Positions 1 through 64,000 of a DNA stretch of 64,000 bases are shown here, piece by piece. The notes below the pieces were generated by a model that was given only the letters and a program-made list of their open reading frames with translations, made no database searches and was not told the DNA's origin. Made by a program: the position numbers and the translations under genes. The stretch's first letter is position 1; each line of letters opens with the position of its first letter. The stretch covers positions 37,081,912 to 37,145,911 of the forward strand of contig OZ018327.1 in the NCBI GenBank assembly GCA_963969495.1. Reading direction: 5' to 3'. The DNA comes from Ceratothoa steindachneri. Its lineage: Eukaryota; Arthropoda; Malacostraca; Isopoda; Cymothoidae.

Positions 1-700
1 AGCGGGGGAACATAATGAGTGTAGCCATATCAGGACTCCATGAGGCTTAACGCCACACAGAGAAAAGCTCCCTGGCACTTTGCAAATGCACATCTTCTAC
101 GTGAGGAGTCGGTCAAAAATGAACCAAGAAAACCATGCAATTTCACCACGCTTAGCCCCCCTCCCCTTTAGGAACAAGTCTGAGTTGAATCGATGGCTAG
201 GACGGCGGCGAAAGTTCACCACCTTGGTCTTGGTCGGTCAAAGAATATTGAAATCCGTAGGTTTCGGCATAACAAAAGATGCTTGAAGGTAGGTATCTAA
301 TTCTTGTCAAAAAGATATAAAATCGTCCACATAGAGCGTAGCTAGAACATCCGGTAGCACCGAAGAGATACCGTTGATGGTCTGATGGTCATGGAAACGA
401 AAGTAACACTCAGGACACTTCACTACGCGATGCCCTCTTCTTTCTCCTTGGGCGAGGAGATAACTCTCCCACTCGTACGCTAAAACAGAATTTTGGTATG
501 GACTCAGTAAGAAAGATTGGTTCTTGTCCTTTTGACCACATAGAATGGAGGTTCTCCATAATACCGTTTCACCATGCGGTAACACTACTAAAATGTTTTT
601 AAGATTGGAGGCCCAGTCTAATACTACAGTCGAAGCATAGCATCCGTTGTAGACTATTGTGCTTGTTTTTCGAAACACGGAAAGAGATCACTCGGCTACT
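1..700 (-). pseudogene. I-type LINE fragment, RT palm region
   Basis: This is a decayed piece of the LINE whose longest copy lies at 12580-18790. On the minus strand, about 370-305 encodes a segment ending VLATLYVDDF, matching the catalytic YVDD box of that copy (LATLYVDDLSISF at 17214-17252). Going towards position 1, the same order continues: TKTKVV near 240-220, then IAWFSWFIFD near 150-115, which parallels SHRFLGLVFD. The stretch 400-470 encodes a relict of the EQEEGVLQGSAISVT region in shifting frames. Several frameshifts and stops break it, so it cannot make an active polymerase. The left end runs off the window. The right end near 700 is approximate. It faces the next fragment in opposite orientation. 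Confidence 0.7.
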
Positions 701-799
701 TTCTGTGCAAGTTTAGGATGAAATTGTAAATTGTAGGTTAGCTTATTTCCCGTATAATGAAAGTAAACTCTCTTAAGAGATCGGTCCCCATGGAAATGC

Positions 800-1745
800 C
801 TTTAGCGTCATTCTCCTTGCCATGACCATCAATGATATTACCTCGGTGCTGTCATCTGATGTTCTCGCCACACTCTACATAGATGACATTTTTATCCTTG
901 TTTTTCGCACCTAAGATGGCTGCCTATTCTGATGCGATGGTTCCAAGAGACATTGAACCGCGTATCTTGTTATGACGAAAAGCGTTGGTTTTGGTTTATT
1001 ATTGCCAAGATCAAGGTCGCGTGGGAACTTTTGTACCCTCCATTGGTATTCCTACGATAGAACCTGTTCCCAAATGGGGTTCGTCTGAACGTGATTGACT
1101 CACGTCGATTATTCGTTCGTGTATACAGCCAATGCTTTCTTTGGGAGGCACATATTCACACCCTTAGTATCTCTTGTACCGCTGTGAGGCGTTTAGCACC
1201 CAGGGCTACCCTCTCCATATTTTTACCACTATTTCGTTCGCTCAAAGATTGACTATAGCTAAGAAATTTATTCCTCTGTCTCCAAGCATCTATTGTTAAA
1301 GGGGGACTCAATCAACCACTCAGGTTTCCGGTTAGCGATTGTTTTCTTTCGCACGTCCTCTATATACAGCCTCCTTTCCACGTGGGGAAGATAACATTTG
1401 CTATACGCCGTACCCCGTGCATTATGCGCTTCTATGCGTGGGTATAGCTTCTTCCTCAATGCACGGCTATCATTTCGTCTGATGTCGAGCTCAACGTTGC
1501 CGAGATACGCTACTCATGTTGTAAACTTTTCGGGTCAATATTAGTCAAGGAAACTTCTTCGAGAGCTCGATGTAACTCTCGAACCGGTGGTGCCGATAGT
1601 TTTGCTCAAAACATCACCCTGGAGGATATAACTTTTGAACGTTTGTCGCCACGCCACTGCTCCCAAATCTTCCACACCATCGGAACTGTTGGTATTGCTA
1701 GGAGCAGTTATCCTGTTATACCAAAGCCTTATTATAGACAACTTC
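800..1745 (+). pseudogene. I-type LINE fragment, RT to pre-RNase H
   Basis: This is a second fragment of the same LINE, on the plus strand. About 838-895 encodes SVLSSDVLATLYIDDI, the YVDD box with V changed to I. About 950-1180 continues with NRVSCYDE, then PNGVRLNVIDSRR, then WEAHIHTLSISCT, in the order seen at 17300-17520 of the long copy. About 1270-1345 resembles the AERLLRKVDSIHHTGLRLA stretch, and 1637-1700 resembles the LCRHASAPK segment just before RNase H. Frame changes and stops are frequent. The end is approximate because similarity fades after about 1745. With the preceding fragment it makes an inverted pair sharing the YVDD region, either two insertions or one inverted copy. Confidence 0.7.
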
Positions 1746-3040
1746 CACCCTTAAGCATCAAAATAAATTACATTCAGATAAGAAATATGAGCAATAAGTG
1801 TCAATTTAGGATTTATGCCGTTCGTCTAACAGTTATTGGAGGTAGCCTTCAAATGAGAAGTACATCATCGTAGTGTTATAGTCGTCTTTTACGACATCGA
1901 TGAGTAAAAATCTACTCTCCGCTGGAGCTGTTGTAAGCATTGCCGTCTTTATCCACTGCAGAACCTTTGTGGTTTGCTATTAGTGAAAGATCCTCTAAAC
2001 TCCAAATCTACTTGAAAGATGCCGCCTACTTGATGTCAATGGATTTTTTAAGTCATACTCGTTCTTGTAAATATGATAAAGATTTCCAAATTATTGATCA
2101 ACTAGTCCAATTATTTCCTATGACTGAGACACTGCATACATCCGTTGATCGTGTTCTTTGATGTCTTGGATGAAATTAATGCGCTTCAGAAGTACTAACT
2201 CATGTTCATTTTTTTATAATTAAATTAAAATTCAATCAATATATTTCAACTATGTTTCATTCTTATTAATCTATAATAATATATATTTTGTTTTATCCTC
2301 GTTGTATTGCATACATTCCTTAACGATTTCGTAGTCAGCCATTAAGACTAACTTCGCCATAAGCTCAGCCACTCGAGCCTTGTTACGATTCAATAACTCT
2401 CCTCAAAAACTTATAGATTTGTTGTGAAGTATCTATCTAGGTTCATACCATGATAGCCTTATATCTATACCTGGTCTTCGATAAATGTAGTTCACTTGAT
2501 TTCAATGTGACTGGCAAAACCCTTTAAGTCAAGCTCAAGTTGTGTTGTATGCCCACAGAGGCAGCCCGCCATTCAACATAAAGTATTTGTGCCGAAAATC
2601 AAGTATTGCTAAAAAATCCGTTTTTATTTTTTTTAAATATTTTTGTTTTCAACTTATTTTAAACTCCGATGTAGGAGGGACGAAATTAGGTGGACCTAAT
2701 TATGTGGTATGGTACATATTTCTGTTTTATTGAAAACTTTATATGCACTGTGGTACTGAATATGCTTTGGACCTCACAAAATGAGTATATATAAGAAACA
2801 TAACAGTAGAATTTGGGAGTGGCGTGTGGGGGGGGGGGCATATAACCTAAATTTTTTTTAAAATTAGATGAATTTAAAGAAAAAAAATCAAGGGGGAGCT
2901 TAAAGTCCCCTAAGACCCTCATATCTGTGACGGCTCGCTTTGCTCACATACTTAATACGCTTGCTAAATTAACCAAATTGAACAACCCTACTTTGGAAAA
3001 ATCCTGGATCCGCCCCTACTAAGTACGAAAAGGGAAGTTG
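1746..3040. other. Unassigned AT-rich stretch
   Basis: No gene is recognised. A 73-codon open frame at 1940-2161 has no features I can assign. There is a G run at 2829-2838. The stretch ending near 3020 (CTGGATCCGCCCCTAC) resembles a DNA-transposon end, but no matching partner was found. Confidence 0.3.
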
Positions 3041-3054
3041 GATTGAGTGCTGCG

Positions 3055-3800
3055 TCTCCCTTATTTGAAGCCGGCTGGGTTATTCCGGGTCCTGCGTGTC
3101 TTCACAGCCGAGGTGGTTCCAATATACCTTTCAATTAAGGGGATTATTGGCCGTGCCTGGTTTGGAGACCATTTTTATAATCCATAGAAACTCACAGAGC
3201 GCGCTAGGTGCCATTGAGACATGGGGATCGGCACATTCCCTCGGGCTGGTTCTAGTATTCGTGACACCATCGCTGCTCCGAGTAAGGAGAACGCCGAGAT
3301 TGTCTTCTGCTGGATTTCTGGACCTTTTGGGATTGTTGCAAGCGAGCGTGCTGATGAGTGTGGACAACGCTATGTACAGACTGAGCAACACGACCGGCCT
3401 TTCGTTCTTCCCCACATTGCCTACGTGGCATGAATCCAGGTCAACGCTATGGGGTGTATGGCAAAGAAAATTCGAGACGGAGCGCGGGAATTTAAACATG
3501 CGTGCCATTGCGCCCCGACTCTTCCTGTGGCCCTATTAAGTCGTTTTACGGCGTTTCTGAAGTGGAAACACTCGCTGGATGCAGCGACATCTGATGCCAC
3601 GCTTCCCTGAACCCTTTTTGTGAAGACTTTTTGACCACCCCAGACTGGACGCCATCTTATGATTGAATGTCCGAGACTTTGTGTGTGTGTGGGGGGGGGG
3701 GGACCTGTCCCGGCACCGTGGCAGGTGGGATCGCTACCGTTTCTCTTGGGCTGTAGGATGGCTCCTGTACACAAGAGTGCGGGTTGATGGAGCTTTTCGA
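3055..3800 (+). pseudogene. I-type LINE fragment, RNase H and C-terminus
   Basis: This is a third fragment of the same LINE, covering the 3' part of its second ORF. Near 3098, TCTTCACAGCCGAGGTGG corresponds to the AELVAI active-site segment of the long copy. Then 3190-3220 encodes NSQSALGAIETW, parallel to SQSALSALGALE, and 3295-3355 encodes AEIVFCWISGPFGIVASERA, parallel to VEIIFCWVPGHVGIAGNERA. About 3470-3537 encodes ETERGNLNMRAIAPRLFLWP. The tail near 3708-3755 keeps the arginine-rich end of the ORF. The GH of the PGH motif has become PF, and reading frames shift several times. It is dead. The 3' boundary is uncertain. Confidence 0.75.
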
Positions 3801-5035
3801 GGGGTGCCTCTTCTTTACCATTTTTTTTTTTTAATTGCTGAAGGAAGCAGGTCGACACTGAGACCTAGGCATGCCTTTTCCCTTCTTTGTTGTGTTTTTA
3901 TAGTTTATTTTATTTTTATTTTACTTTTTTAATTTCAAAGTAGCTTAAGGATAGGCTTAGCTTTCCAATCCCGCTGGTGTACCCTTTGTTAACAGACGTC
4001 AGGAGGGATCGTGAAAAAAAAAAGTATCCGCCAGGACATTTTCTCCTTAGAGGACTTATTGGTTCTGGCAAGCAATGATTCGCCTCGAGATTGATGCCAA
4101 AGACCGCCATCCATTCTTCCCCTCAACTCCCTCGGATGAGGATTGGCATTTATTCCCCGCGCAATAAACGATTGGATTTTTAAATATAATTTTTAGATAT
4201 AATTTTATAATGCCTCTTAACCAGTTGAAAATATTTACTATAACATAATAGACTAATAATTGTACTATTTATTAGTATCGCACCCGCTTAATTATCTCAT
4301 CATGCTTTATGGGTTCATCTGACACCTTTCTTTGGTGATAAGTCGGGCACATTAACAGTAAAGAATATATAGAATTGAGATTAACAGTAAACAGATTAAT
4401 AACACTTCTTTTCATAGACGAATAAAAGAGTAATTTTAAATAAATAGTATTTGTACATTTGCCTACTCTTTTTACATCTAAATTTAATCACTAGAAATAT
4501 ACGACTTGGTAACTCACTTCAAAACACGAAAACAAATTTAACCACGTAATAAAAATGATTGCAGATATGTCCATTTATAAGTGTAATATTCAGTGTAACT
4601 CAAGTCAAATAAGTGTCTGATTTCCTTAATGATAGTTAGTTGGATGGATAAAATGAAGGTGGTTTGGGTACGAAATGTTGAGGTTTTAAATGAAAGTGCT
4701 ACGTGATATGGACGGGGAAGAAGAGGATGGACTAGTGTCAAGGTGTGAAAAAGGGATGGAAGGCCGAGCAAACGGTGGGTTAATTATATGATTTGAGAGA
4801 GGGGAAGTGGATGGTAGGTGTGTATGTAGAGGGCTTTCCTCCCAGTGATGAACCCTAATTGGAAGATATGACACATTGCATAGCATTCCCTTTGTCGGGG
4901 TCAAAAAGATAGGGGGAGGGTTTGTGCCTAATGGGGCATCATAGAGTGGGGAGGATGCGTAGTGGTATGGAAGTGCCCCGATCCCTCTTGGTGGGGGAAC
5001 TGTTAGATGTCTAAGTTGAATATTTAGTTTTTTAT
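3801..5035. other. Unassigned; possible LINE 3' tail then AT-rich DNA
   Basis: Poly-T stretches at 3823-3832 and 3896-3930 may belong to the 3' UTR of the preceding LINE fragment. The rest is AT-rich, with no recognisable coding sequence or repeat family. Confidence 0.3.
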
Positions 5036-5039
5036 TTAA

Positions 5040-5402
5040 GTGAATTTTAAGAACATCCCCACAACGAATTTTTGGACTTAAAATATAGTTTTTCTGAAAT
5101 ATTCAGGGGCGAGGAACGCGAATTTGATGGTCCGTCCCCTCCTGGTTTACTTTCGAGTTAGCTTCACATTTATGTGAGCTCCGATCACCAAAGTAAGTCA
5201 TTTGTGGAGACAACGACGATCATAAATCGCTAACCTAACCTAACCTATTATTATTGCCTAACTTAACCCTTTTTATGACGAGTCACGTTAGGTTAAGTTA
5301 GTGATTTATGATCGCCGTTGTCTCCGAAGATTGCTTACTTTTTGTGATAGCTGTGCTCATTTCCAATGTTAAAAATATTGGTGGGGATGTTCTAAAATCC
5401 AC
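5040..5402. mobile_element. Palindromic MITE with CCTAACC core
   Basis: The ends are inverted copies: GTGAATTTTAAGAACATCCC at 5040 and, read from the other strand, GTGGATTTTAGAACATCCCC ending at 5402. Similarity continues inward through GGAGACAACG(A/G)CGATCATAA to the centre, so the element is a foldback. The centre carries CCTAACCTAACC on one arm and GTTAGGTTAAGTTAG on the other. A TTTAA at 5035-5039 and 5404-5408 may be a target duplication, one base off the right end. No ORF is present, so it is non-autonomous. Confidence 0.7.
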
Positions 5403-5434
5403 CTTTAATTATTTGCAATTGCCCAATCATAATT

Positions 5435-6430
<996 letters not shown>

Positions 6431-6432
6431 TT

Positions 6433-6614
6433 TCACCGTCTTCCTTTCTGTTCTTTGTCCTTTTGTGGTTCTCCCTTCCTCGTGTCTAGTATCCCGAAAC
6501 GTGGTTTCAGGTGGAGCATGAGTAGCCACGCTGCAGCTAACATCTGGAAAGCTGGAAAATCACGTCCCTTCCCGCCCACAAATCCCGCATTTCGTGCTAC
6601 TACGGTTCCAATGC
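6433..6614 (-). CDS. Possible last exon of the tetraspanin
   Basis: On the minus strand a pyrimidine-rich acceptor (TTGCCTCTCTCGCAG, ending at 6615) is followed by an open frame of 59 codons, then a TGA at 6435-6433. It enters in phase 1, the same phase in which the upstream exon at 12143-12038 leaves. The peptide contains a hydrophobic run, AFQMLAAAWLLMLHL, that could be half or more of TM4. A basic tail (LKPRFGILDTRK, ending KGRR) would be the cytosolic C-terminus. Against this, the last conserved cysteine of the large loop is missing between the two exons, so at least one exon would lie in the 5.4 kb gap. The tail is also unlike common tetraspanin tails. This is a candidate only, based on position, phase and hydropathy. 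Confidence 0.33.
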
Positions 6615-6894
6615 CTGCGAGAGAGGCAACCATATATCTTCCAAGCATTTTCGCTTTCTCCATCCTCACCCCTTTAACAGACCTCGGAGCGTTTGAAAAA
6701 TAACTATACCAATTCACCCCCCCCCCCATCCAGCACCCCATTATTCTTCAAAGGGGCAAACCCGTGGGACCTTTTTGTTCAAATGGGTCATTTTGAGAAT
6801 AGCCCGATTCAACTGACCGAACTGGCATCGCGTACCCATTTCAGAAATGATGATGAAGGCATTTGGGTATCAGCCTGGTTGGTTGGAACTTCCA

Positions 6895-7065
6895 TTACAA
6901 CCCAACTTAACCTAACTTAACTTAATTTAACAACGTAACCCAATCTAACTTAACCTAACCCAACCTAATTTACCTGGCGTACCCTAACTTAACCTAATCG
7001 GACAACGTAACCCAACCTAACTTAACCTAATCCAATAACCTGACCTAATCTAACCCAACCTATTA
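6895..7065. repeat. Degenerate CCTAA/CTTAA-type repeat tract
   Basis: Irregular runs of AACCTAACTTAACC and CCCAACCTAA resemble diverged arthropod telomere-type TTAGG repeats on this strand, with no strict period. They could be interstitial telomere-like DNA or the inside of a MITE such as that at 5040-5402. Confidence 0.6.
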
Positions 7066-8337
7066 ATAAATTACTTTACTTTGTCGATTTTTACTTTCAT
7101 ATTTCCTGTTTCGCTTTAAAAACAATATGTCTAGCTAGACTCGAAAGTGATAGAGGATATTAAGCCCTTTAAATATAAGTATGATTAATTAAAGTATCAA
7201 AACCAAAATAATCCCCTTACAGTATTTTATTTTTATATTTAGAGGTCACTATGTCGATCCGTAGTTTAGTCGGTCGGATGGTCACCGTTTTACATTTAAA
7301 TGGGTTTTTCTGCAATAACATCGTAACTATTCGGCCGATTCTAATGAAATTTGAAAATCGTATGTTGTTTTAAATTCTCTTTTGAATGCTTAATAATTGC
7401 CAAGGTCCCCCCAAGATTAGTCCGGGAACTATTAAAAAAAAAAACTGGGTCGGATTGCCCCACTTGTTGAAGGTTTTGAAGGTCATAGGTCAGAATAATT
7501 GAGAGCACGCGACTTAGGTCTGTTGTCTTTGTTTTTAAATAAAGGCAAAAACCAACGAAAGCGTCAAAGTTTTTAAAATGTTTAAAAAGGGATGAAATTA
7601 GGGCGAAAGAAAACAGGCGGGAGGTAGCCCGAGTTGGGTCATAGGGCACACGGGGTGCACAACTCTCGAACTTGCCTTTGGTCCGCACTGTAGGCAGGCC
7701 CGCTTATGGGAAGGGGGCTACAGTGATCGATCACCCGATACAGTGATGTCCCGCATCAACGCCAGTGAGTATCGCACGCGAATGATCGAGAGCAGAAACC
7801 TTTGAATCACGTCCTCGGTAACGAGGCGAGGGATTTGTAAACAATCAGTATTTCACAATTTTCTCACTCCTTTTAAACCATTTTTACACCTTAGCATCAA
7901 CAACATTCGGTTTTACTCTTTACCTACGACTTGTTTACGTGAATTTGGCCTAATCGTGTCAGTGTGGAGTTGTGTCAGATGTTCGAAAAAGTTCGTGTGG
8001 TTTACGATGCATTTTGATGCAGCAGATTGCCATGCCCCTTACTTTACCACTAATGTAATCTAACAAATTGAGAGTGGATTTAATTTATTATACAATTTCA
8101 TCGTCATTAATCCCTTTCGGTTGTCCTACAGGACGTGCATCGTCAAATAGTTTATTTGGATTTGAAAGCTTTTACCCTCTATGAATATTGCGTTCATTAG
8201 CTTCCGCCCACCAGATGGCGCATATATCGTAATGGCCGTTAGTTAAGCTAGCCTTGCCTAATGATAGCATCTTTGATAAATTTTGCTTTAAAAAAAATGG
8301 ATTATAAAAGCAAATGCCAATTTTTCCAAAACAAAAA
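7066..8337. other. No feature recognised
   Basis: AT-rich sequence without convincing coding content. A 115-codon open frame on the minus strand at 7341-7688 shows no family features. Confidence 0.3.
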
Positions 8338-8345
8338 GGTATTTC

Positions 8346-8668
8346 GGTAAATATGTAGATTATTGGCGCGAACGATGGGACGTACTATTTCGTCCGTGTT
8401 CCAAAATGTTTCACGTTTTTGGAGTACATTTAAGTTGACGGCTCGTGTGGGGGTAAACACAATGGGGGGACTACACTACGATGATCCTGAGTTTCATTAA
8501 ATTGGGGGGGGGTCTGGGGGGCACAGCCCCCCAGTATATAATCCTAATTGTTTATAGAATAATAATTCGAAAAGGACTCAAACGCGCATGAATATTCCGA
8601 CACGAGTGAACGATAATATTTACACACAAATTTTTTTTTCGGCCGGGCCGCTAATCTACATATTTACC
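8346..8668. mobile_element. 323-bp TIR element with 8-bp target duplication
   Basis: The element starts GGTAAATATGTAGATTA at 8346 and ends with its reverse complement, TAATCTACATATTTACC, at 8652-8668. The flanks are a perfect 8-bp direct repeat, GGTATTTC, at 8338-8345 and 8669-8676. Inside is a strong hairpin, CTGGGGGGCACAGCCCCCCAG minus one base, near 8515. There is no ORF, so it depends on a transposase elsewhere. An 8-bp duplication with ends starting GG suggests the hAT, P or Merlin groups. I cannot choose between them. Confidence 0.85.
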
Positions 8669-8676
8669 GGTATTTC

Positions 8677-9276
8677 CAAAATAGTGTTTTACCAAAACTT
8701 TAGTCAAACAATTCCATAAACTCCCAATTGACTTGAAACCCTCCCCTTAGCACTCCTTGATTCCACGTTTAAATGTTTATAAAGATGGTCGGCCATGAAG
8801 TTTACACAGAACAGTACCGCAGGCCTACCGAGTAGTTAAGAACCAGTGAGTAAAAAATATTGATTCACGGTAGCTGCCATGCGCTGTAAATTATTAATAT
8901 ACTTATAACGAAAACCAACGACGGCATTTGGAGATAAAGTGGAGAGTAGAGGTAAAATAACTACCCTCAAGGAAACCTTCCCAGGACCATTACACCTGTC
9001 TTGGTAACTTTGTTAAAATCTGCCGTGATGTAGTCGTTGGTTGTTTTTTTTAGTCATTACTACAATAGATCACACGTTAACAAATTGCCTAGCACGTACC
9101 TGCATAAAAGTCAGTGCGAGTATCACGAAACCCAATACATGGAGTCTCTGAATGAACCACATGCGAGCTTTCCCAAAACAGCCATTTTCGAACCACTGGC
9201 CTTCTTTCGTAGCCTTGCCGCAATCTACAAATAATTATTAATACCATTAGTATCATCCGATTTTAGTAATGAGCTA
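8677..9276. other. No gene recognised
   Basis: AT-rich. It holds a copy of the recurring motif CGAAAACCAACGACGGCAT near 8909 and a short open frame at 9037-9234 with no family features. Confidence 0.3.
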
Positions 9277-9385
9277 TACCGGGGGCGGTAGGTAACTGGT
9301 TAAGGTACGGAGTTCGGGGCCACCACGGCTGCCATACGCTGTAACTTGTGGATCGGAGCCCACGACAAATAGTTGGCCCCCGGTA
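9277..9385. repeat. Hairpin-ended, tRNA-like short repeat
   Basis: A 10-bp perfect inverted repeat (TACCGGGGGC / GCCCCCGGTA) closes a 109-base segment. Inside, GGTAGGTAACTGGTTAAGG resembles a pol III A box and GGATCGGAGCCC loosely resembles a B box. It may be a decayed tRNA-derived SINE head. No cloverleaf could be drawn. Confidence 0.35.
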
Positions 9386-9473
9386 AAAAGAAAACCCAAA
9401 ACGAGTGCAGATTGCTGGCAAACTAACCTCCTATCAAATTATCATCAGTAATATTAATATCATTATTGAATCA

Positions 9474-9577
9474 TGTTACTTTTTATGGTTCCCTATTTTC
9501 TCATTACTTTTCTTGGTGCTCTATTTTTCACATTACGTTAATGGTCCTAAATTTTGTTTAGAACCATAAAAGTAACA
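9474..9577. repeat. 16-bp inverted repeat upstream of PLE fragment
   Basis: TGTTACTTTTTATGGTT near 9474 pairs with AACCATAAAAGTAACA near 9562, apart from one T. It sits just upstream of a Penelope-like fragment and may be a 5' inversion like those at the other PLE copies. Confidence 0.5.
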
Positions 9578-9679
9578 CGATCCTCATTATGGTGCTCTAC
9601 CAGGAAAATTTTATCCAACATCTTAAAATACGTAATCTACCAGGAATTATAAATTATTATTAAAAAAACCCTTTATTAA

Positions 9680-10243
9680 TTCAACAACTCCGTAAACTGC
9701 GTCTTCTTACAAATATTAATAAAACCTGCAAAGAAATCTTAAGATTCTTTCCTCATAACTACAACAAAATTCATAAAATGAGATTGGAGAAGTTATATTC
9801 GTTCTCATTTTTCTTAATATCTTGATTTTAAACATCTAACCTTGAGCGTTCAATTGATTGCGTGTGCTTTCCTGAATTGGGCTCTACGTAATGTATCTGA
9901 TGAATCGCTCCCATTAGGCCTGCGTTCCCCCATTATTTATGAATTCACTTGTACGACCTGCCAAAGTCGCTATGTAGGCCAAACAAGTCTACAATTAAAA
10001 TGTAGGATCGCTAAGCATATCGGAGTATCATACAGAACAAACATTCCCATCCCCAAACCCGAACACTCCTCTATACGAGAACATTCACTACAACTTAACC
10101 CCCCGCTTGACCCTGATTCCTTTAGTATACTCTCTTCTGCCTCCTCTTCTCTGGATTTTAAAATTCTTGAATCTCTTTACATCAAACAAATTAACCCGGA
10201 ACTCGATGATTATTCATCCTCCCTCAAATTATTCACTATATAG
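9680..10243 (+). mobile_element. PLE fragment with GIY-YIG endonuclease
   Basis: This is the 3' part of a Penelope-like retroelement ORF. The open frame ending at 10243 encodes SPIIYEFTCTTCQSRYVGQT, the linker plus the start of a GIY-YIG nuclease: the CTTC pair resembles the PLE zinc-linked cysteines and RYVGQTS is the YIG strand. R and H follow in CRIAKHIG, then the helix with the metal-binding glutamate, ILESLYIKQINPEL, near residue 110. In PLEs this nuclease makes the nick that primes reverse transcription. The nuclease looks intact, but the RT upstream is absent apart from scraps in 9680-9840 broken by stops. The fragment is therefore 5'-truncated. It lies in the gap between the last two tetraspanin exons, on the opposite strand. 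Confidence 0.8.
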
Positions 10244-11039
10244 ACAAACGTACAACCAACCACATCCCCCTTAATAGTTTTCCTTCTGCCTAGTTCTATC
10301 CGTAATATCAGTTGATACTCCCAGCTACAACGAAATAAGGTTAGTGCTTGTGCAGAGAAATTTTTATTTTAGTTTGTCCCGTTTATATCCAAATTATCTA
10401 GTTTATTATTGACTTTTCCTTAATTTAATGTTTTAGTCGTCCTTTTGACCCCTCCATTATTGATTATTTACTATTTAAACTTTCGTGCCTTAGTCTACCC
10501 GTATTATTTAATGTTCAATCACTTAAAATTTAACTTAATTGAATTACTTGCTTCGCTCCATCTCTTAATATCCGCTTTGATTACATAGCCCCTGATCTAA
10601 CTCATTTTGGATTGTTCGCCCTCCCCTTGTAATTCCTTCTTGCTATAGTTTATATTGAATTTCTTGTATTCCGCTTAAAATTTAATTCATATTTATTATT
10701 CAAATTTGCTGCTCATGGGATTATTTAATCATTTTTGTCACTTTTTAATCGATTTCTTCATCCCTTGCCCTCGACTTTATTGCTATAGCTTATAATTTTT
10801 GTATTCCAATAAGAATTTAATTCATGTTTATTATGCATATTTTATACTCATGGGATTATTATTTAATTTAGTTATATTTATGATGTTAATCAAATTCTTA
10901 TCAATAGATTTTCACCCCTTTTATATTTCATTTTAACTTCTTGCTTTCGGTTATCATTTTCGATTCCTATCCTGTTTTGTTTTTGTTTTTATTGCTCTTA
11001 GTTATTCTTATAAAAAAAATTCTTTGTATTCAGAATTCG
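10244..11039 (+). other. PLE 3' untranslated region, AT-rich
   Basis: No ORF. The position between the GIY-YIG stop codon and the hammerhead-like terminal motif suggests PLE 3' sequence. It contains two similar blocks of about 170 bp (10640-10740 and 10780-10870: TATTCCxxTxAxAATTTAATTCAT, then CATGGGATTATT). Confidence 0.5.
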
Positions 11040-11073
11040 CTGATGATGATCATCGTTAATGATCGAAACGTCC
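11040..11073 (+). ncRNA. Hammerhead-ribozyme-like core at PLE end
   Basis: CTGATGA at 11040 is followed by a stem (GATCAT / ATGATC, loop CGTTA) and then GAAACGTC. This is the order of the hammerhead core: CUGANGA, stem II, GAAA, stem III. Penelope-like elements are known to carry such motifs in their terminal repeats. An extra T sits between CTGATGA and stem II, so activity is uncertain. It lies about 90 bases before a (TA)n array. Confidence 0.55.
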
Positions 11074-11153
11074 GGAAAATTAAATGTTCGTAACCATCGC
11101 ATATGTCTTCATATTCCTACTACGAATAAGGTTCCCAAGGAACGACTCCATAA

Positions 11154-11156
<3 letters not shown>

Positions 11157-11247
<91 letters not shown>
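11157..11247. repeat. (TA)n microsatellite
   Basis: About 45 TA units follow the PLE terminal sequence. Confidence 0.98.
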
Positions 11248-11248
<1 letters not shown>

Positions 11249-11249
11249 G

Positions 11250-12037
11250 AAGATTTTATAAAGATGTATATGTAAATAAAATAATGAAATAGTTAAAAAA
11301 AACCTATTTTTATTTATCCACATTCATGACGATACGTCTGAAAATGATACCCCTATTGTATTTTTATTATATGTACTTTTAAACCTGTGTGTATGTATGG
11401 AATCCACGTGCATGAGACAGCGTGTATAGAAGGAAAGCATAGTATCAGGAACTAGCCTTATGAACACTCAAAGCCTTACAAGATAAAGTTTCCTTATAAA
11501 ATGTCCCAAACAAGTATACCTTAAATGCGTGGTCTCCAGTGACGTATGATAATAAATAAACAATTTAGCTGCCCTATTCTTATTTATGCAATAGAGCATG
11601 CAAAAAAACCGGGGGCCTCTCATTGTAAAGAACAGTCGTTAAAGGATTTGAGATCTCTCTTTCCATTAAAATTACTGAATGCAAATCGACGACCATTCTT
11701 TTCGTGTATACTCGGTGGGATTGAAATTTACGGATCAATCGACATTTATGTCTCCTCGCATATCGTATTTTTTTAGGTGTTTCTATTTCACATGCTAATT
11801 AGTTTGGTTAGGCATTTAACCATAGTGGCCTAGCCTGAGGTAGCCTCAATTAATTAACATGTAAAATACAAACGCCTAAAAAAATCCAAATAGGCGAGGA
11901 AACCTATAAAAGTTAATTGATTCCAATTTGCTCTTTCCTCTTCTTTTTTTTTTACGACGGGTTGTTATTTGGAGGTTCGAATGCGTCTATACTACTTAGG
12001 TAGTGTGAGAGTTTGGAGGTTCTGAACAAGTATTTAC
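11250..12037. other. Intronic sequence, no feature recognised
   Basis: No repeat or coding family recognised. It lies downstream of the tetraspanin large-loop exon in gene orientation. Confidence 0.4.
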
Positions 12038-12143
12038 TTAGCGTCTCATCGTCCATGTTCTTGCAGCACGACTGAGGTACCCAATCCTTTCCTGGCCACG
12101 CAGAGATGTCGAACCAGTCCGCCGGACCTTCCACCCCACAACA
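12038..12143 (-). CDS. Tetraspanin exon: large-loop CCG and PxSCC
   Basis: Tetraspanins are four-pass membrane scaffolds whose large extracellular loop carries a CCG motif and further disulfide-forming cysteines. On the minus strand an acceptor (CCCCTTTATAG, ending at 12144) opens an exon encoding CCGVEGPADWFDISAW, then WVPQSCCKNMDDETL. CCG and PxSCC are the family signatures in the expected order and spacing. The exon enters in phase 0, matching the exit phase of the exon at 19607-19422, and the likely donor is A|GTAAAT at 12037, leaving phase 1. It is 106 nt long. The donor is weaker than the others, so the end may be slightly off. The later cysteines and TM4 must lie in lower-coordinate exons. 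Confidence 0.85.
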
Positions 12144-12212
12144 CTATAAAGGGGAGGAGAAAGCAACAACACACGATTAATTACATATTTTTCATGTATT
12201 ATAAATTGATAT

Positions 12213-12540
12213 CACACACACACACACACACACGAAAAATATGACATATTGGTGAGAAAAAGGAAATCGACATTGACCCTGTAGGAGCGAGACTGATAAT
12301 AAAAAAAAAGGAATTGAAATACAACAAAAACAATTGAAATGCAATAAACAACTCTGAAAGACGACAAAAACAATGGAAGCACAAAACAATTAAAATAAAA
12401 AACAATGGAAGCAAACAAGGTGAAACAACAATTGAAACAAAACAAAAATAATTGAAATGTAATAATAACCTGAAACAACAAAACTATCGAAACAAAACAA
12501 AAATAGCCAAAAATAATTGAAACACCTGGACACCCCCCCC
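12213..12540. repeat. (CA)n and AACAATTGAAAC-rich low-complexity tract
   Basis: A short (CA)n at 12213-12233 is followed by a purine-rich tract where ACAATTGAAA and AACAAAAACAATTGAA recur irregularly to about 12540. It gives long Phe/Cys/Leu-rich open frames on the minus strand that are artefacts. Confidence 0.75.
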
Positions 12541-13112
12541 CCTAAAAAAAATGAAACGAACGCAACAAAAAACAATTAAAACACGACACCCCGTAAAGGG
12601 CGCGGCGATTTGCCATCCTGGCCGCCGTGCTGACGGGACTCAGCACCCCGTCCGACCCCAGCTTAGCCTCTCTTCCTTCCTTCAGATAGCCTGTATTTTT
12701 CCCCTACTTCGTCGCTTTTCATACAACCTCTCCCACAACTTTCAATGGTGAGCTTCTAATTTCACAGGGTAGATGCTGACCTTCTCAGCCAACCGTCCCG
12801 GATCGGGGCTGAGGGGGGAGGGGACAACGTTCCCTAAGCCCTGAGCTCCGGTTAGAAATGTTTTTTTTTTTAACAACCTGCTTAATCCCCACCCATACCT
12901 TCCTCACATCCCTTTTCCTTTCTTCTTCACACTCAGTTTTACACCGCGTCTAAGGTGGAGCCGCCATGCCGATGGACTGCCAGGCCACCATGCGGGAAGG
13001 GTGGTCCCAAATGGCGGCGCCTGACTCTGCCAGGCCTGTAAGCACCTCTTGCAGTGCGGGCAACTGCGAGAGGTGGTGAGCTATTGCGTCCCGTATAAAA
13101 AAGAGGGTCACC

Positions 13113-15190
13113 ATGCCTATGTATGAACACCTAAAAAAAACCCAACCCTCAACTTCCTCTGTAACAACAACGGAGCCGCCCTCGGGCAGCTCCAGCGAAA
13201 AAATGGAGGTCCTCCCCCTTGTGCTTGCGCAGGGGACCCTCCACACTTCTCTAACCAGAAAGGAGGCTTACTCCTCTCATACGCTTACGGGTGAAGGGGA
13301 CTCCCCCTCACCCCCTTCTCTGGAGGTGCTTTCGGGCACCTCCCTATTTCCAGCGGCAGTCCCTCCTTTTCTTTGTAAGGGGACTGCCAAGAAAGCCAGC
13401 AGGCAGCCCATTGCCGACCGCCCCTCGTGTAAGCGGCTCGGTAGGGCAAACCCCCTTAGGGGGGAGAGGGAAGCCAGGTCCCTTGGGTCGCTTCCCTCAA
13501 AAGACTTGCTCTCAAGAATCTTAAACCTTGCCGGGGTCAAGGCCTGTGCCTCCCCACAAAAGACTGGTGACGCTGCCAAGGGGACCTGCCATGTCCTGGG
13601 GGGGGGGGGGGGTAGCCAACTGGAGGCCCCTCCTGTGATAGGCATGGTCCTTGAGGAAACCCAGCCTCAGATGATAGGGCCTTCCATGGATGGGAATCCG
13701 GGCTCGGCGCCAAGCACCGAACCCGAATCCGCCCCTATGCAAGGTCCTCCTCAAACGGCTGGGGCCTCCGTGCAGTACAAGGAGGGAAGGGATCTCCTCT
13801 GACCGGTGCCCCTGTGATCACCAGGACCTTTTCCATTTCGGAGAAGGACCTGGCTGAGGCCGGTCCATCTGGCCTAGGGGCTTCTGTCGGCGGAGGTGAG
13901 AAGCGGGTTCATCCCCCGCCCTCCTAAAAAGAAGAAAAAGACGAAAGACTAAAAAGACTCGGGGCTCCTCTCCATCCGTGGAGGCTACGGGGACGGATGG
14001 GTCTGCTGCCACTGGCAAGCGACCAAGCCAAGATCGGCACATCCGGCCCCTTTGCCCCCCCCCGGGTGCGGAGCCCCTGACTATGACAAAGACGAAAAGT
14101 GCACAGGGCGGAGCCTCGATGACATCAGGGCCCCTCATTCAGAGGTTACCTGGCGTTTTCGAGCCCGCTGGCTTCAAACGCTTCCTCGTTATTCGCTCCA
14201 CTGATGGCAGCATGTTGGCCAAGGGCAACATGATCCATCAGAGGAGAGGATTAGCTAGTGCAATTGGTAGAGAGCCGTAGGTGACCCGTTTCTCGGACGG
14301 GAGCCTTCTAGCGAATGCGGCGAATTCTGCCGAAGCGGCCAAGATAAGTGCTCTTCGGACACTTCATGGCACCCCGGTGAGTGTGACGCCGCACTCTACC
14401 ATGAACTTTGTGTAAAGAGTAGTTTATGCGAGGGAACTCGTTGACTACTCCATTGAGGACATCACCCTAGAGCTGGCCGACCATCGGGCGGTCAAGGTCG
14501 AACGTGTGATGAGAAAACAGGGAGGGGCCTCGAGACCCACCCCTACACTCTTCGTCATGTTCGACTGTGACAAGCTCCCTGAGTCGGTGCGTGCCGGTTG
14601 GTACCGCTACCGCGTGAAGGCATTAGTGCCACTGCCGCGGTGGTGCTATTACTGTCACCGCTTCGGCCATACGAATCGTTATGGTAGACGTGCAAAGTCG
14701 GGGTCACCTGAAGTTTGTGTAAATTGCTCCAAGGCCGCACACGATAAGTCCAAATCGTGTGTGGCCAAGTGTGTCAATTGCGGAGAGCCGCACCCCGCTT
14801 CTTCGAAGCAATATGGTGCATATATCCTTAAGAAAGAAATCCTGGCCGTTCAGTCCCAGGATCGACTCATTCCACGAGGCTAAGGACTTGGTCCTGGCGC
14901 GCCCGGCTCTGCCTGGGACGTTATATGCCTCAATAGTTAGAAAGGCACCCTCTGCTCCTGGCCCATCCAGGCCAACGAGCACGGTTGTTTCCGCGCCCAT
15001 TCGGAGCCCTTCTGCGGGCTCTACTCAACCCGGGCGCTACCCTGGTAAAGCTGGCGGCAAAAATGGTTCACCCCAAGCCCCGGCTAAAACCAGGGCTCCC
15101 CCCTCTTCCCACAGCGTGACCGTTTCCCGTAAGGTGAAACGGCCACGCGCCTCTACCGAGTCGTTAGACTCACAGGAGGCAACACCCTAG
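13113..15190 (+). pseudogene. LINE ORF1 (gag-like, CCHC zinc knuckles)
   Basis: The gag-like protein of the I-type LINE would bind element RNA. The N-terminal part (13113-13802) is Pro/Ser/Gly-rich and of low complexity. The conserved core is in frame 1: FEPAGFKRFLVIRSTDGS near 14160, then ELVDYSIEDITLELADHRAV near 14440, then zinc knuckles. Frame 1 is broken by TAG at 14278 and TAA at 14413. The first knuckle, CYYCHRFGHTNRYG (about 14644), has Gly where the fourth Cys should be. The second, CVNCSKAAHDKSKSC, is intact. The third, CVNCGEPHPASSKQY, ends in Tyr instead of Cys. A frameshift near 14860-14880 moves coding to frame 2 (SFHEAKDLVLARPALPG), which runs Pro/Arg-rich to a TAG at 15188. 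The start at 13113 is the first ATG of the open N-terminal frame and is uncertain. Confidence 0.75.
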
Positions 15191-15499
15191 AAGATGGTCG
15201 CTAGGCCATCTTCCGGGGTTCCTAAAGCTGTCCCCCGAAAGGAGGACAGCAACAAAGAAGCTTCGGCCCCGAGGTGGAGCGAGTGGCTCGGAGACGGTGG
15301 TTCCTCGAAAAGAGGGCCTCCCCGCATCCGAAGCCGCAACGCCCGCCTAAGGTTTCGAGGCGGTGGGAGGAAAAGATTCGCATGGCGAGCCCAACCTCCC
15401 CCAATAAGTCCTCGAAGGCGACAGCGCCTTCAGCGCTTTGTCCGTCCAACAGCGCCCGGGAAGCGTACGGCGATCTCCGTGAGGGTCTTCAGTTCGAGG

Positions 15500-18400
15500 A
15501 GGGCCCCCGCGTCTCCTCCGAGGTATTCTCTGATTTCTGCGTACATTCCACCGTCAGCTGACTTCGACACGGCGGACTTCCGCCGCGTGGTGGCATGGTT
15601 GCCGAGGCCCTATCTTTTGCTTGGAGATCTGAACGGCAGGCATCCTCTCTGGGGAGATTACTCCATAAATCCCAGGGGACAAGTCCTTGCCGATCTGATC
15701 GAAGAGCTTGAGATGGGTGTCCTAAACGTGGATGAGTTTACCTATCACTGTCGAGAACCGCTTCATTTTCTTGCCTCGACCTATCTTTGTGCTCTTCAAA
15801 TGCACAGCCTGATTTTGATTGGGGGGTGGTCGATGACCTCCATTGTAGTGATCACTTTCCCATTCAAATATCATTTTCAGGGCAACTGCCGCCTGAGAGC
15901 CCACCTCGGTGGTGCTTGGCGCGGGCGCGGTGGCCTGCATTTCAGGAAATGACTGAATTCTCTATCTCAGTTGAAGAGTTTAGGTCGGTAGATTAGGCCG
16001 TTGAGTTCTCCGGCAACCTCATCGCCGTGGGCCTGATTACTGTTCCTAGGACGTCTGACCGTTTTGCACGCCGACCACTCCCATGGTGGTCGGCCGAGTG
16101 TGAGACGGCCCTCAAACAGAAGCGTTATGCCTACATGCGCTATAAGCGCCGCCCGAACGATTTCACTGTCGCTGAATTTCGTCGGGCTAGGGCTAGGTTC
16201 CGGTATATTTCGAAGCACGCCCGCCGCTCTTATTGGCGTGATGCGTGTCTTCATTTAACGGGAAGGCCCCTTTAGCTGAGGTGTGGAAGCCAGTCAAAAG
16301 GATACGGGGCAAGTTCTCGCAGGCCCCTCAACCCGTTCTCCAGGAGAATGGGACCGCAATCTCGGACCCCGCTTCCGTGGCGGAATCCTTACCGACCGCT
16401 TTTTCCGCATTCTCTAGCCGGGATGATGCTCGGCCAGCATTCAATGCACGTCGTCATGTCGCGGAAGGCCGCCGACTGGACTTCACCTCCAGAGGCGGAG
16501 AACCCTTCAACGACAAGTTTACTGTGAGTGAGTGTCGCTCCGCTCTCGCTTCGTGCGCAGACACCGCCCATGGTCCGGACGATGTCCCCCCATACGCCAT
16601 GCTTCGACACCTGGGTGAGCGAGGCATGACATTTCTGTTAGATTTGTTAAACAGGATCTGGGTGGAAAGTCTTCTCCCAGACTCCTGGCGAATCGCTACT
16701 GTGCTCGCCTTTCGCAAACTAGGGAGAGATCACTCTACTCCGACCGGTTTCCGCCCAATCTCTCTAACCTCTTGCGTGTGCAAGTTGATGGAGAAATTGG
16801 TAAATGTTAGATTAGCCTTTTTCCTGGACAGCGGAGGCCATCTGTCTTACGCACAGTGCGGCTTCCGCAAGTTCCACTCCACGTCGGATGCTCTGCTCTG
16901 GCTGGAAAATGCCGTCTGCGAGGCTTTCCTTCGCAGACAGCACTACGCCACGGTGTTTTTTGATCTGGAGAAGGCCTATGATACCGCATAGCGATACGGT
17001 ATCATGGAGACTTTCCACACGATGGGTGCGAGGGGACGCCTCCCAATGTTTATATCTGAAAATTTGGAGATCGTCGATTCCGCGTACGGGTGGGGGGAGC
17101 CCTCTCTGGCACAATGGAGCAAGAAGAGGGTGTCCTGCAAGGAAGTGCCATCAGTGTCACACACTTTGCCCTGAGTATTAATGGCATCACTTCGGTGCTG
17201 CCGGAAAATGTTCTCGCTACGCTCTACGTGGACGACCTTTCGATCTCTTTTGGCGCGGCCCAGTTTCCAACTCTGGAGCGTCGACTCCAACAGGCATTTA
17301 ACCGCGTCTCTCGCTATGCCGAAGCGCACAGATTTCGGTTTTCTTTGGCTAAGACTAAGGTGGTGCACTTCTGCCGCCATCCACGGCTTCACCCCGACCC
17401 AGATTTGTTTCTTAATGGGGTGCGCCTGGATGTGATGGAATCGCACCGTTTCCTCGGTCTTGTATTCGACCGACGCCTTACCTGAGAGGCTCATATTCGC
17501 AGCTTTAGGGTCTCTTGTACCCGCGCCATGGACATTCTTTGTTTCCTGACGTTCAGCGCCTGGGGCGCTGATAGGGCTATTTTGTTCTCGATCCTTTGTT
17601 CGTCCGAAGCTCGACTATGGATGCGAGTTTTATGCATCCGCAGCCGAGCGTTTATTGCGGAAGGTGGATTCGATCCACCACACCGGCCTTCGCCTTGCGA
17701 CCAGTGCCTTCCGCACTTCCCCCATTGAGAGCCTGCTGGTCGATGCTGGGGAGATGCTTTGTCGCCACGCCTCTGCTCCCAAAGCTTGTACGGCGCCGGG
17801 AGTATTGCGTTCGACCTTTTTGGAGCACACATCGTGTCACGCTGGAACCGTGCCAGTGTATACGGATGGCTCCAAGTCCCAAGAGGGGGTCGGCTTCCAC
17901 GCCGTGTCCCCTCTGTTTGAAGTCAGCGGGGCTCTACCAGGCGCTGCGTCTGTCTTCACGGCCGAGCTGGTGGCAATACGCCACTCGGTACGGGAGATTA
18001 CGCGACGTACCCGGTTCGGAGACCGGATTGTGATCTATAGCGACTCACAAAGCGCCCTGAGTGCTCTCGGGGCATTGGAATATCCGCATCCCCTGGTTCG
18101 CGATATCCTTTACGCCACGGTTTTGGCGAGCCGGGCAGATGTCGAGATTATCTTCTGCTGGGTTCCTGGACATGTAGGAATTGCGGGGAATGAGCGCGCC
18201 AAAGAGTCCGCAAGGACTCTGCGACTGGACCAGCGTTTCGCTCTTCCTCACACCGACTACAAGGCAGGAATACGGGCAGCTCTTCGGACTGCTTGGCAAA
18301 GAAGATGTGAGACGGTCGAAGGGAACTTAAAGTTGCGTGCCATTGCGCCGGGACTGTTCCCATGGACCTATCCCCCAATGCCGCGGTGGCTTCAAGTTGT

Positions 18401-18629
18401 TTTATGTCGTCTCCGAATCGGACACACTCGTGTGACGCATCACTATTTGATGGAGCGCTCCTTTGTGCCATATAGCGACGACTGCGTCGTCCCCCAGACT
18501 GTTAGGCACATTCTTGTCGAATTTCCCAGTCTGGGTGAGCTCCGCGCACGATTCCTTTCCCGGTACCGGGATGGGCGGGGTCGCTACCGCCTGTCCCTTG
18601 TACTCGGGACGGATTCGTGGACTCGTTGA
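15500..18629 (+). pseudogene. LINE ORF2: endonuclease, RT, RNase H
   Basis: This polyprotein would nick target DNA and copy the element. Endonuclease: SLISAYIPPSADFD near 15530, LLLGDLNGRHPLWGDY near 15617, then SDHFPIQIS near 15850 after a frameshift. The N-terminal third of the nuclease domain appears deleted. RT: HGPDDVPPYAM near 16570, STPTGFRPISLTSCVCKLME near 16735, VFFDLEKAYD near 16960 and the YVDD box near 17227. A stop at 16989 interrupts the segment just after the first catalytic Asp, and another at 17483 follows FDRRLT. RNase H, frame 3 to 18629: VYTDGS, AELVAI, IYSDSQSA and WVPGHVGIAGNERAK. The first three acidic residues remain, but the last Asp of the usual NERAD is Lys. The frames used are 2, 1, 1, 3, 2 and 3, so five or so indels separate it from a working gene. 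Confidence 0.85.
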
Positions 18630-18914
18630 CTTTTGGGGGGAGGCCGGGCTTCTCCCTTTTATTTAAGGTTCTTTTTTGTTTTTTTGTTTGTTATTGTTGT
18701 TTTGTAGGTTGCACTCTCCTGCACCGGGGTGAGGGGGACCTTATCCCGCTGCCGGAGATTGCTTCCTGATTGTTAAGTTTTCCAATTTATATCATTGTTA
18801 TGGTTTCATATTTCAGTTTTAAAGTAGCAACCAAAACAACTGAACCTCAACCAACCTCCCCGCCCCCCAAATGTCTTGAGAAAGGTGTGTGTGGGGGGGG
18901 GGATTCAGGACGGA

Positions 18915-18979
18915 GCTCTCGTTAGCATAGTCATTGGATTTCGAGCTTTGAGGCACGGATTCGATCCCCAGCGAGAGAT
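18915..18979 (+). repeat. tRNA-like sequence, possible SINE head
   Basis: CTCTCG at 18916 and CGAGAG at 18972 can pair as an acceptor stem. GTTAGCATAGTCATTGG resembles an A box, and GGATTCGATCCC resembles a B box with one extra base. The cloverleaf is incomplete, so this is a tRNA pseudogene or SINE relic. Confidence 0.4.
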
Positions 18980-19421
18980 AGGAACTTAAAAGTTTCGTCG
19001 CTCGTAGGAGACTACAGACAATAACAGTGGGGGTGGGTAGGGCAGAGTGGGTCCGGAATTTCGTTCATATACGTCATCACACACAACAAAACACAACACA
19101 GCTTTCTCTTTCACACACAAAACACATCACTTATGTTTACGAAACCTTCATAAGGGGTTTCTAGACCACATTCCCTTTAAGCGGAATGGATAGCTCTCCC
19201 TTGAGCCACGAGAGAGATCACCCCCTGATGCCCAGTGGCTTGTTAACGATTGACATTCTGATCTTGATGTAAAATTCATTATCTCTCTGGGGGGGGGATC
19301 TAAGTCATGATTGAATGAGGGCAGATAACACAAATAAATCGGAAACATTCAAACAACGTTCGCACCTGGAGGCATTGGGGGATTCGGATTTACGTGTCCC
19401 CGTCTTTCAGAGGGAACTTAC
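18980..19421. other. Intronic sequence, no feature recognised
   Basis: It lies just downstream of the tetraspanin TM3 exon in gene orientation. CA-rich stretches near 19076-19130. Confidence 0.4.
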
Positions 19422-19607
19422 CTCAAACTTCCTCTGGAGTCCGTTCCAGGCGGTAGCCACGGCATTCGCGTCTGTCTCGTTGTAGGAGTATTTTAGCCCC
19501 GCCCGAAGTTCGTCTCGTATGGCTGCCGTCAAACTTTCTCGAAATGCGAACACAACAACGGCCACAACCATTTGAAGAACGAACACCAGAACAAGCAAAA
19601 GAAAATA
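19422..19607 (-). CDS. Tetraspanin exon: TM3 and start of large loop
   Basis: On the minus strand an acceptor (TTTTGTTCGCAG, ending at 19608) and a strong donor (GAG|GTAAGT at 19421) bound a 186-nt, phase 0-0 exon of 62 residues. It begins YFLLLVLVFVLQMVVAVVVF, a clean transmembrane helix (TM3). It continues into the large extracellular loop with AFRESLTAAIRDELRAGLKY and ends WNGLQRKFE, just before the CCG encoded by the next exon. SYNETD includes an N-glycosylation sequon (NET). It joins the exon at 24381-24190 directly (NRCMLMT then YFLLLV), the usual tetraspanin order. The intron between them is 4582 bp and holds a CR1-like fragment on the same strand plus minisatellites. Confidence 0.92.
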
Positions 19608-19769
19608 CTGCGAACAAAAGAAGTTATATACAAATATTAAATCAATTAAATAGTTCCTAACTTTAGATATGTCAAACATGATAAATCCTGAAGATAGAAT
19701 TCTTTGTCTAAACCGTTTCGTTACTGTAGATTAGCTCCGCCTACAAAGGAAAAAGGCCAATGGAAGCGA

Positions 19770-20775
19770 AGGGATTAAGAAAAGAGAGGAAAAGGCTAAT
19801 CAGTAGCTCCTGTTTCCATCACCCAGTTCAGTCCCACTTAGCAAATCCTCATCTATATATAAATCTATCCAATCTATTAAAGTTCAGCAGGGAGGACGCT
19901 TGTATCACATGACTAAAGAGCCTATTCCATTCATCTATCACTCGGTTTGTAAATCAATTTCTACCAATTTCTTTCCTAAACCTAAATTTGTCCAGCTTAA
20001 ACCCATTGCTGTGTCCTATCCTGTTCACTAAAATTAAGTACCTTAGCTATGTCTCTCCTATTATAACCTTTTACCCACTTGAAGACCTCAATCATGTCCC
20101 ATCGGACTCTTCTCCTTTCTAATGAATGAAGATTCAGTCTCTTAAGCATTTCACCATCAACTCAACCCATGAATCATTTCAGTCATCCTTCTTTACATTG
20201 ACTCAAGCAAACCAATATCCATCCTTTAATATGGTGACCAGAATTGCACCACATATTCAAGATGAGGCCTAACTAATGCCAGGTACAGTTTTAAAATGTC
20301 ATTAACACTCCTATTACTTACACTCCTCCCAATAAACCCCAATACACTATTAGCTAGCATTTATGCACTGCTTTCTAGGTCGGAGGTCAGAACTTACTAG
20401 GACACCTAAGTCTGCTTCGCATTCCGACCTTCCAAAAATTCTCCCATTCAGTTTATAATTATTTAATGGATTACACCTACCTATACTAAGTACACTACAC
20501 TTGCTTATGTTAAATTCCATTTGCTATTTCTCTGCCCATTGGAAAAGTATGGTCAATTCATCTTGTAATACCTCGGCATCAGAGCCAGACATTATAATCC
20601 TACCTTAGTATCATCGGCAAACTTATTCAAATCGCTACTTATACCAAGTCAAGATCATTTATATAAATCAAGAATAACAACGGCACCAATACTGACCCCT
20701 GAGGAACCCCACTGGTAACATTCCCCCACTCAAGTCTAATCCTATCTATACTAACTCTTTGCTGTCACCAAACCA
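19770..20775 (-). pseudogene. CR1-like LINE fragment, RT and C-terminus
   Basis: On the minus strand near 20740-20600 this fragment keeps the RT box VPQGSVLVPLLFLIYINDLD and then KFADDTKVG, the catalytic FADD box of CR1/L2-type non-LTR retrotransposons. Downstream (20550-19790) it follows the same sequence as the plus-strand copy at 26470-27545, including TTAACATAAGCAAGTGTAG, the QDRA-type segment near 20020 and the ending near 19800. Stops and small indels interrupt it throughout. It lies in the tetraspanin intron between the TM2 and TM3 exons, in the same orientation as the gene. Only the last third of the element is present, as is usual for 5'-truncated LINE insertions. Confidence 0.8.
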
Positions 20776-20991
20776 AAAAACTGAACTTGTGTAAAAAGCA
20801 TTTTTAAAAAATGGTTTAATAGCAGAGGGCGACAAAAAAGAGATTAAAACAGTAAAATATTTCCCCAAATAATGGAATTAATAAAGGAAGAAGAATGGGT
20901 CAAAACAAATTGATAATAGCAAAATCCTATGCATGCAAAATGAGTGAGGGAGTCATAAATCTAAACACAGCTGCACATATGTAACTACATT

Positions 20992-20994
<3 letters not shown>

Positions 20995-21083
<89 letters not shown>
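20995..21083. repeat. (TA)n microsatellite
   Basis: TACATACA leads into about 40 TA units. Confidence 0.97.
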
Positions 21084-21085
<2 letters not shown>

Positions 21086-21489
21086 ATGTTTAAAAAACTT
21101 CATTAATAAGGAGCAAGTTAGAAAAGTACTCGGAATTCGCTTTTCATCTTTCCTGTGAGACAATTTTTTGCATTTATTGCACCCTTCCTGCACTGGCTCG
21201 AAGGCAGATCCCTTTATGGAGCACAACCAAAGGGGTGTGTGTGAGTCGTGTGTAACATGGATAACGATGCAGTATCTAACTGTCTAACCTGTAGAATTAA
21301 CTGCCCTCCCTACCCCAACATTCGCTGGAAGTATCCTATCGGCGGGAGGAATAAAGGAAAGGTAGAAACAGATACCTGGGGGAAAGGTAGCTGTTTTTTT
21401 TACGTTTTCATTTTAATCATTTATATATTAGTAGAACATGACACAGCCAGACTGTAATCCTTTCCTTTACACTCGAGACATCTTGTTCA

Positions 21490-21830
21490 CGTTGTTGGTG
21501 CTGCATGCACACCAAATATGTCCAACTTTGCTATACTCGGAACAGAAGTCATGGTGTTAGTGCGCTAAATATGTCGCACTTCACCACACTCGGAACAGTA
21601 GTCTTCGGTGCAAGTGCGCCAAATATGTCTCACTTCGCCACACTCGGAACAAGTCGTTGGTGCAAGTGCACCAAATATGTCCCACGTCGCCACGCTCGGA
21701 ACAAGTCGTCGGTGCAAGTGCGCCAAATATGTCGCGATTCACCACACTCGGAACAGAAGTCGGTGCAAGTGCCTCAAATACTTGTATGTCCCACTTCGCT
21801 ACACTAAGAACAAAAGGTCTTTCTTTGTCT
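21490..21830. repeat. ~54-bp minisatellite, six or so units
   Basis: The unit contains GTGCAAGTGCGCCAAATATG, then TC(T/C)CACTTCGCCACACTCGG and AACAGAAGTCGTTG. Copies start near 21495, 21550, 21600, 21655, 21710 and 21765 with substitutions. Because 54 is divisible by three, it gives open frames in several phases that are not genes. It lies in the tetraspanin intron. Confidence 0.88.
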
Positions 21831-21839
21831 GCGGGTAGA

Positions 21840-22985
21840 TTAATGAATTGTGATTCTCTAATTGTTAACTATTAAAATATATTTGTACATCTACACATTC
21901 CTCACTCTCGATCTGCTGATGACAAATCTTTACATGGAAGAGGACCACTATAGTTTCATTTGCTTTATGTGCCATTCTTGTCTCTTGAAACGGCTTTAAA
22001 ACGTATGTGTACTTTTTAAACTTAATAACCTACATTACCCACGCCTGGTTTTGACTTTTTTTTTAATTTCATACTTAATTTATTCGTGAGATCGAGACGA
22101 AATCCAAGCGTAAAGTCTTCTGCAGATCTCACTTTTATGTCTAAGGATTTGAAGAGGAATTCTGAAATGAATATTAATTGTTTCCAGTAGGTTAGTGGAA
22201 CTTTCAAATGTCAGAGCTTCTACTTCAGTTTCGGTTTGGCAGATTGCTGTTTCAGTTAAACTGCAATGTACGCAGAGGTAGTATGCAGTATAACTTACAA
22301 TATTAACAAATGTCATACCCCGAAGAGTGGGTGACACTTCAACGGCAAAAATGAATGGTAAAAAAAATAAAATCAAACCGTTCTTTTTAGCACTTTTAGA
22401 TTGGTTAATCGGACACAGTCAATTGCTCGGCGTGGATGTTGGGCATTCTATAGGCATGCCCGATGCAGTGTAAAGCTTAAGCCTTGTTATAGCAACTGCA
22501 GATTGCTGTATCCATTAAAGGTTTCAATAAGTCTCACTAAGGCAATATTCAGCTCTCCGTATACAGTAGCGAATAAATTCCCTCTCCTCTCTAAGGCTTA
22601 GGTTGGTCGTTAATTGTGGAACCCTCGTTAGTTAATTAAATCTTTACGACATAACCTAACATGTATGAGCTCGAGGCAAGGTATGTTGAGAAAGAATAAT
22701 AACTTCGCCAGCGTACCTGGGACTTAACCTAGCTCTATGCTCTCGCTCACCTACCCAGACAAGGTCAACAGCAAGAGTAAGAGCACCCTCCTGACTCAAC
22801 CTTTGCTAGTTAAACCTCGGTGGTTTGGTTCTCTGGTATCTGGGATGACACTAGAGAGGTAAGAGGTGATTAATCTAAAAAAGTATTTAAAAGTTTAATT
22901 AGTAGAGGTAGAATCCAGGGCAGGAATCTCAGGTAACGAGAAAGAAACTGCGGAGTAGGCGAAATTTGGGCTGAGAAGGTGTTTA
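21840..22985. other. Intronic sequence, no feature recognised
   Basis: No family recognised. A 98-codon minus-strand frame at 22080-22376 has a hydrophobic N-terminus but no domain or splice support. Confidence 0.35.
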
Positions 22986-22989
22986 GTGT

Positions 22990-23400
22990 TGTCAGGAAAA
23001 CTGAGAAGCGAAAACCAACGAGGGCATTTTGTTTTCTTTTTGGTGGTGGTGTTAGTCATCTAAAATAGAAAAAAGGGGCACCTCCGTGTTGTGGTTGTTA
23101 GTGGTAATTTAAATTTAAGAAATGAAAACTAACGAGTACATTTCAGTTTGTCGCTATTAGATACAACTAAAAAGCGAAAACCATCGATGGCATCTCCGTT
23201 TTTGTTGATAGTTATTTAAAACTAAAAAACAAACACCAACAAGGACATCTCGGTTTATTTGTTCATTGTTGCTAGTTATTTAAAGAAAAAGAATACCAAC
23301 ATGGGCATCTCTGTATATTATTGTTTGTTAGTTAAAAATAAAACGAAAACCAACAAGGGCAATCAGTTTGGTGTTGCTTTGTTATTTAAGGATTAGAAAA
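22990..23400. repeat. Degenerate ~60-90-bp tandem repeat
   Basis: AAGCGAAAACCAACGAGGGC and variants recur at about 23000, 23110, 23165, 23225, 23290 and 23340, each followed by GCATxTC(G/A)GTTT and a GTT-rich stretch with TTATTTAA. The same motif occurs singly near 6289 and 8909. Confidence 0.75.
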
Positions 23401-23814
23401 GAAAACCAAACAGCATCTCAGAAAGAGAGAGAGATAGAAGGAGAGTGAGAGGAAGGGAGAGAAGGAGACGAAAGGATAGAGAAGAGAGATACAGGGTGGT
23501 AAAGAGATGGAGGGAGGAGTTGAAGAGGCATGCGCACGTGATGATGTTACGTGGTCCTTCGCATTGATTGAGATAAACGACCATTTCTATTTACTCCTTC
23601 CTCTTCAAGTGGCACTCTGCCCCCCCCCCCCAGTCGATAACGTCACGGGCACTTCATTGCCATTATTTGAACAAACCCTCGACCAGATGCCTCCACCCGC
23701 AACAGTTCCCCCAAGGCCGAGGTCCCCTATTCACCTTCACTTCTCCTGTCTGCCCTCCCCTCTAGGGACATTTGGGGAGTCGCGGTCTTGGGGGAGGGTC
23801 TTTATTCTTCCTCT
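23401..23814. other. GA-rich tract and unassigned sequence
   Basis: GAGAGA-rich purine tract at 23420-23520, a C run at 23619-23632, and no gene. Confidence 0.5.
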
Positions 23815-24130
23815 TCTCTGATATGAAGATCTTTATTCTTTTCTCTGATATATTAGTCTTATTTTTCTCTGATATATGGGTCTTTATTCTTCTTTTTCTC
23901 TGAATGTGGATCTTTATTCTTCTTTTTCTTTGATATGTACGTCTCTATTCTTTTCTTTGATATGTGGGTCTTTATTCTTTTTTCTCTGATATGGTGGTCT
24001 TTATTTGTTTTTTTTTCTCTGAATGTGGATCTTTATTCTTTTTCTCTGATGTGGTTTTTATTCTTCTCATATGCTATTCATTGTTCTTTTTTTTCTTCTC
24101 GGATGCGATTTTTTCCCCTTTTCTGCTTCA
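23815..24130. repeat. ~30-bp pyrimidine-rich minisatellite
   Basis: Units like GGTCTTTATTCTTCTTTTTC followed by TCTGATATGT repeat about nine times with length variation. It lies just downstream of the donor site of the tetraspanin TM2 exon. Confidence 0.85.
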
Positions 24131-24189
24131 CATAAAAGAACCAAAAAGAGAAAAGGAAGGAAGGGGGGGGGGATCATTAGGTCCCTTAC

Positions 24190-24381
24190 CGTCATGAGCA
24201 TGCATCTGTTCCTGAACCAGGCCCCGCAGCACCCGAAGAAGGCCACCACGAAGGTGATGACGCCCGTGGCGACGCAGAGCGAGTCCAGCGACAGCGCCTC
24301 GTACTGATGCAGGAGAGATGCGTACCCACCGTACGACACCCGCAGCCATATGCCCGCAGACAGGATGGCGCAACCCACAAC
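24190..24381 (-). CDS. Tetraspanin exon: TM1 end, small loop, TM2
   Basis: This is a 192-nt minus-strand exon of 64 residues, phase 0-0, with acceptor GGTGGACAG before 24381 and donor ACG|GTAAGG at 24189. The length of 192 nt is typical of the matching tetraspanin exon. It starts VVGCAILSAGIWLRVSYGGY, the end of TM1 running into the small extracellular loop. It then runs LSLDSLCVATGVITFVVAFF (TM2), followed by the intracellular GCCGAWFRNRCMLM. The conserved GCCGA(x)xxNxC signature of the inner loop is intact. It splices in frame to the exon at 19607-19422. The N-terminal exon with the first part of TM1 was not found up to the right end of the window and may lie outside it. The product would be an integral membrane scaffold. 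The subfamily is not assignable here. Confidence 0.93.
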
Positions 24382-24399
24382 CTGTCCACCGGCGGTGCA

Positions 24400-26465
24400 A
24401 GAAAATCAGGGATTAAGAAATTATATTTGTAATTAAGAAAAAAAATCGAACATCAGCTGACTAACGAGGGTATTTTCGCTCGTGTATTAGTGGTAAGGAC
24501 ACTTTGAAGTGGTGTGGTTAGGAGGAGTAAAAATGTGTGAATAACCGGAGTATTCTAAGGGTGAGACTACTTGGAGCGGGGATTGCGCGCAACTTTTGTG
24601 AACTTGAGAAAGAGAATTTGGGGTCTATTCCACTGACGGGCTTATATTTCGCGTTGTGTAAGGTAAAAATGTCATTGTATAACTCTGGGGTAGTTGCAGC
24701 CCCCATTCTATAGGGCAGGAAGGTCACATGATACTAATTAGTCAAGAGAAAGACCTGGTTTCGACTCCCACGCCGATCAAAAGAATTAAAACCTTTAAAA
24801 ACAAGTGGTCAATACTACCCACGCGTGTGATACTTGACTATTCCATTGGGGGCAGTAGATACAGGTTTTAAGTCCCCCGTGGGGGGGTTGCCTTAAACCC
24901 AGTCTTAAATTGGATGCGAACCTTTTTGTTTACCTGTCTTGGTTTCGTATATCTAGGGAGGGGGATCCGGGTCTAGCTCCAATAAAACCCCTTTAAGTAC
25001 GTCCGTTCTTCCTAAGGGGGACAGGGGAACTAAGAATGGAACATCATTTCCCCTTTTTTATACTCCTATTTTGGGGTTATAGACAAGTACATCCTTATTT
25101 ATGTACTTCTGTTTACCACACGAAGACAAAGTTACAACCATCCTACATACGGTAATATTAATTTTTTTTTCAATATACCTTTCGTAATGAGAGGAGTGAT
25201 ATTTTCTTTATTAATTAAAGAGGCCACTTAAAATAAATATTTGAAAATAACTGACAAAATCGCTTATTCATTGATGTCAAAATAATGAAAATGAGTTGTG
25301 TAAATTATGACACCTTAGACGTAAAAGAGACACCTCTTCCTCGAAAAATAGAAGCTTCCATCCCAAGTACATACAAATACACATGCACAAGGGGTAATAT
25401 TTGGGAGCATATGTCCACACAAGGACCAATGTATACACAGCAATTCCTATATATACACATAAACGAACAGGCTATTTATGAGTGTTTTAAACTAATCCAT
25501 AAGATTTAACTGAGTGTGCTAGGGCCTTATGACCCCGAGGAACCGAACCGCGCACCCAATAATCCTTAACTTTCCAAGAAGATGACTTTAATCACTTTTG
25601 TCCTTGAGTCAGCAGATAACCGACATTAACGAAAAGTCAGAAAGAAGGCCACTAATGGATGAGAGTATATTATATATACTTACCCAGAGAGTTGTATTCA
25701 CCACACACAGGGTGTGTCTTATGCAAGTTAATCCGCTGCGGGCAGTCATCTTTCAAGGCGTTCTGTTGTCTCCCGCACTGTTTCGTTCAGTGTTGACTTC
25801 GGCTGCGTTTCGATTTACATTTTTACGACCAGGTTATTTTTAATCATTTCTATTCAGGTATGCTGTTACAGGCCTTTCTCTATCTCCCTCTTACATACTC
25901 TCGTTATTATGGTTTGATGATAACTTTTCAGCTTATATTCATTGCTGTAAGTTGATATTGTATATCATCTGGAAGTAAAAATGATAGCGAATGAAATTAA
26001 CAGATAAAAACAGACAAGGTTAAAGAAACAACATTAAATAATTTCCATTAAGTTGGATTTGAAGATTAACAACATAAATGGTTTGTTCAAGGAGTTAAAC
26101 AACCTAAAGTATCTGTGGGTGAAATCAATCACTTTCGTTATAGTTTGCACTTCTCCTTTCAGGTGGCTATAGAGATTTCTCCTTTCAAATATCGTTTTTA
26201 CAACTCTGTTAATACACTTGGTCGATATTCCTTACACACACTTTCCAAATATTAAATTTAGAATACGTCTCATCTTTCTCCGAACTTCAATATTTCAAAT
26301 TCTAGTACTGCCTCATCTTTCTCCGACCTTCATGTTCGAAAGAATAATAAAAAAAAATCACGGCCGCAAAATATCTTCAAGGTTATACAAAAAAGGAATC
26401 TAGATAATTATTTCAGAACTATTTCATATTGCCTAAATTTCTGACTGTCCTATTTTAAGGACAGA
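24400..26465. other. Unassigned, possibly 5' intron of the tetraspanin
   Basis: No family recognised. Near 24756, GGTTTCGACTCCC resembles a pol III B box with an extra T, without a clear cloverleaf. Short open frames at 25285-25509 and 25598-25843 show nothing assignable. Confidence 0.35.
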
Positions 26466-26469
26466 ATGC

Positions 26470-27545
26470 ATTAATAGGTAAGGGGATTGATGCAAGTATT
26501 TTTAGGTGGATTCAGTCGTGGCTTTGTAACCGACAGAAAAGAGTTAGTATACGACGGGATTAAATCTGAGTGGGAAAATATTATTACTAGGGTTCCTCAG
26601 GGGCCAGCGTTGGGGCTGTTGTTGTTCTTGATTTATATAAATGATCTTGACTTAGGTAAAGGTAGCGACCTGATCAAGGTGTTGATGATACTAAGTTAGG
26701 TAGGATTATAAGGTCTGACTCTGATGTCAAGGTATTACAAGATGAAATGACCATACTATCCCAATGGTCCGAGAAATCGCAAATGGAATTTAACATAAGC
26801 AAGTGTAGTGTACTTAGTATAGGTAGGTGTAATCCAATGAATAATTATTAACTGAATGGGATAATTTTTGGAAGGTCAGAATGCGAAGGGGACTTAGGTG
26901 TCCTGATAAGTTCTGACCTCCGACCTAGAAAGCAGTGCATAAGTGCTAGGAATAGAGCTAATTGGGTATTGGGGTTTATTGGGAGGAGGGTAAGTAATAG
27001 GAGTGTTGATGACATTCTCAGACTACCTGGCATTAGTTAGGCCTCATCTTGACTATGCGGTGCAATTCTGGTCACCACATCATAGGATGGATATTGGTTT
27101 GCTTGGGTCAGTGTAAAGAAGGATGACTAAGATGATTCATGAGTTGAGGACCTCATGATGAAAGCTTAGGAGACTAAATCTGCACCCATTCAAAAGGAGA
27201 AGAGTTCGAGGGGACTAGATTGAAGTGTTCAAGTGGGTAAAAGGTTATAATAGGGGAGAGATAGCTAAGGTTCTTATTTTTAGTCAACAGGATAGGGCAC
27301 GTATCAATGGGTTTAAGATGGATAAAGTTTAGGTTAAGAAAACAGATTGGTAGAAATTTGTTTACAAATCGAGTGGTAGATGAATGAAATAGGCTTTTTA
27401 GTCATGTAATACAACGTCCTCCCTGAGGAATATTAGGAATAGATTGGATAGATTTATGGATGAAGATCCTAGGTCGGACTGAACTGGGTAATGGGAGCAG
27501 GAGCTGCCTGCTGTAGGCTATTGATTAGCTTTTTGCAGACTTCTT
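26470..27545 (+). pseudogene. CR1-like LINE fragment, RT and C-terminus
   Basis: This is the plus-strand copy of the element also found at 19770-20775. It encodes DGIKSEWENIITRVPQGPAL and then LLFLIYINDLDLG near 26560-26660, an RT box B-C region. The FADD catalytic box is damaged by a small deletion near 26680 (only GTTGATGATACTAAG remains). It continues in shifting frames with SDSDVKVLQDEMTILSQWSE, then QMEFNISKCSVLSIGRCNP, then GDLGVLISSDLRPRKQCISA, typical of CR1/L2-type RT thumb and C-terminal regions. Many stops follow to about 27540. It is dead and 5'-truncated. Sharing a family and nearly the same limits with the minus-strand copy suggests many similar copies genome-wide. Confidence 0.85.
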
Positions 27546-28485
27546 TTCTTATGTTTTTAAGGGGAGTCAGAACACCGCAGCCCCTAGTTTCCGAGCTCTA
27601 AGTGAAACTCAAGTGATTAAATACAAAGCCCGGTGGTTAAAAGAACGTAATTACCACATACATACATATATGTCAAAAAGGCCTAGAGTTGGGTATAAAG
27701 AGCTTTTAGAGAGACATTAGCCCAGACCCATGTTAATCCCGAAGCCAGCCATTCCCTTGTGGATAAAATGATGTAATGGACAAGTGGCTGAAAAAATGAA
27801 AAGCATAGATATAACGAGAAAGGTTAAGTAGGCCATACTATACTAGAACAACTTGAAACACTACATATTAGGGTTGGGTGAGTGTATAATAAACCTCCAG
27901 GAATAAGCTAATACTAGGAGTAAAGACACTTTCTGCGCGAAGTTGATCTTTCTATGGGTCCATTTCCATGACACCAGTGTACGTCCATGCCAGAATTAAA
28001 TTCTCTCGCGGGTCATTCCAGGTATAATGTCGACATCGAAGTTCCTGGTTATTAGGTGCTGGAGGCAGGATGTTTTGTGGTAAGGGTTTTCATATTCCAT
28101 GATCCTGGACACTTTTCTCTCCAATTCTCAGGAATTCGAATGGAATAGGAAGAAATGCGCAAGAAGTGAAGGATAACCAAGAGTACTGTAACACCTTTAT
28201 ATACATATTTACAGGACAAAATAAATTGTTAAACAAACAACGTCGATCTTCCTTTGTTCCTCGCAGCGCGTCATTTTTATATTTCTGCAATCTCGAACTT
28301 TGTAATGGTTAATTATTTTCATGTGCTCATATTTCTATTTTGTTGTAAATAAACCCCCCAAATCTAAGTAATTTAAAAAAATGCAAAATATTCAATACAA
28401 CAATAATAATACATATTAACCAGTGATCACTTTATGCTTGCTTTGGTTCTTCAGTGTGAGGGTTGAGCTTGCATTGCCTGTCCAC
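27546..28485. other. No feature recognised
   Basis: AT-rich sequence without recognised repeats or coding content. Confidence 0.35.
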
Positions 28486-28499
28486 TTTTTCTATTCTGG

Positions 28500-30170
28500 G
28501 CTTAGTCACAGATGGATACAGGGGCGGTAGATGACACGTTGAGTCTCTTACGTTTCTTTGTCTTTATTCCAAGGACAATAGAGAAAGCTTGGTTGCAGAG
28601 ACAAGTAGTAGAAAATCTTAGGAGAATTTGCATTGCTCGAGAGGCTAGTGTTGGTATACCCTGCAGACGAGAGATCCAGGTGTCTAGACCAGCCTTGGCC
28701 TCAAACATTAGTTTCCATGCATTATTTGTCCTGAGTGTGATAAATTCTTGTTTTGCTGGACCGTTCTCATCAGGATTTCTTACCCATTCACTGTTGGTAC
28801 TATTCAAATTTGGAAAGTACTTTGCAAGTTTTCCAAGAGGCCAGTCAGGTGATCTCTAATGTCTGTCTTCATGTGGTTGAGGATATCTTCAGAATTCAGC
28901 TTATTAAGGAAGGCATCCTATGTAGGAAACTGTACAAAAAATCCCCTTTCTAACACTTCTGATCCATACTTGCAATTTCCCACACAAGAAAGCGATGTTT
29001 TCCCGAAGTTCCAGTGACGTGGTCTGTCTGTCTTCTTTGAAGTTTTAAATTGACTGTCTTCACCACTTTAAAGATATCATCTAGGTAGCATAAACATATG
29101 ACCCATAATTCATCGTCAACCAGATCCGCGAGGTATGATCCTTTCTTTTGCAGCAATATATGAAGTAATTCACTGAATTCAGCAACACGAACAAGGACTT
29201 TCCGACGTGACAGCCAGCGAACTTCAGTATGGTGCACTATATTTTCATAATGAGCTCCCATTTCTTCACACAGCTCTTAGAATATGCGACTGTTCAAACT
29301 TTTTGATTTAACGAAGTTTACAATCTTGATCACGTCATCCAAAACAACCTTGTTGGACTCGGCCAGGCCGCGTGAAGCCAAGGCATAACGATGAATGACA
29401 GTGCACAACCTCGATAATTTGGTTCTTTTCCTTCAACAAGTCATTGAATCCTTTGCCCTGGCCCATCATGCTTGGAGCTCCATCAATTGATACCTGGGAA
29501 ACCTTGCTCCAATCTAGACCTGACCTTCTCAGGAACCCATCCAATGTGTTGAAGATATCTGAACCTTTTGAGTTGGCATTTCTTCACATAGTAACATTTC
29601 CTCCTTGATACTACCCAATCAAAGTGGCACAAGATGCAACATCTGTACTCCCATCAAACTGCATTGAAAATTTGGGATAGGAACTGGATAATACCTCTGA
29701 CATAAGTTGTTCAAGAATGTCTGCATCGAGATCGTCTATCCTTCTGCGAATTGTGTTGTTGGAGCCACATAATTTTTTAAACCATTACGATTGAACATGG
29801 TAAAATCAACTCTTCAGCAATTGTATGTGGCTTTTGTGTTTTTGCTATTCGATATGCCACTTCATACGAAGCTTCAAAAGCAGCCGTCAGTTGTTGCGAT
29901 GCAAGTCCAGTTTTTCCAAACTTCACAGTCTGCAGATTGTTTGCCTTTTGTTGAAAAAATGTAATGCTCCGCGAGACACTTCCAGGATGACACTTCATCA
30001 GATGTTCATTCAGCTTTTCTGGTTTCAAACTTTCATTGATGAGAACTTTGCAGCACAACACACAGTGTGGGTGATCTCCAAAAGAATCAGACATATTCAC
30101 AAAGCCATGCTGTAAAAATGCCTCATTGTAGGTTCGTTTCCATGTGGCTTTACTTGCCATCCTGTGAAAA
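28500..30170 (-). pseudogene. Dead hAT transposase, ZBED5/Buster-like
   Basis: This is a minus-strand relic of a hAT-superfamily transposase of the BED-finger type, the group that gave rise to ZBED5 and SCAND3-like genes. It begins MASKATWKRTYNEAFLQHGF near 30160. A zinc-finger segment follows, HPHCVLCCKVLINESLKPEK then LNEHLMKCHPG, with the CxxC and HxxxxC/H arrangement. Next comes ASQQLTAAFEASYEVAYRIA and KPHTIAEELILPC. The catalytic core is broken by stops: QVSIDGAPSMMGQGKGFNDL near 29495 carries an active-site Asp, and HTEVRWLSRRKVLVRV near 29230 is the conserved W-L-S-R-G region with Gly changed to Lys. The C-terminal dimerisation region is at 28800-28560. At least five stops or shifts are seen. 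Terminal repeats were not identified. Confidence 0.85.
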
Positions 30171-31120
30171 AACACGTGTATGATTAGCAAGAAACAAAAG
30201 CATGAGCAGAAAATAATAATATAAATAATAATAGTAAATGCAAATAGTGATAATAAAACTAAAACAAATACAATATAAATTAAAATACTCCCCAATAATA
30301 ATTTCGTTAATTTTTATAAGTTTCCCCTATTATTCTCTGTACTCCAGTTTTCTTTGATACCAGTGCTTAGCAACGTACCCTGCGACACGCCCCGAAGGGC
30401 TTTGCTGTCCACTACCGCACCCCCCTCCCTCCCGCTCCCTCGCGCTAACGTGATTAACCATTGGGTGCCTGACAGCTCTGTCTCGCTCATAGGTGCCTCG
30501 CATCACACCAAACTCCACTCCATTCTTACATGTTCTCGGATCATGTTGCCTCTTATGTACTTATCTCAGTCATTTTCTGCCTGACGTATCGACTACGCTG
30601 CAGCCCTTTCTAACTACACTTCTTAACTATGCAGACATGCTTTCCGACACCACCATACTGGCTGTCAACCGCTCTATGCTCTTATGCACCGCGGCCCGCA
30701 TACATGCCTATCTCCGTATAATAAAAGCATAATGGTAGACTATATTTAGGGGCTGATTCGTGATAGAAACTAACATAATAAGCGTAAATCACGAAAAATT
30801 ACTCATTTCTAATGTTGTAAAGTTTACAAAATTTAATATTATGTCACGATCTATATATCAAAACGTACCTTTTGCGATGCTCACACAGTTTCTTCAGTTT
30901 AAATCACGTATTGTCTCGACTGTCGCCAGAAAAATCAAGCAAAAACACCTCGACGAACTCCCCAACAACGTCGCCTACCGCCAGCACGGCAACTATCCAA
31001 CTGACGCCTCACAGCGCCAGCCGATCATATCACTTAACCAAGTATCCCGTATGTAGTAACGTCACTCCAAATAGGCGGGTACGTTTGAGAATATATAATA
31101 TATTCTCTGCAGTGACGTTT
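30171..31120. other. No gene recognised
   Basis: Probably includes flanks of the hAT relic. Open frames at 30354-31056 show no family features. Confidence 0.35.
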
Positions 31121-31142
31121 AATATATATATATATATATATA
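31121..31142. repeat. Short (TA)n at PLE boundary
   Basis: About ten TA units abut the left inverted arm of the PLE fragment. A second short tract lies at 32235-32246. Confidence 0.9.
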
Positions 31143-32190
31143 CACCTACAAAGAAAAAGTAAAAAACGATTCCGAGCGCCTTCGTCTTTATTCTTAAAGA
31201 CCTTTTAAAGGAATGACAGGAGGCTGGACATACATTGCCTTAAATAGTGAAAGGGGATATTAGACTACCCACCTCTGAACCTTAATTAGTGGGTAAAAAA
31301 TCCTGAAGCAACTTTATTTGAGATTTTATGTATGTAGTGATAATGGGGTCTATCATGAACAAACCAGGGCTCTTTGAATATGTTTTTGCGTGCCCTTAAA
31401 ATTGTCTCACCAGAATACCTAGACAAAGAAGTCGATAGAATATATAAAATAGGGATAAATTTGTGCTACCCTTTGTACTTTCTCGACAATTGTTATAAGT
31501 CTGCCAAGCGTTCCTATTATCAAAATAATGTTAATATCCCTAAGTTTCAGGCCAAAAACTTATTAGTTTTACCCTATAACCATATTTTCATTAAATTACC
31601 TTGCTTACTTAGGCCTCTGAACATAAATGTCATTTTAAAGTACGAGACTACAATTTATCGCATCCTTGTCAAAAATTCACCCCCGCTCCCCGACCTGGTA
31701 TTGTTTTTTTTCGATAGGCTGCAACAACTGCCAAAAAAGTTATTATGGACAAACCGGGAAAGAAGTAGATGTCCGGGTTAAGCAACATCAAGCCAATGTA
31801 CGTAATCACAGTGAACAATCTGCGCTTTTTCTACATTGTACAATCTTAACCATAGCATTAACTGGAGAAGTGCCAAACCATTCATAAAATGCAGTAATTA
31901 TATTTCGAGGAATATATTAGAATGTACCTCCATCAACACGTTCCCAAATTTCAACCTTTGCCCTCGTTTGTTCATGCTAGACCCCATTATCACGACATAC
32001 ATAAAATCTCAAATAAAGTTGTTTCAGGATTTTGTACCCCCTAATTAAGGTTCAGAGGTGGGTAGTCTAATATCCCCTTTCACTATTTAAGGCAATGTAT
32101 GTCCAACCTCCTGTTCATCCCTTGAAAAAGTCTTTAAGAATAAAGACGAAAGCGCTCGGAATCATTTTTCACTTTTCCTTTGTGGGTGTA
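31143..32190 (+). mobile_element. PLE fragment flanked by inverted copies of its end
   Basis: A Penelope-like fragment on the plus strand lies between two long inverted arms, 31143-31363 and 31966-32190 (about 220 bp each, closely matching). The body encodes the RT thumb region, RALKIVSPEYLDKEVDRIYK then IGINLCYPLYFLDNCYKSAK (31383-31505) and NINVILKYETTIYRILVKNS (31621-31680). A frameshift leads to the GIY-YIG start CNNCQKSYYGQTGKEVDVRV near 31722-31780, then NWRSAKPFIKCSNYISRNIL after another shift. The catalytic glutamate helix is changed. The left arm is the reverse complement of the element's own 3' tail. A (TA)n tract ends exactly where the left arm begins. It looks like a 5'-inverted insertion into a TA-rich target. 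Confidence 0.85.
32120..32160 (+). ncRNA. Hammerhead-derived stem in PLE tail, degenerate
   Basis: GTCTTTA-AGAA-TAAAGAC forms a perfect 7-bp stem followed by GAAAGCGC, the stem II plus GAAA order of a hammerhead. The upstream CUGANGA is replaced by CTTGAAAAA, so it is probably inactive. The inverse copy lies at 31170-31200. Confidence 0.4.
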
Positions 32191-32382
32191 TTTGCATAAC
32201 TTTGACTCACGTGCACTTTGTGAGCTTTTTTCATATATATATATAAAATTGATTGATTTGGTCCGGTTACCTCTTCTCACCCAGAACATCCATTACCCCC
32301 CAAATATGGGTCCATTACCCGACTGGGGTAATTTACCCCAGGATTGGAAAACATGGCCTTAGTAAAAACAATCATTTCCCTT

Positions 32383-32712
32383 TAATTATTTAGGAGCTCC
32401 TTAATTCCTTAGGTGATTCCTTTAATTTATTAGGGGGCTCCTTTAATTCTTTAGGAGGTTCCTTTAATTCCTTAGGGGTTCCTTAATTCCTTAGGTGGTT
32501 CCTTAATTCGTTAGGTGGTTCCTTTAATACTTTAGGGGTTCGTTAGATTCCTTAAGGGAACCTCCAGGAATTAAAAGAACCCCTTAATTCGTTAAATTGT
32601 TAATTTAATTAGTTAGGGGTTCGTTTGTTTCCTTAGGGGGTTCCTTTACTTCTTTAGGGGGTTCCTTTAATACTTTAGGGGGGGTTCCTTTAATTTAATT
32701 CCTTAAGGGGCG
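32383..32712. repeat. ~20-22-bp minisatellite
   Basis: Units of TTCCTTTAATTCCTTAGGGG with indels repeat about 15 times. One unit near 32555-32580 is inverted (CCTCCAGGAATTAAAAGAAC). Confidence 0.85.
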
Positions 32713-33600
32713 GCAACTCACTTTGGCAAATATTTAAAGATGTCTGCGATTGTAGTTTCTGTCTCTGCTCAGCATAATACTCCCCCCCCCCCTCGAATTA
32801 AATCGCAATAGCAACGAGGGCGCATCACGCAGAAAGTTTGTTAGGGTGAAGCCAGAGAAAGTAGAGATGTATGGAAGATATCCACTCACAGGGCTTCTGC
32901 AGGCATTGTGGTTGGAGGGCACATAATCCACTAGATGTCAGCTGCAGCAAAGTTGCTCAGGCTACACATAGCATCATGCTGCAGATGTTCAGCATGAGGG
33001 ATTCAACAGCCCTGATTGAGGACTTAGGGGGATGGGGGCTACCTCCAATTTGCACCATTAAGATGCCTTTTATTTTTCAGTTTAGTTTGGACCTACTGAG
33101 TAACGTGTAATCAGAACCACGAAACGGGACTCCATCCTGCAACTGACGACACCCGATGTGGGAAGCAGTGCTTCCACTCGTCTATGCTGTAGCCCGTATT
33201 GGTCGCACATGCTCTGGATTCATGTTATGGGAGTGATTCAACCAAGGTAGTTGTACTATTTTGTCCTTCCCATTCACCCGTGTGTTTTTTTTGTGGTCTC
33301 TGGTTCTACTAAGAAGAACTGTTAAATCTGACCCCCTCCCGCTAAATACCGACATAAACCATTCACTTCAAATTGTTACCAACACAGTCGACTAAGCATG
33401 ATCCTCCACCCCTTTAAGCACTTTCAAAAACCATAACAGTTACGCCACCACGTTTGAATGTGGGTTGAGTCCTGTTTATATCAACCATTTGGTTTGATAA
33501 TCTCACCGCCAGAGGCGTCATCCACTATCTGAAAACAGGGCAAATCTTAACTCGTCAGCAAAAAAATGTGCCAAGTCGGCAGATATTTATTACTCACTTA
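32713..33600. other. No feature recognised
   Basis: No family recognised in mixed-composition sequence. Confidence 0.35.
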
Positions 33601-33602
33601 AT

Positions 33603-33700
33603 AAGACCATTGGTGTCCGAAACCATTAATGTCTGAGACTATTGGTGTCCGAGACCATTAGTGTCCGAGACTATTGGTGACCAGACCATTGGTGTCCATC
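33603..33700. repeat. ~20-bp minisatellite, five units
   Basis: ACCATTGGTGTCCGAGACTA-type units repeat in tandem with alternating TTGG and TTAG starts. Confidence 0.85.
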
Positions 33701-34425
33701 CATAATATGCAAGAGTGCGAAGTGGGTTCACTGTTCACGTTGAGTTAATGCTGAGTTTTCTTCTCAATTCTGAAGCTACTCAAAGAGCGTTTTTTAATAA
33801 TAGATTTTGTGACAATTCGAGGATTTAGGAAATTTAGATGGAGAGTGCTCGATTCAATGTTACCTTTTCTTTTAAGTTGGACTACTGTCGCTAATAAAAG
33901 GTCTACTTTAAGGATTATAGCTACAGGACACCTTTAGTTCGAATGCCCCGTTGGTGAATTGGCTAGCCTTGCATGACTTCGGATTCAGCGGATTCACCTC
34001 AAACCATATTTTGACCGGTTGCAACACAACCAACCTAGCTTTTCACTTTTAAAGCTCAAAATATGAGCATCATTCTTGTACTGTAATTTTAAAGCCCCCC
34101 TCCCCTCACGGATAGAGCTATCGGAACATGCGAATCAGTGACAAAAAAACATACGAAAAGTATCAATCGCTTTAAGATTGACCATCAATCCTTTTATTTT
34201 TTGTAAATCAAAAAATAAAATAATTTACCATTGTATGCCAATGGTATATCTGTAGGTACTACTGGCACTGATAAAAGTAAATTGTATTGCAGTAGGACTA
34301 TGTGATCACATGATTGTGCTGTGTAAGTTTGAACTGGTTAAGGCATGTATAAGAAGATGTAAATGAGGTAGAAAGGAGGAGAGAATCAGAAGTGAATAGT
34401 TATTGAATCAGAGCAAAATAGGAGA
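33701..34425. other. No feature recognised
   Basis: AT-rich. Near 34170-34225 a short foldback (ATCCTTTTATTTTTTGTAAA and its inverse) is present. Confidence 0.35.
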
Positions 34426-34785
34426 GTATGTGAGAATGTTTGAGCGTAGAATAGAGGAAATAAATAAAAGTATAGAGATAGAGTAAATGTGCAACAAATT
34501 TAATGGAGTGGTATTAGGTGGTGCAAGGGCTGTGAGTGGATGTTCCAGAACTAGAAAGAAAAATCAAAATGTTCAATGGTGGAATGACAAGATGAAGTTT
34601 GCCGTGGAAAGCAAAGAGGTGGCGTTGTTACAAATGTTTAATAGTGTTGATGAGGATGACAAAGAAATGAGATTGAATGCATACAAAAGACGATGACTAA
34701 GTGAAACTAGCAATTAAGCAGAGTAGGAAAGCAGTAAATGAAGCAATTGGGCAAAAGAAGAATGAGGATGCGGATGGAGCAGGAA

Positions 34786-36200
34786 AAGGAATGAGGATCC
34801 AGATGAGAACAGGAAGATGAATGAGGATCCAGATGGGAACAGGAAGATGAATGAGAATCCAGATGGTAACATGAAGATGAATGATGACCCAGATGGAAAC
34901 GGGAAGATGAATGAGGATCCAGATGAGAACAGGAATATGAAAGAGAATCCATATAGGAACAAGAATATGAATGGGGATCTAAATGGGAACTGGAAGACGA
35001 ATGAGGATTCAGATGGGAACAGGAAGATGAATGGGGATCCAGATGGGAACAGGAAGATGAAAGAGGATCCAGATGACAACGTGAAGATGAAAGAGAATCC
35101 AGATGGAAACATGAAGTCAAATGAGGATCCAGAAGGGAACATGAAGATGAATGAAGATCCAGATGGGAACAGGAAGGTGCATGATGATCCAGATGGGAAC
35201 ATGGATATGAATGAAGATCTATATGGTAACAGGAAGATACATGATGACCCAGATGTGAACGGGAAGATGAATAAGGATCCAGATGGGAACATGAAGATGA
35301 ATGAAGATCCAGATGGGAAGAGGAAGAGGAATGAGGATCTAGATGGTAACTTGAAGATGAATGATGCCACAGATGGGAGCATAAGATGAATGAGGATCCA
35401 GATGGTAACAGGAAGGTGAATGATGACCCAGTTGGAAACAAGATGAATAAAAATCCAGGTGGGAACAGGAAGATGCATGAGGATCCAGATGGAAACAGGA
35501 AGATGCATAGGACCGGAATATGAATGAAAATCCATATGAGAAGAAGAAGATGAATAAGGATCCGGATGGCAACATGAAGATTAATGATGACCTAGATGGG
35601 AACATGAATGATGATCTAGATGGAAACATGAAGATGAATGAGGATCCAGGATCCAGGAAGATGAATGATGACCCAGATTGAAACAAGAAGATAAATAAGG
35701 ATCCAGGTGGGAACAGGAAGATGCATGAGGATCCAGATGGGAAATGAAGATGAATGAGGATCCATATGATAAGAGGAAGATGAATGATGACCCAGATTGA
35801 AACAAGAAGATGAATAACGATCCAGGTGGGAACAGGAAGATGCATGAGGATCCAGATGAGAACAGGAAGATGAATGAGGATCCAAATGAGAATAGGAAGA
35901 TGAATGAGGATCCAGATGAGAACAGGAAGATGAATGAGGATCCAGATGGGAACAGGAAGATGAATGAGGATACATATCGGAACAAGAAGATGAATGAGAA
36001 TCCGTATGAGAACAGGAAGATGAACGAGGATCCAAATGGGAAGTGGAAACTGAATGATGACCCAGATCGGAACAGGAAGATGAATTAGGATCCTGATGAA
36101 AACAGGAAGTTGAATGATGATCTAGATGGAAACAAGAAGATGAACGAGGATCCAGGTGGGAACAGGAAGATGAATGAGGATCAGGATTGGAAGAGGAACA
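34786..36200 (+). repeat. 30-bp minisatellite grown from LINE codons
   Basis: About 47 copies of a 30-bp unit (GATCCAGATGGGAACAGGAA followed by GATGAATGAG) encode ten residues, DPDGNRKMNE, in one strand frame. The array sits in frame inside the LINE linker, between the WWND segment and LFWKEV. Variation among units is mostly single-base, with a few deletions near 35385, 35445, 35520 and 35740 that break the long frame. The minus-strand Ser/His/Phe-rich open frames here are artefacts. Confidence 0.92.
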
Positions 36201-36722
36201 TTATTCTGGAAGGAAGTGAGAAGGGTGAGGAACCAGAAAGAGAATAAAAGTGTGAACTTTAGGGGAACAAATGTCATGGTACTTGTTAGCAATGATGAGG
36301 TCAAAACTGTATGGCGATAAAAATATGGGTGAGTTGTATTCTTAATGTGGGTATGAAAGATGATGTAAATGTAAATATGATTGGCTTTGTGGACGTAAAT
36401 TGGTTGTTGTATCGGGGTATGGAAGAGATAAGTATGCAAAAGAACGTTGGTGCTGTGAGAAGTTGAAAAAATGCAAAGTCAGTAGGAGTAGATTATATTG
36501 TTGCTGAGATGCTAAAAAGTAGTGATGTCTGTGTTATGAAATGAGTTTGGTAGGTGTGTTGTAAGTATTAAAGTGCATGAATGTCTGAGGACTGGAATAG
36601 TATACTAATAGTGCCATTGTGTGAGGATAAAGGTGAGAAAGTTGAATACAAGAACTACAGGGAGGCGACATAGTCGAGTGTATATTAAAACATGGAAAAA
36701 TTCTGATTGGACGTATAAAAAA

Positions 36723-37290
36723 GGAACAGGGAATGGCTTCGCCACTCCGCCCTACGGTGGGGAGCTTGCGCGTCCTGCTAAGATTAAAATTTAAAATCTA
36801 AAAAAAAGCAGCCATGGTTAAATTTTTATAAATTTTCTGAACTTCGCCAATTATAATAATATTAAAAAGGAAATCTAAACTAAATTTCCCCCCTTTCAAA
36901 ATATCACGGTGCTAAAATATAGTTATAGAAGAATAGAAGAAGATATATAAAAATAAATTTTTTGAACTTCACCATTTGTAATTCTTTGGCTTTTAAAAAA
37001 TTCACAAAATTTCGATACTTATATTTATTTCTGAACTTCACCATTTCGCTTTTTGATATTATAAAAGAATTATTAGAAATAACTTTTATAAAAAAACATA
37101 AGTCATAACCAAACAAAGATGAAATTATTATTGAAATACTCAAAAAAATCCCCTTCTTAAATAATAGAGTTAGTGACAATAAATGAAGGGTCGATAGGGG
37201 CTGCACACGTTAGGAAGGGGGAAATAATTACACTAGGAAAGGTAGCTTAGAAAACAAGGGATAAGCGGTTTAACGTGGATGGTGGCCTCT
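36723..37290. other. Unidentified AT-rich insertion in the LINE
   Basis: LINE similarity stops after HGKILIGRIKK and resumes at 37294. The insert begins with a GC-rich palindrome-like stretch (CCACTCCGCCCTACGGTGGGG near 36740, minus one base) and continues AT-rich, with CTGAACTTC(G/A)CCA recurring at about 36840, 36965 and 37035. No ends or target duplication were resolved. Confidence 0.5.
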
Positions 37291-37870
37291 TGGATCTGGT
37301 CAAAGCATAGAATGGGGTCGACATAGAAGCATTGTGGGATGAGCTAGGAATATATGGGTGATGGATGCTTTAAAGAGTATTTATGTTGAGTGTAAGGCCT
37401 GCGTTAGGGTGAAAGATAGCCGGAGTGTGTGGTTTGACATACGTGGGAGGTGTGATAAGGTTGTGTGATGTCGCTATGGCTGTTTAATATCTTTATGAAT
37501 GGAGTATTGGCAGAAGTAAGAATGGGGATGATGGAAATGGGTGTGGAATTGATGAGGAAGCGTGTGGGTGGGTTTCTATCTATGTTGGCATAAGCTGATG
37601 ACTTGGTGTTGGTGAGTGAGAGTGTGAGAGAACAGGGTTAAAAGTGAATGCAGAAAAGAGTATGGTAATGGTATTTGGCGGGGGTGAGAATGGAGTGAGG
37701 TGTGGTATGAGAGTCCGTAGCGTCACATTCGAACAAGTATGAAGTTTTAGGTATCAAGGATGCATTGTAAATAGTGGAGGTGCAGATGAAGCTGATTTAT
37801 GGTAATGGTGGAGAAGAGAAGATCTTGGGAGAGGAGTGCAAAGGGTCAATTTGAGAGGGATGCTTGGTGT

Positions 37871-38392
37871 AGTAGTAGTTGTATTAGTAGTAGTACTGGT
37901 TCGCCAACCTGCCATTATCCAGGCGAATCCCGACCGGATAGTGAAATAAACATAAAGGTCAGTTTGACAATCGGTGGTGAGCCCACCAGGGGGCCGGTCC
38001 TCTGGTGAGAAATGCCAGGAAGTATTGTTACGACACCAAAAAGCGTTCAGGTGGAATCTTCGTCACCCCGGGGCGGGAGGGGACCTGTTCCGCGTCAGAG
38101 GTATGTGGATATAGATACTCATCGGAAAGATTCCTTGGAACAGAGAGTGTATGTGTGTGTTGTGCTGCAAAGACGGGAGATGAGAGAAAGAAAGCAGTGC
38201 TGTAATTGGCTATTTGTGTCATGCGAAGTGCAAGATCTACCCACCCGAATACAGGGGTGAGCACAACGCGTCCTCCAATTGGTAGCCAGATCTCTCCGTG
38301 CACTGAGGTTTGTGTCCGTTCTTGCCGGGATCGAACCCAATACCGCGACGTTGGGAGACCAATGCCGTATCCACTGCGCTAGCAAGAGCTCT
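37871..38392 (-). mobile_element. Full-length tRNA-derived SINE with 11-bp TSD
   Basis: The 522-bp insert is bounded by a perfect 11-bp direct repeat, ATGCTTGGTGT, at 37860-37870 and 38393-38403. It interrupts the LINE coding sequence exactly (NLRGMLGV then MLGVRKVD). On the minus strand it starts with a tRNA-like head and has a unique body of about 400 bp. It ends in an (ACT)n-type simple tail (37871-37899), replacing a poly-A tail. It needs LINE enzymes in trans. The family name is not known to me. Confidence 0.9.
38319..38388 (-). promoter_or_regulatory. tRNA-like head with pol III A and B boxes
   Basis: On the minus strand CTCTTGC and GCAAGAA close a six-pair acceptor stem around a 70-nt tRNA-like fold. 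TAGCGCAGTGG is a good A box and GGTTCGATCCC a near-consensus B box. The D arm GCGCAGTGGATAC resembles tRNA-Arg. The anticodon stem TTGG/CCAA leaves only a four-base loop, so it is a SINE promoter, not a working tRNA. Confidence 0.8.
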
Positions 38393-38650
38393 ATGCTTGG
38401 TGTGCGAAAGGTGGATAGAATGAGAGTCGAATGGGTAAGAGATGTTTATAGTGTGGAGAGGGGTGTGTCTGAAAGTGTTCTGAAGTGGTGTATGGTCATG
38501 TGAAAAGAATGGATTGAAATAGACTTGTGAAAAGAAGATCCGAATGTCAGGCTGTGTAAAAGCTGGGTTGATTAGATGGGTGAGTGTTTGAGAGCGCTGA
38601 CAAAGGAGGAAGTGGATGATATGGCGTGTGTGAAGGGGCATACTAGGGAC

Positions 38651-38960
38651 CTTCTGCCCCTGGATGTACCCTGACTGGACGAGATGCTACTAGCACATTC
38701 CCTTCGTCGTGGACCAAATAATGGTCGCGTTGTGCTTAAAGGGACATAAAAGGGGTGGTAGGAGGGGCGGGTAATTTCAGTGGCGTTCAACTGCTTTAAC
38801 CCCATTGTGGGGAATTGGTAGATATTGAAGTGTTGAAGTAGAAGTGAATAGATCTGGATTTATAGTAAAATTACCGATGGAATATCGAAAAACATTCTGA
38901 ATGTTTCTTGACACATTTTGTCTTTCTTGTGAATATACCTCTTTTGTCATTGAATTCATT
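38651..38960. other. No feature recognised
   Basis: Sequence between the LINE end and the satellite, with no family recognised. Confidence 0.35.
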
Positions 38961-38964
38961 CAAG

Positions 38965-41030
38965 AGGTCTTTGTGGTAAAGACCAATGAGCTCTGGTTAG
39001 TGGTTAAAGACCAACGAGCTTTTGTTTGTGGTAAAGAACAACGACCTTTTGTTTTTGGCTAAAGACCAAGAGCATTTGTTTGTGGTAGAGACAAACGACC
39101 TTTTGTTTTTGGTTAAAGACCAACGAGCTCTTGTTTGTGGTTAAAAACCAACGATCTTTCGATAGGAGTTACAGACCAATGAGCTTTCGGTTGGGGTTGA
39201 AGACCAACAAACTTTTAGTTGTGATTAAAGACCAACGAGCTTATGTTTGTGGTAAAGAATAACGAGCTTTTGTTGGTGGTTAAATACCAACGAGCTTTCG
39301 GTTGAGGTTAAAGACCAACGAACTTTTGTTTGTTGAAGAACAACGAGCTTATGTTTGTGATAAATATTAACCAGCTTTTGTTGGTGGTTAAAGACCAATG
39401 AGCTTTCGGTTGGGGTTGAAGACCAACAAACTTTTAGTTGTGATTAAAGACCAACGAGCTTATGTTTGTGGTAAAGATTAACCAGCTTTTGTTGGTGGTT
39501 AAAGACCAATGAGCTTTTGTTTTTGGTTAAAGACTAACAAGCTTTTCTTTGTGGCAAATCTAACGAGCTTTTGTATGTAGTAAAGACTAACGAGCTTGCG
39601 TTTGTGGTAAATACCAACGGACTTTTATTTCTGGTAAAGCCCACGAGTTTTGTTTCTGGTAAGGACACACGAGCTTTTGTTTTGGGTAAAGACTAGCGAG
39701 CTTTTGTGGTAAATACCAACGAGCTTTCGGTTGTTTGTGGTAAAGGTCGATGAACTCTTGTATGTGGTAAATACTAACGAACTATTGTTTGTTGCAAAGA
39801 TCATCGAGCTTTTGTTTATGGTAAAGGCCAACGAGCTTTTGTTTGTGGTAAAGGCCAACGCGCTTTTGTTTGTGGTAAAGACTAACGAACTTTTGTTTGG
39901 GGTTAAAGACCAACGCGCTTCTGTTTGGGGTTAAAGACCAACGCGCTTTTTTGGGGGGGTTAAAGACCAACGCGCCTTTGTTTGGGGTTAAAGACCAACG
40001 CGCTTTTGTTTGGGATTAAAGACCAACGTGATTTTGTTTGGGGTTAAAGACCAACGCGCTTTAGTTTGGGGTTAAAGACCAACGAGCTTTTGTTTTGGGT
40101 AAAGACTAGCGAGCTTTTGTGGTAAATACCAACGAGCTTTCGGTTGTTTGTGGTAAAGGTCGATGAACTCTTGTATGTGGTAAATACTAACGAACTATTG
40201 TTTGTTGCAAAGATCATCGAGCTTTTGTTTATGGTAAAGGCCAACGAGCTTTTGTTTGTGGTAAAGGCCAACGCGCTTTTGTTTGTGGTAAAGACTAACG
40301 AACTTTTGTTTGGGGTTAAAGACCAACGCGCTTCTGTTTGGGGTTAAAGACCAACGCGCTTTTTTGGGGGGGTTAAAGACCAACGCGCCTTTGTTTGGGG
40401 TTAAAGACCAACGCGCTTTTGTTTGGGATTAAAGACCAACGTGATTTTGTTTGGGGTTAAAGACCAACGCGCTTTAGTTTGGGGTTAAAGACCAACGCGC
40501 TTTTGTTTGGGGTTAAAGACCAACGCGCTTTTGTTTGGGATTAAAGACCAACGCGCTTTTGTTTGGGGTTAAAGACCAACGCGCTTTTGTTTGGGGTTAA
40601 AGACCAACGCGCCTTTGTTTGGAGTTAAAGACCAATGCGCTTTTGTTTGGGGTTAAAGACCAACGCGCCTTTGTTTGGGGTTAAAGACCAACGCGCTTTT
40701 GTTTGGGATTAAAGACCAACGTGATTTTGTTTGGGGTTAAAGACCAACGCGCTTTAAGTTTGGGGTTAAAGACCAACGCGCTTTTGTTTGGGGTTAAAGA
40801 CCAACGCGCTTTTGTTTGGGATTAAAGACCAACGCGCCTTTGTTTGGAGTTAAAGACCAATGCGCTTTAGTTTGGGGTTAAAGACCAATGCGCTTTTGTT
40901 TGGGGTTAAAGACCAATGCGCTTTTGTTTGGGGTTAAAGACCAACGCGCTTTTGTTTGGGATTAAAGACCAACGCGCCTTTGTTTGGGGTTAAAGACCAA
41001 CGCGCCTTTGTTTGGAGTTAAAGACCAACG
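38965..41030. repeat. 28-bp satellite with 413-bp higher-order repeat
   Basis: About 74 units of GGTTAAAGACCAACGCGCTT followed by TTGTTTGG run for 2.07 kb. The left part (to about 39700) is diverged, with GAGC and TGTGGT variants. The right part is homogeneous, with CGCGC. A block of 413 bp is duplicated almost exactly (39672-40084 and 40085-40497). All open frames here (VGLYHKQKR-type repeats) are artefacts. Confidence 0.95.
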
Positions 41031-43250
41031 TGGTGGCGGTACTAAATTGGAGACCACGTTTTCACCCTCTCCGCCTAGGGCCAGATAATCACCCCGAGTC
41101 AATAAAATGCAGGAGTTTTTTGCCACGGAGTGTCACGAAGTGTGGCAAAGGAAGAGAAATAATTGAACACAAGAATGAGGTTTGTTCGGTATCTGGCGCC
41201 GATTTGCTCCGTAGGATGCCTCATTGGTGTACAACCAGGGGTTGCCACAGGGCAGCTATCCAACCAGGGGTTGCCACGAGGTAGCTATCCAAGCAAGGTC
41301 AACAAGGAATTGGAGTTTCCAGCCAACGAATAGACATCCCCATTGTGCCTTAACTATGAGCATGGTGAAATACGGTGTTTTTCTCTGACTGAAAGAGAAA
41401 TGAAAACGACTGGAACGATGAGAAAGAGAGAGAAAGATATAAAGGGAGAGGGAAACAGAGAGAAAAAACAGGCATGCAGATGAACCGATTGATAGACAAA
41501 GAAAGAGAATATTGTGAAAGAAAACAAAGTTCGCATTATTCTTTGCTCCCCCTCCCTTGGCCGTTAATTTCTTTCTATCATGGTCTTTCCTCCTTTTCCG
41601 CACAATGCAACATTGCATTCTATTCGTGCACACACGCGCCGCGGTGTGCAATCTCCCATTCCGAGCCCGCCTTCACACACCGATCACGTTCCAACTACCA
41701 ATCTCGTGTGGGAAGCTCGATTCCGCCACACCCAACATCTCTGCTCAGGTATACATATATGTTGAGAAACCTGTGTGTGTGTGTGTGTGTAATTGTGCGT
41801 TCGTTATTACCCCGCTACCCAAACAGAAGTGATAGTTTATGCACGTCATGTGTACGTTATACGCACACGTCCCCTATACCAACGTAGTCTAACGGCAGTC
41901 CGTGAGCCTTTCCAAAGAATTTGAGCGACGCAAACAGCATATATTATAATCCAGCTGTTTTTTATCACTGCGACGTGGAATGGTAACCAAACACTTCTGG
42001 GTGCCCAAACAAGTTCACAGGATACGAGGGTAGCGCCGTACCAGGGACTATCAATCCATAATTTGATACTTTGGATCCGTTCTCGTTTTTCGGTGTGGTT
42101 TAGGGGGGAGGGGGGAAGCGATATCATTGACGTCATTACCCGAGTGAGAATACTTCACTAACAGCAAGTAAAGACTCAATAAAATGCTATGAGACTCGTG
42201 GGAAAAGTAAATACAAAAGAAGATTAAAATTCGAACTAATAAATACTACAGAATGAAGACAATTGTAAAGACCAAACTGAGGTCAGCTCGAGATTCAGTA
42301 GAGTGGAAATGTCCAGCAAAGCAAAGCATATAAAGAGACGAACCAGATTAGTCATCTTGCAAATTAAACAGTCCCGAATTACATACCATTCGTAATATTC
42401 CTAATTCAAAAGCTTAACCTTAGATTCGAATTCAAATGGCGATTGCTAAATGTCGTTAGGCCTCTAGTTTTTCTACCGCGTCCCTTGATTTCAGACATAT
42501 AAGCCTCACCCCAGAATACTATTTAAATCAATCATATTTTCTTTAAAATTGATTTATATGAAATGTCCATTTCATATTTCAATTCAGAAAAAACTATTCA
42601 CTTCAAAATAATATTTAATACACTATAATGTGATTCTAACTCACAATGTGTCTCCCAAGATGGCGGCCAATCTATTTTTCGCCATAACATCATGATTAGA
42701 AATTTGCCCACATTAAAAGTATATTAACGATATACACTATATAGCATTTGCATTTTTTTTTTTAAATAGAAATATTTATAACAAAGCGCCCACAAAATTC
42801 GAGGGTGGGCATAATCCCCAAATAAACCGAAAGGAGAAATAGTTAACCCTTTATTTCTTTTTTTTTATCTTTTTTTACGACGCAATATCTCTAGCATCTG
42901 AAAAGGTTTTCTTTATGTTTAAATGCGTTACCTAGTATACCAATCTTCCTCCTTGTTATGCAGTATTGCCAACTTTTTATCTCAATTCTGAGTCGAACAC
43001 AGTCAAACAACAGACGCGCAATGCATAAAATCTAATTTGCCTTTCATACATAATACCTGAAAAGAGTAAATTTAATGTGCTGTGCTATTTCAATAAAGAT
43101 AATTTATTTATTTTTTATGCTTAATAAAAAGAACAAGACTGAAATTAAATGTGGTACTTGTTCTAAAGTATTAAAATGAGGAATTGGTTCTACATCATCG
43201 GGTCTTTTTCGTACCAGCCCCGGCATCGAATTAGGCGTTCGAAGCTATCG
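41031..43250. other. Mostly unassigned
   Basis: A short duplication, ACCAGGGGTTGCCAC, lies at 41234 and 41262. There is a (GA)-rich tract at 41386-41520 and (GT)n at 41771-41789. No coding family recognised, although several short open frames exist around 41470-41890. Confidence 0.35.
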
Positions 43251-43254
43251 TGAG

Positions 43255-43500
43255 GTTAATGTTAGGCTAAGTTTAGGATATCGAAAAAGAGGAGCCTGGA
43301 GGACAGCTATCCGCAGCGGCATCGTGGCCTTTGAGGAGAACAGAAGGCGGCATGAGGAGGACAAACGAAGAAGAAGAAAGGAGCGACTGAAATGAACTCG
43401 CCCTCCTCCTCCTGCCCTCCCATGTGACTTCTGCCCGCAGCTTTTCCACAAAAGACTGGGTCTCGTAAGTCATATCAGGCACTAGCATCAGCCGACGAGA
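43255..43500 (+). pseudogene. LINE C-terminus with C2H2 finger
   Basis: About 43288-43378 encodes GAWRTAIRSGIVAFEENRRH and an acidic-basic EEDKRRRRKERLK helix. It is followed near 43407-43477 by CDFCPQLFHKRLGLVSHIRH, a C2H2 finger in the style C-x2-C-x12-H-x3-H. This combination is the tail of a class of non-LTR retrotransposon polyproteins. Only the last ~75 codons are present, and a stop follows the finger. It abuts the minisatellite starting at 43561. Confidence 0.65.
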
Positions 43501-44707
43501 CCGGATAACTGAAGACGGAACCGAGGCTCGGAGCCGACGACGACTGCAGGCATCTCATAGGTACAGTCAGTTCTTAAATAGTAAATGCAATCAGTCCTTG
43601 GTATAGTCAGTTCTTAAATACAGCCAACTACTTGGAACAATTAGCAATACGTGCACTCAATCCCTTCAAACAGTCATTTCATCGATATATTCATCTCCTT
43701 CGTACATTCATCTCCCTACTTCTTGTTAAGTTCAGCTCTTTGTTACAATACGCTCCGTGATCCGGTGAGCCCCTTGATATAATCCGAGACTTGATACAGT
43801 TATATCCTTGGTACATTAAGTTCATCGGTACAATCATCTCCTTGATTTTGTAAGGAATGCTGAAAAGGAATTTGCACACATGCTTTTCAAGATACTGTCA
43901 GCTTCTCTCCATAGTCATCTTCATGGTACATGGTACAGTCAGCTCCTTGGTACATAAAGCTCTTTGATACCGTCAGCTTCTAAATTCAGACAACTCTTTT
44001 ATATAGTCAACCCCTTAGTAAGGTCATCTCATAAAAGCAGTATGCTTCTTGATACGTTCAACTCCTTGGTACAATCTACTATATGGTACAGTCAGCTCCA
44101 TAGTATAGTTAATTGTCAGCTCTTTGATACAGAGTCAGATCCTTAGTACAGTCAATTCATTGGTACAATCAACTATTTAGAGTCAGCTTATTGATACAGC
44201 CAACTCATTGATACAGTCACCTCCTTGGTACATTTAACTCATTAATACATCCACCTCTTAAATACAATCATCTACTTGGTGCAGTCATTTCTTTAGTGCA
44301 TTCGGTTTCTTGGTACAGTCAGCTCCATGACACAGTCGGCTTCTTGTTAAAATCAACTTTTTGGTACAATCAGACCCTTGATGCAGTCATCTCCTTATAC
44401 AGTCTGTTCCTTGATACAACCAGCTTATTAGTCCATTCATCTCTTTAGTATCGTTAACTCCTTGGTACAATCAGCTTCTTAGTAAAGTTGCTCTTTGGTA
44501 GAGTCAGCTCTGATTCAGTGATCTCCGTAGTACAGTCCACTATAGTAGAGTTCGCACCTCTGTACAGTCAACTTATTATTACGATCATCTCATTGGGAAT
44601 GCCATCTCATTAATACAGTCAGGTCCTTGATACACTAAGCTTCTTGATGCAGTCAGCTTGTTGATACCGTCAGCTCTATGATACAGCTAGCTTCTTGCTA
44701 CAGTCAA

Positions 44708-45564
44708 TGTTAGTACTATTGTCCTTGAGGTAAGGACCAATACTAACGTACTCGTCTGAATATGTCTTAAAATAGAGTTCAGTTGAGAAACTTTTTGTCT
44801 CTCTCAGACGAAATTCCCGAAAACTTTCTATGTTCTCAAGCTCGTCACTAATCTGAATTAGTGATTTTAATTTTGAATAAAGGGGGTTATAAAGTTGAAA
44901 AGAGTGCTTTAAATTTCAAGTGAAGATTGACGTTGACTTTCAACGGTGAGGTCACCGTTGAAAGCTGATTTGAAAACTTAACTTGAAAGTCGTGAAGAGT
45001 GAGGTAAAATTTACAATAGAGAGGGAATAGCTAGTAAGTTTGAATGAGTAGCTTTTGAAGGCAATTATGGAGAGTCAGAGAAGACGAAATTTTGAATGAT
45101 CCCCGCTGGGCTGTTTTTGAGATCGGAAAGGGAAGAGAGAGAGTAAAAAAAACGGGGCCTTGACTGCTCTCCGTAGAACTCACGCAAGCGATGTTCCCTT
45201 TAGCTTACGTTCTAAATTCAAAAGGCGAAAAACGTCTCCTTACAAAATTAAAGGAAGGGTGTTCCCTATGCCCTCACCCAAATGGAGAAGTGGAGTTTTA
45301 AATGCACCCTCACCAAAGGCTTAAGTCCGAGTCTAGGGATTCAACGGGAACGAACTAACTAAAGATCCACTCCCGAGGTAAGCGAGCAATACCAGCTGCA
45401 GCCAGGCTGATAAGTTGAAAAACAGCGCCAAAACCCCAGCCAATCGATATGGAGAAGAATAATCGAGAAACTTGACGTTTTAAAATAGACAAACAAAATA
45501 GGATAGATAAACGCAATGATAGTTGAAGGCAAAAAATCTATCGATTCGATAGATAATTCTAACA
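44708..45564. mobile_element. Insertion in minisatellite, possible solo LTR
   Basis: An 857-bp non-repetitive insert starts TGTTAG and ends CTAACA, the TG...CA inverted ends expected of an LTR. A GAATAAAGG polyadenylation-like signal lies near 44875 and a perfect foldback, CTTTCAACGGTGA/TCACCGTTGAAAG, at 44938-44965. No target duplication is evident. It could equally be a DNA transposon. Confidence 0.4.
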
Positions 45565-46082
45565 TCGGCTCCTTGAAACAGTCAGCTTTCTTAGTGCAGT
45601 AAGTTCCTTGATACGGTCAGCTTATTGAGAAAGTCATCCCCTTGGTAGAGCCTGTTCTTTGATACACTCAGCTCTTTGGTATAGTGAGCTCCTTGGTATA
45701 TTCAACTCCTGAGTACAGTTAGTTCCTAGGTAAACTCAGCCCCTTGATATATTCTGTTCCTTGATGCAATCAGTTTTATTATACAGTCTGATCTTCGATA
45801 CAATCAACTCATTGATACAGTCAGGTCCCTATTGCAGTTAGCTCATTGATTGATACAGTCAGATCCCTGTCGTAGTCAGCTCAATGATACAGTGAGATCC
45901 CATTACAATCGACTCCTCCTGGGCACCGTTAACTCCTTAGTAGATTCAGCTCCTTGATACAGTCAGTTCCTTGTTACACTCACTCATTGATACACTTAGC
46001 AGCTCCTTGTTACAGTCAGTTCCTTGGTAATTTTAGCTCGCAGTAAGCTCCTTGTTACAGTCAGTTCATTGATACATTAACT

Positions 46083-46588
46083 CAGGAGTCTCCAAAGTGG
46101 TCGATATCGACCCCTTGGGGGTCGATGAGTAAATGGGGTCGAAAGAGGGTTGATTAATGATATGGTGGGTCAATTTAACTTTTGGGGGTCAAAAGAAGAC
46201 ATTCGTACCCATTTATTACCCAATCTAACATTTTCTACGACATATTCATTTATCATTGTATTTCCACCTATTTTGATACGTCTCAACATCTCTATGGGTA
46301 AATTTCAACATTATGTTCATAATTTTGCCAAGTTTCCATCATCTCCACAATGACAATAAACATTTTTTCTTATCCCCCTCATATTTAATGAGAGATATAT
46401 ACTAAGGAGGGGAACACAGAAGAACTCTTTCGTAGGGTTTGTTTATGCAATTTTCCTTATTGAAATACATCAGAATTGGCACATGAACTTAATTTCTATT
46501 TATTTATTTTCAAGTACATGCCTGGGGTCGATGAGGATTCCAAGATTCGATGAAGGGGCCAATGGGCTAACAAGTTTGGCGACCCCTG
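46083..46588. mobile_element. 506-bp non-autonomous hAT element with TSD
   Basis: The ends are CAGGAGTCTCCAAAG (left) and, on the other strand, CAGGGGTCGCCAAAC (right), of the hAT type. The flanks are a perfect 8-bp duplication, CATTAACT, at 46075-46082 and 46589-46596. Removing one copy restores the minisatellite. Inside are GGGGTCGA-rich segments near both ends and a short plus-strand frame (46150-46353) ending FAKFPSSPQ, possibly a transposase scrap. Confidence 0.93.
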
Positions 46589-46689
46589 CATTAACTTCTT
46601 AGTGTTTCCACTTCCTTGGTACAGTCATCTCCTTGGTATTGTCCAGCACCCTAGTACAATCAACTCATTTGATACCGTCGCCTCCTCTG

Positions 46690-49665
46690 CAGCCGAGACA
46701 CAGATGGAATAGCCATTTCTTTCACCTTCTTTATCTTACGACCTCTCCATATCAAAATTGTGGCCCTTCTTTGGTTCTCGTTGATTCTCCTTTGTTAATT
46801 TTAACTAAACAGCATCATTAATAATAATTGAAAATCATGAAGCTGTACGTAATCTGATCCGGGAGGCGATCAATAACGGTATATCTCCAGCAAGATACAC
46901 GGTGTCCATTAATTATATGATACAAACAAAATTAAATTAAAATTTGACCATTTGATTGGATTTTAAAAATACTGATAACATTAAAAAGAAGAAAAAATAA
47001 TATTTAATATTATCTATAAGTTAAGATAAATTATATTATTGAATGCGCCTTCTCAAGCCTAAAACCTTTACGTACTTTAGTGATCTCCATATGGCATCAG
47101 AAAGGTATTAAATTCATGAATGGGGCCAGCATTTCATCACCGTTAAGTTTCAAATATTCATGCTGCAGCATAAATAAACATAATTAATAGAAACTTAACT
47201 CATTTTTATAATGGTATGTGTATTATTTTTCTAAGATTAAATATTTACAAATATTTGAATTTTATTTGGGGTAACATATTTACCGGACACTCGATAATTC
47301 GCTTTCGCGCAGACAATGAAGTCATTTTATGAGCCAACAGACAAATTTCCACAAATGTTGGAGATTCAGTGAGAAAGGAGCCATTTTTAGACCAGAGGTT
47401 ATCAATCAGGGAGTTTCAAGAGAGGGGGATATTGGACCAACAGTTTGACACACTCAAATTATTGAAATAGCCTCGTTCTACAAATACGCTTTTATGGATT
47501 CTACATAATTTAGGGACATCCCACTTTATTGAATGTTGTAGCTTATCTTAAAAAAGTATTTAACCTTTTATAAACTTTCTGTTTATAGTCTCAATATTAT
47601 TTGTAATGTAGTGTTTGAGTCAATCTTGCAAAAGGGGGAATGAGATTCCAACCTATGGTAATGAGAGGCCATGGGGCAAAAAAAGGTTGAGAATCACCGA
47701 TGTACAAGAGGACGCTGCTGATGATAATGATATGACTTCCATTTATAAAAAAAACAACATGAAAACTTAACATGTAATCCAACGCAGGCGAGTGTGAATA
47801 TGGGGGTGGGGAGTGAACAGATATATCAATTTAAAGCAAATGGAGAGATAGAACAGAAAAAGTGAAGATGAATATTGGCAAGAGCTGTTTGACCCACTGT
47901 CGATAATAATGCTACACGTTCGAAAAGAAAGACAATCACACACAAACTCCATTCCCTGATAATGAACTTCCAGGGCTTAGAAGTAAAGTTTAGCAGTGAT
48001 ATTTGCTAGGGAAAATTGTCGATTTCCAAATGGGTGAAATTGTCAATGTAAATTGGGTGTGAATGAAGGAACATGTGGATGTGATTAACTAATAAGTGCA
48101 AGAATTTACCAAATAAAACCCTCATTCCCACCACAAGTATGGGAAAGATGTTATAAAGGATAACTGATGAGAGAGTTCCGGAAATAGCACTGATCAATGG
48201 GCCTTAGAAGAAGTGGTATGAAACGATACGTCGTCATTGAGAGGCAAATCGAGGCAAAAAAAGATTGTAAATAAATAAAAAATTCGTATCTTAAAATCAT
48301 AAGCAGGAAATATATCAACCGCTGCTTATGCTGATTCAATTCTACTATTTTATTACATATTAATCACTTCATAATTTATTATCCCCCTTTTTTTTAATAG
48401 TCTCAGATGACTAAACACCACGAACGAGGAGAACTTTGAAGACAGAATAGACCATCATTGGCCTTAGCGAAAGAAAGAACTACACGAAAAACGGCCACAT
48501 ACTGTCTTATAAAGGTACAAATTACGCACATATAAAATTCCTCATACATCAAAACATAGTCATTCATAAAGAAATATAGAAATAAGCGATAGATTAATCA
48601 AATCACTAATTAAAAATTCAAATAGGTATTCGCTGCATTGTAATCGATTATTCGCCCCATCAAAAGACTGAGAGCGACCAAAAAATACTTACGAGCAATA
48701 TCAAAATAGATCTAAAACAAGACAGAACTGAACTCTTGACAAAAGACCACAAACCAAATGAAAATTGCCACTCAAAGGAAAATAAATACATTCCAAACTA
48801 CACAAGCAAAGAAATTTGTAACAATATTATAAAATAAACTATTTTATAGTGTGCGACTTTATCAAATACAATGAGATAAGGACATCTAACAAAAATAAGC
48901 GAGGCTACAAAAAGACTTTAAGAAGAAGAGCGAAAAATGAGACAGGATCAAACAATTAAAGAAAGGATCGCGCATATTGAACTCAAGCTTATAAAAAAAA
49001 CCTCAGGGCAGAACGTAAGGCGTATGATAAAAATCTAGTGAAAAAACATTGAAAACAAAAAATCACTGAATGAGATGAAACATCACCTAACAATTGGTAT
49101 AAAAATAGAAACAAGAACACAAACATAAAGAAAATGATAATTGAAAGAGTTGAATAATTCTATCAGTAACAATACAATAATAGGATTTTTACATCTTAGA
49201 GCGCTCATTTGACGGGGCCTTGGCGACCGGAGAAGGAAAAAAAGGGAAACTTAGAGTTAAATTAAATTGTGATAATAAATAAACAACAAATGAAACATGC
49301 TCAGGTAACACAGGTGAAGTTCATCTCCCTTAGGGACCCCAGTAGACTGTAAACGACGTAATAAATAAATACCATAGTAAGGAGGATGTTTGTTTCCTTA
49401 AAGAAATCTATGATACCCCAACCAGGCGCGCAAGACCAGCCTCAAGTAGCGATCCTCAGCGTCCTAGTACCGAGACATGAAGCGCGTGCAGGGTACGTTC
49501 AGCCTGAGGCAACCAAAGAGGCAGCGAGCAACCGCTTTGATCTCAATTTATACATTGTATATTCACCTTTGTCTTTCGAATTTCCAATTAATTTCTCTCT
49601 TTCATAGTCCCGATCGACCTTGCGAAGTGTACCTTAAAAGCTTATTTATTCGGAAGATTTTTTGG
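46690..49665. other. Mostly unassigned AT-rich DNA
   Basis: A probable degenerate hAT MITE spans about 47391-47704: left CAGAGGTTATCAATC, right GGTTGAGAATCACCGATG, no matching target duplication. At 49485-49540 CGTGCAGGGTACGTTC and GAGGCAGCGAGCAACCGCTT resemble an arm of the palindrome at 61523-61902. Nothing else recognised. Confidence 0.4.
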
Positions 49666-49666
49666 T

Positions 49667-49775
49667 CTTCCGCGTAGCCAAGTGGTCTAAGGGACCGTTT
49701 AATTGAGATGGGCGTCGTGGTCATATAAGCGATGAGCGCTTTTTGACACAGGTTCAAATCCAACTTCTTTATGAA
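49667..49775 (+). repeat. tRNA-Leu/Ser-like sequence
   Basis: GTAGCCAAGTGGTCTAAGGG is a good A box and D arm, and GGTTCAAATCC a good B box. The 70-odd bases between them suggest a class II tRNA origin with a long arm. The acceptor stem does not close, so it is a pseudogene or SINE head. Confidence 0.5.
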
Positions 49776-49956
49776 TTTTCATATAACGGTTAAAATAGTT
49801 TGCCCTATCTTTCCTTTCTCTACTTCTCCCATTTTCCTTCTTAAGCTTTCATTGGTACATCTAATATTCTCCTTAGCGTTTTTCTGGGTTGTGTTACCAA
49901 TTTCAATTTCCTTGTCCCTTTAAATACATCTATATATCATACGTCATGTGATTTTC

Positions 49957-50714
<758 letters not shown>

Positions 50715-50722
50715 TCCTAAAT

Positions 50723-51041
50723 CAGGGTTGTCCAACCTTTTTTCCCCACGGGCCTAATTAGAAATTGAAGTATATTCACTGGGCCACAGAGGTACTTAAA
50801 TATAAATTTTAAAAAGTTCAAAGATATATATATATATAATTACAAACAAAATACTGTATATTAACAGTAAAGAATTAAATTAGACATAGAAAATAAAATA
50901 AAATCAATGTGATTTGTGGGAATGTCTTCCTTTTATGATATTCTCAATATCTGGTTTTGAAAGTAAATGAAAATATACCTAAAAAATACCCTGTAAAAAA
51001 AAAATTTAACAAAGCACATGAGCGCGGGTTGGACGTCCCTG
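50723..51041. mobile_element. 319-bp hAT MITE with 8-bp TSD
   Basis: TIRs are CAGGGTTGTCCAACC (left) and CAGGGACGTCCAACC (right, other strand), 13 of 15 identical. A perfect 8-bp duplication, TCCTAAAT, flanks it at 50715-50722 and 51042-51049. A short (TA)n lies inside. No ORF belongs to it. Confidence 0.95.
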
Positions 51042-51170
51042 TCCTAAATGCTTTAATACCGTCTCGAATATTACAACTCTCTATATCAAATAATTCCCCA
51101 TAGTTTAAATGCTCATTTATCGTCGGTTCCTCTTCTTCTTTCATGATTTCACTCAATATCGAGCCACTCA

Positions 51171-51790
51171 TGAATCAGAGAGAACGTCGGGAACGTCTTA
51201 CCTGGGCTAAAGAGGAAAAGAACTGCAGGTTGCTTAGTGTTTCAAAGTCCTATTTTCAGATACAATTAAATTTTGTGTCATTTGGAAATCAAGGTCCCAG
51301 AGACTGAAGGAAGAGTAGAAAACCACATATTGAAGGTGTTTGAAGTCCAGTGTGAAGTTTCCGCACTCTGATTTGGGGTGTTATGTCCTCTAATTGCGTT
51401 GGTCGGCTGTTTTATTAAGTCCAAATTCAACGCTACCGTCTACTAAAAGATTTTAGAGCGCTTCATTTTTCTATCTGATGACAAGCCTTATGGAAATGAG
51501 GCTTTCATTTTCCAGCAGGACATATCACCTGCCCACAGTGCCAAAACTACAACAAAAGTACAAAAGGGTTTGCTTACCATACTATTACTGCGCTCGCTTT
51601 TGCCACCCAACTCTCTTGACCTGAACCCCATAGAGAATCCGTGGGAAATTCTCAAGAGGAAGATAAGAAACACCCGACACCAAAATACAGACGTGCTGAA
51701 GGCTGCTAACGAAGCAACTTGGGACTCAATAACAGATCAGTGGTGGAAAAAGATTACCACGGGGTTTTCATCGATTTTTCTGTTTTTCAC
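51171..51790 (+). pseudogene. Dead Tc1-like transposase fragment
   Basis: This is a relic of a Tc1/mariner transposase, a cut-and-paste DDE enzyme. It opens with NQRERRERLTWAKEEKN near 51174, the catalytic-domain start. Then come FVSFGNQGPR near 51278, where the first Asp segment (usually SDE) has decayed, IWGVMSSNCVGRLFY near 51375, and AFIFQQDISPAHSAK near 51505, which keeps the second Asp. It ends with LPPNSLDLNPIENPWEILKR near 51600-51660, which keeps the third acidic residue, and NTDVLKAANEATWDSI. Stops and frameshifts occur at least at 51290-51480. The N-terminal HTH domain and terminal repeats are absent or unrecognisable. Confidence 0.88.
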
Positions 51791-52222
51791 AACCGTGTGG
51801 AGACATAATTTTCGGTTATTATTTACTTTACCGTAGTATTTTTTCTGTTCATATTACTTGTAGCATTTTGTGCGCTTCGTGCAAATTATCTTCTTTTGGG
51901 GGTAGGAAGCCAAAATGCGGCAAAAAAGGATTTGAATCCGATTGCGTAGAAATCGGATTCAATCTCGATTTTGCCGGTTTGATTACGACGGCCAAAAAGA
52001 AGAGAATTGGACAAATAACCTACAATACTACAACAGCAAATAAGTTAACCTAAACTTTAGCGCTAGCAATTTATATCGGCTCAGTGCTGTTTTTTCTTTG
52101 TTTACTTTAGCGAAACATTAAAATATACAGCAGAGGAGCGCGAACCATTTAAATAAAAATTACTTCTTAACCCTATGAACTTTTGCGTCGTAGTTAAACT
52201 TATGTTTTTCTCAATGTGATGG

Positions 52223-52224
<2 letters not shown>
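51791..52224. other. No feature recognised
   Basis: Sequence between the Tc1 relic and a (TA)n array, with no family recognised. Confidence 0.35.

Positions 52225-52287
<63 letters not shown>
52225..52287. repeat. (TA)n microsatellite, left of PLE
   Basis: About 31 TA units. Confidence 0.98.
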
Positions 52288-52288
<1 letters not shown>

Positions 52289-52314
52289 AGAGAAGTACAA
52301 TAACGTACATGGAA

Positions 52315-52812
52315 ATGCAGGAAAGAAACCATAGTGTTAGATTTAATTTATTTCCGAAACCTCTATCATCTTCAATCGCTGGTAAACTAATGAATTCAGA
52401 GGCTACCACCATGTCGCATTTGTGGTAGCCTTTCTTCTAATTTATTTCTCCACATATCAACTGAAAACCATTCAATTGACAATGAAAATACAAAAATAAT
52501 TTATAATTCTCACAATTGTATACATAGGCGTCTAATAGAATCAGCTGTTACAAAGGAAATTTCAAACTTTAATATTTCCATTGGGCAATTTAACACTAAT
52601 CCCTTGATAAGCAAAAGATTTGTTCTTTCACTACTCAAAAATCCTTCTACTCCTCCATACCGCCCCCTTAATTACATTCCGAATTGTGAATCTGTGTGCC
52701 CCTAAGTAAGGCATCTCTGTATTGATTAGTTTACCAGCGATTGAAGATAACGAGGTCTCCGTCGAAACCTGGTTTCGCAAATAAATTGATCTTGACACTG
52801 TGGTTTCTTTCC

Positions 52813-52817
<5 letters not shown>
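52315..52817 (+). mobile_element. PLE fragment with inverted duplicate of its tail
   Basis: Arms at 52315-52400 and 52715-52817 are reverse complements (for example TTCAATCGCTGGTAAACTAA and its inverse), with some decay. Between them, 52401-52705 encodes the C-terminal half of a PLE GIY-YIG nuclease: NENTKIIYNSHNCIHRRLIE, then SAVTKEISNFNISIGQFNTN, including the glutamate helix, ending in a stop at 52703-52705. The right arm is the natural 3' tail, carrying TTGAAGA, a short stem and CGAAACC, a hammerhead-like order with one core change. (TA)n arrays lie on both outer sides. Confidence 0.85.

Positions 52818-52882
<65 letters not shown>
52816..52882. repeat. (TA)n shared by two convergent PLE tails
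   Basis: About 33 TA units separate the 3' tail of the plus-strand PLE (ending at 52817) from the 3' tail of the minus-strand PLE (starting at 52883). Confidence 0.98.
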
Positions 52883-52883
<1 letters not shown>

Positions 52884-52923
52884 GAGACTAGTTTCAATAT
52901 GTAGTTGATCATACCCTCTTCAG
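52883..52923 (-). ncRNA. Hammerhead-ribozyme-like motif in PLE tail
   Basis: On the minus strand CTGAAGA is followed by a G, then a stem GTATG/CATAT with flanking G-U pairs, then GAAACTAGTC. CUGANGA and GAAA are both intact. It ends at a (TA)n array. Confidence 0.5.
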
Positions 52924-53702
52924 TCGTATACTGAGAATGCAATTGTTAAAAAAGTCTATAAATAGCATACAGATCAGAAAAAAACAAAAAGAAAAAAGAA
53001 AAAAAGGAGGAAACGGATCATTAATCAGGGGGTCTAAGTCTAAGTCTAACCTGTTTACGATGAGGTTACGGGACTGGAAGCGGCATTTCAATTGCCCATC
53101 TGATAAATTAAAATTGGGAATTTCTCCTATTAATATAGATTCTACTATTTTTCTTTTACGGAAAACTTTACAATTATCTATGATTTGTGCCTTTGAATAG
53201 TCAATTTGGTAGTTGAAATTGCTAATATGATTAAAAATACTGGATGTGGTACTGCCTCGTCTGACATCACCTTTATGTTCATAAATTCGTTTTGTTAAGG
53301 TTCTTCCGGTCTCTCCTATGTAAAATGAAGGACAGTTTGTAGAACCACACGGAATTAAATATACACCTGCTTCATTTGGCTGGTCCACGGGCTTGTTCGA
53401 TGGGAAAGATTTAAGGATAGAAAAAGGGTATTTAAATGTGGTTAGGCCTGAGAAATAACTTTGTTCCCTCCTTTGAGGAGGGAAGAAAAGGGGAGGGATA
53501 GGCACTTCGTATTACTAAATTTGTTTTTATCCTTGGGAAGGTAATGAGTAGATTTTGCTTTAGATAAACTTTCATTGATCACGTGGGGGGGATAATTTAA
53601 TTCAATGAAACTGCAGGTTATATATGTAATTTCAAAGGCACAAATCATAGATAATTGTAAAGTTTTCCGTAAAAGAAAATGAGTAGAATCTATATTAATT
53701 TG
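52883..53702 (-). mobile_element. PLE fragment with GIY-YIG and 5' inversion
   Basis: On the minus strand a frame ending at 52909 encodes NEAGVYLIPCGSTNCPSFYI and GETGRTLTKRIYEHKGDVRR, a PLE GIY-YIG nuclease with its Cys pair, G-x-T strand, Arg and His. It continues through SKAQIIDNCKVFRKRKIVES with the active-site glutamate to NFNLSDGQLKCRFQSRNLIV. Upstream, after a frameshift, 53634-53460 encodes the linker (ITCSFIELNYPPHVINESLS). At its 5' edge (53634-53702) sits an inverted copy of the element's own coding region 53130-53200. The tail ends with a hammerhead-like motif against a (TA)n array. The nuclease frame is intact but the RT is missing. Confidence 0.88.
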
Positions 53703-54257
53703 CTTTCAAAACCCGGTACGATGCAGTGGTGGAGAGCAAAGGGAGAGCTGTATGGCTTTAGCTTTATTCAAAGTACAAGATTTGCTCAGAATGCTCGCTG
53801 ATCTAAAGGTTACAAGGGTTTTATATGAAAAAAGGTGGGAGCTCATCTCCAAAGGAGGTTACCAATAAGATACTACTTAGGAGGAGTTATAGGCTAATTT
53901 AATGGAGGTCTTCAACTTATATATTACGTGGGAGTCGTTTTCACAGGGTTTTTTTTTAAGTGGGTCTACCAATACTAACCTAAGAAGGCCAGGTTAATAT
54001 CCAACACTGCCTGTTTATTTGCTACTTTTACGACCAGTGGGCTGGCATACACTCTTTCCTAACCTATCTTAAATGTGGGTGGAACTGGTGAATAGAAAAG
54101 GATTTTATTATAGTATAACAGATTCCTAATAATTTTTTCTCAGCAGTATTTTCGTTATTTTTGCTTACATGGCAGATTCTTGCAGCAATACCATCAAGAC
54201 GTGGAAAGATTAATTACAAAATTTATTAAACATGAGAGAATTGGATATTAAGAACAT
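53703..54257. other. No feature recognised
   Basis: Sequence between the PLE and gypsy remnants, with no family recognised. Confidence 0.35.
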
Positions 54258-55110
54258 TTAGTTTTTTGCAGTGTTTGAGTTTTGTATGGTTAGACAGACG
54301 AATTTTGTTGTTGCATCATTAGCGGTAGTTCGAAAAATCAGTTACAAAGTTTTAGCACATATGAGAGACTGGGATAAAAACCAGCTGAGCTTTGATCCCG
54401 ACGAAGATCGCACGTGGGGGTGAAGTCTTTCGGTGTTGTTGCTGCTCCACTTCTGTATTCTGGAGGTTAAGTTCCCTTCGGAAAAGTTAAAAATTTTTAA
54501 AAGCCCGTTCTGTTAATTCATTTATGACGTCTCTGTTGTAAGATCGTGCACCGTAGTCAGGGTTTAAAGCGACCTCCGAGTCAATTATATCGTAGGGGAA
54601 GCGTTTGTCATAGTGAATTAATGCAAAGTGGGGTTTATCTCCAATTGCTACATGATAAGCGCAGCTTATGGCAATCTGTGCGAGGGCTAGACATTCATCG
54701 TAATGGGGGTGAGATTTCTACTTTTGATTGGAGAAGATTCAAAATGTTCCGATTTTGGCATTCACTAACCCATTTGAGGCAGGATGGTGGAGGACTATGG
54801 GCACTTTTGTTATGTTGCACAACCTACAGATTTATGCCATTAATTTTGAAGTAAAGTTGGCAGCGTCGTCAGAGATCAGTACTTCGGGTGCGCTGTGGGT
54901 TTTAATGATGCGATATATGAGAGCTTTAGCAACTGTTTCAGCTGTTTGGTCAGGAATCGGTACCAATTCATTATAGCGAGTAAAGTGATCGGTAACTACT
55001 AATATATATTTATTTTTAGTTGGTGTCTTCCTAAGAGGTCCTAAAATACCCATGCTGGTCCTTTTCCATGGCTGTTGTGAAAGTGGATATCTGTGCATAT
55101 AAGTTTTTTT
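54258..55110 (-). pseudogene. Gypsy-type integrase remnant
   Basis: On the minus strand the frame 55098-54832 encodes SMGILGPLRKTPTKNKYILV, VTDHFTRYNELVPIPDQTAE and EVLISDDAANFTSKLM, the core of a Ty3/gypsy-type integrase that inserts LTR-retrotransposon DNA. The first catalytic Asp, normally in the (S)MDILGP segment, is Gly. The second (ISDDA) remains. Below 54832 broken frames keep HPASNGLV-like and DSEV(A/T)LNPDYGARSYNRDVI-like pieces down to about 54500. A stretch of about 140 bp at 54258-54395 is shared with 57295-57430. No LTRs are confirmed. It is dead. Confidence 0.8.
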
Positions 55111-55212
55111 GGGACGATTCCCAACAGCGGTTCCGAATAGTGCTTTTTTTTTAATAATTTGGAGGTCTCAAGTTCAAATGTTGTTATATATAAAATAATT
55201 AATTTATTAAAG

Positions 55213-55439
<227 letters not shown>

Positions 55440-56790
55440 GTAGGAGATAAGCTTTCGCCAAATGAAGTGAATCAAATCCTAATCCTAAGAAAACAGAAAC
55501 TAAAGATTAAAACAGAAAAAAAAAATCATCGACAAACACGTAGTTGTTATGTACTGAAGGTGGAAAGGGTCAGAGTACACAAACAAGTAAAACTGGTTCG
55601 AAGTGACGAAGTTCTGAACAGAAAGTCAATAAATAGCATTAAGATTAAGAAAAATGAACGAATTTAGCGGATATAGAATGAGTCAAAGTCACTAAAATGC
55701 TGACTCAAGTAAAAAAGAAGTCGACTGATAAACTTCCAATACTGAGAGTTGGAGTTAACATGGTGGTTGAAATAGAACATGTTAAAATAAATATATGAAA
55801 GGCAATTATTAGAGAATGAACCAACTAACAAATCAAACAAAGGAAACGGTGATATAAAATATGATATTAGTGAGGAATAATGAGTTAATTATCAGTAAAT
55901 GTGTTGATGGGAATAGTAAATAACTAAGATAACCATTAGTTTTGGTAACAACGAATAATCACAGATAATGGTAGTTAAAGAAGATAGTAGAGGGAGATTA
56001 ACTCGGGTAGAATGACCTAAATTGCGCTTACAGCAAGGAGAAGAGACGAATGAAGGAGTCAGTGCTCGCCTTTTAAAATAGAAAACGATTCAGCTTTTAA
56101 ACTTGAGCAAATGATTGGATGAACATATATCGTTCAAGATCATGAGACTGAGGCAAGAAATAAAACTTTAGGGATAAAACCCCAACTTTTTATACAGGAG
56201 GAATCTTCCTTGAAGTAAGGGAATATAATTGGATTGGAAACAATAAAGAAAATGGAAGATATGTTTCGCGTAAGAGTGATTACTTAGCCTAGCCAAAACT
56301 ATGAGAAAGTGGAACAAGGAACAAATAAAATAGTAGACAGTCAGAAACATCTAATTTTTCGAGAAAAGAATTTCTTTTATGCGGCTTACAAGTCTCTTGT
56401 GTATAGGAACAACGAGTGCCAACCATTCATGAACAGGTACGTCATTAAACATTGAAAGAATGTAGTTTAATTATGAATCATTTAGGTGGAAATAGTTATG
56501 GTTGCAAACATCCAAACTACTGTTTACACTATCGAACAGAGCATCTTTTTCATGGATTTCGGCGTATCTTGTCTCCGAATAAGACTGTTCTTTGGCCATC
56601 ATCGGCCATCACCGACTTTGAGAATAATAAATCTTTTGGCAGAGCACCGCTTCTGCCGGTCCCTAACATATTTAAATGTCCAGGAGGGGCATTTATTTGT
56701 CTCTCCTCTTTCAAAATAGGAATCTTTGGAGCAACCCTTTCTTGGCCCTCCATCCTTAAACTAAGGATTCTTGGCGGAGACCTTTCCTGG
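55440..56790. other. Unassigned, perhaps interior of the gypsy element
   Basis: Lysine-rich plus-strand frame at 55467-55667 (VHKQVKLVRSDEVL) and others, none recognisable. Position between pol remnants suggests decayed LTR-element sequence. Confidence 0.35.
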
Positions 56791-56795
56791 TTCTC

Positions 56796-57430
56796 CTAGG
56801 TGGTTTCTACTCTGGTGGCAGAGCGCACTCTCTGACTATTAATTAATTCAATTAAACGCGATCCGCTCTTTAATCCCTCACCAAGAATTGATCCATCCTC
56901 GCTATGCCCGATAGTCTCTGCGATAAATAGTCCTCTGATTATAAATCCCTTTTCTATAACATAAAACCCATCTTCAGGTTCAGCATTTCCTTTATTTACT
57001 CCGTTTCTTTTTACACGAACTCTTCCTCGGGGCTCTATTTTATGGGACACACAATTCTACTCGGTTTTTAGTTTGTACTACGAGCTCTATTGGTACTTGC
57101 ACCGATCTACAATCTATGTTATTTTCAAACACAGAATCTACTTTGTCGCGGCTCGTCACGCGACCATAATTTTCTATACTCGTATTAACAGGAATCACCC
57201 CACGACTCTCCTGATTCAACCCTAAATCTGAAGAATGTGACACTTTACTTCCTCTGTGACTCAACTCATGGACTCTAATTTTTTCCATAGTTTTTCGCAG
57301 TGTTTAGTTTTTGTATGGTTGGACGGGCGAATTTTGCTGTTGCATCATTTACGGTCGAAAAATCACTTGTAAAGTTTTGGCACATATGAGAGTCTGGGAT
57401 AAAAAAAAACAAAAAACAGCTGAGCTTTGA
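56796..57430 (-). pseudogene. Gypsy-type pol spacer after protease
   Basis: On the minus strand two frames, 57288-57040 and 57050-56796, join with a small shift. They encode QVPIELVVQTKNRVELCVPH, then KIEPRGRVRVKRNG, then EDGFYVIEKGFIIRGLFIAE. This pattern of a V-x-P strand, a glutamate-rich turn and LxxARxx is the spacer between the protease and RT of gypsy-like pol genes. Neither protease nor RT is recognisable. The 5' part (57295-57430) repeats the segment at 54258-54395 in the same orientation, so the two may be related termini or repeated coding sequence of one element family. Confidence 0.5.
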
Positions 57431-57599
57431 AAAAACAAAAATGTTACCCTCCGTGAACTGCTAAGCGTTTAATTCGTATCCATCTAACTATTATTTATCG
57501 ATCTATCTGTCTATCGAATTATATGCAAATGTGTTTTTTCCCTAAGTATGAAAGTGAGAGGGAAGCTTCCCGTTTCATCTAACTATGCTATAGTTACTT

Positions 57600-58330
57600 T
57601 CTCTGTTAAAGGCACAACATAGGTGCCGGAATTCCCCACCTACATCAACAACAAAGTAGCATCAAAACCACATATCTGCCTGTCGAACTTCAACCTGCAT
57701 TTAATTACCACTTAGAACCCCTGGACATATCAATTAGCGACTACATAGCAACCCTGTTAATAGTTAACCAGTTCCACATACAGAACCATTCAAAGGAATG
57801 AAGATCCTCTCATCAGGCAGACTGGACGAAATATAAAGCGATCCTAAGAGGATATGAACTGAAGAGCCTCAACGAAACGACACTAGAAGGAATTGATGAA
57901 GCGCTCAAGGAAATTAGAGAAACATTGATAAACGCAGACAATGAGACAATCTTAAAAAGAACTTACAGAACCATCCAGAACATGAGATGGTCACTTGAAA
58001 TGATTGATAAGAACGTGAAAATAAGAATTATTTCAGAACAGATACGTTAGATAGACCAAACAGAGAACTTACTATACGACGATCTTAAAAGGAAAAAGAA
58101 AGCGGTCTCGATATTGATTATTGAAAAACACAATGAACAGTGGAACGATCTAATCCACAAGATAGACGAAGAAAGATCGTCGAAAGAGTTTTTGAAATGG
58201 GGGAACGGGATGAAAGACAAGCCAGCCAAGAAAAAAGTAGGAATTAAGGATGAAAGAGGAAACATACTGGAAGACGAAGCCGACCTTGAAAGAGTATTTA
58301 GAGAACAGTGGAAGAACGTTTTATGATCAG
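57600..58330 (+). pseudogene. LINE endonuclease end and linker
   Basis: About 57640-57780, with frameshifts, encodes SKPHICLSNFNLHL and SDYIATLLIV, decayed from the (S/R)PDIxLSN and SDHxPI endonuclease motifs of Jockey-like non-LTR elements. Next come linker sequences: SLNETTLEGIDEALKEIRET near 57870, NMRWSLEMIDKNVKIRII near 57980, and an open frame 58114-58326 with IIEKHNEQWNDLIHKIDEER and VGIKDERGNILEDEADLERV. The latter is the helix-rich stretch before RT motif 0. The RT itself is replaced by a PLE insertion at 58361. An in-frame stop at 58048 and other shifts show it is dead. Confidence 0.7.
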
Positions 58331-58360
58331 TGAAGAAGAAAACGAAAACTTCAATATTCA

Positions 58361-59200
58361 GGGTAAATTTAATAGAGGGATTCTCTGGTTTCCTCTATTA
58401 AATTTACCCTTTTACTCAAACAAAATGGTGTCTTCCCGTTCTTAGATCTACTTATTCATAGGACTCCATCTGGATTTAAATTTCCCGCCTATCGTAAGCC
58501 TACCAACGCCGGTTCTTATATTCATTTTTACTCAGGTCATAATGATAAAGTCAAACGGTCTGTATTTATTTCAATGTTTCTCCGGGGGTTGCGGGTCGCC
58601 AGCCCGGCATTCTTAGATCTTGAAATTTCCAAGATCTTTGAAATAGGTAACAATCTTTGCTACCCTCAAATATTTCTTGCAGGATGCCTAGATTTGGCAA
58701 AAAAATCCTTTTACACAACTGAAATCCCTCTCCCATACAATTTTAAGAACTCCCTTGTTTTACCGTTTTCTAAGTCCTTTTCCTTGCTTCCCCGTCTCTT
58801 GAATAAGTTAAATATTTCTCTCATATACAAGTATCAGTCTACCATGTACAAAATGTTGATTCATAATAACAATAGTATAGGGGAGGGGGGTATTCTGTCG
58901 ATTGTTGAGTTTGCCCTAAGCAATGTACGCTTGACGCAACATAAATGCAATATTAGGTGGGGGGAAAGCAGTAGTCCTTTCTTTGTCCATTTATCTGAAA
59001 ACAGTCATCTTATCAATTGGAATTCAGCTAAATCTATGATGACTTTGTTCAAAGAAATATTGTCGAATGCTCATTCATTAATTCCTCGCCTAATTTTAAT
59101 ATATCCCCCGGTCTCTTTAAACAAGAACCTGTTATTAAAAGGCTTATTGATAACGAAATTGTCCATTTTAAATCTTAGCCCTTTGATTTATTAATTTAGT
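58361..59200 (+). mobile_element. PLE fragment, RT thumb to GIY-YIG
   Basis: A 5'-truncated Penelope-like element. From about 58415 it encodes NGVFPFLDLLIHRTPSGFKF, PAYRKPTNAGSYIHFYSGHN and VKRSVFISMFLRGLRV in one frame continuing to 58574 and beyond. LDLEISKIFEIGNNLCYPQI and NKLNISLIYKYQSTMYKMLI (RT thumb) follow. The GIY-YIG start after NNNSIGEGGI is frameshifted, and the segment FVHLSENSHLINWNSAKSMM remains near 58980-59040. The R and H strand and the glutamate helix lie in other frames. At the 5' junction is an exact 18-bp inverted repeat (58361-58378 and 58392-58409). The 3' tail runs AT-rich to a (TA)n array at 59417. Confidence 0.85.
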
Positions 59201-59412
59201 TATGTTTTTCTCGTTTATTTTTATGTATTCACAATTAGGTGTGTATGTATTTAGTTTAGTTACCTAAATGTCTACATTTTGTGCTCACAGTTGGAATTTC
59301 CGGAAGTAGACTTTATCTATTTGGTTTTATACTTCATATCCGTCTTAAATAATATTTTTCTATTTTGTATCCTTTTGATGTACATGGGTGGGGCATTACT
59401 CTGTTGAAACTT

Positions 59413-61050
<1,638 letters not shown>

Positions 61051-61053
61051 GTC

Positions 61054-61124
61054 GCCCCGGCAACGACTCGACCCTCAGACCTCTAGTTATCTAGACCAGA
61101 GGTCCACCGCTGAGTTACCGAGAC
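61054..61124 (-). tRNA. tRNA-like, 71 nt, probable pseudogene or SINE head
   Basis: On the minus strand GTCTCGG and CCGGGGC make a seven-pair acceptor stem (with G-U pairs). CTGGT and ACTAG close a seven-base anticodon loop, CTAGATA, which would read AGA. The variable loop is five bases, and GGGTCGAGTC approximates a B box. The D stem is poor and the T loop starts GTC instead of TTC. A serine tRNA would need a long variable arm, so this is unlikely to be a working tRNA. Confidence 0.45.
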
Positions 61125-61300
61125 CGGTACCAAAATCGACACATTTTCCCAAGTAAACTTTTCCGTTCGCATCTCCAAAGACGACCGACTATTCTCATTC
61201 AGTTCAATGAATGGATAATGTTCGAAAGACTTAGAATTAGTTTTTCATTTTTCATGTAGGATTTGTTTGCAAATATTACTCCACTTAGGGGTGTATATCA

Positions 61301-61444
61301 GTGAAAGATAATGGTAAACCACAATATTTGAATCAAGATTTTATTCATAACTATCGGACTAGTTTCGGCAAGATGCCATTTTAAACTAGTCCGAAAGTTA
61401 TAAATAAAATCTTGATTCAAATATTGTGGTTTACCATTATCTTT

Positions 61445-61447
<3 letters not shown>
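61301..61447. repeat. 65-bp near-perfect palindrome at (CA)n(TA)n
   Basis: Arms 61301-61365 and 61383-61447 are reverse complements with very few mismatches around a 17-base spacer. Read outward from the centre on either strand it gives GCCGAAACTAGTC (damaged in the right arm) and then AATAAAATCTTGATTCAAAT. The first of these is a PLE-tail-like motif. The right arm runs into (CA)n then (TA)n. Confidence 0.9.

Positions 61448-61522
<75 letters not shown>
61444..61522. repeat. (CA)n(TA)n compound microsatellite
   Basis: About ten CA units then about 29 TA units lie between two palindromes. Confidence 0.97.
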
Positions 61523-61525
<3 letters not shown>

Positions 61526-61897
61526 AAGTAGCGCGAGAGAATGATGAAAATGAATCCATTAAACCACATTGAAAGAGAAAACAGAATAATTTTTCCTTGC
61601 AGTAATATTTTTATTACCTTTTTTCGAAAAATCCGTGCAGGGAAGCGATTCGAACCAGGCACACTGAGGCAGCGAGCCCCGCTTTGATCACAGTTAAAAG
61701 TATGCCTTTTGTGCACTATGCACTTTTAACTGTGATCAAAGCGGTGCTCGCTGCCTCAGTGTGCCTGGTTCGAATCGCTTCCCTGCACGGATTTTTCGAA
61801 AAAAGGTAATAAAAATATTACTGCAAGGAAAAATTATTCCGTTTTCTCTTTCAATGTGGTTTAATGGATTCATTTTCATCATTCTCTCGCGCTACTT

Positions 61898-61902
<5 letters not shown>
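61523..61902. repeat. ~180-bp-arm palindrome between two (TA)n arrays
   Basis: Arms 61523-61701 and 61722-61902 are reverse complements with only a few differences, separated by about 20 bases. The right arm carries GCCTGGTTCGAATCGCTT, which includes a pol III B-box-like GGTTCGAATCG. Both outer ends run straight into (TA)n. Confidence 0.95.

Positions 61903-61988
<86 letters not shown>
61899..61988. repeat. (TA)n microsatellite
   Basis: About 44 TA units. Confidence 0.98.
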
Positions 61989-61992
<4 letters not shown>

Positions 61993-62056
61993 TTATCTTA
62001 TTCACTTACTCTCGCTCCCTCCTTCCCTCCCCGTCTTACACTATCCTACTCTCTCA

Positions 62057-62098
62057 CATACATACATACATACATACATACATACATACATACATACA
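62057..62098. repeat. (CATA)n microsatellite
   Basis: About ten CATA units. Confidence 0.97.
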
Positions 62099-64000
62099 GA
62101 GGAAAGGCATTCCTAGCATTTCATCCTTTTGGACAAAGATCTCATTGATTTAAAGCAATAAATGGAGAATAATCTCCAGCCAAAACCAGGACTCGCCTCT
62201 CCTCTCCTCTCACAATACAGGATCTGAAATTGCTTAACTTCTCTATCATATAAATGGCTCTCAATACACTAAACGCATTTGAGTCAATTTACTCAAAATG
62301 GCTGTGATTTATTTTTAATACCATATCGCGGAGGTGTACCGTTATGTCCAAATCTTTTTTATGGCAATAACTGTTTTAACTGGTTTTGTTATCTTGTATA
62401 TCAAAGTTAAAAAAAATATATGGATTTGGACTAAACACCCTTTTGTAAGAAACAAACAAACAAGTAATGACACAGTTATTTAGATCTTAGTAAACATTCT
62501 CCTCTTTTGACTATTTGCCCTTAGTCAGACCTGAAGATAATAGTTTTCTCTCACGGATCGATGGGACTGACTAATTTGAAATTCATTTCAACTCTGGTGA
62601 AAGTGAACTGTAAAAATAAACAATAGGTGAGTCTGTATTAATTTAAGAGAAATGAGGAGAAAAGTTCCCAGTACCTGAAAGTTTTGTAAAAGTTATTTTT
62701 GCGCGAAAATGCGTCAAAAAATGAAATAAGATGAAATAAATATATGTGAACGTTATTTCAGTGAAAAGCGACAACTATGCATTGAAGTAAAAAACAAACA
62801 AACATGACGGGATCATAAGAGGTCAAATAGAAAATACTTTCTCTTAAGACACTTGCCTGAAATACATGGTATGAGTAACAAAAAAAAATACACAAGAAAA
62901 CTTGAAACATATGTGTGGTATCTAATATGAAGGAATCAATATTTTCGCCAAATGAACAACTTATTTATTGAAAATACCTTTTACATTGAATCTTTCTCCA
63001 TCTGCCCCCCCAAAAATTCTTTCAACAGTCAACACAGTCATTCTCTCCGCTATTTTATCTGGACGGAGAGATAACATTTTTCTTTTTCATCGCACCACTA
63101 ATTCCATAAGCTGTACTCGCGTACCTTATAATTTCCTGTTACTTATTAGGGTTAATTTGAACATAAAAAAATCTGGGGATGGAAAGGCTCATTACCTCGA
63201 AAAATTCCTGGATGTTTCACTATCCGTTAGAAAAGACCTATGTATATTTGTGTGTGTGTGAGCCTCTTCTTTGAATCTATCATTCACGAACTGATAAATA
63301 GAAGGTAACAAAGAAGAAGCGAAAATTATATAAACAAAAAAATCCCTACATGATATAATAAATCTGAACTCTTCCATCTTTGTTTAACGGATGTCTTTGT
63401 AAATAAAGAAAGAACTTAAACTCGGAGGTTTTCGGTTTTATTGTTACCAGTAATCTATAATATGGCGTATATTCGGTGTATTCACGTGCAATTTTTGTGA
63501 ATTGGCAAATAAAAAAAAAAGTTAAATTAATTGCGATTCGCTTGAATGGAAAGTCAGGACGTGGCGCCCTCTGACGGGAAACGAAGCAGTATTAAGGGAA
63601 CAATAATCGGAGAAAAGAGGAAGAAAATGGGCCGATGCAAAGAAACAATAACAAAAGATATAAAATGATAATAGGTACATATGTAAAGCCATCCATCTTT
63701 TTAACAAGACGACCCCCCTCCCATCGATTGAATAATGAAATCGGTATAAAGATAAGAATGACATTCGCTGGTGCTAGTGTTTTTTTTTTTTTGGAAGGGG
63801 GGGTATTTTAGACACGAAGCAGCGATCTGGTAGGAACTTTCATCAGCCCGGGAAAGGAGGACCCGTTTAGCGGCAGGAGGCAACCAACCACCCACCTGAA
63901 GAGTTCGTTGAAACAGAAGTTGGCGTTGTGTTGTGAAGATGGGAGTGGAAAGACAGCGGTGTGAATGGTTATTTATGATAATGCGTGTATAAATATTTTA
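62099..64000. other. No gene recognised
   Basis: AT-rich sequence to the window end. Short open frames at 62968-63261 and 63522-63895 show no family features. Confidence 0.35.

Follow-up and report, generated by a model that had tools for sequence, protein, structure and literature searches.

A minisatellite inside a decayed LINE of the isopod Ceratothoa steindachneri, probably born from the linker codons of the element

Results

A 30-bp tandem array between two parts of a LINE remnant

The window analysed here is a whole stretch of 64,000 nucleotides of Ceratothoa steindachneri DNA (contig OZ018327.1). On its forward strand, a tandem array sits between two parts of what reads as a decayed, incomplete LINE. 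The features of the locus are the following.

34499..34693, + strand: LINE remnant, WWND segment of the linker (scores 88 against P0043, its best local match)
34701..34790, + strand: LINE remnant, linker VKLAIKQSRKAVNEAIGQKKNEDADG, which extends into the first array unit (profile positions 21-47, weak)
34755..36201, + strand: tandem array of a 30-bp unit, KMNEDPDGNR (Tandem Repeats Finder; cyclic decomposition)
35413..35499, + strand: three-unit block, units 23-25 (variants common to three blocks, by eye; units 24 and 37 are 93% alike)
35658..35746, + strand: three-unit block, units 32-34 (units 32 and 36 identical; units 33 and 37 are 93% alike)
35777..35866, + strand: three-unit block, units 36-38 (variants common with units 23-25 and 32-34, by eye)
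36201..36317, + strand: LINE remnant, LFWKEV segment, adjoining the array end (ORF 36174-36317, profile positions 49-88, E 1.2e-7)
36467..36541, + strand: LINE remnant, KNAKSVGVDYIVAEMLK segment, before the reverse transcriptase (profile positions 137-160, E 0.0048)
36581..36670, + strand: LINE remnant, start of the reverse transcriptase, EDWNSILIVPLCEDKGEKVEYKNYR (profile positions 177-203, E 2.3e-5)

Tandem Repeats Finder (TRF) placed an array with a 30-bp period at 34755-36198 (48.1 copies, score 1312), and cyclic alignment placed it at 34755-36201 on the + strand, with 49 full units plus 5 bases and an alignment score of 1904. The agreement of the two methods confirms the 30-bp array inside LINE sequence that a preliminary description, made from the letters alone, had reported. 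The start given there, 34786, is near but misses the first unit, which is 29 bp long, and the estimate of about 47 copies comes close to the 49 units found. The consensus unit from the cyclic alignment is AAGATGAATGAGGATCCAGATGGGAACAGG, which encodes KMNEDPDGNR. Forty units are 30 bp long, four are 27 bp, three are 29 bp, and one each is 24 and 23 bp (n = 49), so that this one sequence has the head-to-tail units of 10-100 bp by which a minisatellite is recognized. Chance was judged by the TRF score rather than by a shuffled control; at 1312 against a threshold of 50, a chance origin of the tandem array is untenable. Substitution divergence from the consensus ranges from 0 to 21% with a mean of 11.8%, and units this divergent cannot be identical copies stuttered by the assembler.

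The flanks were assigned by searching a profile of 21 related proteins with HMMER against the 2065 ORFs of 20 aa or more in the window. The matches are collinear on one strand, from position 21, weakly at first, to position 203, and the array lies at the join between the linker piece and the LFWKEV segment. The linker ORF, 34701-34817, stayed under the inclusion line of HMMER (E 0.051 among the 2065 window ORFs), and the linker piece matched P0112 with a score of 71 (60 shuffles, 35.3 ± 3.5, maximum 44). The WWND segment is unmatched by the 21-protein profile (0.2 bits) and is assigned through its match to P0043, for which 60 shuffles gave 45.1 ± 4.6 with a maximum of 58. The reverse transcriptase start scored 102 against P0066 (60 shuffles, 35.5 ± 3.9, maximum 48), and other downstream LINE pieces scored 74 against P0101 (shuffles 40.3 ± 4.2) and 59 against P0107 (33.8 ± 3.4). 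The linker and the reverse transcriptase start are thus homologous, in order, to the corresponding parts of relatives, as is characteristic of a non-LTR retrotransposon. The WWND segment upstream and LFWKEV directly downstream of the array are placed as previously described.

The element is heavily eroded. Stops are present in the array flanks, and downstream of 36670 near the LINE no profile match rose above the inclusion line. Only the start of the reverse transcriptase is left: a hand-joined 54-aa piece of it (one letter wrong) matched 0 Pfam families, and a PDB search with a reverse transcriptase piece gave no match up to E 10. PF00078 (RVT_1) is precomputed for part of the 120 relatives listed below. 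A protein search with a hand-joined 222-aa LINE query from the window returned 79 candidates, none at E ≤ 1. The element may belong to the RTE clade of LINEs, though too little reverse transcriptase is left for placement on a tree. Just downstream of the remnant, the motif GAACTTC[AG]CCA occurs three times (36839, 36964 and 37033) and nowhere else in the window; these copies may mark a further decayed repeat at which the LINE is cut short.

A single linker segment in related proteins

Relatives were collected with a 259-aa LINE query, which matched 879 proteins at E ≤ 0.001, of which 120 were listed and used. Only proteins 0.55-1.75 times the query length were taken, and long-array proteins were thereby excluded. 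The motif [FLMI][FWY]W[KRQ] is present in 30 of the 120 listed relatives; 21 of these, which we call linker-bearing, also have one more matching residue and at least 10 residues before the motif. All 21 carry a single segment of about ten residues at the place of the linker, two residues short in P0010. The preliminary description would have been refuted by other LINE copies lacking any single-unit equivalent at this position; checked on these relatives, it was not refuted. The array is absent from all 21, though the length rule would exclude large arrays, and its absence is therefore weaker evidence than it looks.

P0060 RKMNEDMNGNKKLFWKEVS and P0064 RKMNHEVNGNRKLFWKEVS each contain a single stretch of the KMNxDxxGNRKLFWKE type, so that the stretch earlier attributed to related elements does exist in database proteins. 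In the more distant linker-bearing relatives, the segment and the array unit have only 1-4 residues in common. We compared KMNEDPDGNR with the 24,733 ten-residue words of the 120 listed proteins, and the 11 best words all lie at the segment before the KLFW motif. Nine of them precede an intact [KE][LMF]FW and two a changed motif (P0089, KLFC; P0017, KLSW), the latter two proteins standing outside the 21 linker-bearing relatives, while the words ranked 12-14 lie elsewhere in their proteins. Within single proteins, the segment is the best match of the unit in 14 of the 21 relatives and ranks 2 to 20 in the other seven, which are more distant. The query itself contained the segment, which favours its presence among the matches, not the position of the unit's best match. 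The unit's own frame scores 43 at the segment, against 21-31 for the best of the other five frames anywhere in the 120 listed proteins, and none of 1000 shuffled units reached 42 (best, 41). With 11 of 11 best words at this place and collinear flanks, the unit is homologous to the segment expected there, as in a minisatellite derived from a transposable element.

Scans beyond these proteins gave no further relatives. Viral contigs scanned with a LINE peptide pattern gave 21 stretches that fit it, but tblastn showed none of these to be a relative, and two DNA patterns found nothing in the contigs. A unit-junction pattern matched twice in a prokaryote scan (L001 and L002, both contigs of metagenome-assembled genomes), with no repeat within 60 bases on either side, and these matches were set aside as chance.

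Reading frame and substitution pattern of the array

Units 2-20 are each 30 bp long, encode KMNEDPDGNR-like peptides and share a single open frame, ORF 34766-35389, of 207 aa. Nine of the 49 units deviate from the 30-bp length (units 1, 21, 23, 26, 27, 29, 30, 31 and 34), and in four of these (1, 21, 26 and 34) the change is not divisible by 3, which introduces several frame shifts into the array. Stops in the unit's own frame occur in units 32, 36 and 46, all of 30 bp. The earlier claim that the array is in frame thus applies to its presumed birth and to units 2-20, but fails for later units, with their frame-breaking deletions and stops. The linker piece beginning at 34701 shares its frame with the LFWKEV segment at 36201, 1500 bp away; the WWND segment is read in a different one.

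Compared with the consensus, the units carry 39 synonymous, 129 non-synonymous and 1 stop change, where 37.6, 126.8 and 4.6, respectively, are expected without selection under the observed base-change spectrum; the stop changes fall below expectation, though the numbers are small. Third codon positions are not significantly more variable than the others (permutation p 0.15). The evolution of the array looks neutral, and a coding role for it was rejected on the neutral substitutions, frame breaks and stops. As far as can be read from it, the array sequence reveals no function for element or host. With four frame-breaking units, stops, a neutral pattern and stops in the flanks, the locus also differs from a repeat region of the mouse L1 kind, in which repeats stand in frame in a working ORF.

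Discussion

Probable birth and growth from linker codons

Very probably, the array is a minisatellite that began when ten codons of the LINE's linker were duplicated in tandem, and that grew at this locus. This is the origin that the preliminary description proposed, and its place, its frame and the single-copy state in relatives support it. The starting event would have been a tandem duplication of the ten codons between the FG(R/Q) and KLFWKEV motifs. Slippage or unequal exchange between short Arg-Lys-coding direct repeats at the segment ends (RK-MNEDxxGN-RK) may have produced it; of the two minisatellite models set out in PMC3389668, one has the array arise between direct repeats of 5-10 bp. 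The Arg-Lys direct repeat is drawn from the proteins of relatives, not from DNA. A basic residue pair stands at both segment ends in 8 of the 21 relatives, exactly RK...RK in four, and 13 are without it; the window today has GQ-K rather than GR-K at the upstream segment end.

Further slippage or unequal exchange would then have brought the array to about 49 units, at this locus and in an element presumably free of coding constraint, and blocks of about three units may have been duplicated later. Adjacent units do not resemble each other more than units far apart do (lag 1, z = -0.3), a pattern that stepwise slippage at one end would not produce without later mixing or long decay. Unit similarity does not fall with distance over lags 1-15 (z between -2.3, at lag 14, and 3.2, at lag 8). 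A general higher-order period of 60 or 90 bp, hinted at by TRF, was rejected, as only lag 8 stands out over these lags and only 1 of 210 column pairs is linked after Bonferroni correction. Pairwise similarity averages about 0.797, compared to about 0.78 under independent decay from one master at 11.8%. Fast growth, followed by long independent decay with few later block copies, is the simplest history of the array.

Growth could also have taken place in an active LINE lineage and the array been copied with the element, giving a subfamily with a repeat-bearing linker. The uniform length and open frame of units 2-20 would suit such a history, and the 66/42-bp repeats of mouse L1 ORF1 are described as varying in number between families (PMC3600994). 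We nevertheless consider it unlikely. There is no trace of purifying selection between the array units, the insert, at about 480 residues, would be exceptionally long, and a protein search with the array ORF gave 108 candidates with none at E ≤ 10, although relatives may have been missed owing to low complexity and the length limit. The lack of an array in the 21 linker-bearing relatives points the same way, if weakly, given the length rule. That such a subfamily mobilises with a variable ten-codon linker repeat and seeds minisatellites across the genome strikes us as quite doubtful; were it so, the linker before the reverse transcriptase would tolerate large in-frame expansion.

An unrelated minisatellite might have come to lie beside the LINE pieces by chance, its likeness to the linker peptide being coincidental. 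Minisatellites are indeed common here, with nine arrays (periods of 10-100 and 5 or more copies, the present one among them) making up 8% of the window, but the unit peptide, its frame and its position all fit the LINE segment expected there, and we regard such a coincidence as very improbable. A coding exon, whether of a host gene or a domesticated one, is a reading to which we give hardly any credence, although the 207-aa reading frame of the early units might speak for it: the later units shift frame and contain stops, substitutions follow the neutral pattern, no Pfam family scored above its cut-off, and stops interrupt the flanks.

Relation to known repeats

With its probable origin in the LINE's own linker codons, the array clearly illustrates a process for which there is precedent in other genomes. 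Transposon-derived minisatellites are documented in PMC3389668 and PMC9659126, the former attributing 23% of human minisatellites and satellites to an origin inside transposable elements. The human survey, as described there, demanded at least 95% identity between units, whereas the units of the present array, which likewise lies inside a transposable element, are about 12% off their consensus. The length polymorphism region of mouse L1 ORF1 also consists of tandem repeats inside LINE coding sequence, but according to PMC3600994 it comprises few units, belongs to the family consensus and lies in the ORF1 coiled coil; the present array has 49 decayed units, in the linker before the reverse transcriptase of a broken copy. 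In Chenopodium, the source of satellite CficCl-61-40 is the tnp2 transposase domain of a CACTA-like element, Jozin (PMC7320549). That source reports a plant DNA transposon and the most abundant satellite family, whereas here the probable source is a LINE linker, and one array was seen. By title and abstract, none of the matches listed from the open-licence literature describes an array in this linker.

Once a minisatellite has grown, the sequence it started from is hard to recover; for this array it can be pinned to ten codons within a recognizable protein segment. With the start fixed and a single-copy state in relatives, the birth step, likely at a short Arg-Lys direct repeat, becomes testable by comparing copies. 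Beyond its start sequence, the array adds one more case of transposons feeding tandem repeats.

Other repeats in the window

The nine minisatellite arrays, hand-picked from the TRF output, lie within 21512-46026 and total 5125 bp, or 8% of the window, which suggests that minisatellites are often born in this genome. A larger one at 38970-41030 has 74.7 copies of a 28-bp unit, TTTGTGGTTAAAGACCAACGAGCTTTTG, whose length is not a multiple of 3. The genome of the decapod Pontastacus leptodactylus is similarly rich, with 24.7% minisatellites, for which the authors suggest polymerase slippage (PMC7859515); in its account of these repeats, that paper traces none to a LINE coding segment, in contrast to the array described here.

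A second, better kept LINE occupies 14416-18629, with a zinc-knuckle-like ORF (by eye), RVT_1 (E 4.7e-11) and RNase H (E 1.7e-9). The top-scoring window ORF for the 21-protein profile, 16242-16988, falls within this span and thus outside the array-bearing remnant, and it has its own RVT_1. The profile also matched weakly at 58051-58323 (E 0.0097, with a bias of 4.7 of 11.7 bits). A weak LFWKEV-like match at 7594-7710 (E 0.019) was dropped after reading of three frames revealed no further LINE motif. On the reverse strand, a GIY-YIG domain at 52909-53511 scored 20 bits, just under the Pfam cut-off of 22.6, and we take this region to be a likely Penelope-like element. Finally, TRF found a degenerate AACCT (TTAGG-type) tandem repeat at 6899-7062, which together with the LINE family would point to an arthropod host, AACCT-like motifs being described as the telomere motif of arthropods (PMC3124438).
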